Source: Actinomycetes bacterium
Lineage (GTDB): Bacteria; Actinomycetota; Acidimicrobiia; Acidimicrobiales; Palsa-688
Reading direction: 5' to 3'
DNA length: 64,000 nucleotides
Assembly (NCBI GenBank): GCA_021838445.1
Contig: JAKCDU010000007.1
Coordinates: 46,970-110,969 of the forward strand
Shown here: in pieces, positions 1 to 64,000 of the stretch
How the letters are laid out: the number at the start of each line of letters is the position of its first letter
Numbering within the stretch: position 1 is the stretch's first letter
Made by a program: the position numbers and the translations under genes
The notes under the pieces: generated by a model
What the model was told of the DNA's origin: nothing
The model's input: the letters and a program-made list of their open reading frames with translations, nothing else
Databases searched by the model: none

Positions 1-817
1 TGTAGACGTTGTTCGACCAGTTCTGGATGGTGGTGTAGGTCACCCGGCTGGACGGCTTGCAGATGATCTCCACGACCGCCGAGTGCAGCGAATCGGTGCT
101 GTACACAGGAGCTGAGCAGCCCTCGATGTAGTGCACCTGGGCGCCCTCGTCGGCGATGATCAAGGTCCGCTCGAACTGGCCCATGTTCTCCGAGTTGATC
201 CGGAAGTAGGCCTGCAGGGGCATGTCCACCTTGACCCCCGGTGGCACGTATATGAAGCTCCCGCCCGACCACGCCGCCGTGTTGAGCGCGGCAAACTTGT
301 TGTCATTGGCCGGGATGACCCGACCGAAGTACTGCTTCACCAGTTCGGGGTACTCGCGCAGGGCCGTGTCCATGTCGCAGAACAGCACGCCCAGAGCCTC
401 GAGGTCCTCGCGGTTGCGGTGGTACACGACCTCGCTCTCGTACTGGGCGGTCACCCCTGCGAGGTACTTGCGTTCGGCCTCCGGTATGCCCAGCTTGTCA
501 TAGGTGGACTTGACCGACTCAGGCAGATCCTCCCACTCCCGCACCTGCTGGTCGATGGGCTTCACGTAGTAGAAGATGTCGTTGAAGTCGATGCCGCCCA
601 TGTCGCCCCCCCAGTTGGGCATCGGCCGGCTCTCGAAGTGGCGCAGCGCCTTGAGACGACGCTTGGTCATCCACTCCGGCTCGCCCTTCATCCAAGACAT
701 CTCGCGGACGATGGACTCCGACAGCCCCTTCTTCGGCTTGAAGACATAGAAGTCCTCGACGTCACTCCAGCCCAGCTTGTACCGGCCGAGGTCCAGGTTC
801 GTCGATGTCGTTGCCAT
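1..817 (-). CDS. sufB: Fe-S cluster assembly scaffold SufB (5' part, runs off the window)
   Basis: SufB is a scaffold subunit of the cytosolic SUF (SufBCD) iron-sulfur assembly complex. The frame is not in the ORF track because it is cut by the window edge. It reads [19 protein letters not shown] at the start and continues through blocks typical of SufB, including the [30 protein letters not shown] and HYIEGCSAP stretches. About 272 codons are present, against a usual family length of about 470, so the C-terminal half lies outside the window. The ATG at 815-817 is the natural start because the conserved N-terminus begins right after it. The rest of a suf operon would be expected further to the left. 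Family assignment is secure. Confidence 0.95.
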
Positions 818-1045
818 GGGTCGTCAACCTCTCGTCGAGTGAGGCTCATGTTGGGTGAGGCTCGTTGGGGCTCCGCTACGGGGATTTCTCCTACGTAGAT
901 AGTAACAACCTACCGGAGCTGTCCCGGTGAAACTTCGAGTCGGCGTCGGCGCCCGCCCAGGCCGGAAGGCCAGGGATCATCCTCCCATGACTCGGAGCCC
1001 CGACGGTGCTAAAGATGGTCGGGACACTCGGGGAAAGGAGCGCTC

Positions 1046-2509
1046 GTGCCGTTCGAGAGACTGAGCCCCCTCGACGCCGGTTTCCTGCACGTCGAGGATG
1101 GCGTCACCCACATGCACATCGGTTCGGTCTCCATCATGGAGGGGCCTCCTCCCCCCTACGAGGCCTTCCGCGACCGAGTGGCCAGCAAGTTGCCCATGGT
1201 CCGCCGCTACCGCCAGGTGGTCCGCCGGGTGCCCCTCGATCTGGGGCGTCCGGTGTGGGTCGACGACCCCTACTTCAAGATCGAGTACCACATCCGCCAC
1301 ACCGCCCTGCCCTCGCCCGGCAACGAAGCCCAGCTCCAGAACCTGGTCGGTCGGGTCATGGCCCAGCAGCTGGACCGGGACCGACCCCTGTGGGAGATGT
1401 GGATGGTCGAGGGCCTGCCCTCGGACCGCTGGGCCATAATCTCCAAGGTCCACCACTGCATGGTCGACGGGGTGTCGGGCAGCGAACTGCTCGGTCTCAT
1501 CCTCGACCCCGACCCCGACCACGAGGCGGATCCGCCCCTGCCCTGGACACCGGACCCGCCGCCTGCGGACTGGGAGCTCATGGTGGACGCGGTGGCCGGG
1601 ACGCTCTCCAGCCCGGTAGAGATCGGGCGCATGGTGCAGGCCCAGACCCGCCTTCCCCGCCGTCTGGTGGGCCTGGCTCGGGAGACCGTCGGGGCCGTCC
1701 GGGCCACCGCGTCGGCCATGCGGGAGGCCACCACGTCGAGTCTGAACGGACCGCTCGGGCCTCACCGTCGCTGGGTATCGGCCGCCACCACGGTGGCCGA
1801 GGTGAAACACGTGCGCAACCGGCTGGGCGGCTCTTTCAACGATGTCGTCCTGACGGTGATCGCCGGTGGCTTCCGGGACGTCCTGATCGGGCGCGGCGAC
1901 CGAACCGACCTGCCGGTGCGCAGCCTGGTGCCGGTTTCGGTTCGCCCCCGCGACGCCCGGGGCATGGCCGTCGGCGACGGTCGGATGGCCAACCAGATAT
2001 CCGCCTCCTTCGTGGATCTGCCCGTGCACCTCGATGATCCGGTGGGCCGTCTCAACGCCATCCGCACCCAGATGGCCGACCTCAAGGACTCCAAGCAGGC
2101 CCTCGCCGGTGAGGTGCTCAGCTCGCTGTCGGGTTTCGCCCCGCCCATGCTTCTCGCTCTCGCCGGACGACTCGGCACCAAGATCCCCCAGAACATGATC
2201 AACACGGTCACCACCAACGTCCCGGGCCCCCAGGTCCCCCTCTACGCCGTGGGCCGGCGCATGCTCCAGGTGTACCCCTACGTGCCGCTGGGGATACGGA
2301 TGCGGATCGGCGTGGCCATATTCTCCTACGACGGCAACGTCACGTTCGGCATCACCGGGGACTACGACGGGGCCCCTGACATAGAGGTCCTCGGCCGCGG
2401 CATCGAGCGGTCCATGCGCGAGCTTCTATCGGTGGAGCAACCGGCCACGGAGAAAGTCGTGGTCGACCTGCGAGGCCGGCGACGAGTCGGCTCCCCCGAG
2501 CACGCCTGA
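1046..2509 (+). CDS. WS/DGAT-family wax ester synthase / diacylglycerol acyltransferase
   Basis: This enzyme esterifies fatty alcohols or diacylglycerol with acyl-CoA to make neutral storage lipid. The 487-residue length is normal for the family. The acyltransferase motif HHCMVDG lies near residues 136-142, preceded by a PLWEMW stretch, and the C-terminal half has the NDVVLTV and NVPGP blocks seen in actinobacterial Tgs proteins. The GTG start at 1046 has a good ribosome site (GGGAAAGGAG) six bases upstream. It is divergent from sufB across a 228-bp gap in which I recognise no further feature. Whether it makes wax esters or triacylglycerol cannot be told from sequence. Confidence 0.93.
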   Translation: MPFERLSPLDAGFLHVEDGVTHMHIGSVSIMEGPPPPYEAFRDRVASKLPMVRRYRQVVRRVPLDLGRPVWVDDPYFKIEYHIRHTALPSPGNEAQLQNLVGRVMAQQLDRDRPLWEMWMVEGLPSDRWAIISKVHHCMVDGVSGSELLGLILDPDPDHEADPPLPWTPDPPPADWELMVDAVAGTLSSPVEIGRMVQAQTRLPRRLVGLARETVGAVRATASAMREATTSSLNGPLGPHRRWVSAATTVAEVKHVRNRLGGSFNDVVLTVIAGGFRDVLIGRGDRTDLPVRSLVPVSVRPRDARGMAVGDGRMANQISASFVDLPVHLDDPVGRLNAIRTQMADLKDSKQALAGEVLSSLSGFAPPMLLALAGRLGTKIPQNMINTVTTNVPGPQVPLYAVGRRMLQVYPYVPLGIRMRIGVAIFSYDGNVTFGITGDYDGAPDIEVLGRGIERSMRELLSVEQPATEKVVVDLRGRRRVGSPEHA

Positions 2510-2573
2510 CCCGGCACCTCCGCTGGTCGTCGGCTCCGTCCGGGCTGTCACCGTACCGTCACCGATCCCGGCT

Positions 2574-2762
2574 TCAGGCCGGTGGCTGCCTGACCGGGCG
2601 CAGCGATACCGCCAGCGTCGCCAGGGTCATGACCACTCCCACCCCGAGGACGATCCACTTGGTGACATCGGGAGTGACCCAGATGGCCCCGACGATGGGC
2701 GACACGGCCATCAGAAGGGCGAAGAGCATCTCGGCCGGTCTCTCCTGGATGGTCAGCTTCAT
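2574..2762 (-). CDS. Small two-helix membrane protein, unknown function
   Basis: The ORF track gives a longer frame, but the protein-like part begins at the ATG at 2760-2762 (MKLTIQERPAEM) and is 62 residues long. It has two hydrophobic segments, roughly residues 12-32 and 36-54, separated by a short polar turn (TPDVTKW), and a basic tail. I do not recognise the family. It converges with the WS/DGAT gene and is divergent from the MhuD-like gene, so it is probably a single-gene transcript. The upstream extension to 3197 is antisense to the MhuD-like gene and is rejected. Confidence 0.55.
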   Translation of the reverse strand: MKLTIQERPAEMLFALLMAVSPIVGAIWVTPDVTKWIVLGVGVVMTLATLAVSLRPVRQPPA

Positions 2763-2852
2763 CTCCGAAGCATAACCCCGCACCTCCACTGCAGCCCAAC
2801 TGTCGTCGCCCGAGGGGAGCCGTCCCCGGGTTCGAGGCCCTACCATGCAGCC

Positions 2853-3170
2853 ATGTCCATCATCCGGATCAACGCCATCGATGTCGGGGACGGCCAGGGC
2901 GACGAGTTGGCCCGCCGCTTCGCAGCCAGGGCCGGGGCCGTCGACGATGCTCCTGGTTTCGAGGGATTCGAGCTCCTGCGCCCAACCGACGGCCGCACCA
3001 CATGGCTGGTCATGACCCGCTGGAAGGACGAGAAGTCCTTCAATGACTGGGTGGCCTCCCCGTCCTTCGCCCACGGCCACCGCGGCGCCAATGAGCCCGC
3101 CGGTGACCGGCCGGTCGCAGTCCACAGCGAGCTCTGGAGCTACGAGGTAGAAGATCTCGGGCGGGGCTGA
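2853..3170 (+). CDS. MhuD-like haem-degrading monooxygenase (ABM fold)
   Basis: The product is a small dimeric alpha+beta-barrel protein of the antibiotic-biosynthesis-monooxygenase fold, 105 residues. From memory it closely resembles mycobacterial MhuD: both open with an I-N-A-I segment, then R-A-x-A-V and GFxGFxLLRP blocks, a TxW strand end and a terminal HRxAN segment. Asn7 and Trp66 fall exactly where MhuD has its functional Asn7 and Trp66. His74, one position offset by a short gap, fits the haem-ligating His75. Predicted role: oxidative cleavage of haem to release iron, consistent with Fe-S assembly genes nearby. The gene stands alone between the small membrane protein and a hypothetical gene. 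Confidence 0.8.
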   Translation: MSIIRINAIDVGDGQGDELARRFAARAGAVDDAPGFEGFELLRPTDGRTTWLVMTRWKDEKSFNDWVASPSFAHGHRGANEPAGDRPVAVHSELWSYEVEDLGRG

Positions 3171-3252
3171 TCTCGACCAACCAGTAAATCCCGTCATATA
3201 CCGGAAAAGGGGCTATTGCCTCCCACCGGTCACGCATTACATTCAGCGAATC

Positions 3253-3621
3253 ATGGCCACGACGCCCACCGCCGAAGAACTCCGCCGCCTGTCTACGGCC
3301 GCGGCGCTGATCGCCAAGGCTGAGGCCACCACCTTCCCGGCCGAACAGCAGGCCCTGGCCCTGCGGGCCTATACCGAGTTGGCGGCCTACCTGAACTCGG
3401 TGGAGGCGAAGAATCCCGGCCCCCGGCGCCGTGAGCGGCGGCTCTTCGACCGCCGGGCGGCGGGCGACCCGGGGCGCAACGCGGCCGCCGCAGCCGGCTC
3501 GGGTCCTCCCGGACCGGGATCGTTCGTGTTTCGCGGGCGCAACCATCAGGTGCGGACCGCCTACCGAGCGACGATCATCAAGAAGGACGCGACGGGCGAG
3601 CACGTCAACGTCGGCCTCTGA
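3253..3621 (+). CDS. Hypothetical protein with DUF2786-like N-terminus
   Basis: The 122-residue protein has a helical N-terminal third. Its stretch ALIAKAEATTFPAEQQAL resembles the first helix pair of DUF2786 proteins (K-A-E-x-T-x-F-P-x-E). A glycine/proline/alanine/arginine-rich linker follows at about residues 55-90, then a short C-terminal strand-rich tail (RATIIKKDATGEHVNVGL). The function is unknown. The ATG at 3253 begins right at the conserved helix. It is probably transcribed alone, since the next gene lies on the other strand. Confidence 0.6.
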   Translation: MATTPTAEELRRLSTAAALIAKAEATTFPAEQQALALRAYTELAAYLNSVEAKNPGPRRRERRLFDRRAAGDPGRNAAAAAGSGPPGPGSFVFRGRNHQVRTAYRATIIKKDATGEHVNVGL

Positions 3622-3701
3622 CCGGCGACCCAACCCAATCCGACGCCCATCCAATCAGTAGTCACTCCACGGACTTCACCTACAGCGGCGCCACCGCGCC
3701 G

Positions 3702-3762
3702 CCCCTCAGGCGAGACCCGGGGCACTGCCGCCCTCAGGCGAGAACGGCGGCGGCCCTCAGGG
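3702..3762. repeat. Short imperfect direct repeats with GCCCTCAGGCGAGA core
   Basis: Two near-identical copies of CCCTCAGGCGAGA (ending near 3715 and 3743) are followed by a partial third copy (GGCCCTCAGGG), in the convergent gap and at the extreme 3' end of the LLM gene. The GCCCTCAG core is shared with the 11-bp tandem repeat at 14078. Confidence 0.6.
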
Positions 3763-4818
3763 AAGCATCTCCTTCAGCTGGCCGATCAGATTGGCCGGCG
3801 TCTGGTCACCGGTCGGCACAGGCATCACCTGGAGGTGGGTCACCCCGGCCTCGGCGAAGGCCGCGACCCGCTCAGCCACGAACCCGGCCGGCCCGCACAA
3901 CGACGTGAGCCGGAGCATCTCCTCCGGGACGGCGGCCGCCGCCTCCTCCTTGCGACCAGCGAGATACAGGTCCTGTATCGTCTCCGCCTCCTTCTCGAAT
4001 CCGTACCGCTGGGCCAGGGCGTTGTAGTAGTTCCGTCCCCGGGCCCCCATCCCCCCGACGTAAAGGGCCACGGTGGGCCGTGCCAGGTCCCTGATTGCGG
4101 CCACCTCCTCACCCTCGCCGATGGCCAGTAGGCCGCCCGCGGAGATCATGAGAGGATCGAGATCGGGGCTGCGGCGGGCCGCGCCGCGCTTCAAGGAGTC
4201 ACCCCAGACCTCGCCGGCCTTCTCGGGGATGAACATGATGGGCAACCACCCGTCGGCCACCTCGGCGGTCATGGCCACGTTCTGGTCGCCCAGGGACGCC
4301 ACCCAGATAGGTATCCGGGGTCGCACCGGATGGGCGATGATCTTCAACGGTTTGCCCAGACCGGTACCCTGACCTTCGGGAAGGGGCATCTGGTAGTAGC
4401 GGCCGGTGTGCTCGAGGGGCGCTTGTCGAGCCCAGATATGCCGGCAGACTGACACTATCTCCCTGGTTCTGCCGAGCGGAGCGTCGTAGGGAACCCCGTG
4501 GAATCCCTCGATCACCTGAGGACCGGATGCCCCGAGTCCGAGATGGAAGCGCCCTTCGGACAGGGCGTCCACACCCGCTGCGGTCATGGCCAGCAGAGTG
4601 GGTGTGCGGGTGTAGATCGGCAGGATTCCCGAACCGATCTCCACCCGCTCGGTCAGCGCCGCCAGATAGCCCATGAGGCTGGGACCGTCGAAGCCGTAGG
4701 CCTCGGCCACCCAAACGAGGTCGAGCCCCGCCTTCTCCATCTCCGACACCCGCCGGGCCGATTCCTTGAACCCCCCGGCGTAACTCAATGCGGTCGCGAT
4801 CCTCATACCGTTGACCAT
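3757..4818 (-). CDS. LLM-class F420-dependent oxidoreductase
   Basis: This is a luciferase-like TIM-barrel flavin/F420 oxidoreductase of about 353 residues, the usual length. It shows the family's N-terminal strand (MRIATALSY), a GLDLVWVAE segment, IGSGILPIYTRTP, the LGLGASGPQVIEG loop that builds the cofactor pocket, and IPIWVASLGD. The track frame starts at a GTG at 4827. I prefer the ATG at 4818 because an AGAGGG ribosome site lies a suitable distance upstream; the ATG at 4806 (MRIATAL) is also possible. The substrate is unknown. It is divergent from the BrkB gene. Confidence 0.88.
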   Translation of the reverse strand: MVNGMRIATALSYAGGFKESARRVSEMEKAGLDLVWVAEAYGFDGPSLMGYLAALTERVEIGSGILPIYTRTPTLLAMTAAGVDALSEGRFHLGLGASGPQVIEGFHGVPYDAPLGRTREIVSVCRHIWARQAPLEHTGRYYQMPLPEGQGTGLGKPLKIIAHPVRPRIPIWVASLGDQNVAMTAEVADGWLPIMFIPEKAGEVWGDSLKRGAARRSPDLDPLMISAGGLLAIGEGEEVAAIRDLARPTVALYVGGMGARGRNYYNALAQRYGFEKEAETIQDLYLAGRKEEAAAAVPEEMLRLTSLCGPAGFVAERVAAFAEAGVTHLQVMPVPTGDQTPANLIGQLKEMLP

Positions 4819-4921
4819 AGCAACCACCCTCTGCGCTGGTCCGAGGTGGCGTTCGCCGCCGAGATCACCGTGTCACCCCCCAAGGGCGTGACACGGCTCG
4901 GTCCTGGGTAGCTTTGCCACT

Positions 4922-5854
4922 GTGGATCGTTTCATCGATCGGATCGACGCTGCCCAGCGGCGGTGGAAGCTGACCTCTTTCGCGTGGGGGGTGCAGAAGA
5001 AGTACAGCGACGACCGAGGTGGCTACTTGGCCGCTCTGGTCACCTACTACGGCTTCCTATCCATTTTTCCGCTGCTGCTGGCCGCCTTCACCGTCATCGC
5101 CTACGTGCTGCACGGCGACCGCTCAGCCGCGGCATCACTCCAGGCCCATATCAGGAGCTACCCCGTGATCGACCAGATCGCTCCGGGCCTGAGCAAAGGC
5201 ACCCTCAACGGATCGCCGGTGGCGCTCGTCGTAGGGGTGCTCGGGCTCATCTGGGGCTCGCAGGGCTTGGCCCAGGCCGCCCAGTTCACCATGCAAGAAG
5301 CATGGAACGTGCCCAACCGGGAGCGACCAGGATTCGTCCCCCGTACCCTGAAAAGCTTCGGCTGGTATGCCGTATTCGGCTTCGGTGCGCTGATCGCCAC
5401 GTTCATCACGTCGCTCGGCCGGGCGTTGAGCTGGGCGGGAGGGGACATCCTCTCGACGCTGGCGTCGATGCTGTTCGACGTGTTCATCTTCAGCGTCTCG
5501 TTCTGGATCCTGACCCCGTCGGGTATCGCTGTGAAGGACCTTCTACCTGGCGCTGCGGTAGCCGGCGTGATGTGGGCCGTGCTGACCGGGGTCGGCGTCA
5601 GCCTCACCGGGCACCTCGCCCACGCCAATCCGATGTACGGAAGCTTCGCCGCCGTCCTCGGGCTACTGGCCCTCATCTACCTGAACGCCCGCATCACCAT
5701 CTACTGTGTCGAAGCCAACGTGGTCCGTCGCGACCACCTGTGGCCCCGGTCGCTCACCGACCGCAACCTGACTGCCGCCGATCGGCGTCAGCTGGACGAC
5801 CTGGCCGCCAAGGAAGAGCGCGTCGAGCGCGAGCAGATCACCGTCGAGGTCTAG
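4922..5854 (+). CDS. YihY/BrkB-family integral membrane protein
   Basis: The 310-residue protein has about six hydrophobic segments. The family-typical opening is AALVTYYGFLSIFPLLLA. The mid-protein LGLIWGSQGLAQAAQFTMQEAWNVP block and the C-terminal GSFAAVLGLLALIYLNARITIYCVEAN block are hallmarks of the YihY/UPF0761 family. Transport or other function is unproven in the family. It begins at a GTG at 4922. Its 3' end overlaps a small convergent reading frame by four bases. Confidence 0.9.
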   Translation: MDRFIDRIDAAQRRWKLTSFAWGVQKKYSDDRGGYLAALVTYYGFLSIFPLLLAAFTVIAYVLHGDRSAAASLQAHIRSYPVIDQIAPGLSKGTLNGSPVALVVGVLGLIWGSQGLAQAAQFTMQEAWNVPNRERPGFVPRTLKSFGWYAVFGFGALIATFITSLGRALSWAGGDILSTLASMLFDVFIFSVSFWILTPSGIAVKDLLPGAAVAGVMWAVLTGVGVSLTGHLAHANPMYGSFAAVLGLLALIYLNARITIYCVEANVVRRDHLWPRSLTDRNLTAADRRQLDDLAAKEERVEREQITVEV

Positions 5855-6102
5855 CCCTCAGACTCTCCCAACGGGCCCGCGAGCTCGTCCTCCATGCCCG
5901 CCGCCGCCGCCCAGGAACCGGGGTCGGCGGGATCAGCCACGAACACCACCGGCGGGACGGGCCGCTCTCGGTCACGGGGACCCTCCCGTTCGCCCCCACC
6001 GCCGAGCTCGGCGCCATCGGCTGAGTCCGGACCCACCACGAGCACCGTGCGGTGGCCACGCGACCAGGCTCGGCGGGCGACCACTGGATCTGTGGTGGGC
6101 AC
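5851..6102 (-). CDS. Hypothetical small protein
   Basis: This 83-residue frame starting at a GTG at 6102 fills the gap between brkB and the oligopeptidase gene. It contains a strand-like GHRTVLVVGPDS and PPVVFVADP, separated by a charged Gly/Arg-rich stretch. No family is recognised. It overlaps the brkB stop by four bases, a common arrangement for real convergent genes, and would be divergently transcribed from the oligopeptidase gene. High-GC DNA makes spurious frames of this size common, so confidence is modest. Confidence 0.4.
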   Translation of the reverse strand: MPTTDPVVARRAWSRGHRTVLVVGPDSADGAELGGGGEREGPRDRERPVPPVVFVADPADPGSWAAAAGMEDELAGPLGESEG

Positions 6103-6164
6103 GACGCCGACGCTAGCCGACCCCGTTCCCCACGTCCGGCAGCACCTGGCAGGCTGTTCAGGTC

Positions 6165-8276
6165 ATGAGCCCGCCCCAGCCTCCCCGCGCCCGCCGACTA
6201 CCGCATGCAGTCAACTCCCACGGGGTGACCCGCAACGACGACTGGCACTGGCTGCGAGACCGCGAAGATCCAGAGGTCATCGCCTACCTCGAGGCGGAGA
6301 ACGTCTACACCGACGCCGTGATGGCCCCGACGCTCGGCCTGCAGCAGGAACTGTTCGAGGGAATCAGAGCCAGGGTGCGCGAAACCGATGCGTCCGCTCC
6401 CGTCCGATCCGGGGGCTGGTGGTACTACACCCGGACCGAGGAGGGGCAGCAGTACCCCATCATGTGTCGGCGGCCCGATCCCGAACGCCGGCTGGAGGCA
6501 GCGGCGGTCGCCTCTGAGGCCCGCGACGGCCTCCCGCCCGACGAAGTGGTCATCCTCGACGAGAACGTGCTGGCCGGGGGCGACTACCTGGCCCTGGGTG
6601 TCTTCGACATCAGCCCCGACCACTCGGTCCTGGCCTACGCCACCGATCTCGACGGCTCGGAGGTCTACACCCTGCGCTTCCGTTCCCTCGACTCCCTCGA
6701 GGACCTACCCGACACGATCGAAGGCGTCTACTACGGGTCGGCCTGGTCGGCTCGGGGCCAGGTGTTCTACTACGTGAAACCGGACGAGGCCATGCGCCCC
6801 TACCAGGTGTGGCGCCACCTGCTCGGCACCGAGGCGGACCACGACGTCCTCGTCTACCAGGAGGATGACGAACGATTCTTCGTCAGCGTGTACCTGTCAC
6901 GATCTCGACGACGGATCGTCATCGACTCCGACAGCAAGACCTCGTCGGAGGTCCGATGGCTCGACGCCGACGCGGTGGACGCCGGCGAATCGACGGTCCT
7001 CCTGGCCCGACAGCCGGGCGTCGAGCACCGGGCCGAGCACGACGGCGACGGCTGGCTGATCCTGACCAACCAGCCCGGTCCGGGCGGACGCCCCGCCACC
7101 AACTTCGAGCTTCACCGCCTCGACGACAGCGGCGACCAGCGGGTGATCCTGGCTCACCGCGACGACGTGAAACTCGAGCACGTGGACGCCTTCGCCTCCT
7201 TCGTCGCGGTCGGCGAGCGGTCCTGCACCGACGGCCTGGAGCGGCTCCGGATACTCGGGCGCGACGGCTCTCAGGACATCGTGCCGCAGCCGGAGTCCGT
7301 CTACAGCCTGCTCGGCGGCGAGAACCCCGAGTGGGACCAGGACACCTACCGCTTCGGCTACACCTCTCTCGTCACGCCCCGCACCGCGGTCGACTACCGG
7401 GTCACGGACGAAAGTCGCCAGGTCGTGTGGTCTCAGTCGGTCCCCGGCTACGACCCGACCCGGTACGAGACCCAGCGCTTGTGGGCCACCGCGCCCGATG
7501 GGGCTCAGGTTCCGATCTCGGTGCTCGCCCGCCGGGACCTGCGACGCGACGGCACCGCCCCGGGCCTGCTGTACGGCTACGGGGCCTACGAGATGAGCGT
7601 GGACCCGACCTTCTCCGTAGCTGCTCTCAACCTGGTGGAACGCGGCACCGTATATGCCATCGCCCACGTGCGCGGCGGCGGCGAGCTGGGCCGGCGCTGG
7701 TACGAGCAGGGTCGTATGGAGCACAAGGTCAACACCTTCACCGACTTCGTGGCCGCGGCCGAGACGCTGATCGCCCAAGGCTGGGTTCACCGCGACCGCC
7801 TCGCCGCCCGCGGGGGCAGCGCCGGCGGCCTGCTCATGGGAGCGGTGGTGAACCTGCGCCCGGACCTGTGGCGGGCGGTGGTAGCTGAAGTCCCCTTCGT
7901 GGACGTGGTCACCACCATGTCGGATACCACCCTTCCCCTTACCGTCACCGAGTGGGAGGAGTGGGGCGACCCCCTCCACGACCCCGAAGCGTTGGCCCGG
8001 ATGCTCGGCTACTCGCCCTATGACAATGTGGCCCCCCGGGCCACCTACCCGGCCATCTACGCCACGGCCGGTCTGAACGACCCGAGGGTGGGCTTCTGGG
8101 AGCCGGCCAAGTGGGTCGCCCGGTTGAGGTCAGTGGGCGCAGGTGGCCCGGACCGTCCGATCCTCCTGCGCACCGAATTGGGCGCCGGACACGGCGGCCC
8201 ATCCGGCCGCTACGACATCTGGAGGGACGAGGCGCGGGTCCAGGCCTTTATTCTGTCCCAGACCGGCTCTTCGTGA
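6165..8276 (+). CDS. Oligopeptidase B-like S9 serine peptidase
   Basis: This is a cytosolic prolyl-oligopeptidase-family enzyme, here of the oligopeptidase B (protease II) type that trims short peptides after basic residues. The N-terminal part ([23 protein letters not shown]) and the [13 protein letters not shown] start of the propeller domain are typical. The C-terminal alpha/beta-hydrolase domain carries the triad: Ser552 in GGSAGG, Asp639 in GLNDPRV and His676 in GAGHGG. The length of 703 residues is normal. It overlaps the convergent FtsH-like gene by 29 bp. Confidence 0.92.
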
Positions 8277-10062
8277 TCGCCCCCCGGCCGTCACGCAGGT
8301 CCACGACCGGGGTGGCGTGGCGCATCTCGGCCTGGGTGAGCACGTCGGTTATCTCGACCCCTATCAGCTCCTCCCGCTCGAGCAGGGCGTCGCGCAGGGC
8401 CGCCACGAGGTAGGAGTGATCTGACAGCAGGGTCCGCACCTCATCCCGGGCCCGGTCCAAGATGGCGTCCATCTGGGCCCGGCTGGACTCGTCTGACAGC
8501 ACCTTGGCCACGATGTTGACCGCCGCTCCCCCACCGCGAGCCGCGTCGAGCGAGATCAGGGAGTGCCCCATCCCGAAACTGCCGATCATCTGGGCCGCCG
8601 CTTCGGTGGCGGCCTGAAGATCACCGCTCACTCCGCTACTCGTGTCACCGAAGAACACCTCCTCGGCGGCCAAGCCCCCCATGGCGATCCGGATGAGACC
8701 CTCGATCTCCGAGCGGGTCCGGGTGTAGCGCTCCTCGGGCTCGGAATGGGCGAGCAGACCCAGGGCCACGCTGCGTTTGATGATCGACAGCACCTCGAGC
8801 TTGCGCTCCGGGGCCACGAGCCAGGCCGTCACCGCGTGGCCGGCCTCGTGGGTGGCGATCGTGATCCGCTCCTGCTCGGCGTAGGCAGTGGGCTGGGCCA
8901 AGCCCAACTCGGTGGTCATCTTGGCCCGCTGGAGATCTTCCCAACTCAGCCGGTCGGACCCTCTCCGCAGGGCCCAGACGAGGGCCTCGTCGAGCAGGTG
9001 CTCGATCATCACCGGCGAGTAACCCATGGTGGTCGCCGCCAGCGTCTCGCGGCACTCATCGGTGTCGAGCTCGCTGCTGTGGGATTTGCGCTCCAGGTAA
9101 TAGTCGATGATGTCCCGCCGGCCGGCCCTGCTAGGTAGGTCGACGGTGATGGTCCGGTCGAACCGGCCGGGACGCATGAGCGCCGGATCGAGGTCCCCGG
9201 CCCGGTTGGTGGCCCCGATGACCAGGATGTTGGGCGCCTGGCTCACCGGCTTCTTGACGACTCGTCCGGCCGGCAGCCAGCGGTTCAACAGATCGATGAA
9301 GGCGCCCTTCACTCTCGCCGAGGTACTCGGCTCGTCGAAGGACTGGAGCTGGATCAACAGCTCGTTGACCACCCCGGACAGGCCCTCGCCGTTGCCCGTG
9401 CCGAGCCCCGATCGGGCCCCTCCGATGGCGTCGAACTCCTCGATGAAGCCGATGGCCCCGCCCTCGCGCCGAGCGTATTTCCGAAGCGCCTTGAAGTACG
9501 ACCGGATGCGTCGCCCGGTCATCCCGTAGAAGTGCGACTGGAACGCCGTCGATGACACGAAGAGGAACGGGACGTTGGCCTCGGCCGCCATAGCCTTGGC
9601 GATGAAGGTCTTGCCGGTCCCCGGCGGCCCCTCGAACAGGACCGCTCGCCGGGGGTTGCCGCCCATACGCTCGTTGAAGGTCCGGTAGGCCAGGAAGAGG
9701 TTGAGGGTCTTGACCACCTCCTCGACCACGACATCCGCACCTTTGACATCCGACAGCCGTACCCCGGTCTCCTCCGGACGGTAGAGGACGTGGGGCGAAC
9801 GGCCGGCGCCGATCACGGGCAGCAGGACGCTCACCAGCAGGACTGCGAGCAGCACGATGGCCGGGAGATAGGTACCCAGCCAGCTCGGCGCGCCCAGGTG
9901 GGGCCAGGCCACCACCCCGACGTCGTGGAGGACCAGGACCATGAGCGCCAGCAGCAGCAGCAGCGACAGTCGCTTGAAGCGACGCTGGCGGTGGCCCTCC
10001 CGGGCGTCCGAAACATCGGCGGAGCGGAGCACCTCCGCATTGGCCAGGGTCAACGTGTCCAT
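8248..10062 (-). CDS. FtsH-like AAA+ zinc metalloprotease, divergent
   Basis: This is a membrane-anchored ATP-dependent protease of 604 residues. Two hydrophobic segments (about 32-50 and 63-86) are separated by only a short loop. An AAA module follows, with Walker A GPPGTGKT at about 145-152, pore loop FYG, the second region of homology ALMRPGRFDR near 294, then the zinc site HEAGH at about 405-409 and a downstream SGDLQAAT acidic ligand. Oddities: Walker B reads FIEEFD where FtsH usually has FIDEID, and about 35 extra residues sit between QLQSFDE and NILVIGATN. It is probably a paralogue of the housekeeping FtsH and may act in membrane protein quality control. Confidence 0.88.
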   Translation of the reverse strand: MDTLTLANAEVLRSADVSDAREGHRQRRFKRLSLLLLLALMVLVLHDVGVVAWPHLGAPSWLGTYLPAIVLLAVLLVSVLLPVIGAGRSPHVLYRPEETGVRLSDVKGADVVVEEVVKTLNLFLAYRTFNERMGGNPRRAVLFEGPPGTGKTFIAKAMAAEANVPFLFVSSTAFQSHFYGMTGRRIRSYFKALRKYARREGGAIGFIEEFDAIGGARSGLGTGNGEGLSGVVNELLIQLQSFDEPSTSARVKGAFIDLLNRWLPAGRVVKKPVSQAPNILVIGATNRAGDLDPALMRPGRFDRTITVDLPSRAGRRDIIDYYLERKSHSSELDTDECRETLAATTMGYSPVMIEHLLDEALVWALRRGSDRLSWEDLQRAKMTTELGLAQPTAYAEQERITIATHEAGHAVTAWLVAPERKLEVLSIIKRSVALGLLAHSEPEERYTRTRSEIEGLIRIAMGGLAAEEVFFGDTSSGVSGDLQAATEAAAQMIGSFGMGHSLISLDAARGGGAAVNIVAKVLSDESSRAQMDAILDRARDEVRTLLSDHSYLVAALRDALLEREELIGVEITDVLTQAEMRHATPVVDLRDGRGAITKSRSGTE

Positions 10063-10215
10063 CGTGAGCCTTCCCCTCGCTTTCCGCCGCAGCGTTGACC
10101 AAACCTAGAGCCGGTCCTACCGCCGATGCCTCCTTCTCCATCCAATTTCCGGCTTTTCCGGTTGGTCGGGACCCGAACGGGAGGGAGCCCCTGCAGTAAA
10201 CCCCTGCCGGAGCCC

Positions 10216-11064
10216 CTACAGGAAGAGTCTCAGGCCCTCGGAGGCGGCGATCACCTCGGGTCCCCGGCCTCCCATGGCGGCCCGCGCATCGGTCACGATC
10301 CGGTCGAGCTCCTCGTCATCGTGGGCGGGGTCGTGGTGGAACAGCGCCACCCGGCGGACGCCGGCCTGCGCAGCCACGCGCAGGGCATAGTCCACGGTGC
10401 AGTGACCCCAGTGGCTCTTCTCGGCGAACTCGGCCGACGTGTACTGAGCGTCGTGGATGAGCAGATCGGCCGACTCGGCGAGCTCGAGGACCGGTTCGGC
10501 CACGGTCTCGAGATCCAGCGGCGCCTGGTGGTCGCTTATGTAGGTCACAACCCGGCCGTGCCAGGTCACCCGGTATCCCACCGTCACCCCGGTGTGGGGG
10601 ACCGGGCGAACCATCACGTCGGCCTCACCCACCCGGAACTGGTCCTTGAGAACCTCGTGGAAGCTGTAGTCGCCGCGGAGGTCGCCGATCCGCACCGGGA
10701 AGTACGGCGGCCGCATGAAGTCGTCGATCTGCTGGCGGAGGGTGCCTGATTCGGGCTGAGGACCGTAGATGCGCAAGCGGGCGCCGGGCCGGTCCGCGGG
10801 CGGGAAGAAAGGCAAACCCTGGACGTGGTCCCAGTGGATGTGGGTCACCAGCGCCGTCGCCGAGAAGGACCCGTCCAGGGGTTGGGTGTCGCCGAAAGCC
10901 CGCAATCCGGTGCCGAGATCGAACACGAGCGGTTCCTCACCGGCGGCTGTGACCGCCACACAGGCGGTGTTGCCGCCGTAGCGCGCGTTCTCCCTCGACG
11001 GGCAGGGACAGGATCCCCGGACACCGTAGAACGTCAGCTCCAACTGGTGACCACTCCCGTCCAC
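10216..11064 (-). CDS. Metallo-beta-lactamase-fold hydrolase (cyclic phosphodiesterase-like)
   Basis: The 282-residue MBL-fold protein opens with FYGVRGSCPCPS and YGGNTACVAV, as in cyclic-nucleotide or phosphoribosyl cyclic phosphodiesterase-type hydrolases. The metal-binding motif THIHWDH falls at His75, His77, Asp79 and His80, followed by TYISDHQAP, IHDAQY and HWGHCT, which supply further ligands. The likely reaction is phosphodiester hydrolysis, but the substrate is not known. It is monocistronic on the minus strand, between the FtsH-like gene and the MaoC hydratase gene. The 153 bp upstream of the FtsH-like gene hold no feature I recognise. Confidence 0.85.
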   Translation of the reverse strand: MDGSGHQLELTFYGVRGSCPCPSRENARYGGNTACVAVTAAGEEPLVFDLGTGLRAFGDTQPLDGSFSATALVTHIHWDHVQGLPFFPPADRPGARLRIYGPQPESGTLRQQIDDFMRPPYFPVRIGDLRGDYSFHEVLKDQFRVGEADVMVRPVPHTGVTVGYRVTWHGRVVTYISDHQAPLDLETVAEPVLELAESADLLIHDAQYTSAEFAEKSHWGHCTVDYALRVAAQAGVRRVALFHHDPAHDDEELDRIVTDARAAMGGRGPEVIAASEGLRLFL

Positions 11065-11134
11065 GCTTACGAGACGTTAGCTACGGCCGTACCCGAGACG
11101 TCGGCAGTGTGACCGAAACCACAGGTGGGGCCGC

Positions 11135-11647
11135 TCACTCCCAGATGTCGTCTCCGTAGGGCCGGCGTCGGGACGGCGCCGCCTCCTGCTTCCAGACCAT
11201 CAGGCGGCGGCGGAAGTAGCAGACCTCCTCGCCGCGCTGGTTGAAGCCCTTGGTCTCGACGGTCACTACGCCCCGATCGGGCTTGGAGCGGGACTCCTGC
11301 TTCTCGATCACCCGCGTCTCGGCATAAATGGTGTCCCCGTGGAAGGTCGGGCGCTTGTGGGTGAGCTGCTCGACCTCCAGATTGGCGATACACGAGCCGC
11401 TGACGTCGGGAACACTCATGCCGAGCACCACGCTGTAGACCAGGTTGCCGACCACAACGTTGCGGCCATGAACGGTTTCGTGCTCAGCGAACCAGGCATT
11501 GGTGTGCAGCGGGTGGTGGTTCATCGTGATCATGCAGAACAGGTGATCGTCGTATTCGGTGATGGTCTTGCCGGGCCAGTGGCGGTAGATGTCGCCGGGC
11601 TCGAAGTCCTCGTAGTAGCGGCCGAAGGGGCGGTCATGTGTCGTCAT
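11135..11647 (-). CDS. MaoC-family hydratase, probable mesaconyl-CoA hydratase
   Basis: The track frame is over-extended. The protein begins at the ATG at 11645-11647 (MTTHDRPFGRYYEDF) and is 170 residues, a single hot-dog domain. GRYYEDFEPGDIYRH, FHGDTIYAETRV and VTVETKGFNQRGEEV match the MaoC hydratases found in actinobacterial ethylmalonyl-CoA clusters. The usual D-x-N-P-x-H active-site line is changed to NHHPLHTN, as I recall for mesaconyl-CoA hydratase relatives. Inferred reaction: hydration of mesaconyl-CoA to methylmalyl-CoA. The Mcd-like and CitE-like genes lie within 4 kb and support this. Confidence 0.75.
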   Translation of the reverse strand: MTTHDRPFGRYYEDFEPGDIYRHWPGKTITEYDDHLFCMITMNHHPLHTNAWFAEHETVHGRNVVVGNLVYSVVLGMSVPDVSGSCIANLEVEQLTHKRPTFHGDTIYAETRVIEKQESRSKPDRGVVTVETKGFNQRGEEVCYFRRRLMVWKQEAAPSRRRPYGDDIWE

Positions 11648-11760
11648 CGCCAGCCACGCTAGGCGCCGGTCCCCGCGGCGACGAAGTGCCGCCCTCACTA
11701 CCGGTTCCAGCCACCTGGCCTGGCAACCGCAGCCCCGTCGAGCTTCTAACGTCGCGCCTC

Positions 11761-12447
11761 GTGATCGAACTGGAGCTGCGCAACGACGTCTACCGCCGCC
11801 CGCTGGCCACCGCCCTCGACCGGCTCGGCCTGCGCGAGGGGTGGATCTGCGCCGACGTGGGCGCCGGTGGCGGGGACGTGACCGTGGCTCTGGCCCGCAT
11901 AGTCGGGCGGGACGGGAGGGTCTATGCGGTCGACTCCGACCCGGCACGTCGCGACGAGGTAGCCGAGGTCGCGGCAGCAGCAGCCCAGGCACAGGTGGTC
12001 GCCGTGACCCAGGCGGGGGAAGAGCTCACCCTTCCCGAGCCCCTCGACCTGGCCTTCTGCCGGTTCCTCCTACTGCACGTGCACGACCCAGCAGTGGTTC
12101 TCCGCCGGATGGGTCGGGCCGTCCGCAACGGGGGTTGGGTGGTCGCCCAGGAGCCGGTGACCTCGGCTGGGCGGGTGGATGGCCTGCCCTTGTCCATGCC
12201 TGACGCCCGTCACCCCGATGTGGGCGCGCTGCTACCGGCCCTCGTTCGAGACGCCGGGCTCGAGTTGATCGACGCATGGGCCGAAGCCCCGGCGTGGGCC
12301 GGTCCCTCTCCGGTTTCTGACTACCTGCAAGCCATGACCGACGTCGACCCTGGGGATGTCCCCATACTGCTGCCCCCCCTCGTGACGGTGGTAGCCCGTC
12401 GAACCTCGGGCTTCCACGCCACCGAGAGCAACGCGGACTTCGATTAG
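11761..12447 (+). CDS. Class I SAM-dependent methyltransferase
   Basis: The product is a Rossmann-fold methyltransferase of about 228 residues. The SAM-binding glycine motif is ADVGAGGGDVTVALA, followed by an acidic VYAVDSDP strand and the FCRFLLLHVHDP segment. The track start at 11638 overlaps the divergent MaoC start and the first 41 codons are low quality, so the GTG at 11761 (VIELELRNDVYRRP) is preferred. It precedes the acyl-CoA dehydrogenase gene by 27 bp on the same strand, so it may be co-transcribed. The methyl acceptor is unknown. Confidence 0.78.
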   Translation: MIELELRNDVYRRPLATALDRLGLREGWICADVGAGGGDVTVALARIVGRDGRVYAVDSDPARRDEVAEVAAAAAQAQVVAVTQAGEELTLPEPLDLAFCRFLLLHVHDPAVVLRRMGRAVRNGGWVVAQEPVTSAGRVDGLPLSMPDARHPDVGALLPALVRDAGLELIDAWAEAPAWAGPSPVSDYLQAMTDVDPGDVPILLPPLVTVVARRTSGFHATESNADFD

Positions 12448-12474
12448 GACCATCCGGCTGGATAGCCTCGGGGC

Positions 12475-14073
12475 ATGCCCACTGCCGAGCCAGACCTCGC
12501 CGCAGCCGCCGACGCCATCGCCGTGGCCCGCTCCGCCGTGGAGAGGGCCACCCACCACCTGGCCGCCCAGGGACGGGACGCGGCCGACGCCCACCAGGCC
12601 GTGCTCTACGATCTCGCCCACGGCGCCGCCGCCATCGAAACCGCCCGTGCCGCCCTCGACTACGGCTCCCACGGACCGACCGAGGCGGCCCTGGCCGTAG
12701 CCTTCGCCGCCGAGGCGGTATGGGACCTGGCCGGGCGGATACTGGGCCGGGAGCAGTCCTGGGGTCTGGAGCCCGACGCCCTCGATCCGGCCATGCCGGT
12801 GGTGCGCAGCTACCGCCACCCGGGCTTCCTGGCGACACTGGCCGACGTTCCGGGTTCGTCCCATCTCGACGGGGACTTCGATCTCGTCGCGTCCACGTTC
12901 CGTCGCTTCGCCGAGGAGCGGATAGCCCCCGTGGCCGAAGGCATACACCGGCACAACGAGGACATCCCCGAAGACATCATCCGTGGCCTCGGCGAACTGG
13001 GGGCTTTCGGCCTCTCCATCCCGGAGGAGTACGGCGGCTTCGCCACCGGCGGGGAGCACGACTACATGGGCATGGTCATCGCGACAGAAGAACTGTCACG
13101 CGCTTCGCTGGGAGCCGGAGGGTCGCTCATCACCCGGCCGGAGATCCTGGCCCGGGCCCTGCTCAAGGGGGGCACCGAAGAGCAGAAGCGGGCCTGGCTG
13201 CCCCGCCTGGCCACCGGCGAGGTAATGGCCGGGGTCGCCGTCACCGAGCCCGACTACGGGTCCGACGTGGCCGGAATCACCTTCGCCGCCAGCCCGGTGG
13301 TGGACGGCTGGTCCCTCTCCGGCTCCAAGACCTGGTCGACCTTCGCGGCCCGGGCCGACGTGTTGATGGTCCTGGCCCGCACCGATCCCGACCGCAGCAG
13401 GACCCACCGGGGCCTCTCTCTGTTCGTGGTGCCGAAGGAACGAGCCACGGGGCACGGCTTCAGCTTGCGCCAGCCCGGTGGGGGACGTCTGGAAGGACGC
13501 GCCATCGACACCATCGGCTACCGGGGCATGCACTCCTATGAGCTCTCCTTCGACGGGTGGGTCGTTGCTCACGACCACCTGGTCGGGGGTACCGACGGGA
13601 TCGGCCGGGGCTTCTACCTGCAGATGGAGGGCTTCGAGAACGGCCGGCTGCAGACCGCGGCCCGGGCCGTCGGCGTCATGCAGGCGGCCTACGAGGCGGC
13701 CCGCTCATACGCCGAGAGCCGTATCGTGTTCAACCGTCCCATCGCCGAATACCAGCTGACCCGGGTGAAGCTGGGGCGCATGGCGGCCATGATCCAGGCG
13801 TCCCGCCAGTACATGTACGAGGTGGCCCGGCTCATGGCCAAGGGCGAGGGGGCTCTCGAGGCCTCCATGATCAAGGCCTATGTGTGCCGGGCCGCGGAGT
13901 GGGTATCGCGCGAGGCCATGCAGATCCACGGCGGTATGGGATACGCCGAGGAATACGCGGTCAGCCGCCTCTTCGTCGACGCCCGGGTCTTGTCCATATT
14001 CGAAGGAGCCGACGAGACCCTGGCGCTCAAGGTCGTGGGCCGCCGCCTGCTGGAGGCGGCGGCCACGAGCTAG
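12475..14073 (+). CDS. mcd: Probable (2S)-methylsuccinyl-CoA dehydrogenase (acyl-CoA dehydrogenase with N-terminal extension)
   Basis: This FAD-dependent acyl-CoA dehydrogenase of 532 residues has a helical Ala-rich extension of about 140 residues before the core, the layout known for methylsuccinyl-CoA dehydrogenase of the ethylmalonyl-CoA pathway. The core shows FAEERIAPVAEGIHRHNEDIP, LGAFGLSIPEEYGG, SLITRPEILARALLKGGTEEQ, VAVTEPDYGSDVAG, QIHGGMGYAEEY and, near the C-terminus, SIFEGADET holding the probable catalytic Glu. The GSLITRPEIL block is the feature that points to Mcd rather than a general dehydrogenase. The hydratase and lyase for the following steps lie on either side, on the opposite strand. 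Confidence 0.78.
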   Translation: MPTAEPDLAAAADAIAVARSAVERATHHLAAQGRDAADAHQAVLYDLAHGAAAIETARAALDYGSHGPTEAALAVAFAAEAVWDLAGRILGREQSWGLEPDALDPAMPVVRSYRHPGFLATLADVPGSSHLDGDFDLVASTFRRFAEERIAPVAEGIHRHNEDIPEDIIRGLGELGAFGLSIPEEYGGFATGGEHDYMGMVIATEELSRASLGAGGSLITRPEILARALLKGGTEEQKRAWLPRLATGEVMAGVAVTEPDYGSDVAGITFAASPVVDGWSLSGSKTWSTFAARADVLMVLARTDPDRSRTHRGLSLFVVPKERATGHGFSLRQPGGGRLEGRAIDTIGYRGMHSYELSFDGWVVAHDHLVGGTDGIGRGFYLQMEGFENGRLQTAARAVGVMQAAYEAARSYAESRIVFNRPIAEYQLTRVKLGRMAAMIQASRQYMYEVARLMAKGEGALEASMIKAYVCRAAEWVSREAMQIHGGMGYAEEYAVSRLFVDARVLSIFEGADETLALKVVGRRLLEAAATS

Positions 14074-14077
14074 GGGC

Positions 14078-14121
14078 GGCCCTCAGCTGGCCCTCAGCTG
14101 GCCCTCAGCTGGCCCTCAGCT
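14078..14121. repeat. Four perfect tandem copies of the 11-bp unit GGCCCTCAGCT
   Basis: The units start at 14078, 14089, 14100 and 14111. The array fills the gap between the convergent mcd and lyase genes and contains the lyase stop codon. Each unit holds CTCAG and AGCT, so the array is not a hairpin terminator. Confidence 0.95.
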
Positions 14122-15054
14122 AGCGCTACGGGTCCGGCCCGCCCGCTGACCCTTGCGTACCAACATCTCGGCCACCTTCCGGGATGCCTCGTCGATCATC
14201 TCGTCTCCGAACATGACAGCACCCTTGCGATCGCCCTCGGTGGCTTGCCGATAGGAGTCGAGCACGTCCCACGCCTTGTCAAACTGCTCCTGGGTCGGCG
14301 AGAACACCTCGTTCACGATCGGAATCTGATCGGGGTGGAGGCTCCACTTGCCGTCGAACCCGAGTATCTGGCTGCGCCGGGCGTAGTCCCGGAAGCCCTC
14401 CGGATCGCGGACCTTGACGTACGGGCCGTCTATGACCTGAAGCCCGGTCGCCCGGCCGGCCATCAGGATCTTCATGAACACGTAGTGGAAGTAGTCGCCG
14501 GGGTAGTCCGGGATCTGAAGGCCACCTGACAGGGACGGCATTCCCATCGATGCCGACATGTCCACCGGGCCGAGAATCACCGTCTCGAGGCGCGGGGATG
14601 CCGAGCAGATCTCCTCGACGTTGATCAGGCCCTGGGCCGTCTCGATCTGGGCTTCGATACCGATGTGACCGGTCGGAAGCCCGTGGTTGATCTCCACCTG
14701 CGTCAGGAGCAGGTCCATGGCCACCACCTGCGCCGCCGACTGCACCTTGGGCAGCATGATCTCGTCGAGTCGCTCGCCCGCCTGGCCCACGACCTCGATG
14801 ACGTCCCCGTAGGTCCAGCGGGTGTCCCAGGCGTTGACCCTCACGCACAGCACCGCGTCGCCCCAGTCCTGCTCGCGTATGGCTTTCACCACCCGCGCCC
14901 TACTCTCCTCCTTCTCCAGGGGTGCGACCGCATCCTCGAGGTCGAGGAAGTACATGTCGGCTCCGAGGCTGGGGGCCTTGGCCATGAACTTCTCGCTCGA
15001 ACCAGGCACGGCGTGGCAGGAACGGCGAGGGAGGGTACGCGAGCGGGCGGACAT
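14116..15054 (-). CDS. CitE/HpcH-family lyase, probable malyl-CoA / methylmalyl-CoA lyase
   Basis: This is a TIM-barrel C-C lyase of 312 residues. SCHAVPGSSEKFMAKA opens the barrel. MYFLDLEDAVAP carries the acidic metal ligand, VRVNAWDT and IMLPKVQSAAQV follow, then IEAQIETAQGLINVEEI and ILGPVDMSASMG. The C-terminal SLHPDQIPIVNEVFSPT block is typical of malyl-CoA lyases. Inferred reaction: cleavage of methylmalyl-CoA to glyoxylate and propionyl-CoA, possibly malyl-CoA too. It follows the DUF885 gene by 10 bp on the same strand, and its stop lies inside the 11-bp repeat array. Confidence 0.83.
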   Translation of the reverse strand: MSARSRTLPRRSCHAVPGSSEKFMAKAPSLGADMYFLDLEDAVAPLEKEESRARVVKAIREQDWGDAVLCVRVNAWDTRWTYGDVIEVVGQAGERLDEIMLPKVQSAAQVVAMDLLLTQVEINHGLPTGHIGIEAQIETAQGLINVEEICSASPRLETVILGPVDMSASMGMPSLSGGLQIPDYPGDYFHYVFMKILMAGRATGLQVIDGPYVKVRDPEGFRDYARRSQILGFDGKWSLHPDQIPIVNEVFSPTQEQFDKAWDVLDSYRQATEGDRKGAVMFGDEMIDEASRKVAEMLVRKGQRAGRTRSAS

Positions 15055-15064
15055 GGCCCGGATG

Positions 15065-16312
15065 CTACGAGCTACCGCCCTCTGAAACCAGTTGATCAGG
15101 AATCAACTGCTCGCTGATCAGGCGCTCGAAGCGGGCTGCATCGCCGCCGACGAAGTCGCGACAAAGCCGGAAGCCATCGATGTAACAGAACTGGTAGGCG
15201 CGCCAGGTGGGATCGGTGAGAAACTGAACCGACTTGTCGGCCCGCGCCGCCGGCCGCAGGGCCCAGCGCTGGAGGTAGAGAGACGCCTGGTCAGGGGACC
15301 ACCCCCTCTCGTGCACTCCGATAGCAGCGTTGCCGACGACTCGGCCCAGCTTCTCCCCGGCGAGCGCGACCTGGGCAGCGACCGCGGCGTCGTAGGGGAT
15401 CCCCAGCGGTTTGAGGTGGGATTCGACCAACTGCTCCGGCCGGGCCCCGGCTATCACCTCCAGGCCGAGATCGGCCAGGCCCTCGGCGATCAGGCACTGA
15501 GGGGTACCCACCAGGAAGATGGCTTCCTCCATCTGGCGTCGCTGCCGGACCAGGCCGGCCTCCTTGCGACTGTGCTCGGTGTGATGACCGGGGTAGGACT
15601 CGTGGGCCACCACGTGGGCCAGCGTCAGCGACAGAATGGGCAGGTCGGTGTTCATGGCGACCCGGCTGCGCAGGTCGCCGAGGTAGTAGTTGAAACCGCT
15701 CCACGGTTTGTCCTGCTCCAACACGAAGTCGACCCGCTCGCCCTCGGGGAGTCCGAACAGCCGCCGGGTGCGGTCGCGGAAGTCCTCGGCGAGGGAGTGA
15801 ATGGCGGCGTCGAGGCGCTCGGGAACCACCACCTGGGCCTCCCGCCAGGTGTTGTACCGATCAGCCAGCGACCCACTGGTGCGGGGCAACACCTCGTCGA
15901 GGCGGCGGTGGGCCTCGGCGAGCTCCTCCTCATCGGTCCAGTTCGGCCTGACCCCGTAGCAGGCCTCGATCTCATCCAGATAGGCGATGTCCTCTCCGGC
16001 CAGCTTCCGGGCGCTCATGTGCAACCCCCGGACCTGGGCGGTGATCCACGCCCGTCGATGGGGGTCGAGCAGACCGTCGGTCTCGAGGTCGGCGAGCAGG
16101 CGGCGGGCGTCGTCCACCAGCACCGACGGTGCTACCGCCGGGGCGGCCGTGACCCCCTCGCTCAGCTCCTTCGGCCCGTAGTAGGCGTCGACGAAACCAT
16201 CCACATGGCGACCGAGCGACAGGCCCAGATGCAGGTAACGCCCGACGATCTGGTCGGCCGCGCTCCAGTCGGACCGCCGTTCGAAGTACTCGAAGTAGCT
16301 GTCACCGCTCAT
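15065..16312 (-). CDS. DUF885-like putative zinc carboxypeptidase/hydrolase
   Basis: The 415-residue soluble protein has a putative zinc motif HESYPGHHTEH, comparable to the H-E-x3-G-H-H motif of DUF885 proteins, and a downstream CLIAEGLADLGLEV segment that could supply the third ligand. Long helices dominate. The N-terminal YFEYFERRSD and LGLSLGRHVDGFVDAYYGP are family-like. The substrate and function are unknown. It lies immediately upstream of the CitE-like lyase gene (10-bp gap), so the two are probably co-transcribed. Confidence 0.7.
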   Translation of the reverse strand: MSGDSYFEYFERRSDWSAADQIVGRYLHLGLSLGRHVDGFVDAYYGPKELSEGVTAAPAVAPSVLVDDARRLLADLETDGLLDPHRRAWITAQVRGLHMSARKLAGEDIAYLDEIEACYGVRPNWTDEEELAEAHRRLDEVLPRTSGSLADRYNTWREAQVVVPERLDAAIHSLAEDFRDRTRRLFGLPEGERVDFVLEQDKPWSGFNYYLGDLRSRVAMNTDLPILSLTLAHVVAHESYPGHHTEHSRKEAGLVRQRRQMEEAIFLVGTPQCLIAEGLADLGLEVIAGARPEQLVESHLKPLGIPYDAAVAAQVALAGEKLGRVVGNAAIGVHERGWSPDQASLYLQRWALRPAARADKSVQFLTDPTWRAYQFCYIDGFRLCRDFVGGDAARFERLISEQLIPDQLVSEGGSS

Positions 16313-16373
16313 AGGCCGACTGCTCCCCGCTCGAGGTCCTCGTTCCCGATCCCAACCCGACCAGCCCGGCGGC

Positions 16374-17180
16374 TCAACCGGCCACCCGGAACAACTCCGG
16401 AGCAGCCGGACAGGTCGCCGCCGCCAGCCCCTCAGCCGTCTCGACGACGCCGCCCGGCCCGACGACCTGGCTCACCAGGGCGGCGGGGACCACTTCGGCC
16501 GACCGGTACCACGGCTCCTCCCCCGAGCCGTCCAGTCGCGAAACCAGGGCATCCCACAGCTGGACGGGGAGCACGCGCCCGACCGCCGTCACGGCCCACA
16601 CCGGCACCTGCTGATGGCAGGCCACGGCGGCCGCCGCCAGCGACCCGGGGACGGCCAGGACGCCGGCCGGCCCGGCGGCGCACGCCTCCACGATCACCAG
16701 GTCGGCGACCACCGCCGCGGTGGCCGCCCCCGACTCGGGTACGAGCTGGACCTCGTGGTCGCGCTCGGCCAGGCGCCGGGCCAGGTGCGCCCCCTCACCC
16801 CGCCAGTCGACGACCAGCACCTCCACGTCCCCGCGACGTCGTAGGGCGTCGGTCACCACGTCGGGCCAGCCGATGACCACCACCGTCGCCGAGTCGGGCA
16901 AGGCGTCGGCCAGATGTACCGAGGTGCGGTCCTCCTCGAGCTCCTCGGCGGCCCGACGGCCGGCAGCGGCCGGGTCCTCCTCCCGGAGCATCCGCGCCGA
17001 GAGCCACCACACCGGACCGGCCTCCACGTGGCGGTCAACCAGGCGTCGGCAGGCCGGGACCAGCCCGGCGGGCTGCGATGCGGCCATCTGGACGAGGGCC
17101 GCGGCCGCCTCGCAGGCCACTACCGCAGGATCGGCTCCAGTCGCTCGGGCGACGTAGCGCAGGTGCTCTATCGGGTGCAT
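16374..17180 (-). CDS. eIF-2B-like / NagB-RpiA-fold protein
   Basis: The 268-residue protein has an Ala-rich helical N-terminal half. Its C-terminal Rossmann-like half includes ATVVVIGWP, VEVLVVDWRGEGAHLA and ADLVIVEACAAGPAGVLAVPGSLAAAAVACHQQVPVWAV in order. The last part mirrors the A-D-x-V-x-x-G-A-D-A line of initiation-factor 2B-related sugar-phosphate isomerases, except that the catalytic-type Asp is replaced (VEACAAGP). This suggests a binding or degenerate member rather than a methylthioribose-1-phosphate isomerase. It sits upstream of the DUF885 gene on the same strand. Confidence 0.55.
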   Translation of the reverse strand: MHPIEHLRYVARATGADPAVVACEAAAALVQMAASQPAGLVPACRRLVDRHVEAGPVWWLSARMLREEDPAAAGRRAAEELEEDRTSVHLADALPDSATVVVIGWPDVVTDALRRRGDVEVLVVDWRGEGAHLARRLAERDHEVQLVPESGAATAAVVADLVIVEACAAGPAGVLAVPGSLAAAAVACHQQVPVWAVTAVGRVLPVQLWDALVSRLDGSGEEPWYRSAEVVPAALVSQVVGPGGVVETAEGLAAATCPAAPELFRVAG

Positions 17181-17208
17181 CGCTCCCGTTGTAGCGCGTC
17201 CAGCCGCC

Positions 17209-17712
17209 CTAGTGACCCGGTTTGAACACCATCAGGTACACCGCTCCTATCACCAGGATGTTGAACGCACCCCAGCCGAGGTTGACCCGCCGCTCCATTC
17301 TCTGCAGTTCCATGGCGTCCGGCGCCCTGGTCTCAGCGCTCTCACCGGGTCCCATCGGCTTCTCGAGCTTTTGGACCAGGGCCGTGTAGCGACGCTGGTT
17401 GGGCCGGATCCAGCCGTGGAGGATGCCCACATCGACGACGGCTACCGCCAGGGCAGCCGAGACCCACGCCTGTCCGAAGCCATACTGCTTGTGACTCGAG
17501 CCCACGGCGGCGATCCCGAACAGGATCGCCGCGTAAACCAGCGCCTCAGCCAAACCAGACACCATTTTGTTGATTTCGAGTACCGCGCTCGTTCCCCCAC
17601 CGCTGCGACGCTGAGCCAGGCTCAGGTACAGCCCGTTGTAGGCCAACGCCCCGAACCCTGCGACGACGCATACGAGGTGCAGCACGACTAGGACGTTGAA
17701 GCCGGTTCCCAT
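17209..17712 (-). CDS. Four-helix integral membrane protein (DUF2269-like)
   Basis: The track frame is over-extended. The plausible start is the ATG at 17710-17712 (MGTGFNVLVVLHLVC), giving 167 residues. Four hydrophobic helices are visible: about 5-28, 50-70, 78-96 and 143-162. A cytoplasmic-type loop with a basic/acidic stretch (RRYTALVQKLEKPMGP) precedes the last helix. The layout resembles DUF2269 proteins. No function can be assigned. It lies 28 bp upstream of the eIF-2B-like gene on the same strand. Confidence 0.6.
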   Translation of the reverse strand: MGTGFNVLVVLHLVCVVAGFGALAYNGLYLSLAQRRSGGGTSAVLEINKMVSGLAEALVYAAILFGIAAVGSSHKQYGFGQAWVSAALAVAVVDVGILHGWIRPNQRRYTALVQKLEKPMGPGESAETRAPDAMELQRMERRVNLGWGAFNILVIGAVYLMVFKPGH

Positions 17713-17802
17713 CGCGGCGAAGGTAGCCGCGCCGCCCCCCGGGCGCCCATCCCGACCGGCGCCCGGCCCCTCCAACACCCACCGGTCCACCACCCACCGG
17801 CG

Positions 17803-17960
17803 CCCGGCTCAGCCCTGCGCCCTGCGCCCTGCGCCCCGGCTCAACCCTGCGCCCCGGCTCAACCCTGCGCCCCGGCTCAACCCAGCGCCCCGGCTCAACC
17901 CTGCGCCCGGCTCAACCCAGCGCCCGGCTCAACCCAGCGCCCGGCTCAACCCAGCGCCCG
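17803..17960. repeat. GC-rich minisatellite, unit about 17-19 bp (CCCGGCTCAACCCTGCG)
   Basis: About eight imperfect tandem copies of CCCGGCTCAACCC(T/A)GCGC fill the divergent gap between the membrane protein gene and the AbiEi-like gene. Unit length drifts from 19 to 17 bp along the array. The gap of 366 bp (17713-18078) holds this repeat, then an AT-rich stretch just before the AbiEi-like start (AAACTATTGTAATTAC) that may contain its promoter. No gene was seen in it. Confidence 0.92.
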
Positions 17961-18078
17961 CGTCATTCTGTGAACCGGCGGTCGCACCTGTGAACCAGAA
18001 GTGCGACATAGCCGCAGTTTCGGTGCACAGTCGATGATTCTCGTTCACAAAATGAAGCGCGTAAACTATTGTAATTAC

Positions 18079-19041
18079 ATGAAAAATACTAATCGGCAGA
18101 CCGAGCGACTCATGAGGGACCAGCATTCCCTCATAACTCGCCACCAAGCCCTGTCCCTGGGTCTGTCCCCTGCCGCGATCCGCCACTACCTCGACGCCGG
18201 CCGCTGGGAGAAGATCCATCCCGGCGTCTACACCATCCCCAGCGCCGCCCCAACCCCCGAACGGGACCTCCTCGCGGCATGTCTGGGAGCCGGACCCCGC
18301 TCCGTAGCTTCCCACCGTTCAGCAGCGTGGCTGCTCAACCTGTACGAGGCTCCTGCCCATCCGGTGGTCACACTCCCATACAGCTCACGCTCGAACCTGC
18401 GCGGCGTGACGGTCCACCGCAGCCGAGACCTCGACCCCGGACGGGTTCTCCTGCGCAGGGGCATCCCCTACACCGACGCCTTGCGAACCCTTACAGACCT
18501 GGCCGGCGAGATGAACGACCCCGAACTGCTCGTGGTGACAGATCGGGCGTTGGCCAACCGCCTTGTCACTACGGGAGGCTTGACCGCGGAGATAGCCCGA
18601 CGATCGGCTCGGGGGCGCCGGGGCCCCACCCGGCTGGCCCGCATGCTCTCGGCCCGTGGGTTCGTCGGAGGGCCGGAGCCGACGGTGCTCGAAGCCATGG
18701 CCATGCGTCTGTTCCTCCGGTGGGGCATACCGGTGCTCGACCGGGAGGTGAGGATCGGCTCGGACGGTCGCTACCGAATCGATTTCCTCATCGCACCTCA
18801 CGTGGTCGTCGAAGTCGACGGATACGCACACCACTGGAGCCCGGAGGACAAGGCCTACGACGATGCCAGGCGCAACCGCTTGAGGGCGAGCGGGCTGGCG
18901 GTCCTCGTCTACGACTGGAGGGCGGTTCGCTTCGAGGAGCGACGTCTAGCCAGCGAGATACTCTCCGCACTGCGCTTGGCCCGCCCATCTGGAGTGGGGG
19001 CCACAACCCCAGACCCGATCCGGGAGGCCCCCACCGCCTGA
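18079..19041 (+). CDS. AbiEi-like antitoxin-domain protein with DUF559 nuclease-fold C-terminus
   Basis: The 320-residue protein has an N-terminal winged-helix AbiEi_4-type domain (LITRHQALSLGLSPAAIRHYL, then W-E-K-I-H-P-G-V-Y). A middle AbiEi-like region (SHRSAAWLLNL, VTVHRSRDL) follows. The C-terminal DUF559/Vsr-like PD-(D/E)xK-fold segment contains RIDFLIAP, VVVEVDG, ARRNRLRASG and VLVYDW. In the family this is annotated as a type IV antitoxin-domain protein. No AbiEii nucleotidyltransferase toxin lies beside it. The ATG at 18079 is chosen; the ATG at 18112 (MRDQHSLIT) is an alternative. The stop lies in a 34-bp tandem repeat. Confidence 0.8.
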   Translation: MKNTNRQTERLMRDQHSLITRHQALSLGLSPAAIRHYLDAGRWEKIHPGVYTIPSAAPTPERDLLAACLGAGPRSVASHRSAAWLLNLYEAPAHPVVTLPYSSRSNLRGVTVHRSRDLDPGRVLLRRGIPYTDALRTLTDLAGEMNDPELLVVTDRALANRLVTTGGLTAEIARRSARGRRGPTRLARMLSARGFVGGPEPTVLEAMAMRLFLRWGIPVLDREVRIGSDGRYRIDFLIAPHVVVEVDGYAHHWSPEDKAYDDARRNRLRASGLAVLVYDWRAVRFEERRLASEILSALRLARPSGVGATTPDPIREAPTA

Positions 19042-19130
19042 CCGACACCCGATCCGGGAGGCCCCCACCGCCTGACCGACACCCGATCCGGCCGCCCGCG
19101 ACGTGCGACCGACACCCGGTCCGGGCGCCG
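19013..19130. repeat. 34-bp tandem repeat (ACCCGATCCGGGAGGCCCCC...)
   Basis: Two perfect copies (19013-19046 and 19047-19080) are followed by a diverged third (from 19081) and a truncated fourth (from 19114). The first copy encodes the last residues and stop codon of the AbiEi-like gene. The array ends ten bases before the fumC stop. Confidence 0.93.
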
Positions 19131-19140
19131 CTCACGCCCC

Positions 19141-20538
19141 TTACTTGACTATGCCGCCCCTGGTCATGGCCTCCACGTCAAGCGCTTTATCCACTTCCTC
19201 CTCACTGAGGAGTCCTCGCTCCAGCACGATCGACCGCAGGTCCTTGTGCTCGGCCACGGAGGCCTTGATCACTTTGGCCGCCTCCTCGTAGCCGATGTAG
19301 GGGTTGAGAGCGGTCCCGATGGAGGGCGACGACAGCGCGTAGGTACGGCAGCGCTCCACGTCGGCCTCAATGCCCACGATGCACTTATCGGCAAATGCCA
19401 CACTCACCGCAGCCAGGAGCCGGATGGACTCGAGCAGGTTGCGGGCGATCACCGGGAGCATGACGTTCAGCTCCAGGTTGCCGGCCGCCCCTCCGAAGGC
19501 CACTGCCGCGTCGTTGCCGATGACCTGGGCCACCACCTGAGATACCGCCTCGGGCAGGACGGGATTCACCTTTCCGGGCATGATCGACGATCCGGGCTGC
19601 AGGTCCGGAATGCGGATCTCGGCCAGACCCGTACGGGGTCCGCTGCCCATCCAGCGGAGGTCGGTGGCGCACTTGTAGAGGGACACCGCGATGGTACGCA
19701 GCACGCCGGATGCCTCGACGAGAGCGTCGCGGGCGCCTTGCGCCTCGAAATGGTCCCGGGCCTCGGTGAGGGGGAGGTCGCGGGACTCAGCCAGCCTCTT
19801 GATCACCCGGGGGGCGAAGGTCTTGGGAGCGTTGATCCCGGTGCCGACGGCTGTGCCGCCGAGGGGCAGTTCGGCGATCCTCGGCAGGCTGGCTTCGAGA
19901 CGCTCGATGCCATGCTCCACCGCAGACGCGTAACCTCCGAACTCCTGGCCGAGGGTGACCGGCGTGGCATCCATGAGATGCGTACGGCCCGACTTGACCA
20001 CCGACTTGAACTCCTTGGCCTTGCGCCGGAGGGCTTTGGCCAAATGCTCGAGGGCGGGTACGAGCGTGTAGCGGATTTCGGTAGCCGCGGCGACATGGAT
20101 CGCCGAGGGAAACACATCGTTGGACGACTGCGAAGCGTTGACGTGGTCGTTGGGATGGACCTTGGCACCGAGGCGTTCCGAGGCCAGAGTGGCGAGCACC
20201 TCGTTCATGTTCATGTTGGTCGAGGTTCCCGAACCGGTCTGGTAGACGTCGATGGGGAACTGGTCGTGCCACTGCCCCGCGGCTACTTCTGCAGCGACGG
20301 TACTGATGGCGTCAGCGATCTTTTTGTCCACCGTCTTGAGGCGGGCATTCTCCTCTGCGGCGGCGCCTTTGATAGCGGCGAGGGCCGAGATCAGGGACCG
20401 CTCCACGGTCGTTCCCGAAATGGGGAAGTTCTCGACGGCCCGTTGGGTCTGGGCCTGCCACTTGGCAGTGGCGGGCACCCGCACTTCCCCCATGGAGTCA
20501 TGTTCGATCCGGAACTGCCCCTGCTGCTCGCTGGTCAT
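19141..20538 (-). CDS. fumC: Fumarate hydratase, class II
   Basis: This is the TCA-cycle enzyme interconverting fumarate and L-malate. It has 465 residues from the ATG at 20536-20538 ([19 protein letters not shown]); the longer track start is not needed. Class II fumarase/aspartase signatures are present: [31 protein letters not shown], the [10 protein letters not shown] catalytic-acid region, and the signature [11 protein letters not shown]. It is divergent from the LLM gene at 20619 across an 80-bp gap. Confidence is high for class II fumarase. Confidence 0.96.
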
Positions 20539-20618
20539 ACCCGGACCGTATGCAGACCTGGACGCAGGGGTCAAGACGAGACCGTCCGGCACTCGTGGAC
20601 TGCCGTAGCATCCTGACC

Positions 20619-21560
20619 ATGCGCATCGGAATCCACAGCGGGCTGACAGGGCGCGCCGAGAACGCCATCGACGACCTGCTCGACTCGGCCCGATTGGCCC
20701 ACGAACACGGGCTGGACTTCTGGGTACCCCAACTGAGCGACATCGACGCCCTGACCGCTCTCGCGCTCGTGGGCCGCGAGCTACCGGGTCTGCGGATAGG
20801 GACGGCCGTGGTGCCGACCTATCCCCGCCACCCGATGGTGATGGCCATGCAGGCTCTGACCGTCCAGGCCGCTACCGGCGGTCACCTCAGCCTGGGCATC
20901 GGCCTCTCCCACCAGGTGGTGATAGAAGGCGCATACGGCATGGATTTCTCCAAGCCGGTCCGCCACATGCGCGAGTACCTGTCAATCCTCGTGCCCCTGC
21001 TGAACGAGGGAAAGGTCGACTTTCAGGGTGAAGAGCTCACGGCTCGCACCTTCTCCCCCATGAAACCCGCCGGTGCAACCCCACCTCCGGTGCTCGTCGC
21101 CGCGCTCGGCTCTCAGATGCTCGACCTTGCCGGAAGGCTGGCCGACGGAACCGTGCTGTGGATGGTCGGTCCACGCACCATCGCCGAGCACATCGTCCCC
21201 CGGATCACGGCATCCGCGACCAAGGCCGGGCGACCGGCTCCCCAGGTAGTGGCGGGACTGCCGGTTTCGGTCACCGCCGATACCGGCGCCGCCCGGGAGA
21301 AGGCGGCGGCGGCCTTCGGCTTCTACAACAACCTCCCCTCCTACCGGGCCATGCTCGACAAGGAAGGGGCCGATGGGCCCGCCGACGTGGCCATCGTGGG
21401 CGATGAGGAGACGGTGGCATCCCAGTTGCATCACCTGGCCGCTGCGGGAGCGACCTCGCTCAGTCTTCCCATCTTCGGCACCCCCGAGGAGAAAGCTCGG
21501 ACGCTTCGGCTCCTCGCCGAGCTCGCCACGCAGGTCTCCCCGCCGGAGACATCCCGATGA
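20619..21560 (+). CDS. LLM-class F420-dependent oxidoreductase (MSMEG_4879-like)
   Basis: This luciferase-like TIM-barrel protein has 313 residues from the ATG at 20619 ([19 protein letters not shown]); the track start lies 23 codons upstream without support. Blocks include [49 protein letters not shown] and [12 protein letters not shown]. The protein resembles the TIGR03564 group of F420 enzymes. Its stop overlaps the start of the quinone oxidoreductase gene by four bases (ATGA), implying translational coupling. The substrate is unknown. Confidence 0.87.
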
Positions 21561-22504
21561 GGGCGGCGACCATCGTCGACGGCCGCCTCGAGATAGCCGA
21601 GCACCCCGACCCCGAACCGGGCCTCGGTCAGATTCTCGTGCGGGTTCGCGCCGCCGGTCTCAACGGTGCGGACATGATCCAGGTCCAAGGCGGGTATCCG
21701 GCTCCTCCGGGCTGGCCGCAGGATATTCCCGGTCTGGAGCTGGCCGGGGAGGTAGTGGGCGTCGGTCCCGGGGTCAGCCGCTTCGGGCCCGGCGACCGAG
21801 TGATGGCCGTAGTTGGCGGAGGGGCTCAAGCCGAGTTGGCGGTGGTCCACGAGCGGGAGGCCATGCCGGTCCCCGAGAATCTGTCCTGGGAGGAGGCCGG
21901 CGGACTACCCGAGGTGTTCACCACCGCCCACGACGCCATCTTCACCCAGGCCGGCTTGAAGATGGGCGAACGACTACTGGTTCACGGGGCCGCCGGCGGG
22001 GTGGGCACAGCCGCCGTGCAACTGGGGCTGGCGGCGGGGTGCACGGTGGTGGCCTCGGTACGCCATCCGGCCCGACGGGACGAGGTGGCCGATCTCGGTC
22101 CACAGGTCGTCGCCCCCGAGGACGTCGCCGGCCGAGGCCCATTCGACGTGATCCTGGAGCTCGTCGGGGCGGTCAACTTACAGACCAACCTCGAAGCCCT
22201 GGCCATGGAGGGCAGGATCGCGGTGATCGGTACCGGCGCAGGCAACCGGGGGGAGATCCACCTGGGCCTGCTCATGGCCAAGCGGGCCAGGATGTACGGC
22301 TCGACGCTGCGGGCCCGCCCCCTGGAGGGCAAGGCCATGGCCGCCCGCCTGGTCGAATCCCAGGTACTCCCACTCTTCGCCACCGGCCGGCTCCGGGTGC
22401 CGGTCTGCGCCACCTTTCCCCTCGAACAGGCGTCCGAGGCCTACGAACGGTTCCGCTCCGGGTCCAAGTTCGGAAAGGTAGTGCTCCTACCGAGCCATAC
22501 CTGA
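21557..22504 (+). CDS. Zinc-free MDR quinone oxidoreductase (QOR/PIG3-like)
   Basis: This is an NADPH-dependent medium-chain reductase of 315 residues. It has the GroES-like N-terminus (VRAAGLNGADMIQVQGGYP), a Rossmann motif HGAAGGVGTAAVQLGLAAG and NADPH-contact VASVRHPAR. The catalytic-zinc cysteine and histidine are absent, as in quinone oxidoreductases. Its ATG overlaps the LLM stop (ATGA), so the pair forms an operon and could carry out consecutive reductions of an enone or quinone. Substrate unknown. Confidence 0.88.
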   Translation: MRAATIVDGRLEIAEHPDPEPGLGQILVRVRAAGLNGADMIQVQGGYPAPPGWPQDIPGLELAGEVVGVGPGVSRFGPGDRVMAVVGGGAQAELAVVHEREAMPVPENLSWEEAGGLPEVFTTAHDAIFTQAGLKMGERLLVHGAAGGVGTAAVQLGLAAGCTVVASVRHPARRDEVADLGPQVVAPEDVAGRGPFDVILELVGAVNLQTNLEALAMEGRIAVIGTGAGNRGEIHLGLLMAKRARMYGSTLRARPLEGKAMAARLVESQVLPLFATGRLRVPVCATFPLEQASEAYERFRSGSKFGKVVLLPSHT

Positions 22505-22598
22505 GGGTCGAACGAACCGACCGACCCGGTTCCCGGGCCGACCCTCCGCCCGCCGGGACCGATATCCCGATCCGGTCCCCTCCCCGAGCCACTTCGTG

Positions 22599-22685
22599 CT
22601 CGCCCGTCGCCCGCCGCTCGGTCGCTCGCCCGCCGCTCGGTCCGTCCCCCGCCGCTCGGTCGCTCGCCCGCCGCTCGGTCCCTCG
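22599..22685. repeat. About 20-bp GC-rich tandem repeat (CGCTCGCCCGCCGCTCGGTC)
   Basis: About four imperfect copies built around CCCGCCGCTCGGTC lie in the convergent gap between the quinone oxidoreductase and DUF1707 genes. The rest of this 201-bp gap holds no recognised feature. Confidence 0.9.
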
Positions 22686-22705
22686 TACCGACCGTCGGAG
22701 GTTTC

Positions 22706-23137
22706 TCAGGGTGCCCTCCGCCTCCGCAGCCGGCCCTGGGCCAGCCCCGCGGCCCAACCGGCGAGAAGCAGGACAGCCCACGTCCAGTCGCCGACGAGGC
22801 CCACCACGACCGCTCCCGCAGCTACGGCTCCGGTGATGACGACGCCCGCCGACGATGGAACCCGGGCCACTGACGGGAGGACACGGTCGCGGCGCTCCAG
22901 GAGCGGACGACCTTTCAACGATGCCGCCGATGGTGTATCCACAGCAGTTCGGCCACGAGGTTCGGCGATGCGCAACATGGGTAGGTCGGACCGCACCGCA
23001 TCGAGCTCCTCGAAGCGGGTGGCCGCAAGCGCCCGCTCGACCCGTCGGGCGAACTCGTCGATGTCTATCCGGCCCGCACCGCAGTGCCGTCCCAACTCCT
23101 CGACCACCCTTCGGCGATCGTCATCGGACACTCGCAT
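22706..23137 (-). CDS. DUF1707 domain membrane-associated protein
   Basis: The 143-residue protein has an N-terminal DUF1707 (SHOCT-like) module. MRVSDDDRRRVVEELGRHCGAGRIDIDEFARRVERA shows the typical S-D-x-D-R and G-R-I-D/L-D-E-F pattern, ending ELDAVRSDLP. A charged linker leads to a hydrophobic C-terminal region (about 97-135) that forms one or two helices, then an RLRRRR tail. The family is actinobacterial and of unknown function, often thought to be membrane regulatory. It is next to the EamA-type gene on the same strand, 35 bp downstream of it. Confidence 0.85.
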   Translation of the reverse strand: MRVSDDDRRRVVEELGRHCGAGRIDIDEFARRVERALAATRFEELDAVRSDLPMLRIAEPRGRTAVDTPSAASLKGRPLLERRDRVLPSVARVPSSAGVVITGAVAAGAVVVGLVGDWTWAVLLLAGWAAGLAQGRLRRRRAP

Positions 23138-23172
23138 GGCTGCTCCCCCGGCAGGCTATCGCCTCGCTACCC

Positions 23173-24036
23173 CTAGGCCTCGACATGGCCCCGCTCCGGC
23201 AAGGCGGCTTCGCAGCGGGCCAATAGCCAGACCCCTGCCGACATGGCCGCCAGGGCGAGCACCTCGAGCAGGATGTCGATCGGTTCGGCCGCCACCGCCT
23301 CGTGGAAGACGAACGCCCCTATGGCAATACTCACAATTGGGTCCACCACGGTCATCGTTGGCAGGGAGAAGTCGAGAGCCCCGGCCTGAAAGGCGCTCTG
23401 GGCCAGGACCATCCCAGCCACCCCGAACACCAAGAGCACGTAGGGCTGCCAGTGGATCACGACCGGAACGATCCCCCGATCCAGCAGGTGGGAGCTGGTC
23501 TTGGTGAGCGCCGCCGCCGCGCCGTAGACCACCCCCGCGGCTGCCGCGAGCGCCACCGCGGTGCCCCTCCGGTCGGCCCGCCGGCCGGCCACTGTCAGCG
23601 CGGCGGCGACCACCCCGGCGGCGATGAGAAGCGTGGCCCACTGGACCGATCCGGTGTTGCTCCGTCCAGGCGCAGGTGCGGCCACCCCGAGGAAGACGGC
23701 CAGCCCGGCGCACACCAGGACCGCTCCCACCCAGTCAACCCGGCTCAGGCGACGACCTGACCACGCCGCCCCGAGGGGAAGCGCGAAGAGCAGCCCGCAG
23801 ACCAGCAGCGGCTGGACGACCACGATGGCCCCGTGGCCGAGAGCGACGAACTGCAGGACGTAGCCGGCGGCGTCGCAGGCCAGCCCGAGCACCCATATCG
23901 GTTGGCGCAGCAGGCGCAACAGGAGCGACACCCTGAGCGACTCCTCGTCGGGCTGGTCGGATGCCCCTCGGTGCTGCAACACAGAAGCCAGCGCGTACAG
24001 AAGCGAGCTCCCGAGAGCGCAGAGCACCGCCAGCAC
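23173..24036 (-). CDS. EamA-like DMT-superfamily transporter
   Basis: The roughly 287-residue integral membrane protein has about nine to ten hydrophobic helices and an inner repeat, matching the drug/metabolite transporter layout. It opens with VLAVLCALGSSLLYALASVLQHRGA. I chose the GTG at 24034-24036 because the track frame continues upstream across the antisense of a tRNA gene. Helices such as LLIAAGVVAAALTVAG and FGVAGMVLAQSAFQAGAL are typical. The substrate is unknown. It is divergent from the tRNA-Leu gene. Confidence 0.8.
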   Translation of the reverse strand: MLAVLCALGSSLLYALASVLQHRGASDQPDEESLRVSLLLRLLRQPIWVLGLACDAAGYVLQFVALGHGAIVVVQPLLVCGLLFALPLGAAWSGRRLSRVDWVGAVLVCAGLAVFLGVAAPAPGRSNTGSVQWATLLIAAGVVAAALTVAGRRADRRGTAVALAAAAGVVYGAAAALTKTSSHLLDRGIVPVVIHWQPYVLLVFGVAGMVLAQSAFQAGALDFSLPTMTVVDPIVSIAIGAFVFHEAVAAEPIDILLEVLALAAMSAGVWLLARCEAALPERGHVEA

Positions 24037-24087
24037 CGAACGAGGGTAGCTAGCAACTCGGTGGTCGGCATGCCAGACTGCCCCGAT

Positions 24088-24170
24088 GGGCGCGTGGTGG
24101 AACGGCAGACACAGCGGGCTTAAACCCTGCGGCCTTAACCGGCGTGAGGGTTCGAATCCCTCCGCGCCCA
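24088..24170 (+). tRNA. tRNA-Leu, anticodon UAA
   Basis: The acceptor stem GGGCGCG (24088-24094) pairs with CGCGCCC (24163-24169), with discriminator A at 24170. The T-arm GAGGG-TTCGAAT-CCCTC is perfect. The anticodon stem GCGGG/CCTGC closes a seven-base loop CTTAAAC with anticodon TAA at 24121-24123. The enlarged variable arm marks a class II tRNA. CCA is not encoded. It reads leucine UUA, a rare codon in this high-GC sequence. Confidence 0.96.
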
Positions 24171-24294
24171 CGCCGATTTTCCCATGAACGTCCTGTTCAG
24201 AGGGTTGGCACATCGGGCTTGGGCCGGTGAGAAGCCACCCGTCCAGCGGCCTGAACCTGAGCCAGGCGACGCCGGTGTGGAGACCCCGAGGGTC

Positions 24295-24717
24295 TCAGCG
24301 GCCCTGACCCAGCTCCCTGAGGGAGCTCCACCATTCCGCCACTTTCGGCGGGAACCTGGCGGTGTAGTCGATCTCGAGCTCGCTGGCGTCGGCGGGAAGC
24401 TCGGCGGGATTCGTCGGCTCCAGGGGAGCCGCCCCACCGAGTGGGTCGACCCACTCGAGGCGGATAACGTCGATCAGCTCCCGAAGGGCCGGTGACGCTC
24501 CCACATGGTGGGGGCTCGCCTGATGGGCGATGAACCCCAGGTAGTCGGGGAACGACAGCAGGGTGTAGTACGAGAACGGTTCCTCACCCCGCCAGTACTC
24601 GTAGCGGGTCACCCGGTCCTCGACAGCATGGGTTTCCCGGTACAGCTGCCGTGCCAGTTCCTCGAAGCGCTCGGCGCCCTCCGGGTGGACCCGGATGTGC
24701 GCAAGGATCGTTGCCAC
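24295..24717 (-). CDS. ABM-fold (antibiotic biosynthesis monooxygenase-like) protein
   Basis: The 140-residue protein has an N-terminal ferredoxin-like ABM domain: MATILAHIRVHPEGAERFEELA, RYEYWRGEE, FSYYTLLSFPDYLGFIAHQASPHH. A roughly 45-residue C-terminal extension (PLEPTNPAELPADASELEIDYTARFPPKVAEWW) is unlike simple monooxygenases. Many such proteins bind small ligands or cofactors without known reaction. It is monocistronic between the tRNA and the TetR gene, facing away from both. The gap to tRNA-Leu (24171-24294) shows nothing recognisable. Confidence 0.7.
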   Translation of the reverse strand: MATILAHIRVHPEGAERFEELARQLYRETHAVEDRVTRYEYWRGEEPFSYYTLLSFPDYLGFIAHQASPHHVGASPALRELIDVIRLEWVDPLGGAAPLEPTNPAELPADASELEIDYTARFPPKVAEWWSSLRELGQGR

Positions 24718-24920
24718 CTGCCCTGCCCTCCATTCCAGACCCGGTCGAAGCAGCCCGAGCGATCGGAGTGCTGAGCATAACCAAAGGCTGGCGGCGACCG
24801 GCCTCCGCTGAGGTCAGCGGGTCGAGTCGCTCTCGGCTCGGCGAGACGAGGACCCGGTCGGTGACCGAGCCCCGGCGCCGTCCCGGCGCTGCCGCGGGGC
24901 GACTCCCCGGTCCACTGGGG

Positions 24921-24942
24921 TACCGGTCCGGTTCGGTAGAAT
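24921..24942 (+). promoter_or_regulatory. TetR-gene promoter with overlapping 18-bp palindrome
   Basis: TACCGGTCC|GGTTCGGTA (24921-24938) is an inverted repeat with 7 of 9 matching arm positions. It overlaps a TAGAAT -10 box (24937-24942). The GTG start at 24950 sits where transcription should begin, so a leaderless mRNA and autorepression are likely. The palindrome shares T-A and A-C-C/G-G-T-like positions with the island-wide operator but is not identical. Confidence 0.5.
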
Positions 24943-24949
24943 AGGTACA

Positions 24950-25705
24950 GTGACCCCGGCCCAGCCCAAACCGAACATCGTGGCTCTGCCAGCCACGACC
25001 AAGGCACGTGGCTCATCGCCATCCCCCAAGGTCAAGGGCAGTGGCGTCCGCAGGACGGGCAGCCGCCGACTCGGCCGTCCGGTAGCCAGTGACGGAGACG
25101 AGAGACGCCGAAGGATCATCGAGGTGGCCCGCCGGGAGTTTGCTCGCTCCGGATACGTGGGTACCACCAACCGGAGGATCGCCGAACAGGCCGGTATCAC
25201 CACAGGGGCGATCTACCACTACTTCACCTCGAAGCGGGACGTCTACCTGGCCGTGTTCGAGGAGACCGATCGGATCATCCTGACCCGCTATCAGGAGGTG
25301 ACGTCAGACGCCTTGCTCAGCTTCGAGGAGATGGTCGCCCAACTTCTCGAGGTGTCCAGCCAGATGAACAGCGAGGACGAGACCCTCGCCGCCTTCCTCG
25401 CGTCGGCATCGGTTGACGCCCACCGCGACCCTGAGCTCCTACCCACCTACCTCGAGCACGACCACAAGATGATGGGGTTCTTCTCCCAGCTCATCGACGC
25501 CGGTGTGGAGGAGGGTGTGATTCACGACGAGAGCCGAGCGGACATCCTCGATGCCATCAGAGTCCTCACCCTCGGGCTCACCTGGTACTCGGTGAGGCTG
25601 GGCGATCCCGTCGCTCATCGACGGGCGACCGCGGCGACCATCCAGGCCATGCGCGGCAACCTTTTCCCTTCGCGCCCCGCTGGGAGACGTCGAGCCACTC
25701 GGTGA
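24950..25705 (+). CDS. TetR/AcrR-family transcriptional regulator
   Basis: This 251-residue DNA-binding repressor-type protein has a disordered basic N-terminal tail of about 45 residues. The TetR helix-turn-helix follows (RRIIEVARREFARSGYVGTT, IAEQAGITTGAIYHYFTSKRDVY), then a helical ligand-binding domain. The C-terminal domain resembles the TetR_C_33-like regulators of fatty-acid or steroid genes, but no ligand can be inferred. The gene leads a plus-strand group with two SDR genes and stands at the left edge of the catabolic island, making it the best local candidate to bind the recurring 16-bp palindrome. Confidence 0.9.
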   Translation: MTPAQPKPNIVALPATTKARGSSPSPKVKGSGVRRTGSRRLGRPVASDGDERRRRIIEVARREFARSGYVGTTNRRIAEQAGITTGAIYHYFTSKRDVYLAVFEETDRIILTRYQEVTSDALLSFEEMVAQLLEVSSQMNSEDETLAAFLASASVDAHRDPELLPTYLEHDHKMMGFFSQLIDAGVEEGVIHDESRADILDAIRVLTLGLTWYSVRLGDPVAHRRATAATIQAMRGNLFPSRPAGRRRATR

Positions 25706-25708
25706 GGT

Positions 25709-25730
25709 AGCGCCTGGGATATATGGCGCT
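25709..25730. terminator. Inverted repeat after the TetR gene, possible hairpin
   Basis: AGCGCC (25709-25714) pairs with GGCGCT (25725-25730) around a ten-base AT-richer loop, four bases after the TetR stop. There is no U-tract, so it could equally be an operator for the SDR genes downstream. Confidence 0.3.
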
Positions 25731-25846
25731 GCCGCCGTTGCCGGGCCGGTTCCGCGGCGGTGGCGACCCTCGTCGGCACCGCGGCAACGACCGGTGAGCT
25801 CAAGCTAGGGTGACGCCCACAGGCGTAGCCGAGCAAAGGGTAGTAG

Positions 25847-26620
25847 ATGACTTCGGATCGAATACTCCACGACAAGGTCGCCATAGTCACCGGCGCCGCC
25901 GGCGGCATGGGCCGGGCCATATGCCAGCTCTTCTCCGAGCAGGGAGCGTCCCTCGTCATCGCCGACATCGATTCCGACGGTGGCGAGGCGGCAGCCGAGG
26001 AGGCGAGAGTTGCCGGTGGCGCCGCCGAATTCGTCCGTACCGACGTCGGGTCGGCGGCCGATGTCGAAGCCATGGTGCGCACCGCCGTTGAACGGTTCGG
26101 GGGTCTGGACTGTGCGGTCAATGCCGCAGCTATCGAGTTCGAGATCGGTCCTCTCGCCGATTGTGACATCGAAGACTTCGACCGAATGATCCGAGTCAAT
26201 CTGCGCTCGATGTTCCTCTGCATGAAGTACGAGATCACGGCGATACTCTCCGGAGGGCGACCCGGGCAGATCGTCAACATCGCCTCCACCAACTCGTTTC
26301 GCCCCCAGACCAATCAACCGGCCTACACCGCGGCCAAACATGGTGTCCTCGGCCTCACCCGGAGCGCCGCCGTCGACTACGCCGACTCCGGCATCCGGAT
26401 CAATGCGATCTGCCCCGGTGCCATCGACACCCCCATGCTGCGCCACGCCATTGCCGCCCGCCAGCGTGACCCTGAGGACGTCGCTCACCGGTTGAGCCCG
26501 ATCCACCGCTTCGGCCGGCCCGACGAGATCGCCCAGGCGGCTTTGTGGCTGTGCAGCGACGACTCGTCGTTCGTACTCGGCCACGCCCTCGCCGTTGACG
26601 GCGGATACCTAGCCACCTGA
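25847..26620 (+). CDS. SDR-family NAD(P)-dependent oxidoreductase
   Basis: This classical short-chain dehydrogenase/reductase has 257 residues. The cofactor motif is TGAAGGMG (15-22), with an acidic IADIDSD after strand two favouring NAD. The catalytic pair is Tyr160 and Lys164 in YTAAK, with Ser upstream in IASTNS. The usual NNAG reads NAAA. Expected reaction: oxidation of a secondary alcohol or reduction of a ketone, substrate unknown. The next SDR gene follows 18 bp downstream, so the two form an operon. Confidence 0.9.
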   Translation: MTSDRILHDKVAIVTGAAGGMGRAICQLFSEQGASLVIADIDSDGGEAAAEEARVAGGAAEFVRTDVGSAADVEAMVRTAVERFGGLDCAVNAAAIEFEIGPLADCDIEDFDRMIRVNLRSMFLCMKYEITAILSGGRPGQIVNIASTNSFRPQTNQPAYTAAKHGVLGLTRSAAVDYADSGIRINAICPGAIDTPMLRHAIAARQRDPEDVAHRLSPIHRFGRPDEIAQAALWLCSDDSSFVLGHALAVDGGYLAT

Positions 26621-26638
26621 TCCTCCGGGAGTATCCCA

Positions 26639-27445
26639 ATGCCCATACCTGACTTCAGCACCACGCCTCTGAGTGATCTCATTTCCCTGGCCGGCCGCCG
26701 AGCCGTGGTCACCGGCGCGGCCAAGGGAATCGGCGCCGGCATCGCCCGCCGACTCGCAGAAGCCGGCGCGTCCGTGCTCGTCGGCGACATCGACGAGACC
26801 GGCGCGGCATCGGTGGCCGAGGGCCTGAACGCGGCCTTTGGGGGGCGCCACTCCCACTGTCGGCTCGACGTGGCAGACACCTCGACGCTCGCCGCAGCCG
26901 CCGACTGGGTGGTGAGCAACTGGGGTGGCCTCGAGATCTGGGTCAACAATGCCGGCATCTTTCCCTCTACCGGACCGGCCATGGACGTGACCGACGACTT
27001 CATCGACCGCATGTTGACGGTCAACGTGCGAGGCAGTTTCGCCGCAGCACGAGAGGCGGCCCGGCGCATGGATGCCGGCGGCGTCATCGTCAACCTGGTA
27101 TCCACCACCGGGTTCCATGCCGCTCCCGGTATCAGTGCCTACGTGACCTCCAAGCACGCAGTGGTCGGTTTGACCAAGAGCCTGGCGCTGGAGTTCGCCA
27201 GTCGGAACATCCGTGTCGTCGGTGTCGCCCCTACGGTCGTCGACACCCCCGGCGTCAGGGACCAGATGGAACCTCTGGCGGCCGCGGGGCTGGACATCGA
27301 GAAGACCATGGCCGGCAACCTGCTCGGCCGGGCCGGTGTACCCGACGACATCGCCAGGGTCGTGCTCTTCGCGGCGAGCGATCTGGCGGCCTTCGTCACG
27401 GGGAGCACCATTCCCGCGGATGCCGGATCGCTAGCCGGCCGCTGA
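26639..27445 (+). CDS. SDR-family NAD(P)-dependent oxidoreductase
   Basis: This 268-residue classical SDR has TGAAKGIG cofactor motif, VGDIDE after strand two (NAD preference), NNAG in WVNNAGIFP, catalytic Ser in LVSTTG and the Y-x3-K pair in YVTSK. It is the second gene of a two-SDR operon and ends in a hairpin shared with the convergent SDR at 27456. The substrate is unknown; adjacent SDRs often act on consecutive hydroxyls in terpenoid or steroid-type catabolism, which is inference only. Confidence 0.9.
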   Translation: MPIPDFSTTPLSDLISLAGRRAVVTGAAKGIGAGIARRLAEAGASVLVGDIDETGAASVAEGLNAAFGGRHSHCRLDVADTSTLAAAADWVVSNWGGLEIWVNNAGIFPSTGPAMDVTDDFIDRMLTVNVRGSFAAAREAARRMDAGGVIVNLVSTTGFHAAPGISAYVTSKHAVVGLTKSLALEFASRNIRVVGVAPTVVDTPGVRDQMEPLAAAGLDIEKTMAGNLLGRAGVPDDIARVVLFAASDLAAFVTGSTIPADAGSLAGR

Positions 27446-27461
27446 CCCGGCGCTGTCAGCG
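27440..27461. terminator. Bidirectional hairpin between convergent SDR genes
   Basis: CGCTGAC (27440-27446) and GTCAGCG (27455-27461) form a perfect 7-bp stem with an eight-base loop. The hairpin spans both convergent stop codons. No U-tract is present, as is common in actinobacteria. Confidence 0.55.
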
Positions 27462-28307
27462 CAGCCCGCGCTGTCCTCCCTGGAGTATCAGGGGGCGGGG
27501 GGCGGCGAAGGTCCCCTGACCCCTCTCGGCCGCCTCTTTGGAGCCGGTCGTCAGGCCGCCATCGACCACGATCGCCGTACCGCTCACAAAGCCGGCGTGG
27601 TCGCTCGACAGCCACAACGCCGCATGAGCGATGTCATCAGCTAGTCCAGCCCTACCCCTCAAGGGCGTCTTACGGTCCCGGAAGGTCTCGACCACCTGAT
27701 CGACCGCTGTGTGGTCGCCGAGGGCGACGTCGGCCGTCATGGCCGTGGCGTGGTTGCCCGGGACGATGGCAACCACCCTCACCCCCCAGGGCCCGAGCTC
27801 CGCCGCCACGTTACGGGTCAGGCCGATGATGGCCGACTTGGCCGCCGTGTACACGTGGGGTCCGAGGCCGCCCATGACCCCGGCGATGCTGGAAGTGGAC
27901 AGGATCACGCCGGACTCCTGTTGCTTCATCACCCGGGCCGCATGCTTCATCCCTAGGAACACCGAGCGCAGCAGCACGCCCATGGTGAATTCGTACTCAC
28001 TCAGGGGGATCTGGTCTATGGGCCCGACCGCGCCCACTATGCCGGCGTTGTTGAACATCACATCGAGGCGGCCGAACTGCGACACCGCTGCGTCGACCGC
28101 GGCGGCCACGTCGTCCTCCGAGGAGACGTCGGTGTGACGGAACACAGCCGACGGCCCGATGGATTCTGCGACCGCCCGCCCGAGCTCGTCCTGCACGTCT
28201 GCCACCAGCACCTTCGCTCCCTCCGCGGCCATCAACCGCGCCGTGGCCGCACCGAACCCGCTGGCCCCACCGGTTATCACCGCGACCCTGCCCTCGACCC
28301 TTCCCAT
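27456..28307 (-). CDS. SDR-family NAD(P)-dependent oxidoreductase
   Basis: This 283-residue SDR has ITGGASGFGAAT as cofactor motif, VADVQDE after strand two (NAD type), NNAGIVG, catalytic Ser in LSTSSIAG and YTAAK. The C-terminus carries about 25 extra residues (EAAERGQGTFAAPRPLILQ) beyond the usual VDGG end. It lies downstream of the nitroreductase and acyl-CoA ligase genes on the same strand and may be the last gene of that group. Substrate unknown. Confidence 0.9.
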   Translation of the reverse strand: MGRVEGRVAVITGGASGFGAATARLMAAEGAKVLVADVQDELGRAVAESIGPSAVFRHTDVSSEDDVAAAVDAAVSQFGRLDVMFNNAGIVGAVGPIDQIPLSEYEFTMGVLLRSVFLGMKHAARVMKQQESGVILSTSSIAGVMGGLGPHVYTAAKSAIIGLTRNVAAELGPWGVRVVAIVPGNHATAMTADVALGDHTAVDQVVETFRDRKTPLRGRAGLADDIAHAALWLSSDHAGFVSGTAIVVDGGLTTGSKEAAERGQGTFAAPRPLILQGGQRGLR

Positions 28308-28369
28308 GATGGCCTACCCCCTTCTCTCGCTCTTGGACCCCATCGCACACCACGCCCAGATCGGCGCCA

Positions 28370-29014
28370 TCACCACTGCTCCCAACGCACGACCGCCTCG
28401 AGCGGGAGCCGGGAGGCGGGCCTGAAAGCGGTACCGACGGTGTAGGCCACCGGGATCATGGCGACCTGGGCCACGGAGTCGTAGGGGATTCCCAGGATCT
28501 CCGCCGCCTCCCGCTCCCGAGCCAGGTGCATGGTGGTCCAGACCGTCCCGAGACCCCGGTTCCTGGCCGCGAGCATGAAGCTCCACACCGCCGGGACTAT
28601 GGATCCCCACCACCCCGCCTGCTCCGCAGACGGCACTCCATCGCGCCGTCCTTCCTGGCAGGGAACCACGATCCAGGGGGCGCGGTGGAAGTTGGCGGCC
28701 AGGTGGGCCGCCGAGTCCTGTACCTTCGGCCTGCGCTCGGCCCTGACGTCGCCGTCGGGATACACGACCGACCGTCCGGACGCGTAGAAGGCCTCGAAAC
28801 ACGAACGGTAGATCTCGGCCAACTGGCGGCGGCGCTCGGCGTCGGCGACCACGACGAACTGCCAGGACTGTCGGTTGGAGCCCGTCGGTGCCTGGATGGC
28901 CAGCTGCAGACACTCCTCGATCAGGGAACGCTCCACCGGTCGATCGAAGTCCAGCCGCTTGCGCACCGCCCGGGTGGTAGCCAGAACCTCGTCAGCACTC
29001 AGGTCAAGAGTCAC
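28370..29014 (-). CDS. Nitroreductase-family FMN protein
   Basis: The 214-residue flavoprotein of the nitroreductase fold has TTRAVRKRLDFDRPV at the N-terminus, a conserved QAPTGSNRQSWQFVVV FMN-binding segment, and SIVPAVWSFMLAARNRGLGTVWTT in the core. The C-terminal EILGIPYDSVAQVAMIPVAY is typical. Family members reduce nitro groups, quinones or enones, or dehalogenate. A weak copy of the island palindrome lies about 35 bp upstream (29049), so it may have its own promoter even though the ligase operon ends just before it. Confidence 0.88.
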   Translation of the reverse strand: MTLDLSADEVLATTRAVRKRLDFDRPVERSLIEECLQLAIQAPTGSNRQSWQFVVVADAERRRQLAEIYRSCFEAFYASGRSVVYPDGDVRAERRPKVQDSAAHLAANFHRAPWIVVPCQEGRRDGVPSAEQAGWWGSIVPAVWSFMLAARNRGLGTVWTTMHLAREREAAEILGIPYDSVAQVAMIPVAYTVGTAFRPASRLPLEAVVRWEQW

Positions 29015-29048
29015 GCGACGGGTCTAGCAGAAAGTCGACCGAGATGTA

Positions 29049-29064
29049 ACTGACCGATAGGTGG
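29049..29064. promoter_or_regulatory. Weak copy of the island palindrome (AACTGACC half-site)
   Basis: The left arm AACTGACC (29049-29056 region) is a perfect consensus half-site. The right arm GATAGGTG is poor. It sits directly upstream of the nitroreductase gene. Confidence 0.3.
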
Positions 29065-29079
29065 GTTCGCCGACTGCGG

Positions 29080-30612
29080 CTACTGGACCTGCTCCCAGTA
29101 CTTCGCCCGCAGTGCCCGCTTGTTCACCTTGGCCATGGTCGTGCGGCCCACACTGTCCACGATGTCGACCGACCGCGGGCACTTGTAGTGCGTGAGGCGT
29201 TCGCGGCAGAACGCGAGGAGCTCCGATTCGAGGGGAGGATTGGCTGGGTCCCGGGGCACGACCAACGCCTTGAGCTCCTCACCCATCTCGGCATTGGGAA
29301 TCCCTATGCAGGCGACATCCGCCACTCCGGGGTGCTGGACCAGAACCTGCTCGCTCTCAGCCGGATAGATGTTGACCCCGCCCGAGACGACCATGTCGGA
29401 GAACCGGTCGGTGATGTAGACGTACCCTTCCTCGTCCATGTAGGCGATCTCGCCCAGGCTGAACACTCCGGGAGCTATGTGCGCGGCTGCCGTCTTGGCG
29501 GGGTCGTTGTGGTAGACGATCCCCCGTCCGGTTCTGTCCCGGAAGAAGAGACGACCCTCGACTCCGGGAGGCACCGGCTCGTCGTCGTCGCCCAGGATGA
29601 GAGCCTCGAACGGCGGCAGGGTCCGGCCCACCGATCCGGGATGCTCCAACCACTCCTGGGAGGTGATGGAATTGGTGGTCCCGACCTCGCTGGCGCCGTA
29701 CGCTTCGAGGAGGACCGGTCCCCACCATTCGATCATGGCCCGCTTGACCTCCACCGGGCACTTGGCCCCGGTGTGGGTGATGAGCTTCAGCGACGAGACG
29801 TCGTAGCGCCTACGCGTCTCCTCAGGTAACGCCAATAGCCTGATGAAGTGAGTGGGGACCATGACCGATGTCTCGATCCGGTGCCGCTCTATAGCGGCGA
29901 GCGTCGCCTCCGCATCGAAGCGGCCCATGATCACCGACGGGATACCGGCGGCCAACAGCCTGGCCCCGGAGAGCGGCCCGGTGTGGTACATCGGGCCCAC
30001 GACGAGATGGGTCCCGTAGGCTGCGAACCGGTTCTCCTTCAGCAACTCGACGTGCTCGGCCACGGTCTTGCCGCCAGCGAACATCGTCGGCGGTAGATCG
30101 GTACCTTTGGGCCGGCCGGTGGTTCCGCTCGTGTAGAGCAGGTGCGGGCGGGGCTCGAGATCGGAAGGTGGATCCTCCGCGTCACCCGCCATCAGCCACT
30201 GCCGCCAGTCGATCAGCCCCGGCGTCGGCGGACATCGCCAACCAACCACCTGCTCCACACCGGCCTCGGAGGCCGCCTCGAGACCCCTGTCCGCCGTTTC
30301 GGGACCGACGAAGAGGATGCGAGCCGCAGAGTCAGTAAGTATGTAGGCCAGCTCCGAGGCCGTCAGGTGAAAGTTGCAGGGCACCGTTGACGCACCTGCG
30401 ATCAAGCCCCCGATGTGGGCGATAGCGGTCTCGTTGGCGTTCTCCGCGAACACCGCCACCCGACGGTCGGGCCCGAGGTCGCAGGCGAGCAGGCCATTGG
30501 CCACCCGGTTCATCAGCTCATCGAGCTCCGCCCAGCCGATCGCCGACCGACCGTCGTCGAGAGCGACCTCGTCGGGCCTGGCCTGGGCCAGAGCGCCCGC
30601 GAAGGTGGTCAC
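29080..30612 (-). CDS. AMP-forming acyl-CoA synthetase / ligase
   Basis: This class I adenylate-forming enzyme has 510 residues. The P-loop-like motif is LLYTSGTTGRPKG. Also present are LLEAYGASEVGTTN, GEIAYMDEEGYVYITDRFSDMVVSGG (the hinge D-R) and VNIYPAESEQVL. The usual catalytic Lys region near the end is VGRTTMAKVNKRAL, with Lys present. It activates a carboxylic acid as an acyl-AMP and then the CoA thioester. It starts at a GTG four bases after the E1-beta stop, so it is translated from the same mRNA as the 2-oxoacid dehydrogenase genes. The acid is unknown. Confidence 0.92.
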   Translation of the reverse strand: MTTFAGALAQARPDEVALDDGRSAIGWAELDELMNRVANGLLACDLGPDRRVAVFAENANETAIAHIGGLIAGASTVPCNFHLTASELAYILTDSAARILFVGPETADRGLEAASEAGVEQVVGWRCPPTPGLIDWRQWLMAGDAEDPPSDLEPRPHLLYTSGTTGRPKGTDLPPTMFAGGKTVAEHVELLKENRFAAYGTHLVVGPMYHTGPLSGARLLAAGIPSVIMGRFDAEATLAAIERHRIETSVMVPTHFIRLLALPEETRRRYDVSSLKLITHTGAKCPVEVKRAMIEWWGPVLLEAYGASEVGTTNSITSQEWLEHPGSVGRTLPPFEALILGDDDEPVPPGVEGRLFFRDRTGRGIVYHNDPAKTAAAHIAPGVFSLGEIAYMDEEGYVYITDRFSDMVVSGGVNIYPAESEQVLVQHPGVADVACIGIPNAEMGEELKALVVPRDPANPPLESELLAFCRERLTHYKCPRSVDIVDSVGRTTMAKVNKRALRAKYWEQVQ

Positions 30613-30616
30613 GTGC

Positions 30617-31615
30617 CTACTTGGCCGCCCGCCGGATGCCCTCGGCGATGTCGTTGGCGTCCACGACGAACATGCTCTCGAGCTCCGCCGCGTAGGGGAT
30701 CGGCACGTTGGGACCGGCCACCCGCACGACCGGCGACTGGAGCTCGCCGAAGAAGTGCTCGTTGATCAGGCAGGAGATCTCGGCGCCCAGGCCACCACGG
30801 CGTACCGCCTGGTGAGCAATGACGGCACGCTTGGTCCGGCCCACCGATCCTAGGATCGCCTCCTCGTCCATCGGCACCAGTGATCGCAGGTCGATCACTT
30901 CGGCTGAGATCCCTTCGGCGGCCACCTGCTCTGCGGCTTGAAGGGCGAACGACACCTCCCGCCCGTAGGTGATGACGGTCACGTCAGAGCCCGCTCGGGC
31001 CACGTTGGCCTTGCCGATGGGCACGGTGTACTCACCTTCTGGCACCGGGCCAGACACCCAGTAGTTGAGAGTCGGCTCGATGGTAACGACCGGATCGTCG
31101 TCGAATATGGCGGACATGAGGAGGCCCTTGGCGTCAGCTGGGTTGGATGCCACCACGACCTTCAATCCAGGGATGTGGGTGACCCAGGACTCGAGCATTT
31201 CAGAGTGCTGCGCGCCGAACTGCATGCCGGCTCCGGCGGCGGTCCTGATGGTGATCGGGACACCGGTCTGACCACCGGACATGTAGCGCAGCTTGGCCGC
31301 GTGGTTGGAGATCTGATCCATGGCCACTGCGAAGAAGTCCATGAACATGAGCTCGGCGACCGGGCGGAAGCCACCGATGGCAGCACCGATGGCAGCACCA
31401 ACGATGGCCTGCTCGGCGATGGGCGTCGACCTCACCCTGTGCTCCCCGTGCTTGGTCGAGAGCCCCTCGGAGATGTGGAAGACCCCTCCGCCGCTCGGGT
31501 CATCGACATCCTCTCCGAGCAGCAGAACCGTCGGATCCCGGTCCATGGCCAGATCCAGAGCTTCGTGGATGGCCTGGGCGGTAGTCAGCTTCCGGTTGGT
31601 CGGGTCCCCGCTCAT
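30617..31615 (-). CDS. 2-oxoacid dehydrogenase E1 component, beta subunit
   Basis: The beta subunit of a thiamine-diphosphate E1 heterotetramer (pyruvate, acetoin or branched-chain type) has 332 residues from the ATG at 31613-31615; the track start is over-extended. Family blocks include ALDLAMDRDPTVLLLGEDV, RVRSTPIAEQAIVGAAIGAA, QISNHAAKLRYMSGGQ, AGMQFGAQHSEMLESWVTHIPGLKVV and EVIDLRSLVPMD. The start overlaps the alpha-subunit stop by four bases (ATGA), giving coupled translation and equal dosage. No full-length E2 or E3 lies in the window. Confidence 0.94.
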   Translation of the reverse strand: MSGDPTNRKLTTAQAIHEALDLAMDRDPTVLLLGEDVDDPSGGGVFHISEGLSTKHGEHRVRSTPIAEQAIVGAAIGAAIGGFRPVAELMFMDFFAVAMDQISNHAAKLRYMSGGQTGVPITIRTAAGAGMQFGAQHSEMLESWVTHIPGLKVVVASNPADAKGLLMSAIFDDDPVVTIEPTLNYWVSGPVPEGEYTVPIGKANVARAGSDVTVITYGREVSFALQAAEQVAAEGISAEVIDLRSLVPMDEEAILGSVGRTKRAVIAHQAVRRGGLGAEISCLINEHFFGELQSPVVRVAGPNVPIPYAAELESMFVVDANDIAEGIRRAAK

Positions 31616-32610
31616 GCCGGCACCACCTCTCCCTTGTAGACATCCGTGTAGAGCTCCTCCGGCCCGGGTGGCGGACTGTCCAGAGCGAACTGCATGGCGT
31701 CGTCGATGCGAGCGGCCACCGCCGCCTCCACCTCGGCCAGTTCCGCCTCGCTGAAGTGGCCACCATCGAGCAGCCACTTGCGGTAGACAACCGCCGGATC
31801 GGCATCCATCGCCGCCTTGCGCTCCTCGGGAGGCATGTAGCGCATGTTGTCACCGAAGATGTGACCCCAGAAGCGGTAGGTCATGGCCTCGACCAGAGTC
31901 GGACCGCCACCCGAGCGGGCCCGCTCAACGGCCTCGGACGCCGCCCAGTAGGTCGCAACGGGATCGTTCCCGTCGACTGTGACACCGGGCATCTCGTAGG
32001 CCACCGACCGCTGCGCCACCTGGGTCGCGCTCGTGGCCCACTCGTAGCGGGTGTGCTCGCCGTAGCGGTTGTTCTGGCAGATGAAGATGACGGGAAGCTC
32101 CCACACCGCAGCGAGGTTCAGCGCCTCGTGGAAGGCGCCGATGTTGGACGCACCATCCCCGAAGTTCACGATGGTGACCTGGTCGGTCCCCTTGAGCTGG
32201 CTGGCCCAGGCCAGCCCATTGGCTATGGGAAGACCCGAGCCGACCACTCCTGTGGTGACCATCAGGCCGGAGTCGGGATGGGTGACGTGCATGGGGCCGC
32301 CCTTTCCCTTGCATGTGCCCGTCACCCGCCCGAGGAATTCAGCGAACAGTTCCCGGAGGGGAACCCCCTTGCTGATGTGATCGTGCAGGCCCCGGTACAT
32401 CGTGACGCAGTAGTCGTCCTGACGTAGCACCGCCCCGAAGGCGGCAGAGATGCATTCCTGGCCTTTGGGTGAGTAGTAGGTCGACCGCACCCTCCCACTC
32501 GTCAGAAGGGTCCGGAACCGCTCGTCGGCCACGTTGATCGTAGTGACCAATTCGAACATGCGTTCCAGCACGTCCCGCTCCGGCACCCGCTCGCTGGCTG
32601 CTTGACTCAA
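31612..32610 (-). CDS. 2-oxoacid dehydrogenase E1 component, alpha subunit
   Basis: The thiamine-diphosphate-binding alpha subunit has 332 residues. The cofactor motif GDGASNIGAFHEALNLAA ends with the QNN seen in the family. YYSPKGQECISAAFGAVL, YRGLHDHISKGVPL and KGGPMHVTHPDSGLM are also typical of acetoin/pyruvate-type E1. It is the first gene of a four-gene minus-strand unit (E1-alpha, E1-beta, ligase, possibly nitroreductase). The clear island operator at 32718 lies about 110 bp upstream and is shared with the divergent Rieske genes. Confidence 0.94.
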   Translation of the reverse strand: MSQAASERVPERDVLERMFELVTTINVADERFRTLLTSGRVRSTYYSPKGQECISAAFGAVLRQDDYCVTMYRGLHDHISKGVPLRELFAEFLGRVTGTCKGKGGPMHVTHPDSGLMVTTGVVGSGLPIANGLAWASQLKGTDQVTIVNFGDGASNIGAFHEALNLAAVWELPVIFICQNNRYGEHTRYEWATSATQVAQRSVAYEMPGVTVDGNDPVATYWAASEAVERARSGGGPTLVEAMTYRFWGHIFGDNMRYMPPEERKAAMDADPAVVYRKWLLDGGHFSEAELAEVEAAVAARIDDAMQFALDSPPPGPEELYTDVYKGEVVPA

Positions 32611-32717
32611 GGCACTCCCCCGTCGTCACTGGGACCGGGCCCATCGATCCCGGCTCGCCCGCCGGAATGCCCGGCGACCCCAAGATTCAAGCACGGATCA
32701 GGGCCCCTCACAAAACC

Positions 32718-32733
32718 TACTGAGCGGTCAATA
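32718..32733. promoter_or_regulatory. Island operator: TACTGAGC|GGTCAATA
   Basis: This 16-bp inverted repeat (TACTGAGC against TATTGACC read on the other strand) lies in the divergent gap between the E1-alpha gene and the small-protein/Rieske genes, followed by an AT-rich ATATATAG. It is one of at least six clear copies across the island. The rest of the gap (32611-32816) holds no gene. Confidence 0.65.
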
Positions 32734-32816
32734 TATAGTTGACTGTCCCGTGGGGCGTTGTTACCCTTGGCCAAGTTTCGGGCCGTCGCGCCTGGCCTCG
32801 GGGAGTAGATGGCCGC

Positions 32817-33050
32817 ATGAGAATGGTTCACCCTCTTACATCCGCCGTCTACGAGAGCCAAGAGGACGGCACCGTGAGAGTCACCGAGACCGACGGCCGT
32901 CAGGGATGGTTCACCCCACAGGGCGAACACATCAGGGGTGACCTGCGCGCTGCTGATCCCCACATCATCGACTGGGTCGGCGGCCCCCAGGCCCGCAAGC
33001 AGACGGGGCGACTACGCCTGGAGTCCCGTGGTTCGGGCGAATCGAGTTGA
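32817..33050 (+). CDS. Small hypothetical protein upstream of a Rieske oxygenase
   Basis: The 77-residue frame starts at the ATG at 32817 (MRMVHPLTSAVYESQ). It alternates short strands and turns (EDGTVRVTETDGRQGWFTPQG, then a His-Ile-containing DPHIIDWVGG), suggesting a small beta-fold or ligand-binding protein. No family recognised. It ends 19 bp before the Rieske start on the same strand and is probably translated from the same mRNA. Confidence 0.5.
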   Translation: MRMVHPLTSAVYESQEDGTVRVTETDGRQGWFTPQGEHIRGDLRAADPHIIDWVGGPQARKQTGRLRLESRGSGESS

Positions 33051-33069
33051 GTTCAGGGAGGCCCATCAC

Positions 33070-34449
33070 GTGACCGTCACCGAAAGTCCGGGTTCCGCCG
33101 GGGCCCGCAGCGCTGGTCCGAACGCTCAGGAGATCATGGCCGGGGACGGGGTGGCACCACCGGCGACCCTCCGCGTCCAGAGCCAGGTCGACATGGGGAA
33201 CTCCGATATCCCGGTCGAGCGGTACATATCGAAAGGGTTCCACGACCTCGAGGTGGAGCGGATGTGGGGCCGGGTTTGGCAGGTCGCCGCCCGCGAAGAC
33301 GATCTTCCCGAGGTGGGCGACACGCTCGTGTACGACATCGCCGACATGTCGTTCGTCCTGGTCCGGGTGCCCTCCGGGGAGATCAAGGCCTTCTACAACG
33401 CCTGTCTGCATCGTGGGACCCAGTTGCGCAGCCGTAGTGGCTTCACGCCCGAGCTGCGCTGCCCGTTCCACGGCTGGACGTGGAATCTCGACGGTTCGAT
33501 CAAGACGATCCCCTGCGAATGGGACTTCGCTCACCTGGACCGGGCCGAGCTCAGCCTGCCCGAGGCCAAGGTCGGCTCCTGGAGCGGATGGGTGTTCATC
33601 AATCCCGATGAGAGTGCCGGCTCGCTCGAGGATTATCTGGGCACCTTCCCCGAGCACTTCATCTGGGACCTGAGCCAGCGCTACAAGAGCCTCCACGTGT
33701 CCAAGCTCATAAGGGTGAATTGGAAGGCGTGCCTGGAGGCCTTCATGGAGTCCTACCACGTCATAGCCACGCACCCCCAGATCCTCACCTACCTGGGTGA
33801 CGCCAACACCCAGTACGACGTCTTCCCCGGCACCGGGCCGGGTCGACCCGGGTGGAGCCGGATGAACACACTGAGCGGGGTCTCGAGCCCTCATCTGGGC
33901 CGTCCCCTACCCCCCCAAGAAGTCCTTGCCGCCCAGCTCGCCTCCTACGGCGTGGAAGCCCCGCCTGTTCCAGAGGGCGAGACAGCCCGACGGGTGCTGG
34001 CCGAGACGACCCGGGCCGTCTTCGACCCGAAGCCTCGCAGCGTGCCCGGTGAGAAGTTGTCGGACTCCGAGGCGATCGACAACATCCTCTACTACATCTT
34101 CCCCAACTTTCAGCCCTGGGGCGGGATGAGCCCGATCAACTACCGGTTCCGACCAAACGGGAACGACCCTGACAGCTGCATCATGGACGTCATGCTCCTG
34201 AGCGATTACCAGGGAAGCGAGAAGCCCCCGTCGGCCAAGCCGATCCACCTGGGCTTCGATGACGACTGGACAGAGGTCGAGGAACTCGGCGCTCTGGCCA
34301 TGGTGTTCAACCAGGACGTCGGCAACCTACCCAGGGTGCAGCGGGGCCTGCGCGCAACTAAGAAGAAGGGCGTCAGCCTCGGGACCTATCAGGAGTCCCG
34401 CATCCGACAGATCCACCACGAACTCGACTACTGGATCAACCGGCCCTGA
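33070..34449 (+). CDS. Rieske non-haem iron oxygenase, alpha subunit
   Basis: This aromatic-ring-hydroxylating-dioxygenase-type oxygenase has 459 residues from the GTG at 33070, with an AGGGAGG ribosome site eight bases upstream. The Rieske 2Fe-2S ligands are C112-x-H114 and C131-x2-H134 (CLHRG, CPFHGW). The mononuclear iron site is in FMESYHVIATHP (H-x4-H). It needs an electron donor; the ferredoxin at 46070 is a candidate. Expected chemistry is ring dihydroxylation, monohydroxylation or demethylation. The LLM gene follows 21 bp downstream. No small beta subunit is adjacent. Confidence 0.92.
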   Translation: MTVTESPGSAGARSAGPNAQEIMAGDGVAPPATLRVQSQVDMGNSDIPVERYISKGFHDLEVERMWGRVWQVAAREDDLPEVGDTLVYDIADMSFVLVRVPSGEIKAFYNACLHRGTQLRSRSGFTPELRCPFHGWTWNLDGSIKTIPCEWDFAHLDRAELSLPEAKVGSWSGWVFINPDESAGSLEDYLGTFPEHFIWDLSQRYKSLHVSKLIRVNWKACLEAFMESYHVIATHPQILTYLGDANTQYDVFPGTGPGRPGWSRMNTLSGVSSPHLGRPLPPQEVLAAQLASYGVEAPPVPEGETARRVLAETTRAVFDPKPRSVPGEKLSDSEAIDNILYYIFPNFQPWGGMSPINYRFRPNGNDPDSCIMDVMLLSDYQGSEKPPSAKPIHLGFDDDWTEVEELGALAMVFNQDVGNLPRVQRGLRATKKKGVSLGTYQESRIRQIHHELDYWINRP

Positions 34450-34470
34450 CCGGTTGAGGAGGAAGGCAAG

Positions 34471-35403
34471 ATGGCAAGTAAGCGGCCGTTCAAGTTCGGC
34501 GCCAAGGCGACGAAGGCAGCGACAGGAAAGGAGTGGGCCGACCTCGCCCGCCAGGCCGAGGATCTCGGCTATGTCAGCCTTCAGATCGATGACCACTTCG
34601 GCGGGCAGCTGTCGCCGATTCCGGCCTGCATGGCCGCTGCCGCGGTCACGTCGCGCCTCCAGGTCGGGACGCTGGTAGCCGGCAACGACTTCCGCAACCC
34701 CGTGGTGCTGGCCAAGGAGGCCTCGACCATCGATCTGCTGTCCGATGGTCGATTCATCCTCGGGATAGGCGCCGGTTGGCTAAAGGGCGACTACGCCATC
34801 GCCGGCATCCAGCAGGACGACGCCCACACCCGCATCGAGCGCATGGGTGAAGCGATCGACATATTCCGCGGCGTGTGGAGCGCTGAACCTTTCTCCTTCA
34901 GCGGCGAGCACTATCAGATCGCCGAGGTCACCGGGTATCCCAAGCCGGTCTCGGACATTCCGATCCTCGTCGGTGGTGGCGGCCGGCAGGTGTTGACTCT
35001 CGCCGCGCAGAAAGCCGACATCGTCGGGATCAATCCGAAGATCGTCGGTCGCACCATCAACCCCCGGTCCATGGCCACCGCCGCGGCCGACGTGGTCGAC
35101 GAGAAGCTGAGCTGGGTGCGCGAGGGGGCCGGCGATCGCTACGAGCAGATCGAACTGCAACTGCAGGTATTCGTAACCGTCGTCACCGACGATCCGATGG
35201 CTGTGGCCGAGAAGCTCGCTCCCAACTTCGGGCTTCCCCCCGAGGTGGTCCTCGCCGCCCCCTACTTCCAGATCGGCCCGCTGGAGAAGATCAAGGACGA
35301 CCTGGTCGAGCTCAGGGACCGCTGGGACATCAGCTATATCGCCTTCCAGCAGGACGCCACACAGGCTGTAGCACCGCTGGTGTCACAGCTGGCCGGCAGC
35401 TGA
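34471..35403 (+). CDS. LLM-class F420-dependent oxidoreductase (TIGR03621-like)
   Basis: This luciferase-like TIM-barrel protein has 310 residues. It shows FKFGAKATKAATGKEWADLARQAEDLGY at the start, LQIDDHFGGQLSPIPACMAAAAVTSRLQVGTLVAGNDFRNP in pieces, and the LGIGAGWLKGDY cofactor loop, with IPILVGGGGRQVLTLAA later. The pattern matches the TIGR03621 group. It follows the Rieske gene by 21 bp with a GGAGGAAGG ribosome site, so both are one operon. Probable role is F420H2-dependent reduction, or oxidation, of a pathway intermediate. Confidence 0.88.
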   Translation: MASKRPFKFGAKATKAATGKEWADLARQAEDLGYVSLQIDDHFGGQLSPIPACMAAAAVTSRLQVGTLVAGNDFRNPVVLAKEASTIDLLSDGRFILGIGAGWLKGDYAIAGIQQDDAHTRIERMGEAIDIFRGVWSAEPFSFSGEHYQIAEVTGYPKPVSDIPILVGGGGRQVLTLAAQKADIVGINPKIVGRTINPRSMATAAADVVDEKLSWVREGAGDRYEQIELQLQVFVTVVTDDPMAVAEKLAPNFGLPPEVVLAAPYFQIGPLEKIKDDLVELRDRWDISYIAFQQDATQAVAPLVSQLAGS

Positions 35404-35405
35404 TC

Positions 35406-35448
35406 GTCTCGACGGGAACGACCAGGCCGGAACAGGCCCGGACGAGAC
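35406..35448. terminator. Imperfect hairpin between convergent genes
   Basis: GTCTCG (35406-35411) pairs with CGAGAC (35443-35448), with an inner GGG/CCC. It lies exactly in the gap between the LLM gene and the convergent PPOX gene. It lacks a U-tract. Confidence 0.35.
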
Positions 35449-35451
35449 CGT

Positions 35452-35985
35452 TCAGTCCTCGGTGAACGCCGAGGACTGGGCGGTCGCGGCGCGCATCTTG
35501 GCCCCGTCGTAGGCGATGCGCTGGAGCGGGGTGATCTCGAAGATGACCCGCCGGGGTGAGTCCAAGAAGCGGGCGAAGCGTCGGGCGTGGTCCGCGTCGT
35601 CGGTGTGGATGGCGTGGGCCAAGGCCGGGTAGAACCACCGCTTGGTCTCCTCGTCCTCCCGGATCACACAGGTGCCCTTGTAGGTCAAGGCCTTGTTGGC
35701 ACCGAGTTTGCTGCCCTTGCTGGTGATGGCCAGGCTGACCCTGGGATCGCGTTTCACGGCCACCACCCGCTTGCGCTGTGAGCTGGCGGTGCACCAGAAG
35801 CGGCCGTCCCTGAAGACGTAGCTCATGATCACTCCAACCGGCCAACCCTCCTTGTTGGACCAGATGAAGGTGAGCTCGTTCTGGGCGTCGAGGAGCTCCT
35901 GCTCGGTCGAATCGTCGAGCGGGTAGAGGCTCACATCCTCATAGTTGTCGATCTCGTCAAGGCGTCCATCCTCGTGCGTTCCCAC
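35452..35985 (-). CDS. PPOX-type (pyridoxamine 5'-phosphate oxidase-like) flavin/F420 protein
   Basis: The split-barrel protein has 177 residues. The GTG at 35983-35985 is chosen because AGGAGG sits eight bases upstream and overlaps the stop region of the preceding gene. Blocks include LTFIWSNKEGWPVGVIMSYVFRDGRFWCTASSQRKRVVAVKRDP read in parts, and DSPRRVIFEITPLQRIAYDG. It is closely similar in layout to the protein at 46401, so the two are paralogues. Role unknown; such proteins bind F420, FMN or haem. It follows the SnoaL-ABM fusion gene by 13 bp. Confidence 0.82.
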   Translation of the reverse strand: MGTHEDGRLDEIDNYEDVSLYPLDDSTEQELLDAQNELTFIWSNKEGWPVGVIMSYVFRDGRFWCTASSQRKRVVAVKRDPRVSLAITSKGSKLGANKALTYKGTCVIREDEETKRWFYPALAHAIHTDDADHARRFARFLDSPRRVIFEITPLQRIAYDGAKMRAATAQSSAFTED

Positions 35986-35998
35986 CTGTCCCCCTCCT

Positions 35999-36823
35999 CT
36001 ACCTGGCTTCGAACACCGGGCCGACCCCACTCACATGAAAGCGTGACAGCTCGCGCCCTCTCACCCCGGCCTGCTCCAACGCGACCCGGAAGGCCGCCAT
36101 GTGGGCGGTCTCGAAGTGACCGCGCAGGTCGGCCTCGGAACGCCAGCGCTCGAACACCCGAACTCGACCGGGAACGCCGGGGTCACTGGAGAACGCGTAG
36201 TCGAGGTTCCCGGCTTCCTTTCGGGTCTGATCCATCATCACCGCTGCAGCCGCCATGAGCTCCGGCATGCGGTCAGAGGCTATGTCTATCCACCCGGCAA
36301 TGACGAACGACGTGTCATTGGGCGCCGTACCGCCAGCGGGAGGCCCCGGCTCCCCCTCGGTCCAGGTGACCCTGAGGGTCCGGTGGGCGATCCGCCACCC
36401 CTCTGCGGTCCGCACGAAGCGGTCCAGATAGTTGCCGGCGACGGTGTAATTGTGCTCTGCGGCCAGGTCCTTGCGCACGTGTTGAGCCTGGAAGAAGCAG
36501 CGACCGTCCGCTTGGTCCCCGCGGAGCTCCACCTGGTGATTCGACACCATGTGCTGAGTGCGGTCGAACCGGCTCAGTGAACCAGCGCAGGCCTCGCCGA
36601 TCGCCGCCGGCCCTTGGAACACACCGAGGCGGCCATAGTCGGCGGTGCCGTCCGTGGCGAAGACCTCGCCGAGGTCCTCGAAACGGCGGTGATCGATGAC
36701 CCAGGCGTAGCGGACCGTCAGATCGATCACCGCCTTCTCGTCCAACACTGAGTCGAGAGATCTGATCACAGGAGCGGGCTCCGAGGGTAAATGGATCACG
36801 TGGTGCGAGCTTCCGCCGGCCAC
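35999..36823 (-). CDS. Fusion of SnoaL-like (NTF2 fold) and ABM-fold domains
   Basis: The 274-residue protein has two small-fold domains. Residues about 20-160 form a SnoaL-like cone: DEKAVIDLTVRYAWVIDHRRFEDLGEVFATDG, then QHMVSNHQVEL and GWRIAHRTLRV. Residues about 170-274 form an ABM-like domain (FVIAGWIDIASDRMPELMAAAAVMMDQTRKEAGNLDYAFSSD in parts, VFERWRSEADLRGHFET). Single-domain versions are common; this fusion is not one I know. It could couple a dehydratase or isomerase-like step to an oxidation, or bind one ligand in two pockets. It is divergent from the NIPSNAP gene across an island operator. Confidence 0.75.
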   Translation of the reverse strand: MAGGSSHHVIHLPSEPAPVIRSLDSVLDEKAVIDLTVRYAWVIDHRRFEDLGEVFATDGTADYGRLGVFQGPAAIGEACAGSLSRFDRTQHMVSNHQVELRGDQADGRCFFQAQHVRKDLAAEHNYTVAGNYLDRFVRTAEGWRIAHRTLRVTWTEGEPGPPAGGTAPNDTSFVIAGWIDIASDRMPELMAAAAVMMDQTRKEAGNLDYAFSSDPGVPGRVRVFERWRSEADLRGHFETAHMAAFRVALEQAGVRGRELSRFHVSGVGPVFEAR

Positions 36824-36869
36824 CCGAGCCCCCCGATATAAGCACCCTCCCCTAGCCGAGTCAACGACC

Positions 36870-36885
36870 TACTGCCCGGTTAATA
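36870..36885. promoter_or_regulatory. Island operator: TACTGCCC|GGTTAATA
   Basis: The inverted repeat has arms TACTGCCC and TATTAACC. It lies in the 98-bp divergent gap between the SnoaL-ABM fusion and the NIPSNAP gene and is followed by AT-rich TATTT. Confidence 0.65.
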
Positions 36886-36921
36886 TATTTGCCCGGGACT
36901 ACAGCCAAGGGGGAACCACCA

Positions 36922-37230
36922 ATGGGATACATGCTGGCGCGACTGCAGATCAAGCCTGGCCAGATTCCGCAGGCCATCGAGATCATGAAGCACATCACCG
37001 TTGGTATGGAGAAGCAGGGCTGGAAGCTCATCGGCGGCTACCAGACGGTGATCGGCCGGTTCAACGAGATTTGGGATCTCTGGGACGTGGGCGGGGATGC
37101 CGGAGCCATCGGCACCGCCTTGGCCAACGCCAGGAATGACCCCGACTTCGCCCAATGGGCGGCCAAGCTGCCCGGCGTGGTCGAATCGGAGGAGACCCGC
37201 TACATGGAGAAGCTGGACTACTCCCTCTGA
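36922..37230 (+). CDS. NIPSNAP-family small protein
   Basis: The 102-residue protein starts at the ATG at 36922 (MGYMLARLQIKPGQ); the track start is 11 codons upstream. It has the ferredoxin-like NIPSNAP pattern: YMLARLQIKPGQIPQAIEIMKH, W-K-L-I-G-G-Y-Q-T-V-I-G-R-F-N-E, IWDLWDVGG and a final LDYSL. Bacterial members are of unknown function and often accompany catabolic oxygenase genes. A histidine phosphatase gene follows on the same strand. Confidence 0.78.
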   Translation: MGYMLARLQIKPGQIPQAIEIMKHITVGMEKQGWKLIGGYQTVIGRFNEIWDLWDVGGDAGAIGTALANARNDPDFAQWAAKLPGVVESEETRYMEKLDYSL

Positions 37231-37297
37231 GCACCGGAGGCGGCCGCGGGTCTCGTACCGGCCACCCCGTGCTGGTTGCTGGAGCGTCTGGAGCGGG

Positions 37298-37945
37298 ATG
37301 CTCGCCGTAGCCGATGAGATATTGTGCCGCCCTGTGGAGTTGATCTTGGTCAGGCACGCCGAGCCGGTCCGAGTCGTTGACTCCGACGGGCCGGCCGATC
37401 CTCCGCTCAGCCACCGAGGGGAGCACCAAGCCGCCCTTCTGGGGGACTACATAGCTGGTCAGGGTCTGACCGCCATCTACTCCTCGCCGATGCGCCGCGC
37501 CCTGGCCACCGCTGCTGCGGTGTCACGCCGCGCCGGGAGGCAGGTCACGGTGAACGAGGGACTGGCCGAGTTCGACCGGTTGGCCACGAGCTACGTCACC
37601 CTCGAAGAGATGCGCGAAACCCGCGACGAGAGGTTCCTGGCGATGCTCCGGGATGACTTCAGCCACTACGGGGTGGACATGGAACAGTTCCGGCGGAACG
37701 TCGTAGCCACGGTCGAGGCGATCATCTCGTCGCACCCCGGCGAACGCGTTGCGGCCGTCTGCCACGGCGGCGTGATCAACGCCTATATCGGGCACATCCT
37801 GGACATCTCCAAGAACTCGTTCTTCGTACCGGACTACACGAGTGTCAACCGGGTGGCCGCCAACCGTTCGGGCCGCAGGTCGTTGCTGCGGCTCAACGAG
37901 GTGACCCACCTGCACGGTCACGACCTGCTCGTGTCCACCGTCTGA
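37298..37945 (+). CDS. Histidine phosphatase (phosphoglycerate mutase-like) family protein
   Basis: The protein has about 215 residues. The catalytic phospho-histidine motif LVRHAEP appears at the N-terminus, followed by LSHRGEHQAALLGDYI, IYSSPMRRALATAA and the late catalytic AAVCHGGVINAYIGHIL. Two starts are possible: the ATG at 37298 with GGAG upstream, or the GTG at 37334 directly before the LILVRHAE strand. The ORF-track start at 37097 overlaps the NIPSNAP gene and is rejected. Probable role: phosphatase acting on a small molecule, here perhaps removing phosphate from an intermediate. This is inference only. Confidence 0.85.
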   Translation: MLAVADEILCRPVELILVRHAEPVRVVDSDGPADPPLSHRGEHQAALLGDYIAGQGLTAIYSSPMRRALATAAAVSRRAGRQVTVNEGLAEFDRLATSYVTLEEMRETRDERFLAMLRDDFSHYGVDMEQFRRNVVATVEAIISSHPGERVAAVCHGGVINAYIGHILDISKNSFFVPDYTSVNRVAANRSGRRSLLRLNEVTHLHGHDLLVSTV

Positions 37946-38014
37946 CGGCCACCGCCTGGCGGCTCCCATGGCTGTGACCGGAGTCGAGGGCGAGCGGCGC
38001 CCGCAAGCCCTGCG

Positions 38015-38030
38015 AATTGATCGATTAGTA
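38015..38030. promoter_or_regulatory. Island operator: AATTGATC|GATTAGTA
   Basis: The inverted repeat has arms AATTGATC and TACTAATC. It ends eight bases before the GTG of the lipoyl-domain gene, so it overlaps the core promoter (TAGTAT would be the -10) and a leaderless transcript is likely. A bound repressor would block this promoter directly. Confidence 0.6.
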
Positions 38031-38037
38031 TGTAGCC

Positions 38038-38268
38038 GTGTCGACGACGCTATTCATCCCCCGCTTGGCCGTATCCATGACCGAAGGCACCATTACCGAG
38101 TGGCTGGTGGAAGACGGCGCCACCGTGGCCGCCGGACAGCCGATCTACCGCATCGAGACCGACAAGACCGACGCGGAGATCGAGGCGCCCGCCAGCGGTG
38201 TCATCCACATCGAGGCTGATCCGGGCGAGCTGCTTGAAGTTGGCACCCCGATCGGTGAGATCGAATAG
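38038..38268 (+). CDS. Freestanding lipoyl-domain protein
   Basis: The 76-residue protein is a single biotinyl/lipoyl-carrier domain. The modification site is Lys43 in the sequence ETDKTDAE; an E-T-D-K context is typical of lipoylated E2 domains. SMTEGTITEWLVEDGATV precedes it and APASGVIHI follows. There is no catalytic E2 domain and no linker. It probably serves as the acyl carrier for the E1-alpha/beta pair encoded at 30617-32610, under the same operator type. It overlaps the convergent P450 gene by 68 bp. Confidence 0.88.
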   Translation: MSTTLFIPRLAVSMTEGTITEWLVEDGATVAAGQPIYRIETDKTDAEIEAPASGVIHIEADPGELLEVGTPIGEIE

Positions 38269-39574
38269 AGCCGCCTCGGGCCGTCGGGCGGCAGGTGAGC
38301 CACAGCTCCCGCAACCCGTGGAGCACGTAGCTGCTCTCATAGGTGAAGGTGTTGCGTGCGTCGGGCTGGATGTCGGCGAGCCTTTCGAGGATGACGCTCA
38401 TCCCAATCCGGGCCTCGGCCCGAGCCAGAGCCGCTCCGAGGCAGAAATGCTCCCCGAACCCGAAGGCCAGGTGAGGCTGGGCGAAAGTACGCTCGGGGAT
38501 GAGCGCGTCCGGGCTGGTGAACACACGGCTATCCCGGTTGGCGGATGCATAGGCCAGCCACAGAGCCGAGCCAGCGGGGATGGTCGTGTCCCCGATGGTG
38601 CACTCCCTCACTGCCTGCCGATAGAGGCCCTGGACCGGCGCCTCGAGGCGGACGACCTCCTCCACGAAACCCTCGATCAGCTCCGGCTCTCGGCGTATCC
38701 GCTCGGCCAGATCCGGATCCCGGGCCAGGCGCCAGACTGCGAAAGCAAGAAGCTTGGTCGTAGTCTCGTTCCCCGCGACGAGGATCTGATTGAGCATGCC
38801 GAGCACCTCGGGAAGGGTGAGCCCCTCGCCGTCGGGCAGGCGGGCGTTGGCCAGATGGGAGAGCAGGTCGTCGCCGGGGTGACGGCGCCGATCCTCGACC
38901 TTGGCCTCGAAGTACTCGAAGAACTCGGCCTGCGACAAGAGCATGGCCTGCAACTCGTCGGTGTCGAGGTGATGGCTCCCTATCGCTACCGTGAAGTCGT
39001 CGGACCAGCGCTTGAAGTCGGCCATATCGGTGCGCGGCACGCCCAGTCGGTCCGCAATGACCGACAGCGGGAGAGGCACGGCGAAGGCGCTCACGAACTC
39101 GACGGGCCCATCGCTCGGGAACCCGTCGACCAGGGCCTCGGCCATGGAGCGGATGGACCCCTCCCATTCCCGCACCCTCCGCTGGGTGAATGCCCGGCTC
39201 ACCAGGTTGCGTTGGCGGCGGTGCAGTGGGGGGTCGGAGCTGAGCAACACCTTGGCCCGCCCCCGGTCCACGCGACGCAGTACCCGCTCGATGTCGTCCT
39301 TGTCTGCGGCGGCCAGGGCGGCGATACCCTCGCCAACCTGTCGGGCCAGGACCGGACCGGTCGCCATGGCGGATGAGAACACTTCGGGCTGACGCAGAAC
39401 CTCGACGATGTCCTCGTAGCGGGTGACCACGAACGACTCGATCTCCGCGACCCAAACCACGGGAGCGTCGCGCCTCATCTTCTCGAATATCGGGTAGGGG
39501 CAGGCGATGGCATCCTGCTGCAGACCGAACAGCCGACCGTGATCCCCGAACGAAGCGTCGACTGCGCTCATCAC
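38201..39574 (-). CDS. Cytochrome P450
   Basis: This haem-thiolate monooxygenase has 457 residues. The I-helix oxygen-activation motif is VAGNETTTK, the K-helix E-x2-R lies in EEVVRLEAPVQG, and the haem-binding Cys is in FGFGEHFCLG. Start at 39571 (MSAVD) or 39574. The last 20 or so residues (GSIRSHRSGCQLQAARPDQPRCG) are encoded antisense to the lipoyl gene and look non-conserved, so the functional end is near LWLTCRP. The divergent AttH/CrtC-like gene shares the operator at 39701. Substrate unknown. Confidence 0.93.
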   Translation of the reverse strand: MMSAVDASFGDHGRLFGLQQDAIACPYPIFEKMRRDAPVVWVAEIESFVVTRYEDIVEVLRQPEVFSSAMATGPVLARQVGEGIAALAAADKDDIERVLRRVDRGRAKVLLSSDPPLHRRQRNLVSRAFTQRRVREWEGSIRSMAEALVDGFPSDGPVEFVSAFAVPLPLSVIADRLGVPRTDMADFKRWSDDFTVAIGSHHLDTDELQAMLLSQAEFFEYFEAKVEDRRRHPGDDLLSHLANARLPDGEGLTLPEVLGMLNQILVAGNETTTKLLAFAVWRLARDPDLAERIRREPELIEGFVEEVVRLEAPVQGLYRQAVRECTIGDTTIPAGSALWLAYASANRDSRVFTSPDALIPERTFAQPHLAFGFGEHFCLGAALARAEARIGMSVILERLADIQPDARNTFTYESSYVLHGLRELWLTCRPTARGGSIRSHRSGCQLQAARPDQPRCG

Positions 39575-39700
39575 GAGGCCCTTTCTGGAAGAACGACCAT
39601 CGACCGGCCCCTTCTACTATCCGCGGCGGCTGCCCCGGTGGCCAGTGCCGCCCGCGTTCGCCGTGCCATCTCCACCCGCCCCGGTCCGGACCGCAGTCAG

Positions 39701-39716
39701 TATTGACCGGTTAGTA
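39701..39716. promoter_or_regulatory. Island operator: TATTGACC|GGTTAGTA (best consensus copy)
   Basis: The inverted repeat has arms TATTGACC and TACTAACC. It is the copy closest to the consensus and lies in the divergent gap between the P450 gene and the gene at 39783. The gap 39575-39782 shows no other feature. Confidence 0.68.
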
Positions 39717-39782
39717 TGCCATACCCGAGCGAGCCGATGGGCACCTGAACACCGTCGGGGCGCTCTGAACAGGAGGCCCCCA

Positions 39783-40865
39783 GTGCTGCTCGACATGGAT
39801 GAGTTTCCCTACCACCAGATCACTCAGACCTTCGCAGGAGTGGGCGGCAGTGATCCGCAGTGGAATGACGGGCACTACATCTGCGCCTGCGACGAAGCTG
39901 GAAAGGTCGCCCTGGCTTCCAACGTCCGCCTCTACCAGAACAACGACGTGCTCGACGGCTTCGTGTGCATCCGCCATCAGGGCCGTCAGCACAACATCCG
40001 GCTGTCACGACGTCTGCGACCGGACATGGACCACCTGGGTGTGGGCCCGCTGCACATGGAGGTGGTCGAGCCGATGAAGACCGTGCGGATGGTGCTGGAA
40101 CCCAACGAGTACGGCATGAGCCTCGATTTGACCTGTCACACCGTGGGGGTTCCCTACATGGGGCCCATCGAGGTCAACCGGGTCGACGGCCGCCTGCTCG
40201 GCGAGCGAGCCACCTACGAGCTGGCTGGACGCTGCGAGGGCTGGGTGGAGGTTGACGGCGACCGCACAACGCTGGACACCGAGTCCTCGGCCTTCTTCCG
40301 GAACCATTCGTGGGGCTACCAGGGAGGTCGGGGAGGACCCCGCTACGGAGCCCCGACCGGGTCGAAGCGCCACCCTGGCGTCCGGCAATGGGTGCTGTTC
40401 AACATGCCCGACCACAGTGGTTTCTATTTCGAGGACCCGAGCGGTAGATCCGCGGCCGGCCGGGGCGCCATCCTCCAGAGCGACCGGTCGGTACCGGTCA
40501 CGGCCGTACGCCATGATCTCGAGTTCTACCCGGGAGGCGGACGGGTACGGCGAGGATCGTTCGAGATCGACGACGCCGACGGCGCGACGCGCACCTACAC
40601 CTTCGAGGATCTCGGCTGGGTCTACTGCCAGGGTGGCGGCTATTTCGGCGGGTTCAACGATGGTCTCGGCCAGGGCGTCTTCCGGGGCGAGCTCCACACC
40701 GAAGGGGAGGTGTGGGACGTGAGTCATCCCACCCTGATCGAGGATGCGACCGGTCGGCAGTTCGAATTCGATCATGCCTGGGCCGAGAGCTTCGTCAAAC
40801 TGAGCGGTCCAGAGGGCCAGACCGGCCTGGCCCACTTCGAGTGCGTCGTAGTGGCTGACCGCTGA
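39783..40865 (+). CDS. Hypothetical protein, lipocalin-like AttH/CrtC- or DUF7064-type
   Basis: The protein has 360 residues from the GTG at 39783, with AGGAGG eight bases upstream. It is strand-rich with many aromatic and Gly residues: FAGVGGSDPQWNDGHYICAC, GFVCIRHQGRQHNIRLSRRLRPD, FRNHSWGYQGGRGG, FEDLGWVYCQGGGYFGGF. The pattern resembles two-domain beta-barrel proteins of the AttH/carotenoid-hydratase type and the DUF7064-like proteins seen near steroid genes. The assignment is tentative and no catalytic residues are certain. It is divergent from the P450. Confidence 0.55.
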   Translation: MLLDMDEFPYHQITQTFAGVGGSDPQWNDGHYICACDEAGKVALASNVRLYQNNDVLDGFVCIRHQGRQHNIRLSRRLRPDMDHLGVGPLHMEVVEPMKTVRMVLEPNEYGMSLDLTCHTVGVPYMGPIEVNRVDGRLLGERATYELAGRCEGWVEVDGDRTTLDTESSAFFRNHSWGYQGGRGGPRYGAPTGSKRHPGVRQWVLFNMPDHSGFYFEDPSGRSAAGRGAILQSDRSVPVTAVRHDLEFYPGGGRVRRGSFEIDDADGATRTYTFEDLGWVYCQGGGYFGGFNDGLGQGVFRGELHTEGEVWDVSHPTLIEDATGRQFEFDHAWAESFVKLSGPEGQTGLAHFECVVVADR

Positions 40866-40871
40866 CCCGTG

Positions 40872-41897
40872 CTAAGCGAGCGGTAGCGGCGCCTCGGCCA
40901 CCTTCAGAAGCTGCTTGCCGAGGTTGGCCCCTTCGAAGATTCTCCTCAGGGTCCGGGGGGCGTTCTCGAGCCCCTCTTTGATGTCTTCCTCGTAGACGAT
41001 CTCGCCTTCATCCACCCACTTCCGCAGAGCGGATCGACCCTCGTCGAACCGGTCCCGATAGTCGCCGAGCAGGAAGCCCTGCATGCGGGAGCTGCGCAGG
41101 CACAGGTTGAAGTAGTTGGATGGACCGGGCGGCAGCTTCTTCGGCACATAGCCCGTCGAGATACTCCCGCAGAGCACGATCCGGGCACGCCGACGGATCC
41201 GCTTGAGGACCGAGTCGAGCACGTCCCCACCGGTGTTGTCGAAGAACACGTCGATGCCCTCGGGTGCGAGCTCGTCGAGCCGGGCGCCGACTCGCTCCGA
41301 CTTGTAGTCGATCGAGGAATCGAAGCGGGCCTGGTCCACCAGCCACCCACACTTCTCCGGACCGCCTGCGATCCCGATGGTGCGGCAGCCCATGATCCGG
41401 GCGATCTGTCCCGCCACAGAACCCGTGGCCCCCGCCGCGCCCGAGATGACCACCGTCTCGCCGGGGCGGGGGTCACCGATATCCGTCAGCCCGAAATATG
41501 CGGTCAGTCCCGTGGTTCCGTATATGCCGAGCATGGCCCGCGGTTCGATGCCCTCAGGCACCACCGTCAAATCCTCGCCGTCGCTGAGCTGCCAGTCCTG
41601 CCAGCTCAAGAGACCCTGCACCAATTGACCGGCTCGGTAGGCCCCGTGCCTGGACTCGACCACCTGGCCCACGGCATAAGCCTGCATCACGCTTCCGATA
41701 TCCAAAGGCGCCCGATACGTGCCGCCCGGAAGCAGCCATCCCCGTTGAGTGGGATCGAAGGAGAGCCACATGACCCTGATGAGCATCTGGCCCTCTTCCG
41801 GTCGAGGTACCGGACCGGTCCGCAGCTCGAAGTTCTCGTCGCCCACCAGCCCGTCGGGCCGGCTGGTCAACACCAACGAGCGATTCTCTTCCTGCAC
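40872..41897 (-). CDS. NADP-dependent MDR oxidoreductase (alkenal/prostaglandin reductase-like)
   Basis: This zinc-free medium-chain reductase of the leukotriene B4 12-hydroxydehydrogenase/PTGR type has 341 residues. WLSFDPTQRGWL lies in the N-terminal domain; GTTGLTAYFGL, ISGAAGATGSVAGQIARIMGC and IGIAGGPEKC form the NADP fold; FDNTGGDVLDSVL is family-typical. Expected reaction: reduction of an activated C=C bond with NADPH. It is the last gene of the minus-strand unit running from 45961, following the VOC gene after 91 bp. Confidence 0.88.
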   Translation of the reverse strand: MQEENRSLVLTSRPDGLVGDENFELRTGPVPRPEEGQMLIRVMWLSFDPTQRGWLLPGGTYRAPLDIGSVMQAYAVGQVVESRHGAYRAGQLVQGLLSWQDWQLSDGEDLTVVPEGIEPRAMLGIYGTTGLTAYFGLTDIGDPRPGETVVISGAAGATGSVAGQIARIMGCRTIGIAGGPEKCGWLVDQARFDSSIDYKSERVGARLDELAPEGIDVFFDNTGGDVLDSVLKRIRRRARIVLCGSISTGYVPKKLPPGPSNYFNLCLRSSRMQGFLLGDYRDRFDEGRSALRKWVDEGEIVYEEDIKEGLENAPRTLRRIFEGANLGKQLLKVAEAPLPLA

Positions 41898-41988
41898 TCT
41901 GCTCCCCGTCTCTTCGAATTCGTCGATGAATGTAGCGTCACCTCTCCGGCCGGATTCGGGGGGAGGGCGGCCCGTGGCCTGGACGGAC

Positions 41989-42450
41989 TCAGAGGTCTCC
42001 TCCGGCCCACCACCGCTCGAACGCCGGTCGAACCACGCTGGCCACCGGCTCTACGAGAACCCCGGCCGGGGATCGGACGTAGGTGAAGACGCCATACCCC
42101 TCTTCGGGCGGCCGGCTGGCCGCCTCGAGCCTCCATCCCTCGGCCATGAGCTTCTCCGTGGCCGCCGCCACGTCGTCGACCCAGACCCCGAGATGATGGG
42201 GACCAGGATCAAGCCTTCCGTCCCAGATCGAACCGGGCGGTCCCTCGAGCAACTCGAGGCGCACCGGACCTTCAGCCGAGTAGGTGAAGCGCAGGTCCAA
42301 CTCGGTTTGGCCGACTTCCGGCAGCCATACCGCCTGCATCCGATGCTGAGGGCGGGCCCAACTGACGCCCGTGTCCCGACCAAGCTCGGCCATAGAGGCA
42401 TCGAGATCGGCCACCCGCATCCCTATGTGGAACAGCATTGCGAAGTCCAT
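41989..42450 (-). CDS. VOC (glyoxalase/bleomycin-resistance fold) family protein
   Basis: The 153-residue protein has paired beta-alpha-beta-beta-beta modules: LFHIGMRVADLDASMAELG, VRLELLEGPPGS, HHLGVWVDDVAAATEKLMAEGW and VRSPAGVLVEPVA. Metal ligands typical of VOC enzymes appear as His8, Glu in LELLEG and His in HHLGVW, with Glu near the end (LVEPV). It may be an epimerase, lyase or ring-cleaving enzyme. It sits between a P450 and an MDR gene with gaps of 12 and 91 bp, so it is part of the operon. Confidence 0.83.
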   Translation of the reverse strand: MDFAMLFHIGMRVADLDASMAELGRDTGVSWARPQHRMQAVWLPEVGQTELDLRFTYSAEGPVRLELLEGPPGSIWDGRLDPGPHHLGVWVDDVAAATEKLMAEGWRLEAASRPPEEGYGVFTYVRSPAGVLVEPVASVVRPAFERWWAGGDL

Positions 42451-42462
42451 GTTCTGATCTCC

Positions 42463-43641
42463 TTACGATCTCCAAGTGAGAGGGAGCGCCTCGAGGTGAG
42501 GTCCCCGGGCCTTTATCTCGGCCCCCTCGGCGATTCGGTAGTCGGGGATCCGCCGGTGCCACTCCTCCATGGCGATCTGCAGCTCGGCCCGGGCCAGATG
42601 GGACCCCAGGCAGCGATGCTCGCTGGCGCCGAAAGCGATGTGACGATTGGGGGTCCGGTCGAGCCGGACGCGATCCGGCTCGTCGAACACCTCCGGATCA
42701 CGGGTGGCCGCCTGGATGGACAGCAGCACCATGTCACCTTGCTTCATGGGACAGCCGTGGAAGTCGACGTCCCTCGTCACCTTGCGGGCCATACTCACTA
42801 CGGGGTAGGCGCGGAGGAACTCCTCCACCGCGCTCGGGATGAGCGTCGGATCCCGGGCTATCCGCCCCCGGTCATCCGGATGGTGAGCGAGGTGCCAGGT
42901 CGACCAGCTCATGGCCGTCTTGGTGGTGTCGAGCGAGCCGAACGCCAGAGTCATGAGCGTATCGAGCAGCTCGTCCTCCTCGAATGGGCGGCCGTCCACC
43001 TGTGCTTCGAGCATGTAGCTGAGGAAATCGGTGGTGGGATCCTTCGGACGGGCCCGTCTGTCGGAAAGCACCTCGACGAAATAGCCCTTGATGTCCTTCA
43101 TCGCCTGCACGGCATCGCTCACCGCCCCGCGGGCGCCTACCTGACCACGGATACGGTTGGCGCAGTCCACGAAGAAGGGCGCGTCAGAGATCGGCAGGTC
43201 GATGATGCGGGTGAGGGTCTGAGCCGGGAGCAGGTCGGCAAAACCCGATAGGAACTCGACCTCGCCCGCCTCGACGAAGCTCTCGATGATCAGCCGGCAA
43301 CTCTCCCTCATACCCGGCTTGTACTGCTCGACGGAATGCGGTGAGAACCAGCGGGCGAGGGGAGCCCGGAACTTCATGTGGACAGGGGGATCGGTCAGCG
43401 ATGGGAGGAAGCGGTAGGCGGGGTCCGGATCGGTGGCCACTATGGAGTGGTTGGAGAAGACCTCCGGCGTCTGGAACGCCTCTCTGATATCCGCGAAACG
43501 GGTCAGAACCCAGTGACCTTGGGCCACGTCGTTCCAGAAGAAGCGGTGGTCGGCGCGCAACTGATCCAGCGCTCGGTACAACGTCCCGGGGGGACCGGGC
43601 ATCCCGTTGAGGTCCTCGGCCAACACCGGAAAATCGGTCAC
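42463..43641 (-). CDS. Cytochrome P450
   Basis: This bacterial P450 has 392 residues. The haem motif is FGASEHRCLGSHLAR and the K-helix E-x2-R lies in EEFLRAYPVV. The I-helix reads LAFGSLDTTKT, where the usual Ala-Gly before the acid-Thr pair is Gly-Ser; the Asp-Thr pair itself is kept. N-terminal FRAPLARWFSPHSVEQY and AGEVEFLSGFADLLPAQ are typical substrate-recognition regions. It is encoded with VOC, MDR and SnoaL genes, so it probably hydroxylates a pathway intermediate. Confidence 0.92.
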   Translation of the reverse strand: MTDFPVLAEDLNGMPGPPGTLYRALDQLRADHRFFWNDVAQGHWVLTRFADIREAFQTPEVFSNHSIVATDPDPAYRFLPSLTDPPVHMKFRAPLARWFSPHSVEQYKPGMRESCRLIIESFVEAGEVEFLSGFADLLPAQTLTRIIDLPISDAPFFVDCANRIRGQVGARGAVSDAVQAMKDIKGYFVEVLSDRRARPKDPTTDFLSYMLEAQVDGRPFEEDELLDTLMTLAFGSLDTTKTAMSWSTWHLAHHPDDRGRIARDPTLIPSAVEEFLRAYPVVSMARKVTRDVDFHGCPMKQGDMVLLSIQAATRDPEVFDEPDRVRLDRTPNRHIAFGASEHRCLGSHLARAELQIAMEEWHRRIPDYRIAEGAEIKARGPHLEALPLTWRS

Positions 43642-43768
43642 GGGGCGACCTCCTCGGTCCTTGCTCGACTCATCACTTCCCCTCCCCTGAACGCTACCCG
43701 GCCCGCATCTGCATCCCGACGTCTGTCCCCGACCGCTTCGGGTCCCGCCGGCCCTTCCCGGATGGGCT

Positions 43769-44254
43769 CTAGGTCGGCAGCACCAGCGGCCCTCTGCCCC
43801 CCACGGCGGCGAGGCTTCCCGTCGGGTCGGTCCGGCGCTCGCTCCAGAGGATCTCGAACACGAGGCGGCTGATCTGCCACCCCGACGACGCGGACCGGGT
43901 CAGCTCGTTGTGGTAGCGGGCCACCAGCACTCGGGCCACCTCGGGATCGTCCCGGAATCCCTGGTAGGAGGTGTGGTAGACGAGCGCCCGGGCACGGTCA
44001 CCGGCCAGGTCGATGTGGTAGACGTTGAGTAGGTGGTGCTGCCAGACGGCATCGGCGGTCGCCGAGTCGATCCACGCGGCGACCACGTCGCCACCGGTCA
44101 TGGGTTCGCTGTTGCCGTACTGGGCCCACATATCATCGGCGAGCACCCGGCGCAGCCCGGCCATGTCCCTACGGTCGATGCACGACGCGTATCGGTAGAT
44201 GGCATCGGCCACGTCGAGGCGATCCTGGATCGACGATGATGCAGCTTCGCTCAA
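43769..44254 (-). CDS. SnoaL-like (NTF2-fold) protein
   Basis: The 161-residue single cone-fold domain opens with IQDRLDVADAIYRYASCIDRRDMAGLRRVLADDMWAQYG, the usual D-x-x-A-I-x-x-Y pattern and an acid in the pocket. HHLLNVYHIDLAGDRARALVYH and WQISRLVFEILW follow. Related proteins act as hydratases, isomerases or ring hydroxylation accessory proteins; the reaction is unknown. It is followed by the P450 gene after 127 bp and preceded by the thiolase-fold gene after 85 bp on the same strand. Confidence 0.8.
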   Translation of the reverse strand: MSEAASSSIQDRLDVADAIYRYASCIDRRDMAGLRRVLADDMWAQYGNSEPMTGGDVVAAWIDSATADAVWQHHLLNVYHIDLAGDRARALVYHTSYQGFRDDPEVARVLVARYHNELTRSASSGWQISRLVFEILWSERRTDPTGSLAAVGGRGPLVLPT

Positions 44255-44339
44255 TGCTCAGCCTTCCTGTCGTAGTTCGTCCCTGGGTCTTGCGGCAGCA
44301 GGTGACGACATCCCCGGGGTGGGAGGGAGGTCGGACCGA

Positions 44340-45482
44340 TCAGCGACTGAGCACCGTGCAGGCACTCAAGCCCGGCGCACCGTAGACATGGGTGAAAGCC
44401 GTCTTCGGTTCCCCGGGCACCTGGTGATCGCCGGCGCCGCCGCGCAGCTGCAACACGTTCTCGTAGACTTGGCGCAGCCCGCTCGCTCCGATCGGCTCAC
44501 CGTTGGCCAGGCATCCCCCATCGGTGTTGATCGGAAGGCGACCACCGATCTCAGTGGCCCCGGAGCGCAGCAGAGCCTCTTGATCGCCGTCCTTGCAGAA
44601 TCCCGTCTCGGCCATGTGCATGATCTCGGCGCCCGACTCGGTGTCCTGCAGCTGAGCCACGTCTATGTCCTCGGGACCGATGCCGGCCATCTCGAAAGCG
44701 GCGGCGGCCGCCTCCACCGTCGGACCCGCCACCCGCTCCGGTGACAGCCACGGGCTGAACACCTCGAACGACCCGAACTTGCGGGTCTTGAAGCTCACCG
44801 CCCGCACGTGCACCGGGCGATCGGTGAACTGGCGGGCCCGATCGCTGCGGGTGAGGACCAGGGCCACCGCCCCCTCACCCGGATTGCAGAACATGAACTG
44901 GGTCAACGGGTCGCTCAGCATCGGCGCACCGAGGATCTGCTCCTCGGTGAGCGGGCTGCGCCTCCAGGCATTCGGATTCAGGGAACCGTTGCGAAATGCC
45001 TTGGCGGCGACCTTGGCCAAGATGCCCGACGACAGCCCGAAGTCGTGGAGGTAGCGCTGAATCTTCAACCCGAAGAACTGTGTGGTCAACATCAGGCCAG
45101 TCTCGCCATACCACCTGCCGAGTCCGTTGGCTTCGGGATCGGCGTTGAATGCGCCCCTCTCGTGCTTGTCGAAGCCGACGGCTATCGCTATGTCACAGTC
45201 TCCCGAGCGCACCGCCCGATCAGCCATGGCCAGCGCCGATCCCCCAGTGGCACAACCGTTGTACACGTTGACGAAAGGCAGGCCGGTCAGGCCCAACGTG
45301 CTCACCAAGGTGTCGGCATTCCCCGACGAGGCGCTCCCACCGAAAGCGCACTGCACGTCATTCCATCCGATCCCCGCATCAGAGAGCGCCTGGCGGATGG
45401 CGAACGCCCCCATCTGGAGTCCCGACACCCCCTCGTGGCGGCCAAAGGGATGCATCCCGATTCCGACAATAGAAACGTCCAT
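44340..45482 (-). CDS. Thiolase-fold lipid-transfer protein/aldolase (Ltp-like)
   Basis: The 380-residue protein is of the SCP-x/Ltp thiolase group. The nucleophilic Cys77 is kept in YNGCATGG. The usual H-D-C-F line reads QLQDTES, the usual G-H-P line reads GEP (Glu329), and the C-terminal catalytic-Cys loop reads HVYGAPG with Tyr367. True thiolases need those residues. Ltp2-type retro-aldolases of steroid side-chain catabolism are thiolase-like but use other residues and a DUF35 partner; the DUF35 gene lies immediately upstream (14-bp gap). I infer an acyl-CoA aldolase or thiolase complex. Confidence 0.82.
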   Translation of the reverse strand: MDVSIVGIGMHPFGRHEGVSGLQMGAFAIRQALSDAGIGWNDVQCAFGGSASSGNADTLVSTLGLTGLPFVNVYNGCATGGSALAMADRAVRSGDCDIAIAVGFDKHERGAFNADPEANGLGRWYGETGLMLTTQFFGLKIQRYLHDFGLSSGILAKVAAKAFRNGSLNPNAWRRSPLTEEQILGAPMLSDPLTQFMFCNPGEGAVALVLTRSDRARQFTDRPVHVRAVSFKTRKFGSFEVFSPWLSPERVAGPTVEAAAAAFEMAGIGPEDIDVAQLQDTESGAEIMHMAETGFCKDGDQEALLRSGATEIGGRLPINTDGGCLANGEPIGASGLRQVYENVLQLRGGAGDHQVPGEPKTAFTHVYGAPGLSACTVLSR

Positions 45483-45496
45483 AGCTTGACTCCGCT

Positions 45497-45961
45497 CTAG
45501 TCGGCCGACGGGGTGACCGGGTGGAATTCGAAGGTGAGGAGCGGTGTGCCGTCCTCGGCATGACGGAAGGGCACGATGGCCAACTCCATCTCGTCTCCGA
45601 TCCGCAACGACCCGGGATCGGATTCGCTCAGGCGGGATTCCACCAGAACGGGCTGCGCGCCTTCGTCCTCGGCGGCCAACTCGATGTACCCGACCCCGTA
45701 AGGCCGGAACTCGCCTTCACCGGCATACGGGTGTTTGGGCTCGAATCCCTGGATGGTCCAGGTCCACAACTTGCCGCGACGGGCCAGGCTCACCTCGCGC
45801 ATGTCACCACCGGTGCATCGCGGGCAGGACTGCTGCGAAGGGAAGGTGGTGGTCCCGCAGCCCTGGCACGAACTGCCCAGCAGGCGGGGGTCCTCGGGCC
45901 AGGTGAACAAGCCTTCGGCGATCGGCCGGCCGGCATGCTCGATTATGGAAGCGTCAGCCAT
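45497..45961 (-). CDS. DUF35 zinc-ribbon/OB-fold protein, partner of the thiolase-fold protein
   Basis: The 154-residue protein has a rubredoxin-like zinc knuckle with Cys32, Cys35, Cys46 and Cys49 (CQGCG, CPRC). An OB fold follows: RRGKLWTWTIQGFEPKHPY, YGVGYIELA, VLVESRLSESDP, GDEMELAIVPF. DUF35 proteins form complexes with Ltp-type thiolase-fold enzymes and shuttle the CoA thioester. It is the first gene of the 40.9-46.0 kb minus-strand unit, 60 bp downstream of the operator at 46021. Confidence 0.9.
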   Translation of the reverse strand: MADASIIEHAGRPIAEGLFTWPEDPRLLGSSCQGCGTTTFPSQQSCPRCTGGDMREVSLARRGKLWTWTIQGFEPKHPYAGEGEFRPYGVGYIELAAEDEGAQPVLVESRLSESDPGSLRIGDEMELAIVPFRHAEDGTPLLTFEFHPVTPSAD

Positions 45962-46020
45962 GTCCTACTCCTCCACCCCGTCAACCGTTCCCTTGATACC
46001 AGATTCGGGATCCAAAGTCT

Positions 46021-46036
46021 AACTGATCGGTCGATA
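46021..46036. promoter_or_regulatory. Island operator: AACTGATC|GGTCGATA
   Basis: The inverted repeat has arms AACTGATC and TATCGACC. It lies 60 bp upstream of the DUF35 gene, which leads the six-gene thiolase/P450 unit, and follows the end of the ferredoxin gene. Confidence 0.62.
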
Positions 46037-46069
46037 TGTCGCTCGTTCGACCCGGCCCGAGCCGGTGGG

Positions 46070-46414
46070 TCACATGGGCCTGACTCCTGGCTTACGTACC
46101 AGGATCGCACCACCGATCCGGGTCTGACAGGCCATTCGAACGAGCTCGGCCCCCCGGGCGAGTCCTATCTCGGCGAGCCCCTCGGCCTCCCACGGCCCTA
46201 TGGCCGAACAGGCGTCCCCCCCAGCAACGACGGTCATCACACATGTTCGGCACGTACCGAGACCGCCGCAAACGGTCGGCCAATGGTAACCGTGGCGGCC
46301 TGCTGCTTCGAACACCGTCTCGCCCGGGCGCACCTCGAAGGTGATCCCTGAGGGTGCCACCTCCACCCGCCCCCCGGCAACCGGCTCGCCCCCGATGGGA
46401 TCAGCCAACGGCAC
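46070..46414 (-). CDS. 2Fe-2S plant-type ferredoxin
   Basis: The 114-residue electron carrier has cluster ligands Cys49, Cys55, Cys58 and Cys96 (C-x5-C-x2-C-x37-C) in VCGGLGTCRTC and MACQT. The spacing is that of adrenodoxin-like or xylene-monooxygenase-type ferredoxins. It could supply electrons to the P450s or Rieske oxygenases of the island; no ferredoxin reductase is in the window. Its start overlaps the PPOX gene stop by 14 bp, so the two are co-transcribed. Confidence 0.9.
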   Translation of the reverse strand: MPLADPIGGEPVAGGRVEVAPSGITFEVRPGETVFEAAGRHGYHWPTVCGGLGTCRTCVMTVVAGGDACSAIGPWEAEGLAEIGLARGAELVRMACQTRIGGAILVRKPGVRPM

Positions 46415-46898
46415 CGGGGGAGCGGGCCCACATCAGCTCTCCGTCGAAGCTGAGCTTGTAGTCGGGGACGAACTCGATGATCACCCGCTCGGGCGAGTCC
46501 AGGAACTTCTGGAACACTTCGGCCTGATCGGGATCGCTGCGGAGGTAGCGGGCAAACTCCGGATAGAACCAGTCCTTGGTCTCCCGGTCGTCGCGAATGA
46601 CACAGTTGCCCTTGTAGGTGATGGTCCGGCCGCTGCCCAGGTCACTACCAGCGCCCCATACGCAGATGGAGGCCCGGGGATTCCGGCGCAGGGCCGGGAT
46701 GCGCTTGCGCCGCTCCGCCGCGGTCAACCAGAACTTCCCGTCCTTGGGCAGGTAGGACATCACCACCCCGAACGGCTCATTCTTGGAGTTGACCCACATG
46801 AACACGCAGTTGCGCTGGGTGTGGACGAGCTCCTGCTCGAGCTCAGCGGACAGACCGCACTCGGTCAGATCCTCATAGCTGTCTTCGGCACCGCTCAT
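46401..46898 (-). CDS. PPOX-type (pyridoxamine 5'-phosphate oxidase-like) flavin/F420 protein
   Basis: The split-barrel protein has 165 residues from the ATG at 46896-46898 (MSGAEDSYEDLTECGLS), with AGGGGG six bases upstream. It shares layout and motifs with the protein at 35452: CVFMWVNSKNEPFGVVMSYLPKDGKFWLTA, RRKRIPALRRNPRASI, YKGNCVIRDD, TKDWFYPEFARYL and DSPERVIIEFVPD. The two are paralogues in one island. It is co-transcribed with the ferredoxin, which suggests a redox role. Confidence 0.82.
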   Translation of the reverse strand: MSGAEDSYEDLTECGLSAELEQELVHTQRNCVFMWVNSKNEPFGVVMSYLPKDGKFWLTAAERRKRIPALRRNPRASICVWGAGSDLGSGRTITYKGNCVIRDDRETKDWFYPEFARYLRSDPDQAEVFQKFLDSPERVIIEFVPDYKLSFDGELMWARSPGAVG

Positions 46899-47092
46899 GA
46901 TGGCCCCCTGGTCACGCCCGAGATACTGCTCGAGCAAGTTGGACGACTGTCTCAGCTCGCTTTCTGGTCCGGCCGAAACCGAAGCCGAGGGCGGTCACCG
47001 GGGCACCCGGGCCGACGGTGCGCCATATGCCGCACCTTGGACCAGCACTCCCCTCCCGTACCCGACCTGGCGCGAAGCCCTTCCAGATAATC

Positions 47093-47108
47093 GACTCGCA
47101 GGTTAATT
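47093..47108. promoter_or_regulatory. Weak island operator copy: GACTCGCA|GGTTAATT
   Basis: The right arm (AATTAACC on the other strand) is a perfect half-site; the left arm is poor. It lies in the 252-bp gap between the acyl-CoA dehydrogenase and PPOX genes, about 195 bp upstream of the PPOX start. Nothing else was recognised in this gap. Confidence 0.35.
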
Positions 47109-47150
47109 TGTCGGCTGGGGTAACGCAATTGCTGCGCCGAAGGGATGCCC

Positions 47151-48401
47151 TCACCGAGGAATTCCCCGCCAGGGCCCTCGGTCGGCCCGAGGCTCCCCCG
47201 GCAGGCCCAAGACCCTCTCCCCGATGATGTTCCTCTGAATCTCGTCTGCGCCGCCAGCGATCCGGTATCCGGGTGCGCCGAGAAGGTGATCGGTCCAGGC
47301 GAACGTCCCCCACTCCCCGGTATCAGCCAGGATCCGGGGTCCCAGCAGTTCGGCGGCCACCTCACCTATCTCGGTCATCCCCCGGACCCACGCCAACTTC
47401 CCTATCGACCCCTCCGGTCCGGGTGGCCGGCCGGACTCCGCCTGAGCGTGCGAGCGGGAGCGGTTGAACCCCTGAACTTTCTGATTCATGTAGACCGAGA
47501 TCAGCTTCTGGCGCATCACCGGCTCGCCGGTGCGCCCGAGCCACTGCGCCAGCCCGAGCAGGCGGTCCCACGAACCGCCGACGCCGCGCCCACCCGTGCC
47601 ACCCCGTTCGAAGCCGAGTGTGGTGAGCGCGACCTTCCATCCCTCCCCTACCGCCCCCAGTCGGAGAGCATCCGGGAGGCGGACATCGCTGAAGAACACC
47701 TCGTTGAACGAGGATCCCCCGGACATCTGCTTGATCGGCCGCACCTCGATCCCCGGCGTGTCCATGGGCACGAGGAAGGCGGTGAGGCCGACGTGCTTTG
47801 GGACATCGGGATCGGTCCTTGCGATCAGCTCCCCCCACGCCGAGAACTGGGCGCCCGAGCTCCACACCTTCTGCCCGTTGATCACCCATTCGTCACCGTC
47901 TTGGACCGCTGATGTGGCGAGTCCGGCCAGGTCCGACCCAGCACCGGGTTCCGAGAAGAGTTGGCAGCAGAGCTCGTCGGCTCGCAGGAACCGCCGCACG
48001 AAGCTACTCCGCTGGTCCTCGGTGCCGAAGATCCGGACGGTCGGCGCGATCAAACCGGTTGTGACCGCGAATGTCTCGTGTCCGGCGGGCACACAGAAGT
48101 GCGATTCGATGGCTTTGAACGTCCGCTCGTGATCGGCGGTGAGCTCCATCCCGCCGTGCTCCACGGGCCAGGTGATGGCCCCGTAGCCGGCGTCGTACTT
48201 CTCCTGCTGCCACTCCATGGCCCGCTGGAGCAGGTCTCGCTCTTCAGGGAAGCTGAGTCGGTGGAACACCGATACGTCGTCGCTCCCCTCGCCCCATGTG
48301 ACCGCACCCTCGCGTAGCGGCGCCCGGCGCTCAGCCAGCCAGGACTCCGCCTCGGCTGCGAAATCTTGCAAGCTCGGATGCGGTCGGTCGCTTTGGCTCA
48401 T
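47151..48401 (-). CDS. Acyl-CoA dehydrogenase
   Basis: This FAD-dependent dehydrogenase has 416 residues from the ATG at 48399-48401 (MSQSDRPHPSLQDF). Core blocks: YGAITWPVEHGGMELTADHE, CCQLFSEPGAGSDLAGLATSA, WVINGQKVWSSGAQFS and FNEVFFSDVRLPD. It ends with GGADEIQRNIIGERVLGLP, the actinobacterial ACAD terminus. The class resembles dehydrogenases of steroid or terpenoid side-chain degradation, which often act as mixed tetramers. It introduces a 2,3 double bond in an acyl-CoA; the acyl group is unknown. It is divergent from the CoA-transferase pair. Confidence 0.92.
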   Translation of the reverse strand: MSQSDRPHPSLQDFAAEAESWLAERRAPLREGAVTWGEGSDDVSVFHRLSFPEERDLLQRAMEWQQEKYDAGYGAITWPVEHGGMELTADHERTFKAIESHFCVPAGHETFAVTTGLIAPTVRIFGTEDQRSSFVRRFLRADELCCQLFSEPGAGSDLAGLATSAVQDGDEWVINGQKVWSSGAQFSAWGELIARTDPDVPKHVGLTAFLVPMDTPGIEVRPIKQMSGGSSFNEVFFSDVRLPDALRLGAVGEGWKVALTTLGFERGGTGGRGVGGSWDRLLGLAQWLGRTGEPVMRQKLISVYMNQKVQGFNRSRSHAQAESGRPPGPEGSIGKLAWVRGMTEIGEVAAELLGPRILADTGEWGTFAWTDHLLGAPGYRIAGGADEIQRNIIGERVLGLPGEPRADRGPWRGIPR

Positions 48402-48480
48402 CACTCTCCCGTCAACTTCGCCTGAGTCGCACGCCACATCGTGTCCAGTCCACGAACGCCGATGCAAGGTAGGTCCAGCA

Positions 48481-48510
48481 TGGACAGGGTGACGATGGAA
48501 CGATTATAAT
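48481..48510 (+). promoter_or_regulatory. Probable sigma-70-type promoter of the CoA-transferase genes
   Basis: TGGACA (48481-48486) and TATAAT (48505-48510) are separated by 18 bp, giving one mismatch in the -35 and a perfect -10. GATTATAATC around the -10 is also a perfect 10-bp palindrome. Transcription would begin about 50-60 bp before the CoA-transferase start. The rest of the 48402-48570 gap shows nothing else. Confidence 0.6.
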
Positions 48511-48570
48511 CATTCGCACGCGACGGGCCAGCGGGCCCATTGCCTGGGGAGTGGGGGAAGAGGCCTTTAC

Positions 48571-49917
48571 TTGGGCACAGATATGACCGAGCCAGGTCCT
48601 GGAGTCCCGGGCCATCCCGGACCTCCCTTCTACGGAGGTCCCGACCGCCGCCCCCGCCCGCGGAGAGGTCCGCTCAGCGGGATTCGGATCGCCGACTTCT
48701 GCTGGATGGGAGTTGGATCCGTCGCCACCCGGCTCCTGGCCGATTTCGGGGCCGAGGTGATCAAGATCGAGGACCGCGCCCGGATCGACATGCCCCGGCG
48801 GCTTCCCTTGTACAAGGACCAGGTTCGCAGCTTCGGCCAAGAAGTGTCGGATCCCGACCCCGACCGCGGCGGCCTGTTCAACAACTACAGCCGCAACAAG
48901 CTCGGGGTCACCATAAATCTGCGGACCCGGGAGGGCCGCGAACTGGCCGAGAGGCTCATCTCGGTCAGTTCGGTGGTGACCGAGAACTTCGCCCCGGGCG
49001 TGATGGAGCGTTGGGGCTTCATCTACGAGCGTCTGCGCGAGTTGGTCCCTGACGTGATCTACGCCCGCATGAGCGGATACGGGCACTCCGGGCCCCACCA
49101 GCATTATCGCAGCTACGGTCCGGTGGTTCAGGCGGCCAGTGGGCTTTCCTATGTCGCCGGTCTACCGGGACGGGAGCCTTCCGGGTGGGGACTCTCCTAC
49201 ATGGACAATATGGCGGCCTATTACAACTCGGCAGCCCTGTTGATGGCCATCTGGAAGAGGCAGAGCGACGGATTGGGCACCGAGATCGACGTGGCCGCGG
49301 TGGAGCTCGGCGTCACCCTGCTCGGGCCCATACTCCTCGATGTCACCGTCAATGGGCACACCACGAGGCGCCCTGACTATCCCACGGGTAATCGCCTCGA
49401 GCACCCCAATGCGGCCCCCCACGGTGTCTATCCCTGCGCCGGTGAAGACCGATGGGTGGCCATCGCCGTCTTCGACGACTCTGAGTGGCGCCGGCTCGTA
49501 GAAGCCATCGGGCATCCCGCATGGACCGATCTCGACATCTTCTCCTCGCAGGACCTCCGCCACGCCCACCAGGATGAGCTCGACGAGCATCTGTCGCTCT
49601 GGACGAGCCGGTACGACCCCATAGAGGCGATGGAGCTGCTCGAGGCGCGGGGAGTGAAGGCCGGTGCCGTGCAGAACCCACAGGACCTCAACGAACGAGA
49701 CCCGCAGCTCTCCATGCGTGGAACCTTCTTCGAGATGGACCATCCGGTGATAGGTCCAGCCCGCTTCGAGGGTTTCCCGGCGTTGATGTCGGGGGACCAT
49801 CCTGATCACTGGCGGTCCGCACCCCTCGTCGGCGAGGACAATGACTACGTCTTCGGCGAGATCCTCGGCCTCAGCGAGCAGGAGCGGGCGGGCTTGCTCG
49901 ACGCCGGAGTGATCTGA
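48571..49917 (+). CDS. Class III (CaiB/BaiF) CoA-transferase, catalytic subunit
   Basis: This formyl-CoA-transferase-family enzyme has 448 residues. GIRIADFCWMGVGSVATRLLADFGAEVIKIE opens the fold. The nucleophilic Asp212 is in LSYMDNMAAYYN, followed by LMAIWKRQSDGLGTEIDVA. The TTG at 48571 has GAAGAGG seven bases upstream; the ATG at 48583 is an alternative. The next gene encodes a second family member and starts three bases after this stop, so the two probably form a heterodimer. It moves CoA from a donor such as succinyl-CoA to a pathway acid. Confidence 0.9.
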   Translation: MGTDMTEPGPGVPGHPGPPFYGGPDRRPRPRRGPLSGIRIADFCWMGVGSVATRLLADFGAEVIKIEDRARIDMPRRLPLYKDQVRSFGQEVSDPDPDRGGLFNNYSRNKLGVTINLRTREGRELAERLISVSSVVTENFAPGVMERWGFIYERLRELVPDVIYARMSGYGHSGPHQHYRSYGPVVQAASGLSYVAGLPGREPSGWGLSYMDNMAAYYNSAALLMAIWKRQSDGLGTEIDVAAVELGVTLLGPILLDVTVNGHTTRRPDYPTGNRLEHPNAAPHGVYPCAGEDRWVAIAVFDDSEWRRLVEAIGHPAWTDLDIFSSQDLRHAHQDELDEHLSLWTSRYDPIEAMELLEARGVKAGAVQNPQDLNERDPQLSMRGTFFEMDHPVIGPARFEGFPALMSGDHPDHWRSAPLVGEDNDYVFGEILGLSEQERAGLLDAGVI

Positions 49918-49919
49918 CC

Positions 49920-51110
49920 GTGACCATTTGCTCCGGGCTCAAAGTGGTGGAGATAGCCTCCGATCCCGCCGGCGAGATGGCCGGGCGGCTGCTTGGTCAG
50001 TACGGCGCCGATCTGATCAAGGTCGAGCCGCCCGAAGGGTCACCGACCCGGCGAATAGGTCCCTACGCCGGAGGTGATGCCAGCCCCAACGCCAGCCTCA
50101 CCTATTGGTACTACAACACCTGTAAGCGCAGCGTCGTGCTGGACCTACCAACCGAGTCGGCGTCCCTGGACCACCTCCTCACGGTCGCCGACGTCCTGAT
50201 CGTCGCCGCGTCGCTGAGCCAGCAGGAGCACCTCGGCCTCGACCTCGAAGCTCTCGCCGGAAAGCACCCCAGGCTGATCGTCGTCTCGGTGACCCCGTTC
50301 GGCCGTATCGGCCCCTGGTCCCGCTACGAGACCTCCGATCTGGTCAGCCTGGCGGCTGGGGGACTCCTGAACAGCTGCGGTTACGACGACCACTCGATTC
50401 CACCCATCAGGCCAGCCGAGAACCAGGCCTACCACGTGGCCGCCAGTTTCGCCCTCATCTCGATCTTCCTCGCTCTGATCACTCGTACCCGCTCCGGTTC
50501 AGGCCAGATCATCGACCTCTCGGTCCACGACGCCGTGGCCGTCAGCCCCGAGCTGGCCAATCCCTACTGGTTCTATCCCAGGGCTCTGGTCCACAGGCAG
50601 ACGTGTCGGCATGCCCAGCCGACCCCGACGCAGCCGGCGATCTTCCCGACCCTCGACGGCCGCTACGTCTATTTCACCCTGATCCTCGCCGACGCCAAGC
50701 CCTGGCAGAGCCTCGTCGAATGGATGGACAGCATGGGACTGGCGGCCGACCTCACCGAGCCCGAATACGGGGCCCTCAGCCATCGCCAGGCCAACTTCCC
50801 CCACATCCAGCAGATGCTCGAGTCTTTCTTCCTCGTCCAAGAGGCCGGCTCGGCCTACCACGAGGGCCAAGCCCGGGGCCTGCCCATCGCCGTGATCAAT
50901 TCGCCCGATGACGTCCTTCTGGACGAGCATCTCCTGGCTCGCCGGTTCTTCGAGGACGTGACCCACCGTGATCACTCATCCGCCACCTACCCGGGGGCCC
51001 CGATACGCTTCTCGTCGCACCCCTATGCCGGCCAGGTCGCGGCACCTGACCTCGGATCCACCCACGTGGGCGATCTGCTTCCGCCCGCCCCGCCCGCCAT
51101 CGGCACCTGA
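49920..51110 (+). CDS. Class III CoA-transferase homologue lacking the usual nucleophile
   Basis: The 396-residue family member has GLKVVEIASDPAGEMAGRLLGQYGADLIKVEPPEGSPTR in parts, a GRIGPWSRYETSDLV segment and SGQIIDLSVHDAVA. At the place of the nucleophilic Asp of its neighbour it has Glu167 (RPAENQAYHVAASF). I infer that it is the partner subunit of an asymmetric heterodimer, comparable in principle to benzylsuccinate-type CoA-transferases. The GTG start at 49920 follows the first gene's stop by two bases. Confidence 0.85.
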   Translation: MTICSGLKVVEIASDPAGEMAGRLLGQYGADLIKVEPPEGSPTRRIGPYAGGDASPNASLTYWYYNTCKRSVVLDLPTESASLDHLLTVADVLIVAASLSQQEHLGLDLEALAGKHPRLIVVSVTPFGRIGPWSRYETSDLVSLAAGGLLNSCGYDDHSIPPIRPAENQAYHVAASFALISIFLALITRTRSGSGQIIDLSVHDAVAVSPELANPYWFYPRALVHRQTCRHAQPTPTQPAIFPTLDGRYVYFTLILADAKPWQSLVEWMDSMGLAADLTEPEYGALSHRQANFPHIQQMLESFFLVQEAGSAYHEGQARGLPIAVINSPDDVLLDEHLLARRFFEDVTHRDHSSATYPGAPIRFSSHPYAGQVAAPDLGSTHVGDLLPPAPPAIGT

Positions 51111-51154
51111 GCGCGGCCGGGGCCGGCTGGGCCACGCCGACCCGGGGACTAAGC

Positions 51155-51172
51155 TAACTGCTCGGTCAGTTA
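51155..51172. promoter_or_regulatory. Island operator: TAACTGCTC|GGTCAGTTA
   Basis: This is the longest copy, with 9-bp arms TAACTGCTC and TAACTGACC differing at two positions. It lies 30 bp upstream of the SDR gene start at 51202. Confidence 0.65.
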
Positions 51173-51201
51173 CCCGATCTCGCTGGACATAGGGGGTCCT
51201 C

Positions 51202-51951
51202 ATGAATTTGCACGGCAAGGTACTGTTCGCGACCGGAGGCGCCAGCGGGCTCGGCGCAGCTACCGCTCGAAGGTTCGTAGCCGAAGGAGGGTCGGCGGCC
51301 ATCGTCGACCTCGACGGGGATCGAGCCAGGGCCATCGCCGCCGAGCTGGACAGGGCCGTGGGCCTCCAGGCCGACGTCTCCAATGAGGCGTCGGTGCAGG
51401 CCGCGCTCGAGGAGGCGCGATCGCATCTCGGCCCCGTCGACTCCATCTTCAATGCCGCCGGACATGCGGAGTTCGGGATGGTCGAAGACTGGTCGTTCGA
51501 CCGTTGGTCGAGAATGCTCGACGTGCACGCCGGGGGGACCTTCCTCGTCTGCAAGCACGCGGTCGCGCAGATGAGGGAGAAGGGCGGTGGCTCGATAGTC
51601 AACGTCGCATCGGTGGCCGCCCTGGTCGGCTCCCACCGCAACGCCGTCTACGGAGCGGCCAAGGGCGCGATCGTCTCCTTCACCCGCCAGCTGGCAGCCG
51701 ACTGGGCCCCTGCCATCCGGGTGAACGCAATTGCACCGGGGCGGATCCGAACCGGTATGACCGAGCCGATCATGTTGGAGAGAGGCGGAACCCTGGAGAA
51801 GGGGGCCGAGCTGTTCGGCGCCTCCAACCTCCAGAAGCGAGTGGGCGAGCCCGAAGAGATCGCCGGGCCAGCCTGCTTCCTGCTCTCCGACGACGCCAGT
51901 TTCGTGACGGGGACCGTCATGGTCGTCGACGGAGGAGAGACGGCGATCTAG
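51202..51951 (+). CDS. SDR-family NAD(P)-dependent oxidoreductase
   Basis: This 249-residue classical SDR has ATGGASGLGAAT as cofactor motif and IVDLDGD after strand two (NAD type). Other blocks are FNAAGHAEFG in the NNAG place, catalytic Ser in NVASVAAL, and YGAAK. An island operator sits directly upstream, so it is a separate regulon member rather than only a read-through of the CoA-transferase unit. Its stop overlaps the convergent SnoaL gene by four bases. Substrate unknown. Confidence 0.9.
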   Translation: MNLHGKVLFATGGASGLGAATARRFVAEGGSAAIVDLDGDRARAIAAELDRAVGLQADVSNEASVQAALEEARSHLGPVDSIFNAAGHAEFGMVEDWSFDRWSRMLDVHAGGTFLVCKHAVAQMREKGGGSIVNVASVAALVGSHRNAVYGAAKGAIVSFTRQLAADWAPAIRVNAIAPGRIRTGMTEPIMLERGGTLEKGAELFGASNLQKRVGEPEEIAGPACFLLSDDASFVTGTVMVVDGGETAI

Positions 51952-52418
51952 GAGAAGCCCGGAATACCGTTGGGGGGGAATGCTCCGAAGTCGGCCGGGG
52001 GCATCTCGGCCCGATAGGTGACGGTGAAGTTGCGCTCGGCGAAATACCACCGTGTCCCGTCGTGGGTGTACCGGTCCCGGTAGCACCCGACCACCAGGGT
52101 GTTCGCCCCGTCCTTGCACCCGAGCTCCCAGATGGTCCACCGCCCCGCCGAACCATCCGGTGTTACGCGCCCGTGGGCCACCATCTGGATCACGTGCTCG
52201 TAGGCGCTCATGGCATCCCGCCAGAGGGCCACGATGGCCGGCCGCCCCTCCACCCGTGCTCGTCCCAGATCCCAGACGGCGTCCGCATGCCACGTCGCGG
52301 CCCACCGCTCCTCATCGCGGGTGTTCACGGCGTCGGCATAGGCGTCGACCAGGTCGCGCACTTCCACCCGGGCCAGAGCTGGGGACAGACGCCGATCGCC
52401 TACCTGTTCGCCCATCAC
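51948..52418 (-). CDS. SnoaL-like (NTF2-fold) protein
   Basis: The 156-residue cone-fold protein has VEVRDLVDAYADAVNTRDEERWAATWHADAVWDLG, which carries the usual D-x2-x-A-Y pattern, then MVAHGRVTPDGSAGRWTIWELG and RWYFAERNFTVTYR. It is one of three SnoaL-like domains in the island. It lies just downstream of the ABC permease gene on the same strand (37-bp gap), so it may be transcribed with the importer. Reaction unknown. Confidence 0.8.
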   Translation of the reverse strand: MMGEQVGDRRLSPALARVEVRDLVDAYADAVNTRDEERWAATWHADAVWDLGRARVEGRPAIVALWRDAMSAYEHVIQMVAHGRVTPDGSAGRWTIWELGCKDGANTLVVGCYRDRYTHDGTRWYFAERNFTVTYRAEMPPADFGAFPPNGIPGFS

Positions 52419-52455
52419 CGACGCCCACCCACGACCGAGTACGGGCCCACTGACC

Positions 52456-53502
52456 TCATCCCGACGATGGTACTCCCGCCACTTCGACGGCCTCGTCGTC
52501 GGAGTGGGAGTCGCCGTGATCGGTGGGGGGGGCGAGGCTGCGCCGGGCGGCTGAGGTTCTTTGCCGCCACACCGCGAACCCGACCGCAGCGATCAGGGCT
52601 ACGCCGTTGAACATGTCGTTCAGCCACTGCACGCCCGTCACCAACTGCAGGCCCTTCACCCCGGTCGCCAGGACGTACACCGCGAGCATGGTTCCCCAGA
52701 CGTTGAAGCGGCCCGGTCTGATCTGCGTGGACCCGAGGAAGGCGGCGGCGAACGCCGGCAGGAGCAGGGTGCTACCGAAGGTCAAGGATGGTCCAGAAAG
52801 AGACCCGTAGAGCACGCCCGCGACCCCAGAGACCGTGGCCGAGATGATGAGCGAGAGCCACGTCCACATATCGACCCGCACCCCGGCCAGGCGGGCGGCC
52901 TCGAGGTTGCCTCCGGTGGCGTGCAGGTATCGCCCGGCCGGGGTGTGGTCGAGCAGCCACCAGAAGAACACCGCCAGGATGATCAGGTAAAGCACCACGA
53001 TCTGGAAGCCCCCAACGGTCCGCTGGGTCAGGCTGTTCCACGCCGACGCGGTGGGCGGCAGCGGCTGGCTCTGGCCGGAGACGATGCTCTGGATCGCCGC
53101 AATCACCGTGGCCATACCGAGCGTGGCGATGAAGGAACTGATCCGCAGTTTCACCACGATGAAGCCGTTGACCACGCCGACGCCGAAGGTCACGAGCACG
53201 GCGATGATCATCGCCGGCCACATGTTCCAGTGATGAGTGGTCTGCAACCAGGTCACCACGATCGTCGACAGGTTGATGGTGGCACCTATGGACAAGTCGA
53301 AGGCCCCGGTAGCCAGCGGCACCAGCACCGCTATCGCCAGCATGGCGGCGATCGCCTGGGACGAGGCCACCGAGTGCAGCGTGGCCTTCGTCAGGAACAG
53401 ATGCGGCTTCCAGACCCCGAAGATCAGGATGAACAGGGCCCACAGGTACACGCCGCTGAACCGCTCCAAACCCAGGTTCAGGGATCTGCGCCGTTCGCTC
53501 AT
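52456..53502 (-). CDS. RbsC-like ABC importer permease
   Basis: The inner-membrane permease of the ribose/branched-chain amino-acid permease superfamily has 348 residues and about eight to ten helices. AIAAMLAIAVLVPLATGAFDLSIGATINLSTIVVTW (read in parts) is the conserved early region, and FIATLGMATVIAAIQSIVSGQSQPLPP and AFAAAFLGSTQIRPGRFNVWGTMLAV are diagnostic. It overlaps the ATPase stop by four bases, so it is in the same operon. The cargo of such systems is usually a sugar, polyol or small amphiphile. Confidence 0.92.
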   Translation of the reverse strand: MSERRRSLNLGLERFSGVYLWALFILIFGVWKPHLFLTKATLHSVASSQAIAAMLAIAVLVPLATGAFDLSIGATINLSTIVVTWLQTTHHWNMWPAMIIAVLVTFGVGVVNGFIVVKLRISSFIATLGMATVIAAIQSIVSGQSQPLPPTASAWNSLTQRTVGGFQIVVLYLIILAVFFWWLLDHTPAGRYLHATGGNLEAARLAGVRVDMWTWLSLIISATVSGVAGVLYGSLSGPSLTFGSTLLLPAFAAAFLGSTQIRPGRFNVWGTMLAVYVLATGVKGLQLVTGVQWLNDMFNGVALIAAVGFAVWRQRTSAARRSLAPPTDHGDSHSDDEAVEVAGVPSSG

Positions 53503-55076
53503 ACTCCGGCTACCTCCTCGTCTGCACCAAGCGCGTGGTGTGAGATTGCTGCAACATTGATCTCGTCACCCTGCAGGCGGGCCACGATTCGGCCGCCTCG
53601 GATGACGAGCACTCGGTGGCTCAGAGCGACCAGTTCGTCGACGTCGGATGAGCTGATTATCACGGCCGCACCATTGGCGGCGGCGTCGAGCAGTTGGCGA
53701 TGCAGTGCCGCCTTGGCTCCGATGTCGACACCTTGGGTCGGCTCGTCCAGTAGGAACACCTTCGGGCTGCGTCTGAGCCACTTCCCGAAGAGGATCTTCT
53801 GCTGGTTACCCCCGGAGAAGGTCATGAGGGGGGCTTCGATCCCCTCCGCCGGGCGCACCGCCAGGCGACCGAACCAGGACTTGGTCTCGGCCGTCTCGCC
53901 GCGCCGCCTGAGGAGGCCTCTCTGCCAGAAGGGCGCCAGATCCGTAACCGTGAGGTTCTCCCGGGCCGAGAACTCCATGAGGCCGCCCTGCGTCTTGCGC
54001 TCCGGCGGCAAATAGCCGACACCGGCGTCCATCGCTTCCCTCGGGCGGTAGGACCGTACCTGTACGTCTCCGACGCGCACGGTACCGCCCCGGCGCTCGG
54101 TCGCCCCGAAGATCGCCCCGAGGATGACCTCCCGCCCGGACCCGGTGATACCCGCGACCCCTACGATGTCGCCCGGCCGAACCTCGAACGAGACATTCCT
54201 GAGTGGTCCCGCCTCGAGGTTGTGGACACGGAGCACTGCATCACCGCCCTCGGAGTGGAGGGCTTGCGAGGCCGCCCGCACCTCGTCGAGCTCGGTGCCT
54301 ATGAGCAGTGATACGAGCTTCCTCCGGTCGAGCGACGACACGGGGAAGGTCCCCACTTTGCGTCCGTCGCGCAGCACGGTGGCATTGTCGGCCAGACCGA
54401 ACACCTCGTCGAGGCGGTGGGTCACATACAGGATGCCCACCCCCCGAGCCGCCACCCGCCCGACGATGTCCAGCAGGTGGTCCACCTCGTTCTCGGGCAA
54501 TGTGGCCGTCGGTTCGTCCAGGACCAGGAGCCTCACCTCGCGGGTGTCCCGGCCGAACTGACGAAGCGCACGAGCGACAGCGACACCGGTCCGTTGAGCA
54601 GGCGACAGCATGCCGACCGGCATAGCGAGGTCGACATCGAGTCCGACCCGGGCCAGATCGCTGCTGGCCAACTGCTTGGCCGACCTCGACCTTATGGTCC
54701 CCCACCGGGTCGGGAAGCCCCCGTTGAGCGAGAGATTGTCGAGGACCGACGAGGTCGGGATGAGAGCGAGGTCCTGGTGGACGAATCGGCAACCCAGGTG
54801 GTACGACGTCTCCGGCGAGCCGAACTCCAGCGGGTGCGAGTCGATCAGGACCCGCCCCCCCGGATCCGGCACGTGGTAGCCGGAGAGAATCTTGATCAGG
54901 GTCGACTTCCCGGACCCGTTCTCGCCGAGCAGGGCGTGGACCTCGCCGGCTGCGATCTCGAGGTCCACGCGGTCCAAGGCCAACGACCCGGCAAAGGTCT
55001 TGGACAGTCCCTGCACGGACAGAGCACAGCGGGGGGCCTCCCCGCTGTGCTCCTCACCGGTCAACCCACTTGCCAC
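53499..55076 (-). CDS. RbsA-like ABC importer ATPase (two nucleotide-binding domains)
   Basis: The 525-residue protein has a first domain with Walker A GENGSGKST and Walker B LLVLDEPTA, and a signature-like LSPAQ. In the second domain the Walker A place is ITGSGREVI (degenerate, as in RbsA); signature FSGGNQQK and Walker B VFLLDEPTQG are intact. It powers import with the permease at 52456. Its GTG start overlaps the binding-protein stop by 16 bp. Confidence 0.93.
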   Translation of the reverse strand: MASGLTGEEHSGEAPRCALSVQGLSKTFAGSLALDRVDLEIAAGEVHALLGENGSGKSTLIKILSGYHVPDPGGRVLIDSHPLEFGSPETSYHLGCRFVHQDLALIPTSSVLDNLSLNGGFPTRWGTIRSRSAKQLASSDLARVGLDVDLAMPVGMLSPAQRTGVAVARALRQFGRDTREVRLLVLDEPTATLPENEVDHLLDIVGRVAARGVGILYVTHRLDEVFGLADNATVLRDGRKVGTFPVSSLDRRKLVSLLIGTELDEVRAASQALHSEGGDAVLRVHNLEAGPLRNVSFEVRPGDIVGVAGITGSGREVILGAIFGATERRGGTVRVGDVQVRSYRPREAMDAGVGYLPPERKTQGGLMEFSARENLTVTDLAPFWQRGLLRRRGETAETKSWFGRLAVRPAEGIEAPLMTFSGGNQQKILFGKWLRRSPKVFLLDEPTQGVDIGAKAALHRQLLDAAANGAAVIISSSDVDELVALSHRVLVIRGGRIVARLQGDEINVAAISHHALGADEEVAGV

Positions 55077-56278
55077 AGGGTCTTGAACTGTTGTCCGTAG
55101 TCCGTCGGATAGTTGAACGAGTTGGCCGGCTGGATGTTGTCAGCCGTCATCGTCTGCTTGGTCAGCAGCTGGCTCGGCAGGCCGCCGTCTTCGATATCCA
55201 CCACCGGCATTTTCTCGAGGTTGCGCAGGGCGGCATCCACCATCAGCCACCCGGAGTAGATGGTCGCCAAGGCCGTGAAGGCCTTCAGGTCGCCACCCGA
55301 GAGGATGTTGCTCTCGTTGGCCACGTCGGCGCCGATACCGGTGATCTTGACCTTGCCGCTCAGCCCGGCCGCCGCCAGAGCCGACGGAAGACCGTCAACG
55401 AAGGCACCGTCGACCACCGAGACATATTTGATCGAGGGGTCCTTCTGGAGGGCCGACACGATCAAAGAGTTGATCTGACCGGCGTCGACCTCAGGAATGG
55501 TGGCGTCGATGTTGGAGATGCTGCAGGCGCTGCAGGACTGCGACAGGGCCGCTTTGAAGGCCGTCGAGTACACCGCGAGCAACGGGAAGGAGGGGACCCC
55601 GACGAGCAGCACCTTGCCCGTCCCGTTGGAGTCGACCGTGATCCACGCCGCTATCTGCTTGGCTGCCTCGACCGTTCCCGACTGAGCGGCGATGTTGTAC
55701 GGAACCACCGGCGACGGTGTCGTCAGCGGACCCATGAAGGCCGGGATCAGGATCGCCCCCGCCTTCTGGTAAGCCGGGATCTCGCTCTGCCAAACCGCCT
55801 CGGGGAGTCCCGAGAACGCGACGGCCACAGGGTTGTACTGAAGGGCCTGCTGCAGCGCCGAGATGAGGGTGGCCGGGTTGGCGGACTGGAACGGGATGGT
55901 CTTGAGGTTCCAGCCGATGGCGTCGGTGGCGGCCTTGACGCCCGAGGCGATGTCGGTGCACTGGGACACCTCGCACTGCAGGAACACGAAGGTCTTGCCC
56001 GTCGGTGGCTTAGAAGCCAGCGGCGTGGTCAGCGGGATCTTGGTGGGAGCCTGCTCGGCTGCGGTGACGATCTGCTGAGCGGCAGCTACCTCGGCCGAGG
56101 CCCCCGATGACCCCGCAGTAGTCGCGGACGTCGATCCCCCACCGCTCGGCGCAACCGTGGTCGCGGTACTGGCGGGTGACTTCGACGAACTGCACGAGGC
56201 CAACGCACCCGCGATTGTGACTGCGGCCACACTCGCTGAAATGGTGCGTGCGGCCTTGGAGCCGAACCGATTGAACAT
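55061..56278 (-). CDS. ABC importer substrate-binding lipoprotein
   Basis: The protein has about 405 residues from the ATG at 56276-56278 (MFNRFGSKAARTI). A lipoprotein signal peptide has the lipobox LASC, then a Ser/Thr/Ala linker that would extend from the membrane. The domain is the periplasmic-binding-protein type 1 fold used by sugar importers: TFVFLQCEVSQCTDIASGVKAATDAIG, VAVAFSGLPEAVWQSEIPAYQKAGAILIP, DAGQINSLIVSALQKDPSIKYVSVVDG. Cys residues in CEVSQC and CSAC could form disulfides. Cargo unknown. Confidence 0.9.
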   Translation of the reverse strand: MFNRFGSKAARTISASVAAVTIAGALASCSSSKSPASTATTVAPSGGGSTSATTAGSSGASAEVAAAQQIVTAAEQAPTKIPLTTPLASKPPTGKTFVFLQCEVSQCTDIASGVKAATDAIGWNLKTIPFQSANPATLISALQQALQYNPVAVAFSGLPEAVWQSEIPAYQKAGAILIPAFMGPLTTPSPVVPYNIAAQSGTVEAAKQIAAWITVDSNGTGKVLLVGVPSFPLLAVYSTAFKAALSQSCSACSISNIDATIPEVDAGQINSLIVSALQKDPSIKYVSVVDGAFVDGLPSALAAAGLSGKVKITGIGADVANESNILSGGDLKAFTALATIYSGWLMVDAALRNLEKMPVVDIEDGGLPSQLLTKQTMTADNIQPANSFNYPTDYGQQFKTLWQVG

Positions 56279-56330
56279 TCCCCTGCACTCCCCCTTTAGA
56301 CCTGGCGAGATCTCCACCAGCGTCACAATT

Positions 56331-56346
56331 AACTGACTGATTGATC
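56331..56346. promoter_or_regulatory. Weak island operator copy: AACTGACT|GATTGATC
   Basis: The left arm AACTGACT has one mismatch to the half-site consensus; the right arm is weak. It lies 53 bp upstream of the binding-protein start, within the importer leader. Confidence 0.35.
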
Positions 56347-56447
56347 ATTCCACGCACGGGGACCGGGCACAAGCCTCGAGGCGAGACTTGTTGGTCGGCC
56401 AGCCGAGATGCGCAGAATTTCCTGCCTACAGCCGATTCAACCTATCC

Positions 56448-56453
56448 ATTATA
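56448..56453 (-). promoter_or_regulatory. TATAAT -10 box upstream of the ABC importer operon
   Basis: On the minus strand, GGTTATAATGG gives a perfect -10. No clear -35 is seen 17 bp further. A start near 56441 would give a leader of about 160 bases containing the weak operator copy at 56331. Confidence 0.4.
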
Positions 56454-56491
56454 ACCATTAGGATCAGGGAGCGCCGGCAGTTCGGCTCCGT

Positions 56492-57421
56492 TCAGACCTT
56501 CTCCCGAAGGCCCAGTTGCCGCTTGACCCACGATTCGAGATCGCCGTTGTAGCGATCGGCGAGCGCCGTGCCGGCGAACACGCCGACGCCATGAGGAGCA
56601 CCTGAGTAGACGTGTAGATCCGCAGCCACACCGGCCTCCATCAGCCGCATGGCGTAGAGGATGTCCTCGTCGCGGAAGCCGTCGGCCGTTCCGACGCACA
56701 CGTAGGCCGGCGGAAGTCCTGCCAGATCGTCGGCCCGAGCCGGCGCCGCATGGGCCGGCACCTCAGGGCTTCCGTAGAGGTCACCCAGATAGCAGCGCCA
56801 CCCGAACTCGTTGGAGTCCCGGTTCCAGATGGCCAACCCTTCGAGTTGGCTGGAGCCGGTGACCCGGCGGTCATCGAGCATCGGGCACTCGAGGAGCTGG
56901 AACATCAGTGGAATCTCCCCTCGGTCCCTGGCCAGGAGGGCGAGGGCGGCGGCCAAACCGCCGCCTGCACTGACTCCGGCGACAGCTATGCGCTCCGGGT
57001 CGACGCCGATCTCGACGTGGTGTTCCCGGACCCATCGCAATCCGGCGTAGCAGTCCTCCAAGGGCCCGGGAAAGGGCGTCTCGGGAGCCAGTCGGTACTC
57101 GACCGACACACCGACGATCTGCAGGCTCTGACACCACGCGTCGAATCGGGCGTCGTCCATGGTGTTGCTACCGATCACGTAGCCACCCCCGTGTATCGAG
57201 TAGATACAGGGCAGCAGGCCCGTGGCCCCGACCGGCCGGTGCACCCTGATGGTGACTCCGGTCTGGGCGTCGATCTCCAAGTCGGTCCGCTCCACCCGGT
57301 CCGAGAGCTCGGCTGGCGACCCGAAGTCGGTGGCTCGCAGGGTCGGGAGTGCTTCGGCATCCACCGTGCCGATCGGGATCATGGCGATCAGCCCGGCTAT
57401 CTCCTCATCGATCTCTACCAT
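56492..57421 (-). CDS. Alpha/beta-hydrolase esterase (HSL/acetyl-esterase family)
   Basis: The 309-residue esterase has the oxyanion-hole motif HGGG in SIHGGGYVIG and the nucleophile elbow GVSAGGG. Acid Asp sits in TADGFRDED and His in GAPHGVG, a complete triad. It is related to hormone-sensitive-lipase-type esterases acting on short acyl or steroid/terpenoid esters. It could release an acid or lactone opening product in the pathway. It lies between the ABC importer and Rieske genes on the same strand. Confidence 0.9.
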   Translation of the reverse strand: MVEIDEEIAGLIAMIPIGTVDAEALPTLRATDFGSPAELSDRVERTDLEIDAQTGVTIRVHRPVGATGLLPCIYSIHGGGYVIGSNTMDDARFDAWCQSLQIVGVSVEYRLAPETPFPGPLEDCYAGLRWVREHHVEIGVDPERIAVAGVSAGGGLAAALALLARDRGEIPLMFQLLECPMLDDRRVTGSSQLEGLAIWNRDSNEFGWRCYLGDLYGSPEVPAHAAPARADDLAGLPPAYVCVGTADGFRDEDILYAMRLMEAGVAADLHVYSGAPHGVGVFAGTALADRYNGDLESWVKRQLGLREKV

Positions 57422-57527
57422 TGACTCCTGCTCCCCCGTGTTTCCTTGGACCTTGCCAAGGTTGACCGAACTCCCGCCCGGCGCCGCGTCGGGCGCGACA
57501 CCGGGATGCTGCGCAACCGGCCGGAGA

Positions 57528-58760
57528 TCAGGCCTGCGAGCGCAGCCTTGCCACGTGCTCGTCGAGCATCCGGTGGAAACGCTGACCTCCGCCTTCGTTG
57601 CGACCGAACAGCACCTCGGGCTTTCCTCCAGCGGCGAGCGCCATCTGCAGGTTGATGCCAGTGGCGTAATCCTCGTCGCGGACGACGCCTGCCACGAAGT
57701 CGGCCCGCTTCTCGGCCTCCAACCGCTGTTCTTCGGTTGGTTCGGCGGCAGTGTAGTAATTGAGAATCGTGACCGAACTGTCCGGCGTCGTCCCCGGGAA
57801 CAGCTGAGCTACCTGCCCCCCGCCGTTGCCGCCGGCGATGGAGATGTGCGGGAAGATGGTCCACACGCCGCCGCAGAGAAGGTCCATGTCCCACTTCTCC
57901 TCTGGGATGTCCCGCAGCTCCAGCAGGGCCGGATCCGGAGTCGTGACCCTCTGATGAGGCCCCCACGCGGTGTAGAGCGCCTTGTTGTAGATGTCCGGGC
58001 CGAAGCTGTTCCGGTGGAGGAAGGGCAGGTGGTAGAAGTCCAGGTACCCGTCGTAGGCGATCTTCCAGTTCGGCCCGGGGAGCTCCGTCCGCTTGATCAG
58101 GTGCCAGTCCCCGAACCCGAAGAAGTCCAGGACGGTGTCGTACCCGCAGAGGTGCTCGTCGATGTCCATCGGCGCACCGGGGGTGATGACCACGAAGATC
58201 AGGCCCGCCCTCTCGGCGACCGGCAGGGGGGTCAGGCCCAGGCAGCTCGTGTCGACGTCCCCGAAATACTGCCGATCGGTTACGCCGACGAGATCCCCTG
58301 AGGTATCGAAAACCCAGTTGTGATAGGGGCAGGCGAAGCGCCTGGCCGTACCGGTCGTGCCGGAGGGCACGACGACGGAGCCGCGATGGCTGCACCTGTT
58401 GATGAAGGCCCGGGCCTGGCCGTCCCCGTCCCGCACGAGCAAGACGGGCACGCCCATCACCGTCATCGACTTGAACGAGCCGGCGCCCCTGAGCTCTCCG
58501 CCCAAGGCGAGCATCAGTGGTATGCGGCGGTACATGGCGACCTCGAGCTCCCATCGCTCCCGATCGAGGTAGACGCTGGCCGGCAGGCGCATCACATCCT
58601 CGGTCTGCGAGGGGGTCATACCCGCCTCCACATGGGCCATGTTGACCCGGGCGATCTCGATCATCTGCTTGCGATTGGCGTCGGTCTCCACTGCCGCGGT
58701 GGAGCGGACGATCGTGGCCGCCGGCGCAACCGGAGATTTCGTCCTCTTACCAGAAGTCAT
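57528..58760 (-). CDS. Rieske non-haem iron oxygenase, alpha subunit
   Basis: The protein has 410 residues from the ATG at 58758-58760 (MTSGKRTKSP). The Rieske ligands are C123-x-H125 and C144-x2-H147 (CSHRG, CPYHNW). The mononuclear iron site is DFYHLPFLH (H-x4-H). It is unlike the enzyme at 33070 in N-terminal sequence and shorter, so the two likely attack different intermediates. The nearest upstream gene on this strand is the PEP-utiliser-like gene 297 bp away. Confidence 0.92.
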   Translation of the reverse strand: MTSGKRTKSPVAPAATIVRSTAAVETDANRKQMIEIARVNMAHVEAGMTPSQTEDVMRLPASVYLDRERWELEVAMYRRIPLMLALGGELRGAGSFKSMTVMGVPVLLVRDGDGQARAFINRCSHRGSVVVPSGTTGTARRFACPYHNWVFDTSGDLVGVTDRQYFGDVDTSCLGLTPLPVAERAGLIFVVITPGAPMDIDEHLCGYDTVLDFFGFGDWHLIKRTELPGPNWKIAYDGYLDFYHLPFLHRNSFGPDIYNKALYTAWGPHQRVTTPDPALLELRDIPEEKWDMDLLCGGVWTIFPHISIAGGNGGGQVAQLFPGTTPDSSVTILNYYTAAEPTEEQRLEAEKRADFVAGVVRDEDYATGINLQMALAAGGKPEVLFGRNEGGGQRFHRMLDEHVARLRSQA

Positions 58761-58952
58761 CTTTGGCGAACCCCCTCCCTGCACCGGATGGTACCTCGAC
58801 AGGCACCACCCCACTTGGCTGACCCGTTCGACCCAGCTGACGGAAGTCACCTCGAGGCACCCCCACGGAACGGGTGGTCCGTGCCGCAGAAGACATCTGA
58901 GGGGTTCTGTCACGTTGCCCGGCTCCTGATCGAGCCGACCTGCTCCAAAACT

Positions 58953-58968
58953 AACTCGTCGGTTAGCC
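58953..58968. promoter_or_regulatory. Weak island operator copy: AACTCGTC|GGTTAGCC
   Basis: CTAAC and GTTAG flank a six-base centre, giving an inverted repeat with 5-bp perfect arms. Against the half-site consensus the arms score about 5/8 and 6/8. It lies in the 297-bp gap between the PEP-utiliser-like and Rieske genes (58761-59057), about 190 bp upstream of the Rieske start. No gene was seen in that gap. Confidence 0.35.
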
Positions 58969-59057
58969 ATTTTGGGCGATGGCGAGAGTCAGGTCAAGTG
59001 GCCTGACCGGCGCCGGGGTGGCTCAGCGGGTCGAGCCGGGCACGCAAGAGCGAGAGG

Positions 59058-60791
59058 TCAGCAGATGGTTACCGTCCCGGCTGTACCATCGACGATGATC
59101 GTCGCCCCGTCCTCGATGATGCTGGTGGCGTCGGGGACCGAGACCACACAGGGAATTCCGAGCTCGCGCGACACGATCATGGCGTGACTACCCTGAGCTC
59201 CGTTGTTCACCACGACGGCTGAGGCGGCGACCATCAGCGGGACCCAGGCGGGGTCGGTCTGAGGGGCTACCAGGACGTCCCCCGGCTCGAGCCCGGCCGG
59301 ATCGCTCGGATCCACGACGATACGAGCCCGGCCGGTGGCTGACCCGCCCGATCCCGCCGCTCCGGTGAGGACCGTACCGGCGCTCACCGCTTCCACCGAC
59401 CTGGACTCCCTGCGGGTCATCTCGCTCATCGCCGGCACCCGACCGTTGACGACGAACACCGGCTCACACTCGAACAGGGCCCGATACTGCATCCCGCGTT
59501 GATCTATGGCCCCACGGAGGGATTGCGGATCGGCGCGCAACTCGTCGAGCTCGGTGTCGGTGACCATGAAGAGCGCCTCCAGGTCATCCACGACGTGGCG
59601 CTCGACCAGCCGGCGCCCGTACTCGTAGAGAGCCATGCGCGCCTCGTTGATCACTCTCACGACATTGGTCTTGGCCCGCTCTCGTCCAGCCAGGAAGAGC
59701 TGCGCAGACGCCAGCGCGGCTTCGAAGGCCGCGGTCGACTCCCCCGCCTCGGTGAGCCTGGAGCAGATATCGGCGATGACCCGGTCGCGCTCGGCGACCG
59801 CCGTCGCCGAGCGGACTGCGGGAGCCTGAGAGTCATCGGAACGTCGCATCAGGTCTATCGCGACCAGGGCCGTACCCGGCCGAGCTTCCCACGACGGGGC
59901 TCGGACGTCGTATTCGTTGGGTCCCCTCGACCCGTGGTCGTGCAGAAAGCGCTCGAATCCAATTAGGAACTCGGCCGCCGAGGGGTCATCCGACTTCGCC
60001 AGGATCTCCAGGACCGCCTCCCGGTCGCGCTCGAAGGCGGTCGTGACCGCCGCCGATCGACGGGCCAAGCGGCTGAGCGCCCACATGGCGTGGGTGGGTG
60101 CGGCTGAGTCCACTTCGATACCCGCCAGCAACCGGATGGCCAGAGTGGGGTCCCCCAGTTCCTCGCAGATGGCACCGAGAGCGCCGGTTCCGAGTGATGA
60201 CAGCGCCGAGACGATCATGGCGTTCTCGAAGGTCTGCTGCACGAAAGGCACCATGGATCGCGCCCGGGCGTGCAGCGCGGAGTCGGTGAGCGCCCCGAGG
60301 TCGGGTCGACTGTCACGCAGTTGCTGAGCCAACTGCTTGTCTGCATCGAGGCCCGGGAGCTCCCTGGTCGTCATCGCCCATTCCATGGACCTGGCCAGTC
60401 GGGCTTCGTGCACGGGAGAGTCGTGCCAGTCCTGGTGCTCGTAGGGGGGCACCTCGTCGCGGTCGTCGAAGAAGGCCCGGTCGATCAGCTCCGGAGAGGC
60501 ACCGGGCATGCGGGCCCCGAGGATCCTGGTCATCGTGAGCGGGTTGTAGAGGTAGCCGCCGAAGACCTTCCACAGCTCCGGCCGAACCGGCTCCTCGTAC
60601 TCATCCCAGTCGAGCGCCCCGATGGCGATGTACGCGTCGCGGAGGCCCAGGCACATCCCCCCGCGGATTATGAGGCTCAGGCCGAGGGGGCTGAAGGGCT
60701 CCGGAAAGACATCTGCGGCGTTGGCCCGTGTCCACGCCGGGAATCTCTCCCCCAAAGTGGAATCGCAGAACCAGGCGGTCTGGTCGCCCAT
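59058..60791 (-). CDS. PEP-utiliser swivelling-domain protein without an ATP-grasp domain
   Basis: The protein has 577 residues from the ATG at 60789-60791 (MGDQTAWFCDSTLGERFP), with GGGAGG seven bases upstream. The C-terminal 100 residues hold the mobile phospho-histidine domain (GSATGRARIVVDPSD, GDVLVAPQTDPAWVPL, His536 in GSHAMIVSREL). The long helical central region resembles the C-terminal part of rifampin phosphotransferase or PEP synthase-like proteins. The ATP-grasp domain that would charge the His is absent. A partner, as in two-part phenylphosphate synthases, may exist elsewhere. It could phosphorylate an alcohol or phenol. Confidence 0.78.
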   Translation of the reverse strand: MGDQTAWFCDSTLGERFPAWTRANAADVFPEPFSPLGLSLIIRGGMCLGLRDAYIAIGALDWDEYEEPVRPELWKVFGGYLYNPLTMTRILGARMPGASPELIDRAFFDDRDEVPPYEHQDWHDSPVHEARLARSMEWAMTTRELPGLDADKQLAQQLRDSRPDLGALTDSALHARARSMVPFVQQTFENAMIVSALSSLGTGALGAICEELGDPTLAIRLLAGIEVDSAAPTHAMWALSRLARRSAAVTTAFERDREAVLEILAKSDDPSAAEFLIGFERFLHDHGSRGPNEYDVRAPSWEARPGTALVAIDLMRRSDDSQAPAVRSATAVAERDRVIADICSRLTEAGESTAAFEAALASAQLFLAGRERAKTNVVRVINEARMALYEYGRRLVERHVVDDLEALFMVTDTELDELRADPQSLRGAIDQRGMQYRALFECEPVFVVNGRVPAMSEMTRRESRSVEAVSAGTVLTGAAGSGGSATGRARIVVDPSDPAGLEPGDVLVAPQTDPAWVPLMVAASAVVVNNGAQGSHAMIVSRELGIPCVVSVPDATSIIEDGATIIVDGTAGTVTIC

Positions 60792-60893
60792 CTTGTCCCC
60801 TCCCTCACCCGTTGGTGGGCGGGGACTGTATCTGCTCGGCTCCCCGTTGTGACTACACCCCCGGGGCGGGCACGGCACGATCGTGCCCGGCAT

Positions 60894-62108
60894 CTACGGC
60901 GGGGTGAATCGCAGGTGTAGCTGTTTCAGCGCCCGCATCGTGAACATCGGCACGTGGGTGAAGTCGTTGCGTTCGGGGTCGAGACGTAGCTCCGGAAGGC
61001 GCCTCAGGACCTCCTGCAGGGTGAGCACCTGCTCCAATCGGCTCAGGTCGGCCCCCGGGCACTGGTGCTCACCGAGGGTGAACGCCAGGTGGCGGCGGGA
61101 GTTGGCCCGGTCCAGACGCACGGCGGTCGGCTCCGGGAACATGCGCTCGTCACGATTTCCCGAGGCGTAGCGAAGGTGGACCGACGATCCTTTCGGGATG
61201 GGGGTACCGGCGATCTCAGTGTCCTCGGCGACGGCCCGCCACAGCCCCTGCGTCGGCGACTCGAGGCGAAGGACCTCCTCGACGAACAGCGGCACGAGAG
61301 AGGGGTCGGCGCCCAGACGCTCGTACAGCCCCGGCTCACGCAGGAGGACCCACAACGCCGAGGTCATCGCGAACGTCGTGGTCTCGTTACCGCCGACGAA
61401 GAGATGATCCACGATGGTGATGATCTCCTGGTCGGTCAGCGGACGGAGCTCGTCCTCCCCGGTGAGCTCCGCCGCGGTCAAGTGCGTGATGATGTCCTCA
61501 CCGGGGGAACGGCGCTTCTCCGCGATCTGCTCGGCCAGGTACCCGTACATCTCCACCACCTGCTCGGCCACCCACACGTCCTCGTCGGGCTGCAAGGGGC
61601 GCACGAAGGGCAGGATCCATGCTGCGCTCCACTGCTTGAGCTTGGGAATGTCGGCCTCGGGCAGCCCCAGCATGTGGGTGATCACCCGGACCGGAAGGGG
61701 AACGGCGTACTGGGAGCTCCACTCCACCTCCCCGTCCCGCTCGAAAGACGAGAACTGCTCGTCGATGAAGCGCTCTATCACCGGCCTCCAACGGGCCAGC
61801 CCGGCTCCGGTGAAGAAATGGTCGACGAGCGCCCGATAGTGACGGTGCACTGGGGGGTTGGTGCCCAGAGGAGTCATCCGCTCCCACCCCCCGCGGTCGT
61901 AGACGGCTTGCGCAGCGAGGGACCGGCGTTTACTGGAACCGGCCGGGAACGTCCGCTGATGCCGCAACACGTGCATGATGTCGTCGTACCGACTGACGAC
62001 GTAGTCGTCGGTACCCGGGATCCGGTAGACGGGTGATTCGTCGCGCAGGTACTGATATGTGGGATACCAGTCCTCCTGCGTGGCCGGTGCCAGAAGGTCG
62101 ACATCCAT
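60894..62108 (-). CDS. Cytochrome P450
   Basis: The protein has 404 residues from the ATG at 62106-62108 (MDVDLLAPATQEDWYP); the track frame is over-extended by 127 codons. The I-helix motif is FVGGNETTT, the K-helix E-x2-R lies in EEVLRLESPTQG, and the haem Cys in FTLGEHQCPGADLSR. The second motif residue is Thr and the residue after Cys is Pro, which is unusual. It is the upstream gene of a minus-strand group with the PEP-utiliser-like gene, and divergent from the MaoC pair. Confidence 0.92.
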   Translation of the reverse strand: MDVDLLAPATQEDWYPTYQYLRDESPVYRIPGTDDYVVSRYDDIMHVLRHQRTFPAGSSKRRSLAAQAVYDRGGWERMTPLGTNPPVHRHYRALVDHFFTGAGLARWRPVIERFIDEQFSSFERDGEVEWSSQYAVPLPVRVITHMLGLPEADIPKLKQWSAAWILPFVRPLQPDEDVWVAEQVVEMYGYLAEQIAEKRRSPGEDIITHLTAAELTGEDELRPLTDQEIITIVDHLFVGGNETTTFAMTSALWVLLREPGLYERLGADPSLVPLFVEEVLRLESPTQGLWRAVAEDTEIAGTPIPKGSSVHLRYASGNRDERMFPEPTAVRLDRANSRRHLAFTLGEHQCPGADLSRLEQVLTLQEVLRRLPELRLDPERNDFTHVPMFTMRALKQLHLRFTPP

Positions 62109-62238
62109 GCCGTGACTGTACTTCTCCGAAAGCGCAGCACGGGCCGGTTCGGTATGTTCGGACCATGGTCGCACCCCAGCCCGGACCGAGCCATCCGCTC
62201 CACGCCAGTCACGAATCGGCGCGCCAAGGCCCCTGTTC

Positions 62239-62694
62239 GTGACTGCGAGCGCCACGCCTGCGCCCACCGACGAAGAGATCGCCGCTCTCGTCGGGCACCG
62301 CTTCGCCGGCGGCGAGCGCAAGGTGGAGCACTGGGAGAACTGGCTCCTGACCGACTGCACGCAGCGTCCGCCGATGTCCGGCGGTCTGCTGCACCCCGTC
62401 GTCCTGTTCCACGTGCCCATCCAGGCCGCGTCCACCTCCATCGGTGAGATCTTCTCGATCTGTGGCGGGGGCGCCGCAGGTTCGGTCACTCTCCTCGGCT
62501 ACGAGTGGGACTTCCTGGCTCCGTTGATCGAAGACGTCGTCTACCGCGGCGATGGAGGAATCGTGGACGCCAACCGATGCCGCGACAGCAGCGGGGTTAT
62601 CCTTCACGACGACATCTGCTTCGTGATCGAACTGCTCGATCCCACCGACCGGACCGTCGCCCGGGTCACCACCAGATGGAGATTCCTGAGATGA
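62239..62694 (+). CDS. MaoC-like hot-dog subunit (N-terminal-type, no canonical active-site line)
   Basis: The 151-residue protein starts at a GTG at 62239. It has the long-helix hot-dog layout of FAS1-like/MaoC N-terminal dehydratase domains: LHPVVLFHVPIQAASTSIGEIF, TLLGYEWDFLAPLIEDVVYRGDGGIV and HDDICFVIELLDPTDRTVARVTTRW in parts. No D-x4-H line is visible. Its stop overlaps the start of the next MaoC gene by four bases. I infer a heterodimeric enoyl-CoA hydratase in which this is the non-catalytic half, as in ChsH1/ChsH2-type pairs. Confidence 0.72.
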   Translation: MTASATPAPTDEEIAALVGHRFAGGERKVEHWENWLLTDCTQRPPMSGGLLHPVVLFHVPIQAASTSIGEIFSICGGGAAGSVTLLGYEWDFLAPLIEDVVYRGDGGIVDANRCRDSSGVILHDDICFVIELLDPTDRTVARVTTRWRFLR

Positions 62695-63134
62695 CCGTCA
62701 TCCCGCCGATGGAGCCCTGGACCGTTCAGCAGGTGGACCCGCAGCGTATGAAGACCATGGCGGCCCTGCTCCGGGATCCGTATCCGATCCACTGGGACCC
62801 CGAATCGGTCCGCGACGACCTCCACCGGGGTCGTACCGTCAACCAAGGCCCACTCAACCTGGCCTACATCGCCAACATGCTGATGGCCTGGGCCGGTGAC
62901 GGATCGATCCGACGGCTTACGGCCAGGTTCCACGGGCACGTGGTCGCCGGTGACATCGTCACGGCCTCAGGTTCGGTCGACGAAGTGATCGTCCTCGAAG
63001 GCGAGACGCGGGCGCGCTGCTCGGTCCGCCTGCTTCGAGGAGACGAGGTCATGGTCAGCGGGACCGCCGAGGTCGCCCTCGAGCGACCGGCGGACCCGTC
63101 CAGTCTCCCACCATTTCCGGAGGAATCAGCTTGA
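62691..63134 (+). CDS. MaoC-like hot-dog hydratase subunit (catalytic-type)
   Basis: The 147-residue protein starts at the ATG at 62691 (MTVIPPMEPWTVQQVD), overlapping the preceding stop (ATGA). The hydratase-2 type line reads LLRDPYPIHWDPESVR, keeping the Asp and His, and GRTVNQGPLNLAYIANML follows. This is the catalytic half of the two-subunit enoyl-CoA hydratase. The SDR gene overlaps its end by four bases (TTGA), so three gene products are translationally coupled. Confidence 0.8.
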   Translation: MTVIPPMEPWTVQQVDPQRMKTMAALLRDPYPIHWDPESVRDDLHRGRTVNQGPLNLAYIANMLMAWAGDGSIRRLTARFHGHVVAGDIVTASGSVDEVIVLEGETRARCSVRLLRGDEVMVSGTAEVALERPADPSSLPPFPEESA

Positions 63135-63943
63135 GCATTCTCGACCTTCTGCGCCTCGACGGGAAGGTGGCCGTGGTCACCGGTTCTGGTCAGGGGATAG
63201 GGAGGGCCATTGCCTGGGGCTTGGCCGACGCCGGGGCCGACGTGGTCATCAATGCTCGCCGGGTCCAGGATCTGGAGATGACCGCTGGGGGGATCACCGA
63301 GCGGGGACGGCGGGCACTCATCGTCGATGGCGACATCCGAGATTTCTCCGAACACCTGGCTGACCGGGCGATGACCGAGTTCGGTCGTCTCGACATCTGG
63401 GTGAACAATGTGGGCGGCTCCGACGAGAAGACGGTCCGCACCCTGGTCGACACTCCTGATGAGATATTCCGCTCACAGTTGGAGTTGAACCTCACGTCGG
63501 CCTTCCAGGGCTGCAAGGCGGCCGCTTGCCGGATGGGCGCCGGCGGGGCGATCGTCAACATAACGTCGGGAGCAGGAACCCGCGGGTCGCCGCGAACCGG
63601 CCCGTACGCCGCCGCCAAGGCCGGTTTGATAAACCTGACCCAGACGCTCGCTCTGGAGTTGGCCGAACAGGGAATCCGGGTCAACTGTGTGTCACCCGGT
63701 CCGGTGGTCACCGAGGCCTACCGCGAGATACTCGGTATCTCCGACCAGATCGCCGAGCTGGTGAGCACCATACCCTTGGGCCGGGCCGGGACCCCTGATG
63801 ACATCGCCGCCATGGTCGTGTTCCTGTGCTCGCCGGCCTCGTCGTGGATCACCGGCGAGCACCACCTCGTGGCCGGGGGTCGCACCCAGCGCAGCTACCA
63901 GTACCGCCCCGCCGCCGCTCCCGCCGATGGCGAGAACCCGTAG
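63131..63943 (+). CDS. SDR-family NAD(P)-dependent oxidoreductase
   Basis: The 270-residue SDR has cofactor motif VTGSGQGIGRAI, INARRVQ after strand two (basic residues favour NADP), NNVGG, catalytic Ser in NITSGAG, and YAAAK. It begins at a TTG at 63131 that overlaps the hydratase stop, an arrangement suited to a hydratase followed by hydroxyacyl-CoA dehydrogenase. This would complete a beta-oxidation round with the acyl-CoA dehydrogenase at 47151 and the thiolase-fold protein at 44340. Confidence 0.9.
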   Translation: MSILDLLRLDGKVAVVTGSGQGIGRAIAWGLADAGADVVINARRVQDLEMTAGGITERGRRALIVDGDIRDFSEHLADRAMTEFGRLDIWVNNVGGSDEKTVRTLVDTPDEIFRSQLELNLTSAFQGCKAAACRMGAGGAIVNITSGAGTRGSPRTGPYAAAKAGLINLTQTLALELAEQGIRVNCVSPGPVVTEAYREILGISDQIAELVSTIPLGRAGTPDDIAAMVVFLCSPASSWITGEHHLVAGGRTQRSYQYRPAAAPADGENP

Positions 63944-63955
63944 CTGACGGCGCAC

Positions 63956-64000
63956 TCAGCCCGGCGGATAGTGCCGATCGCGGACTCGAGCAGCTCTGGG
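63956..64000 (-). CDS. Possible 3' end of a gene entering from the right edge
   Basis: A minus-strand frame ends with VRDRHYPPG and a TGA at 63956-63958, just after the SDR stop on the other strand. Fewer than 15 codons are visible, so this is only a plausible convergent gene end. Confidence 0.2.
   Translation of the reverse strand, partial: PRAARVRDRHYPPG

Follow-up and report, generated by a model that had tools for sequence, protein, structure and literature searches.

Swinging-arm tethering and substrate channelling are the textbook rationale for the giant enzyme complexes of the pyruvate dehydrogenase (PDH) type. In the acetoin and pyruvate dehydrogenase complexes, the lipoyl domain is an N-terminal part of E2. 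The catabolic island described here encodes E1 alpha and beta subunits homologous to those of these complexes (PF00676, PF02779/02780) and a lipoyl domain homologous to that of their E2, but here the domain is a separate protein (Lip) and the operon has no E2 gene; relatives of the island encode the E2 core separately as well, without an E3-binding domain, and the genomic context is catabolic, P450, Rieske, and CoA enzymes being encoded alongside. Glycine cleavage (proteins P, H, T, and L) resembles Lip in its logic, a small free lipoyl carrier being visited by separate enzymes, but there is no homology beyond the lipoyl fold, and the partner is a PLP decarboxylase there and a TPP-dependent E1 here. 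In actinobacterial OdhA/KGD, the lipoyl domain is supplied in trans by the PDH E2 (PMC10415282, PMC7568260); lipoyl arm and catalytic domain lie on different polypeptides, as in the Lip system, but that arm belongs to the E2 of another complex, whereas Lip is a free single-domain arm. LbpA of sulfur oxidation is a single-lipoyl-domain protein with a role outside 2-oxoacid chemistry (PMC6067878) and, like Lip, sits within a pathway-specific cluster; it differs in being GcvH-like, in its Hdr partners, and in its sulfur chemistry. The Pelobacter "lipoyl carrier protein" LarG was considered as a system of the same type and set aside, as it is described as glycine-cleavage-like. We found no description of a stand-alone lipoyl domain system of the Lip-E1 type in the literature searched.

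The stand-alone lipoyl protein

The Lip gene occupies positions 38038 to 38268 (forward strand) of the window, by which we mean the whole 64,000-nucleotide stretch of DNA analysed, and encodes 76 amino acids from a GTG start, with a predicted lipoyl attachment site at Lys43. The protein matches PF00364 (Biotin_lipoyl) end to end over residues 6 to 75 (62.5 bits, cut-off 22.1), and a Pfam search of all 76 residues matched no other domain: both the E3-binding (PSBD) domain PF02817 and the acyltransferase core PF00198 are absent, the latter having no match anywhere within the window. The score against the glycine-cleavage family PF01597 (GCV_H) falls below its cut-off (15.4 bits versus 22.2, E = 0.018). 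The best NCBIfam alignment is to the lipoyl part of the acetoin-dehydrogenase E2 PRK14875 (72.6 bits), and the PDB matches in a sequence search are E2 lipoyl domains. Lys43 is the lysine of an ETDKT motif at the hairpin position, which is of the lipoyl and not the biotinyl (MKM) type, and is invariant across eight aligned relatives. An AlphaFold (AF2) model built from an input alignment of eight rows has a mean pLDDT of 81.7 (43.9 to 68.9 for the other four models), and Foldseek aligned it with the solved lipoyl domains 2dnc and 3crk at a TM score of about 0.85; biotinyl domains were also matched, as expected from the common fold. In the Lip tree, six biotinyl domains (BCCP) form a separate clade (support 100/99). 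With a full domain above cut-off, the ETDKT lysine, and a placement apart from BCCP, Lip belongs to the lipoyl family as judged by sequence.

Lip is physically separate from any E2. In the near relative L031, which is collinear with the window and has an E1 alpha 97% identical, Lip differs at 11 of 231 nucleotides, all 11 of them synonymous, whereas the DNA just 5′ of the Lip operator shows visible differences; the silent substitutions clearly indicate a real gene under purifying selection. The MAG record of L031 is labelled Acidobacteriota, a phylum label that is probably wrong. The original prediction from the DNA, of an isolated E2-type lipoyl domain at these positions, is thereby borne out (PF00364 is the sole domain of a 76-residue protein), as is its expectation that a phylogeny would not group Lip with biotin carriers. 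Its view that such an isolated gene is unusual was too strong: Lip-type proteins are not unique, recur across phyla, and carry the RefSeq annotation "lipoyl domain-containing protein."

E1 genes and the catabolic island

E1 alpha (31612 to 32610, reverse strand) matches PF00676 with 255 bits and retains an intact GDG...NN TPP motif; its 277 bits against TIGR03182 lie below the equivalog cut-off. E1 beta (30617 to 31615, reverse strand) carries PF02779 and PF02780, matches NF006667 with 341 bits, is without a lipoyl domain, and starts at MSGDPTNRK, the listed open reading frame (ORF) opening further upstream at 31777. Together, the two genes (30617 to 32610) are predicted to encode an intact TPP-dependent decarboxylase. 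Directly 3′ of E1 beta is an acyl-CoA ligase gene (29080 to 30612, reverse strand; NCBIfam acyl-CoA synthetase matches), with 60 to 64% identical genes near E1-Lip at loci L111 and L112, and divergent from the E1 operon is the gene for a Rieske oxygenase alpha subunit (32938 to 34449, forward strand; PF00355, PF00848), with homologues (46 to 48%) at L111, L112, and L113. A histidine phosphatase (37097 to 37945, forward strand; PF00300, 126 bits) has homologues 59 to 63% identical in L032 and L033, where its position relative to Lip is the same. The island contains P450s, the Rieske oxygenase, the acyl-CoA ligase, an acyl-CoA dehydrogenase, a thiolase with a ChsH2-like OB-fold protein, SDRs, SnoaL-like proteins, and luciferase-like monooxygenases, and relatives carry similar sets. 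By annotation, this gene set resembles those for catabolism of steroid- or terpenoid-like compounds, and the E1 substrate could be a 2-oxo acid, or else an acyloin or diketone. A paper on tomatine degradation in Sphingobium was discarded as a source of function, as it mentions no acetoin, pyruvate, or lipoyl.

The island also includes a protein with a PEP-utilisers mobile domain (PF00391; 59058 to 60893, reverse strand), and in Rhodococcus ZPP (L157) the neighbourhood of the E1 genes encodes a histidine phosphatase as well as a protein of similar annotation (pyruvate, phosphate dikinase). Their recurrence is a hint that pathways of this kind include a phosphorylation step.

A shared operator and a leaderless start

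The near-palindrome TAYTRAYCGRTYARTA occurs at five sites in the window with at most two mismatches, compared to 0.03 expected from a Markov simulation, which serves as a guide and not as a blind test because the consensus was built from some of the same sites. When one mismatch at most is allowed, the narrower form TAYTRACCGGTYARTA has only three matches across the 4-Mb genome, none of them outside the window. One copy, AATTGATCGATTAGTA (38015 to 38030, one mismatch), precedes Lip and is kept in place in L031 and L032; another (32718 to 32733, one mismatch) separates the E1 operon from the Rieske gene that diverges from it, so that Lip and the E1 alpha/beta operon are under the same operator. 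The remaining copies are before a NIPSNAP-like ORF (36870 to 36885, one mismatch; kept in L031 and L032), between a P450 gene and the ORF at 39645 to 40865 (39701 to 39716, no mismatches; kept in L031), and before the genes for the ChsH2-like OB-fold protein and thiolase (46021 to 46036, two mismatches; kept in L031). In L032, whose Lip is 80% identical, the operator is present before both Lip and the NIPSNAP-like gene, and it precedes E1 alpha in two further genomes (G247 and G249; loci L155 and L156). At the level of sequence, this conservation is evidence independent of the simulation. No site was recognisable in L033, nor was one seen at L111 and L112, which are actinobacterial loci with a more divergent E1 alpha. 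The ORF under the strongest copy (39645 to 40865, forward strand, about 400 amino acids) has no Pfam match, and its likely start is near MDEFPYHQ, downstream of the ORF start.

A −10-like TAGTAT (38026 to 38031, forward strand) overlaps the operator and ends 6 nucleotides before the GTG of Lip; an equivalent TAGTAT in L032 and a TACTAT in L033 are 6 to 7 nucleotides ahead of GTG. A −10 element shortly before GTG is how leaderless genes of actinobacteria commonly begin, and we infer such a start for Lip; a generic sigma-70 scan at this position returned no promoter match. Of the dedicated promoter and operator originally predicted for Lip, the operator is well supported by its enrichment and conservation, and the promoter is a probable reading of TAGTAT.

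The same operator appears in a second catabolic region of this genome (contig C65, about 20 to 41 kb; loci L149 and L150), which contains Rieske-type, PPOX, acyl-CoA dehydrogenase, and TetR genes. A perfect copy (L150:8972) separates the TetR gene from an acyl-CoA dehydrogenase gene that diverges from it. The C65 TetR, which has this site upstream of its own gene and is conserved in the near-identical G250 alone, would be the best candidate regulator, better than the TetR of the window (24950 to 25705), which has no operator within reach.

Pairing of Lip and E1 across bacteria

In the window, Lip is 5.4 kb from E1 and on the opposite strand; elsewhere the two are usually adjacent. The E1 alpha tree contains one clade of 17 rows (support 100/99), spanning Acidimicrobiia, Nocardia, Streptomyces, Azospirillum, Paraburkholderia, Diaphorobacter, and Sphingobium, in which 16 of 17 have a stand-alone Lip; the exception is Rhodococcus ZPP, with no Lip within 8 kb. 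The order E1 alpha-E1 beta-Lip is consecutive in Nocardia miyunensis, N. jiangxiensis, the Acidimicrobiaceae MAG L035, a Streptomyces plasmid, Diaphorobacter, Azospirillum B510, and two Paraburkholderia, and E1 genes and Lip are close neighbours at L111 to L113. Among tabulated loci with both genes, an E1 alpha of at least 51% identity was always paired with a stand-alone Lip, and an E1 alpha of at most 42% mostly with an E2-fused lipoyl domain. In a search of 72,556 plasmid records, the top 17 for E1 alpha (at least 50.6%; next, 45.7%) were also the top 17 for Lip (at least 50.7%; next tier, at most 44.9%), 10 of these 17 being related Sphingobium isolates and therefore representing fewer independent cases. 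A tree of Lip alone was rejected as a test in favour of the E1 alpha tree, the stand-alone carriers not forming one clade in its 77 columns. The nearest relatives, L032 and L033, have no E1 on the Lip locus examined; the L032 genome has one about 20 kb away, on a contig of equal length, and none was seen in the L033 MAG.

Stand-alone lipoyl proteins also occur beside E1 genes of other clades (L047, L065, L114 to L120, and L132), in Microbacterium, Clostridia, Agrobacterium, and other genomes of the window's class, and detachment of the lipoyl domain therefore seems to have happened not once but several times. On the evidence of gene content and phylogeny, Lip and E1 together make up a recurring system of the 2-oxoacid-dehydrogenase type across phyla.

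E2 cores and the acyl acceptor

In Diaphorobacter and the two Paraburkholderia, the gene after Lip encodes a stand-alone E2 core of 249 to 275 amino acids; in Azospirillum B510, such a core follows a second Lip, and in Sphingobium TomTYG64 (where it is annotated "hypothetical protein") and in L036 one is encoded nearby. These cores match PF00198 only, without lipoyl or E3-binding domains (Pfam), and in most proteobacterial members examined they are ordinary, with DHR motifs. Most proteobacterial loci have such a core beside or near Lip. Their E2 is thus divided among separate proteins, and the reaction looks like that of a conventional E1-E2 pair whose E2 has come apart.

A profile search found no dedicated E2 core or E3 in the window. 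The window genome as a whole has no stand-alone E2 core, its PF00198 matches lying in two full-length E2s, a fused KGD-type protein, and a decayed stub, and at 96% completeness of the MAG an E2-core gene could be missed; no stand-alone core was found either in G161 and G202, which also have E1-Lip. The stub (contig C38, 5794 to 6042, reverse strand) is an E2-core C terminus between luciferase-like and SDR genes that reads FDHLVCQG in place of DHRxxDG. This E2-like fragment (C38:5914) was rejected as a dedicated core because it is isolated and its active-site motif is altered. Contig C17 carries together a resident lipoyl-PSBD-core E2 (with PF02817) and an E3 (5.2 to 8.1 kb), adjoined by a LipB-LipA fusion in one 584-residue frame (L125:3.5 to 5.3 kb), the LipA part of which was recognised by a family model and the LipB part by eye. 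Given that the genome has no dedicated core, action of the resident E2 and E3 in trans is the simplest model, and these enzymes most likely finish the reaction in the window organism. This is the weakest part of the model, and the identity of the acceptor E2 is a tentative assignment, with the odds somewhat against it.

Discussion

We propose that Lip, lipoylated and free to diffuse, carries acyl groups for the E1 alpha/beta decarboxylase encoded in its own catabolic island, a reading to which we give a probability of roughly 70%. It builds on the intact domain, the selection acting on it, the operator held in common with E1, the association with a single E1 clade, and the divided E2 of relatives, to which the model adds lipoylation, contact between E1 and Lip, an acceptor E2, and a substrate. 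Lip would in effect be an E2 lipoyl domain encoded as its own protein and would be lipoylated at Lys43 by the LipB-LipA fusion encoded elsewhere in the genome. The CoA-linked, P450- and Rieske-dependent pathway of the island would supply E1 with a 2-oxo acid, or an acyloin or diketone, which E1 would decarboxylate or cleave, loading the acyl group reductively onto Lip. From there, an E2 acyltransferase core would pass the group to CoA, and reoxidation of Lip would be the task of E3. For most proteobacterial relatives, CoA transfer would fall to the dedicated, equally detached E2 core, and in the window organism the C17 lipoyl-E2 and E3 would act in trans. Tentatively, and at slightly worse than even odds, the whole could be a fully dissociated 2-oxoacid/acyloin dehydrogenase in which E1, carrier, E2 core, and E3 are all soluble, untethered proteins without a domain for binding one another. 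Acyl transfer would then depend on a freely diffusing carrier, as it does in glycine cleavage, and would involve large cyclic intermediates of catabolism; in actinobacteria, the carrier would couple the specialised E1 to the E2 and E3 of central metabolism.

The interpretation offered in the original prediction is thus partly supported. Comparative evidence supports well the idea that the system is modular and its acyl acceptor detached: Lip is of the lipoyl type, is separate from E2, shares the E1 operator, and in relatives is repeatedly found beside one E1 clade. The likeness drawn to the glycine-cleavage H-protein survives as logic and fails as homology, GCV_H remaining below its cut-off. 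The proposed handover to a separate acceptor in place of a fixed PDH complex is right about the detachment, but an E2 core is still present in most proteobacterial relatives examined.

In actinobacteria, E1 could acylate Lip with no E2-core transfer following, the acyl group being taken by a hydrolase, thiolase, or other enzyme, or the reaction being an aldehyde-level oxidation only. This would fit the window genome, G161, and G202, which have no dedicated E2 core, and the closest NCBIfam model of Lip, PRK14875, in which a lipoyl domain is paired with an alpha/beta-hydrolase-type domain; in Streptomyces, Lip is followed by a patatin-like hydrolase, and another kind of stand-alone lipoyl protein, in Agrobacterium, has an alpha/beta hydrolase after it. 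We nevertheless consider this route unlikely: no hydrolase is kept beside Lip across the clade, most proteobacterial members examined have ordinary DHR-motif E2 cores, and a resident E2 and E3 are available. Patatin and SDR neighbours were likewise dropped as candidates for a conserved acyl acceptor, not being kept across loci.

That Lip works independently of E1, carrying redox equivalents or sulfur as LbpA does in Hdr-like sulfur oxidation, is far less probable. LbpA establishes that single-lipoyl-domain proteins can have a role outside 2-oxoacid metabolism (PMC6067878), but it is GcvH-like and Lip is not, no hdr-like gene was seen among the annotated neighbours, and Lip both co-occurs with E1 and shares its operator. 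A BCCP-like biotin carrier has the same fold, and biotinyl domains appear in the Foldseek list, but the ETDKT motif in place of (A/V)MKM, the separate biotinyl clade, and the lack of any recognised acyl-CoA carboxylase gene beside Lip make this assignment very improbable. The decayed E2-core stub on C38 of the same genome might suggest that Lip is itself a decaying remnant of a full-length E2, a scenario already contradicted by its complete domain, its conserved operator, the absence of amino acid changes in 11 substitutions, and its homologues across phyla.

Lip-E1, with a free carrier in place of an E2-borne lipoyl domain, appears to be a variant of 2-oxoacid dehydrogenase that recurs across phyla and is new to the literature searched. 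It points to a dismantled PDH-type machine at work in the catabolism of unusual compounds. As a natural system in which the lipoyl arm, and in most proteobacterial relatives examined also the acyltransferase, has been cut loose, it would permit a direct test of the need for tethering. It may also provide a functional lead for the "lipoyl domain-containing protein" genes of catabolic islands, together with their E1 and operator.
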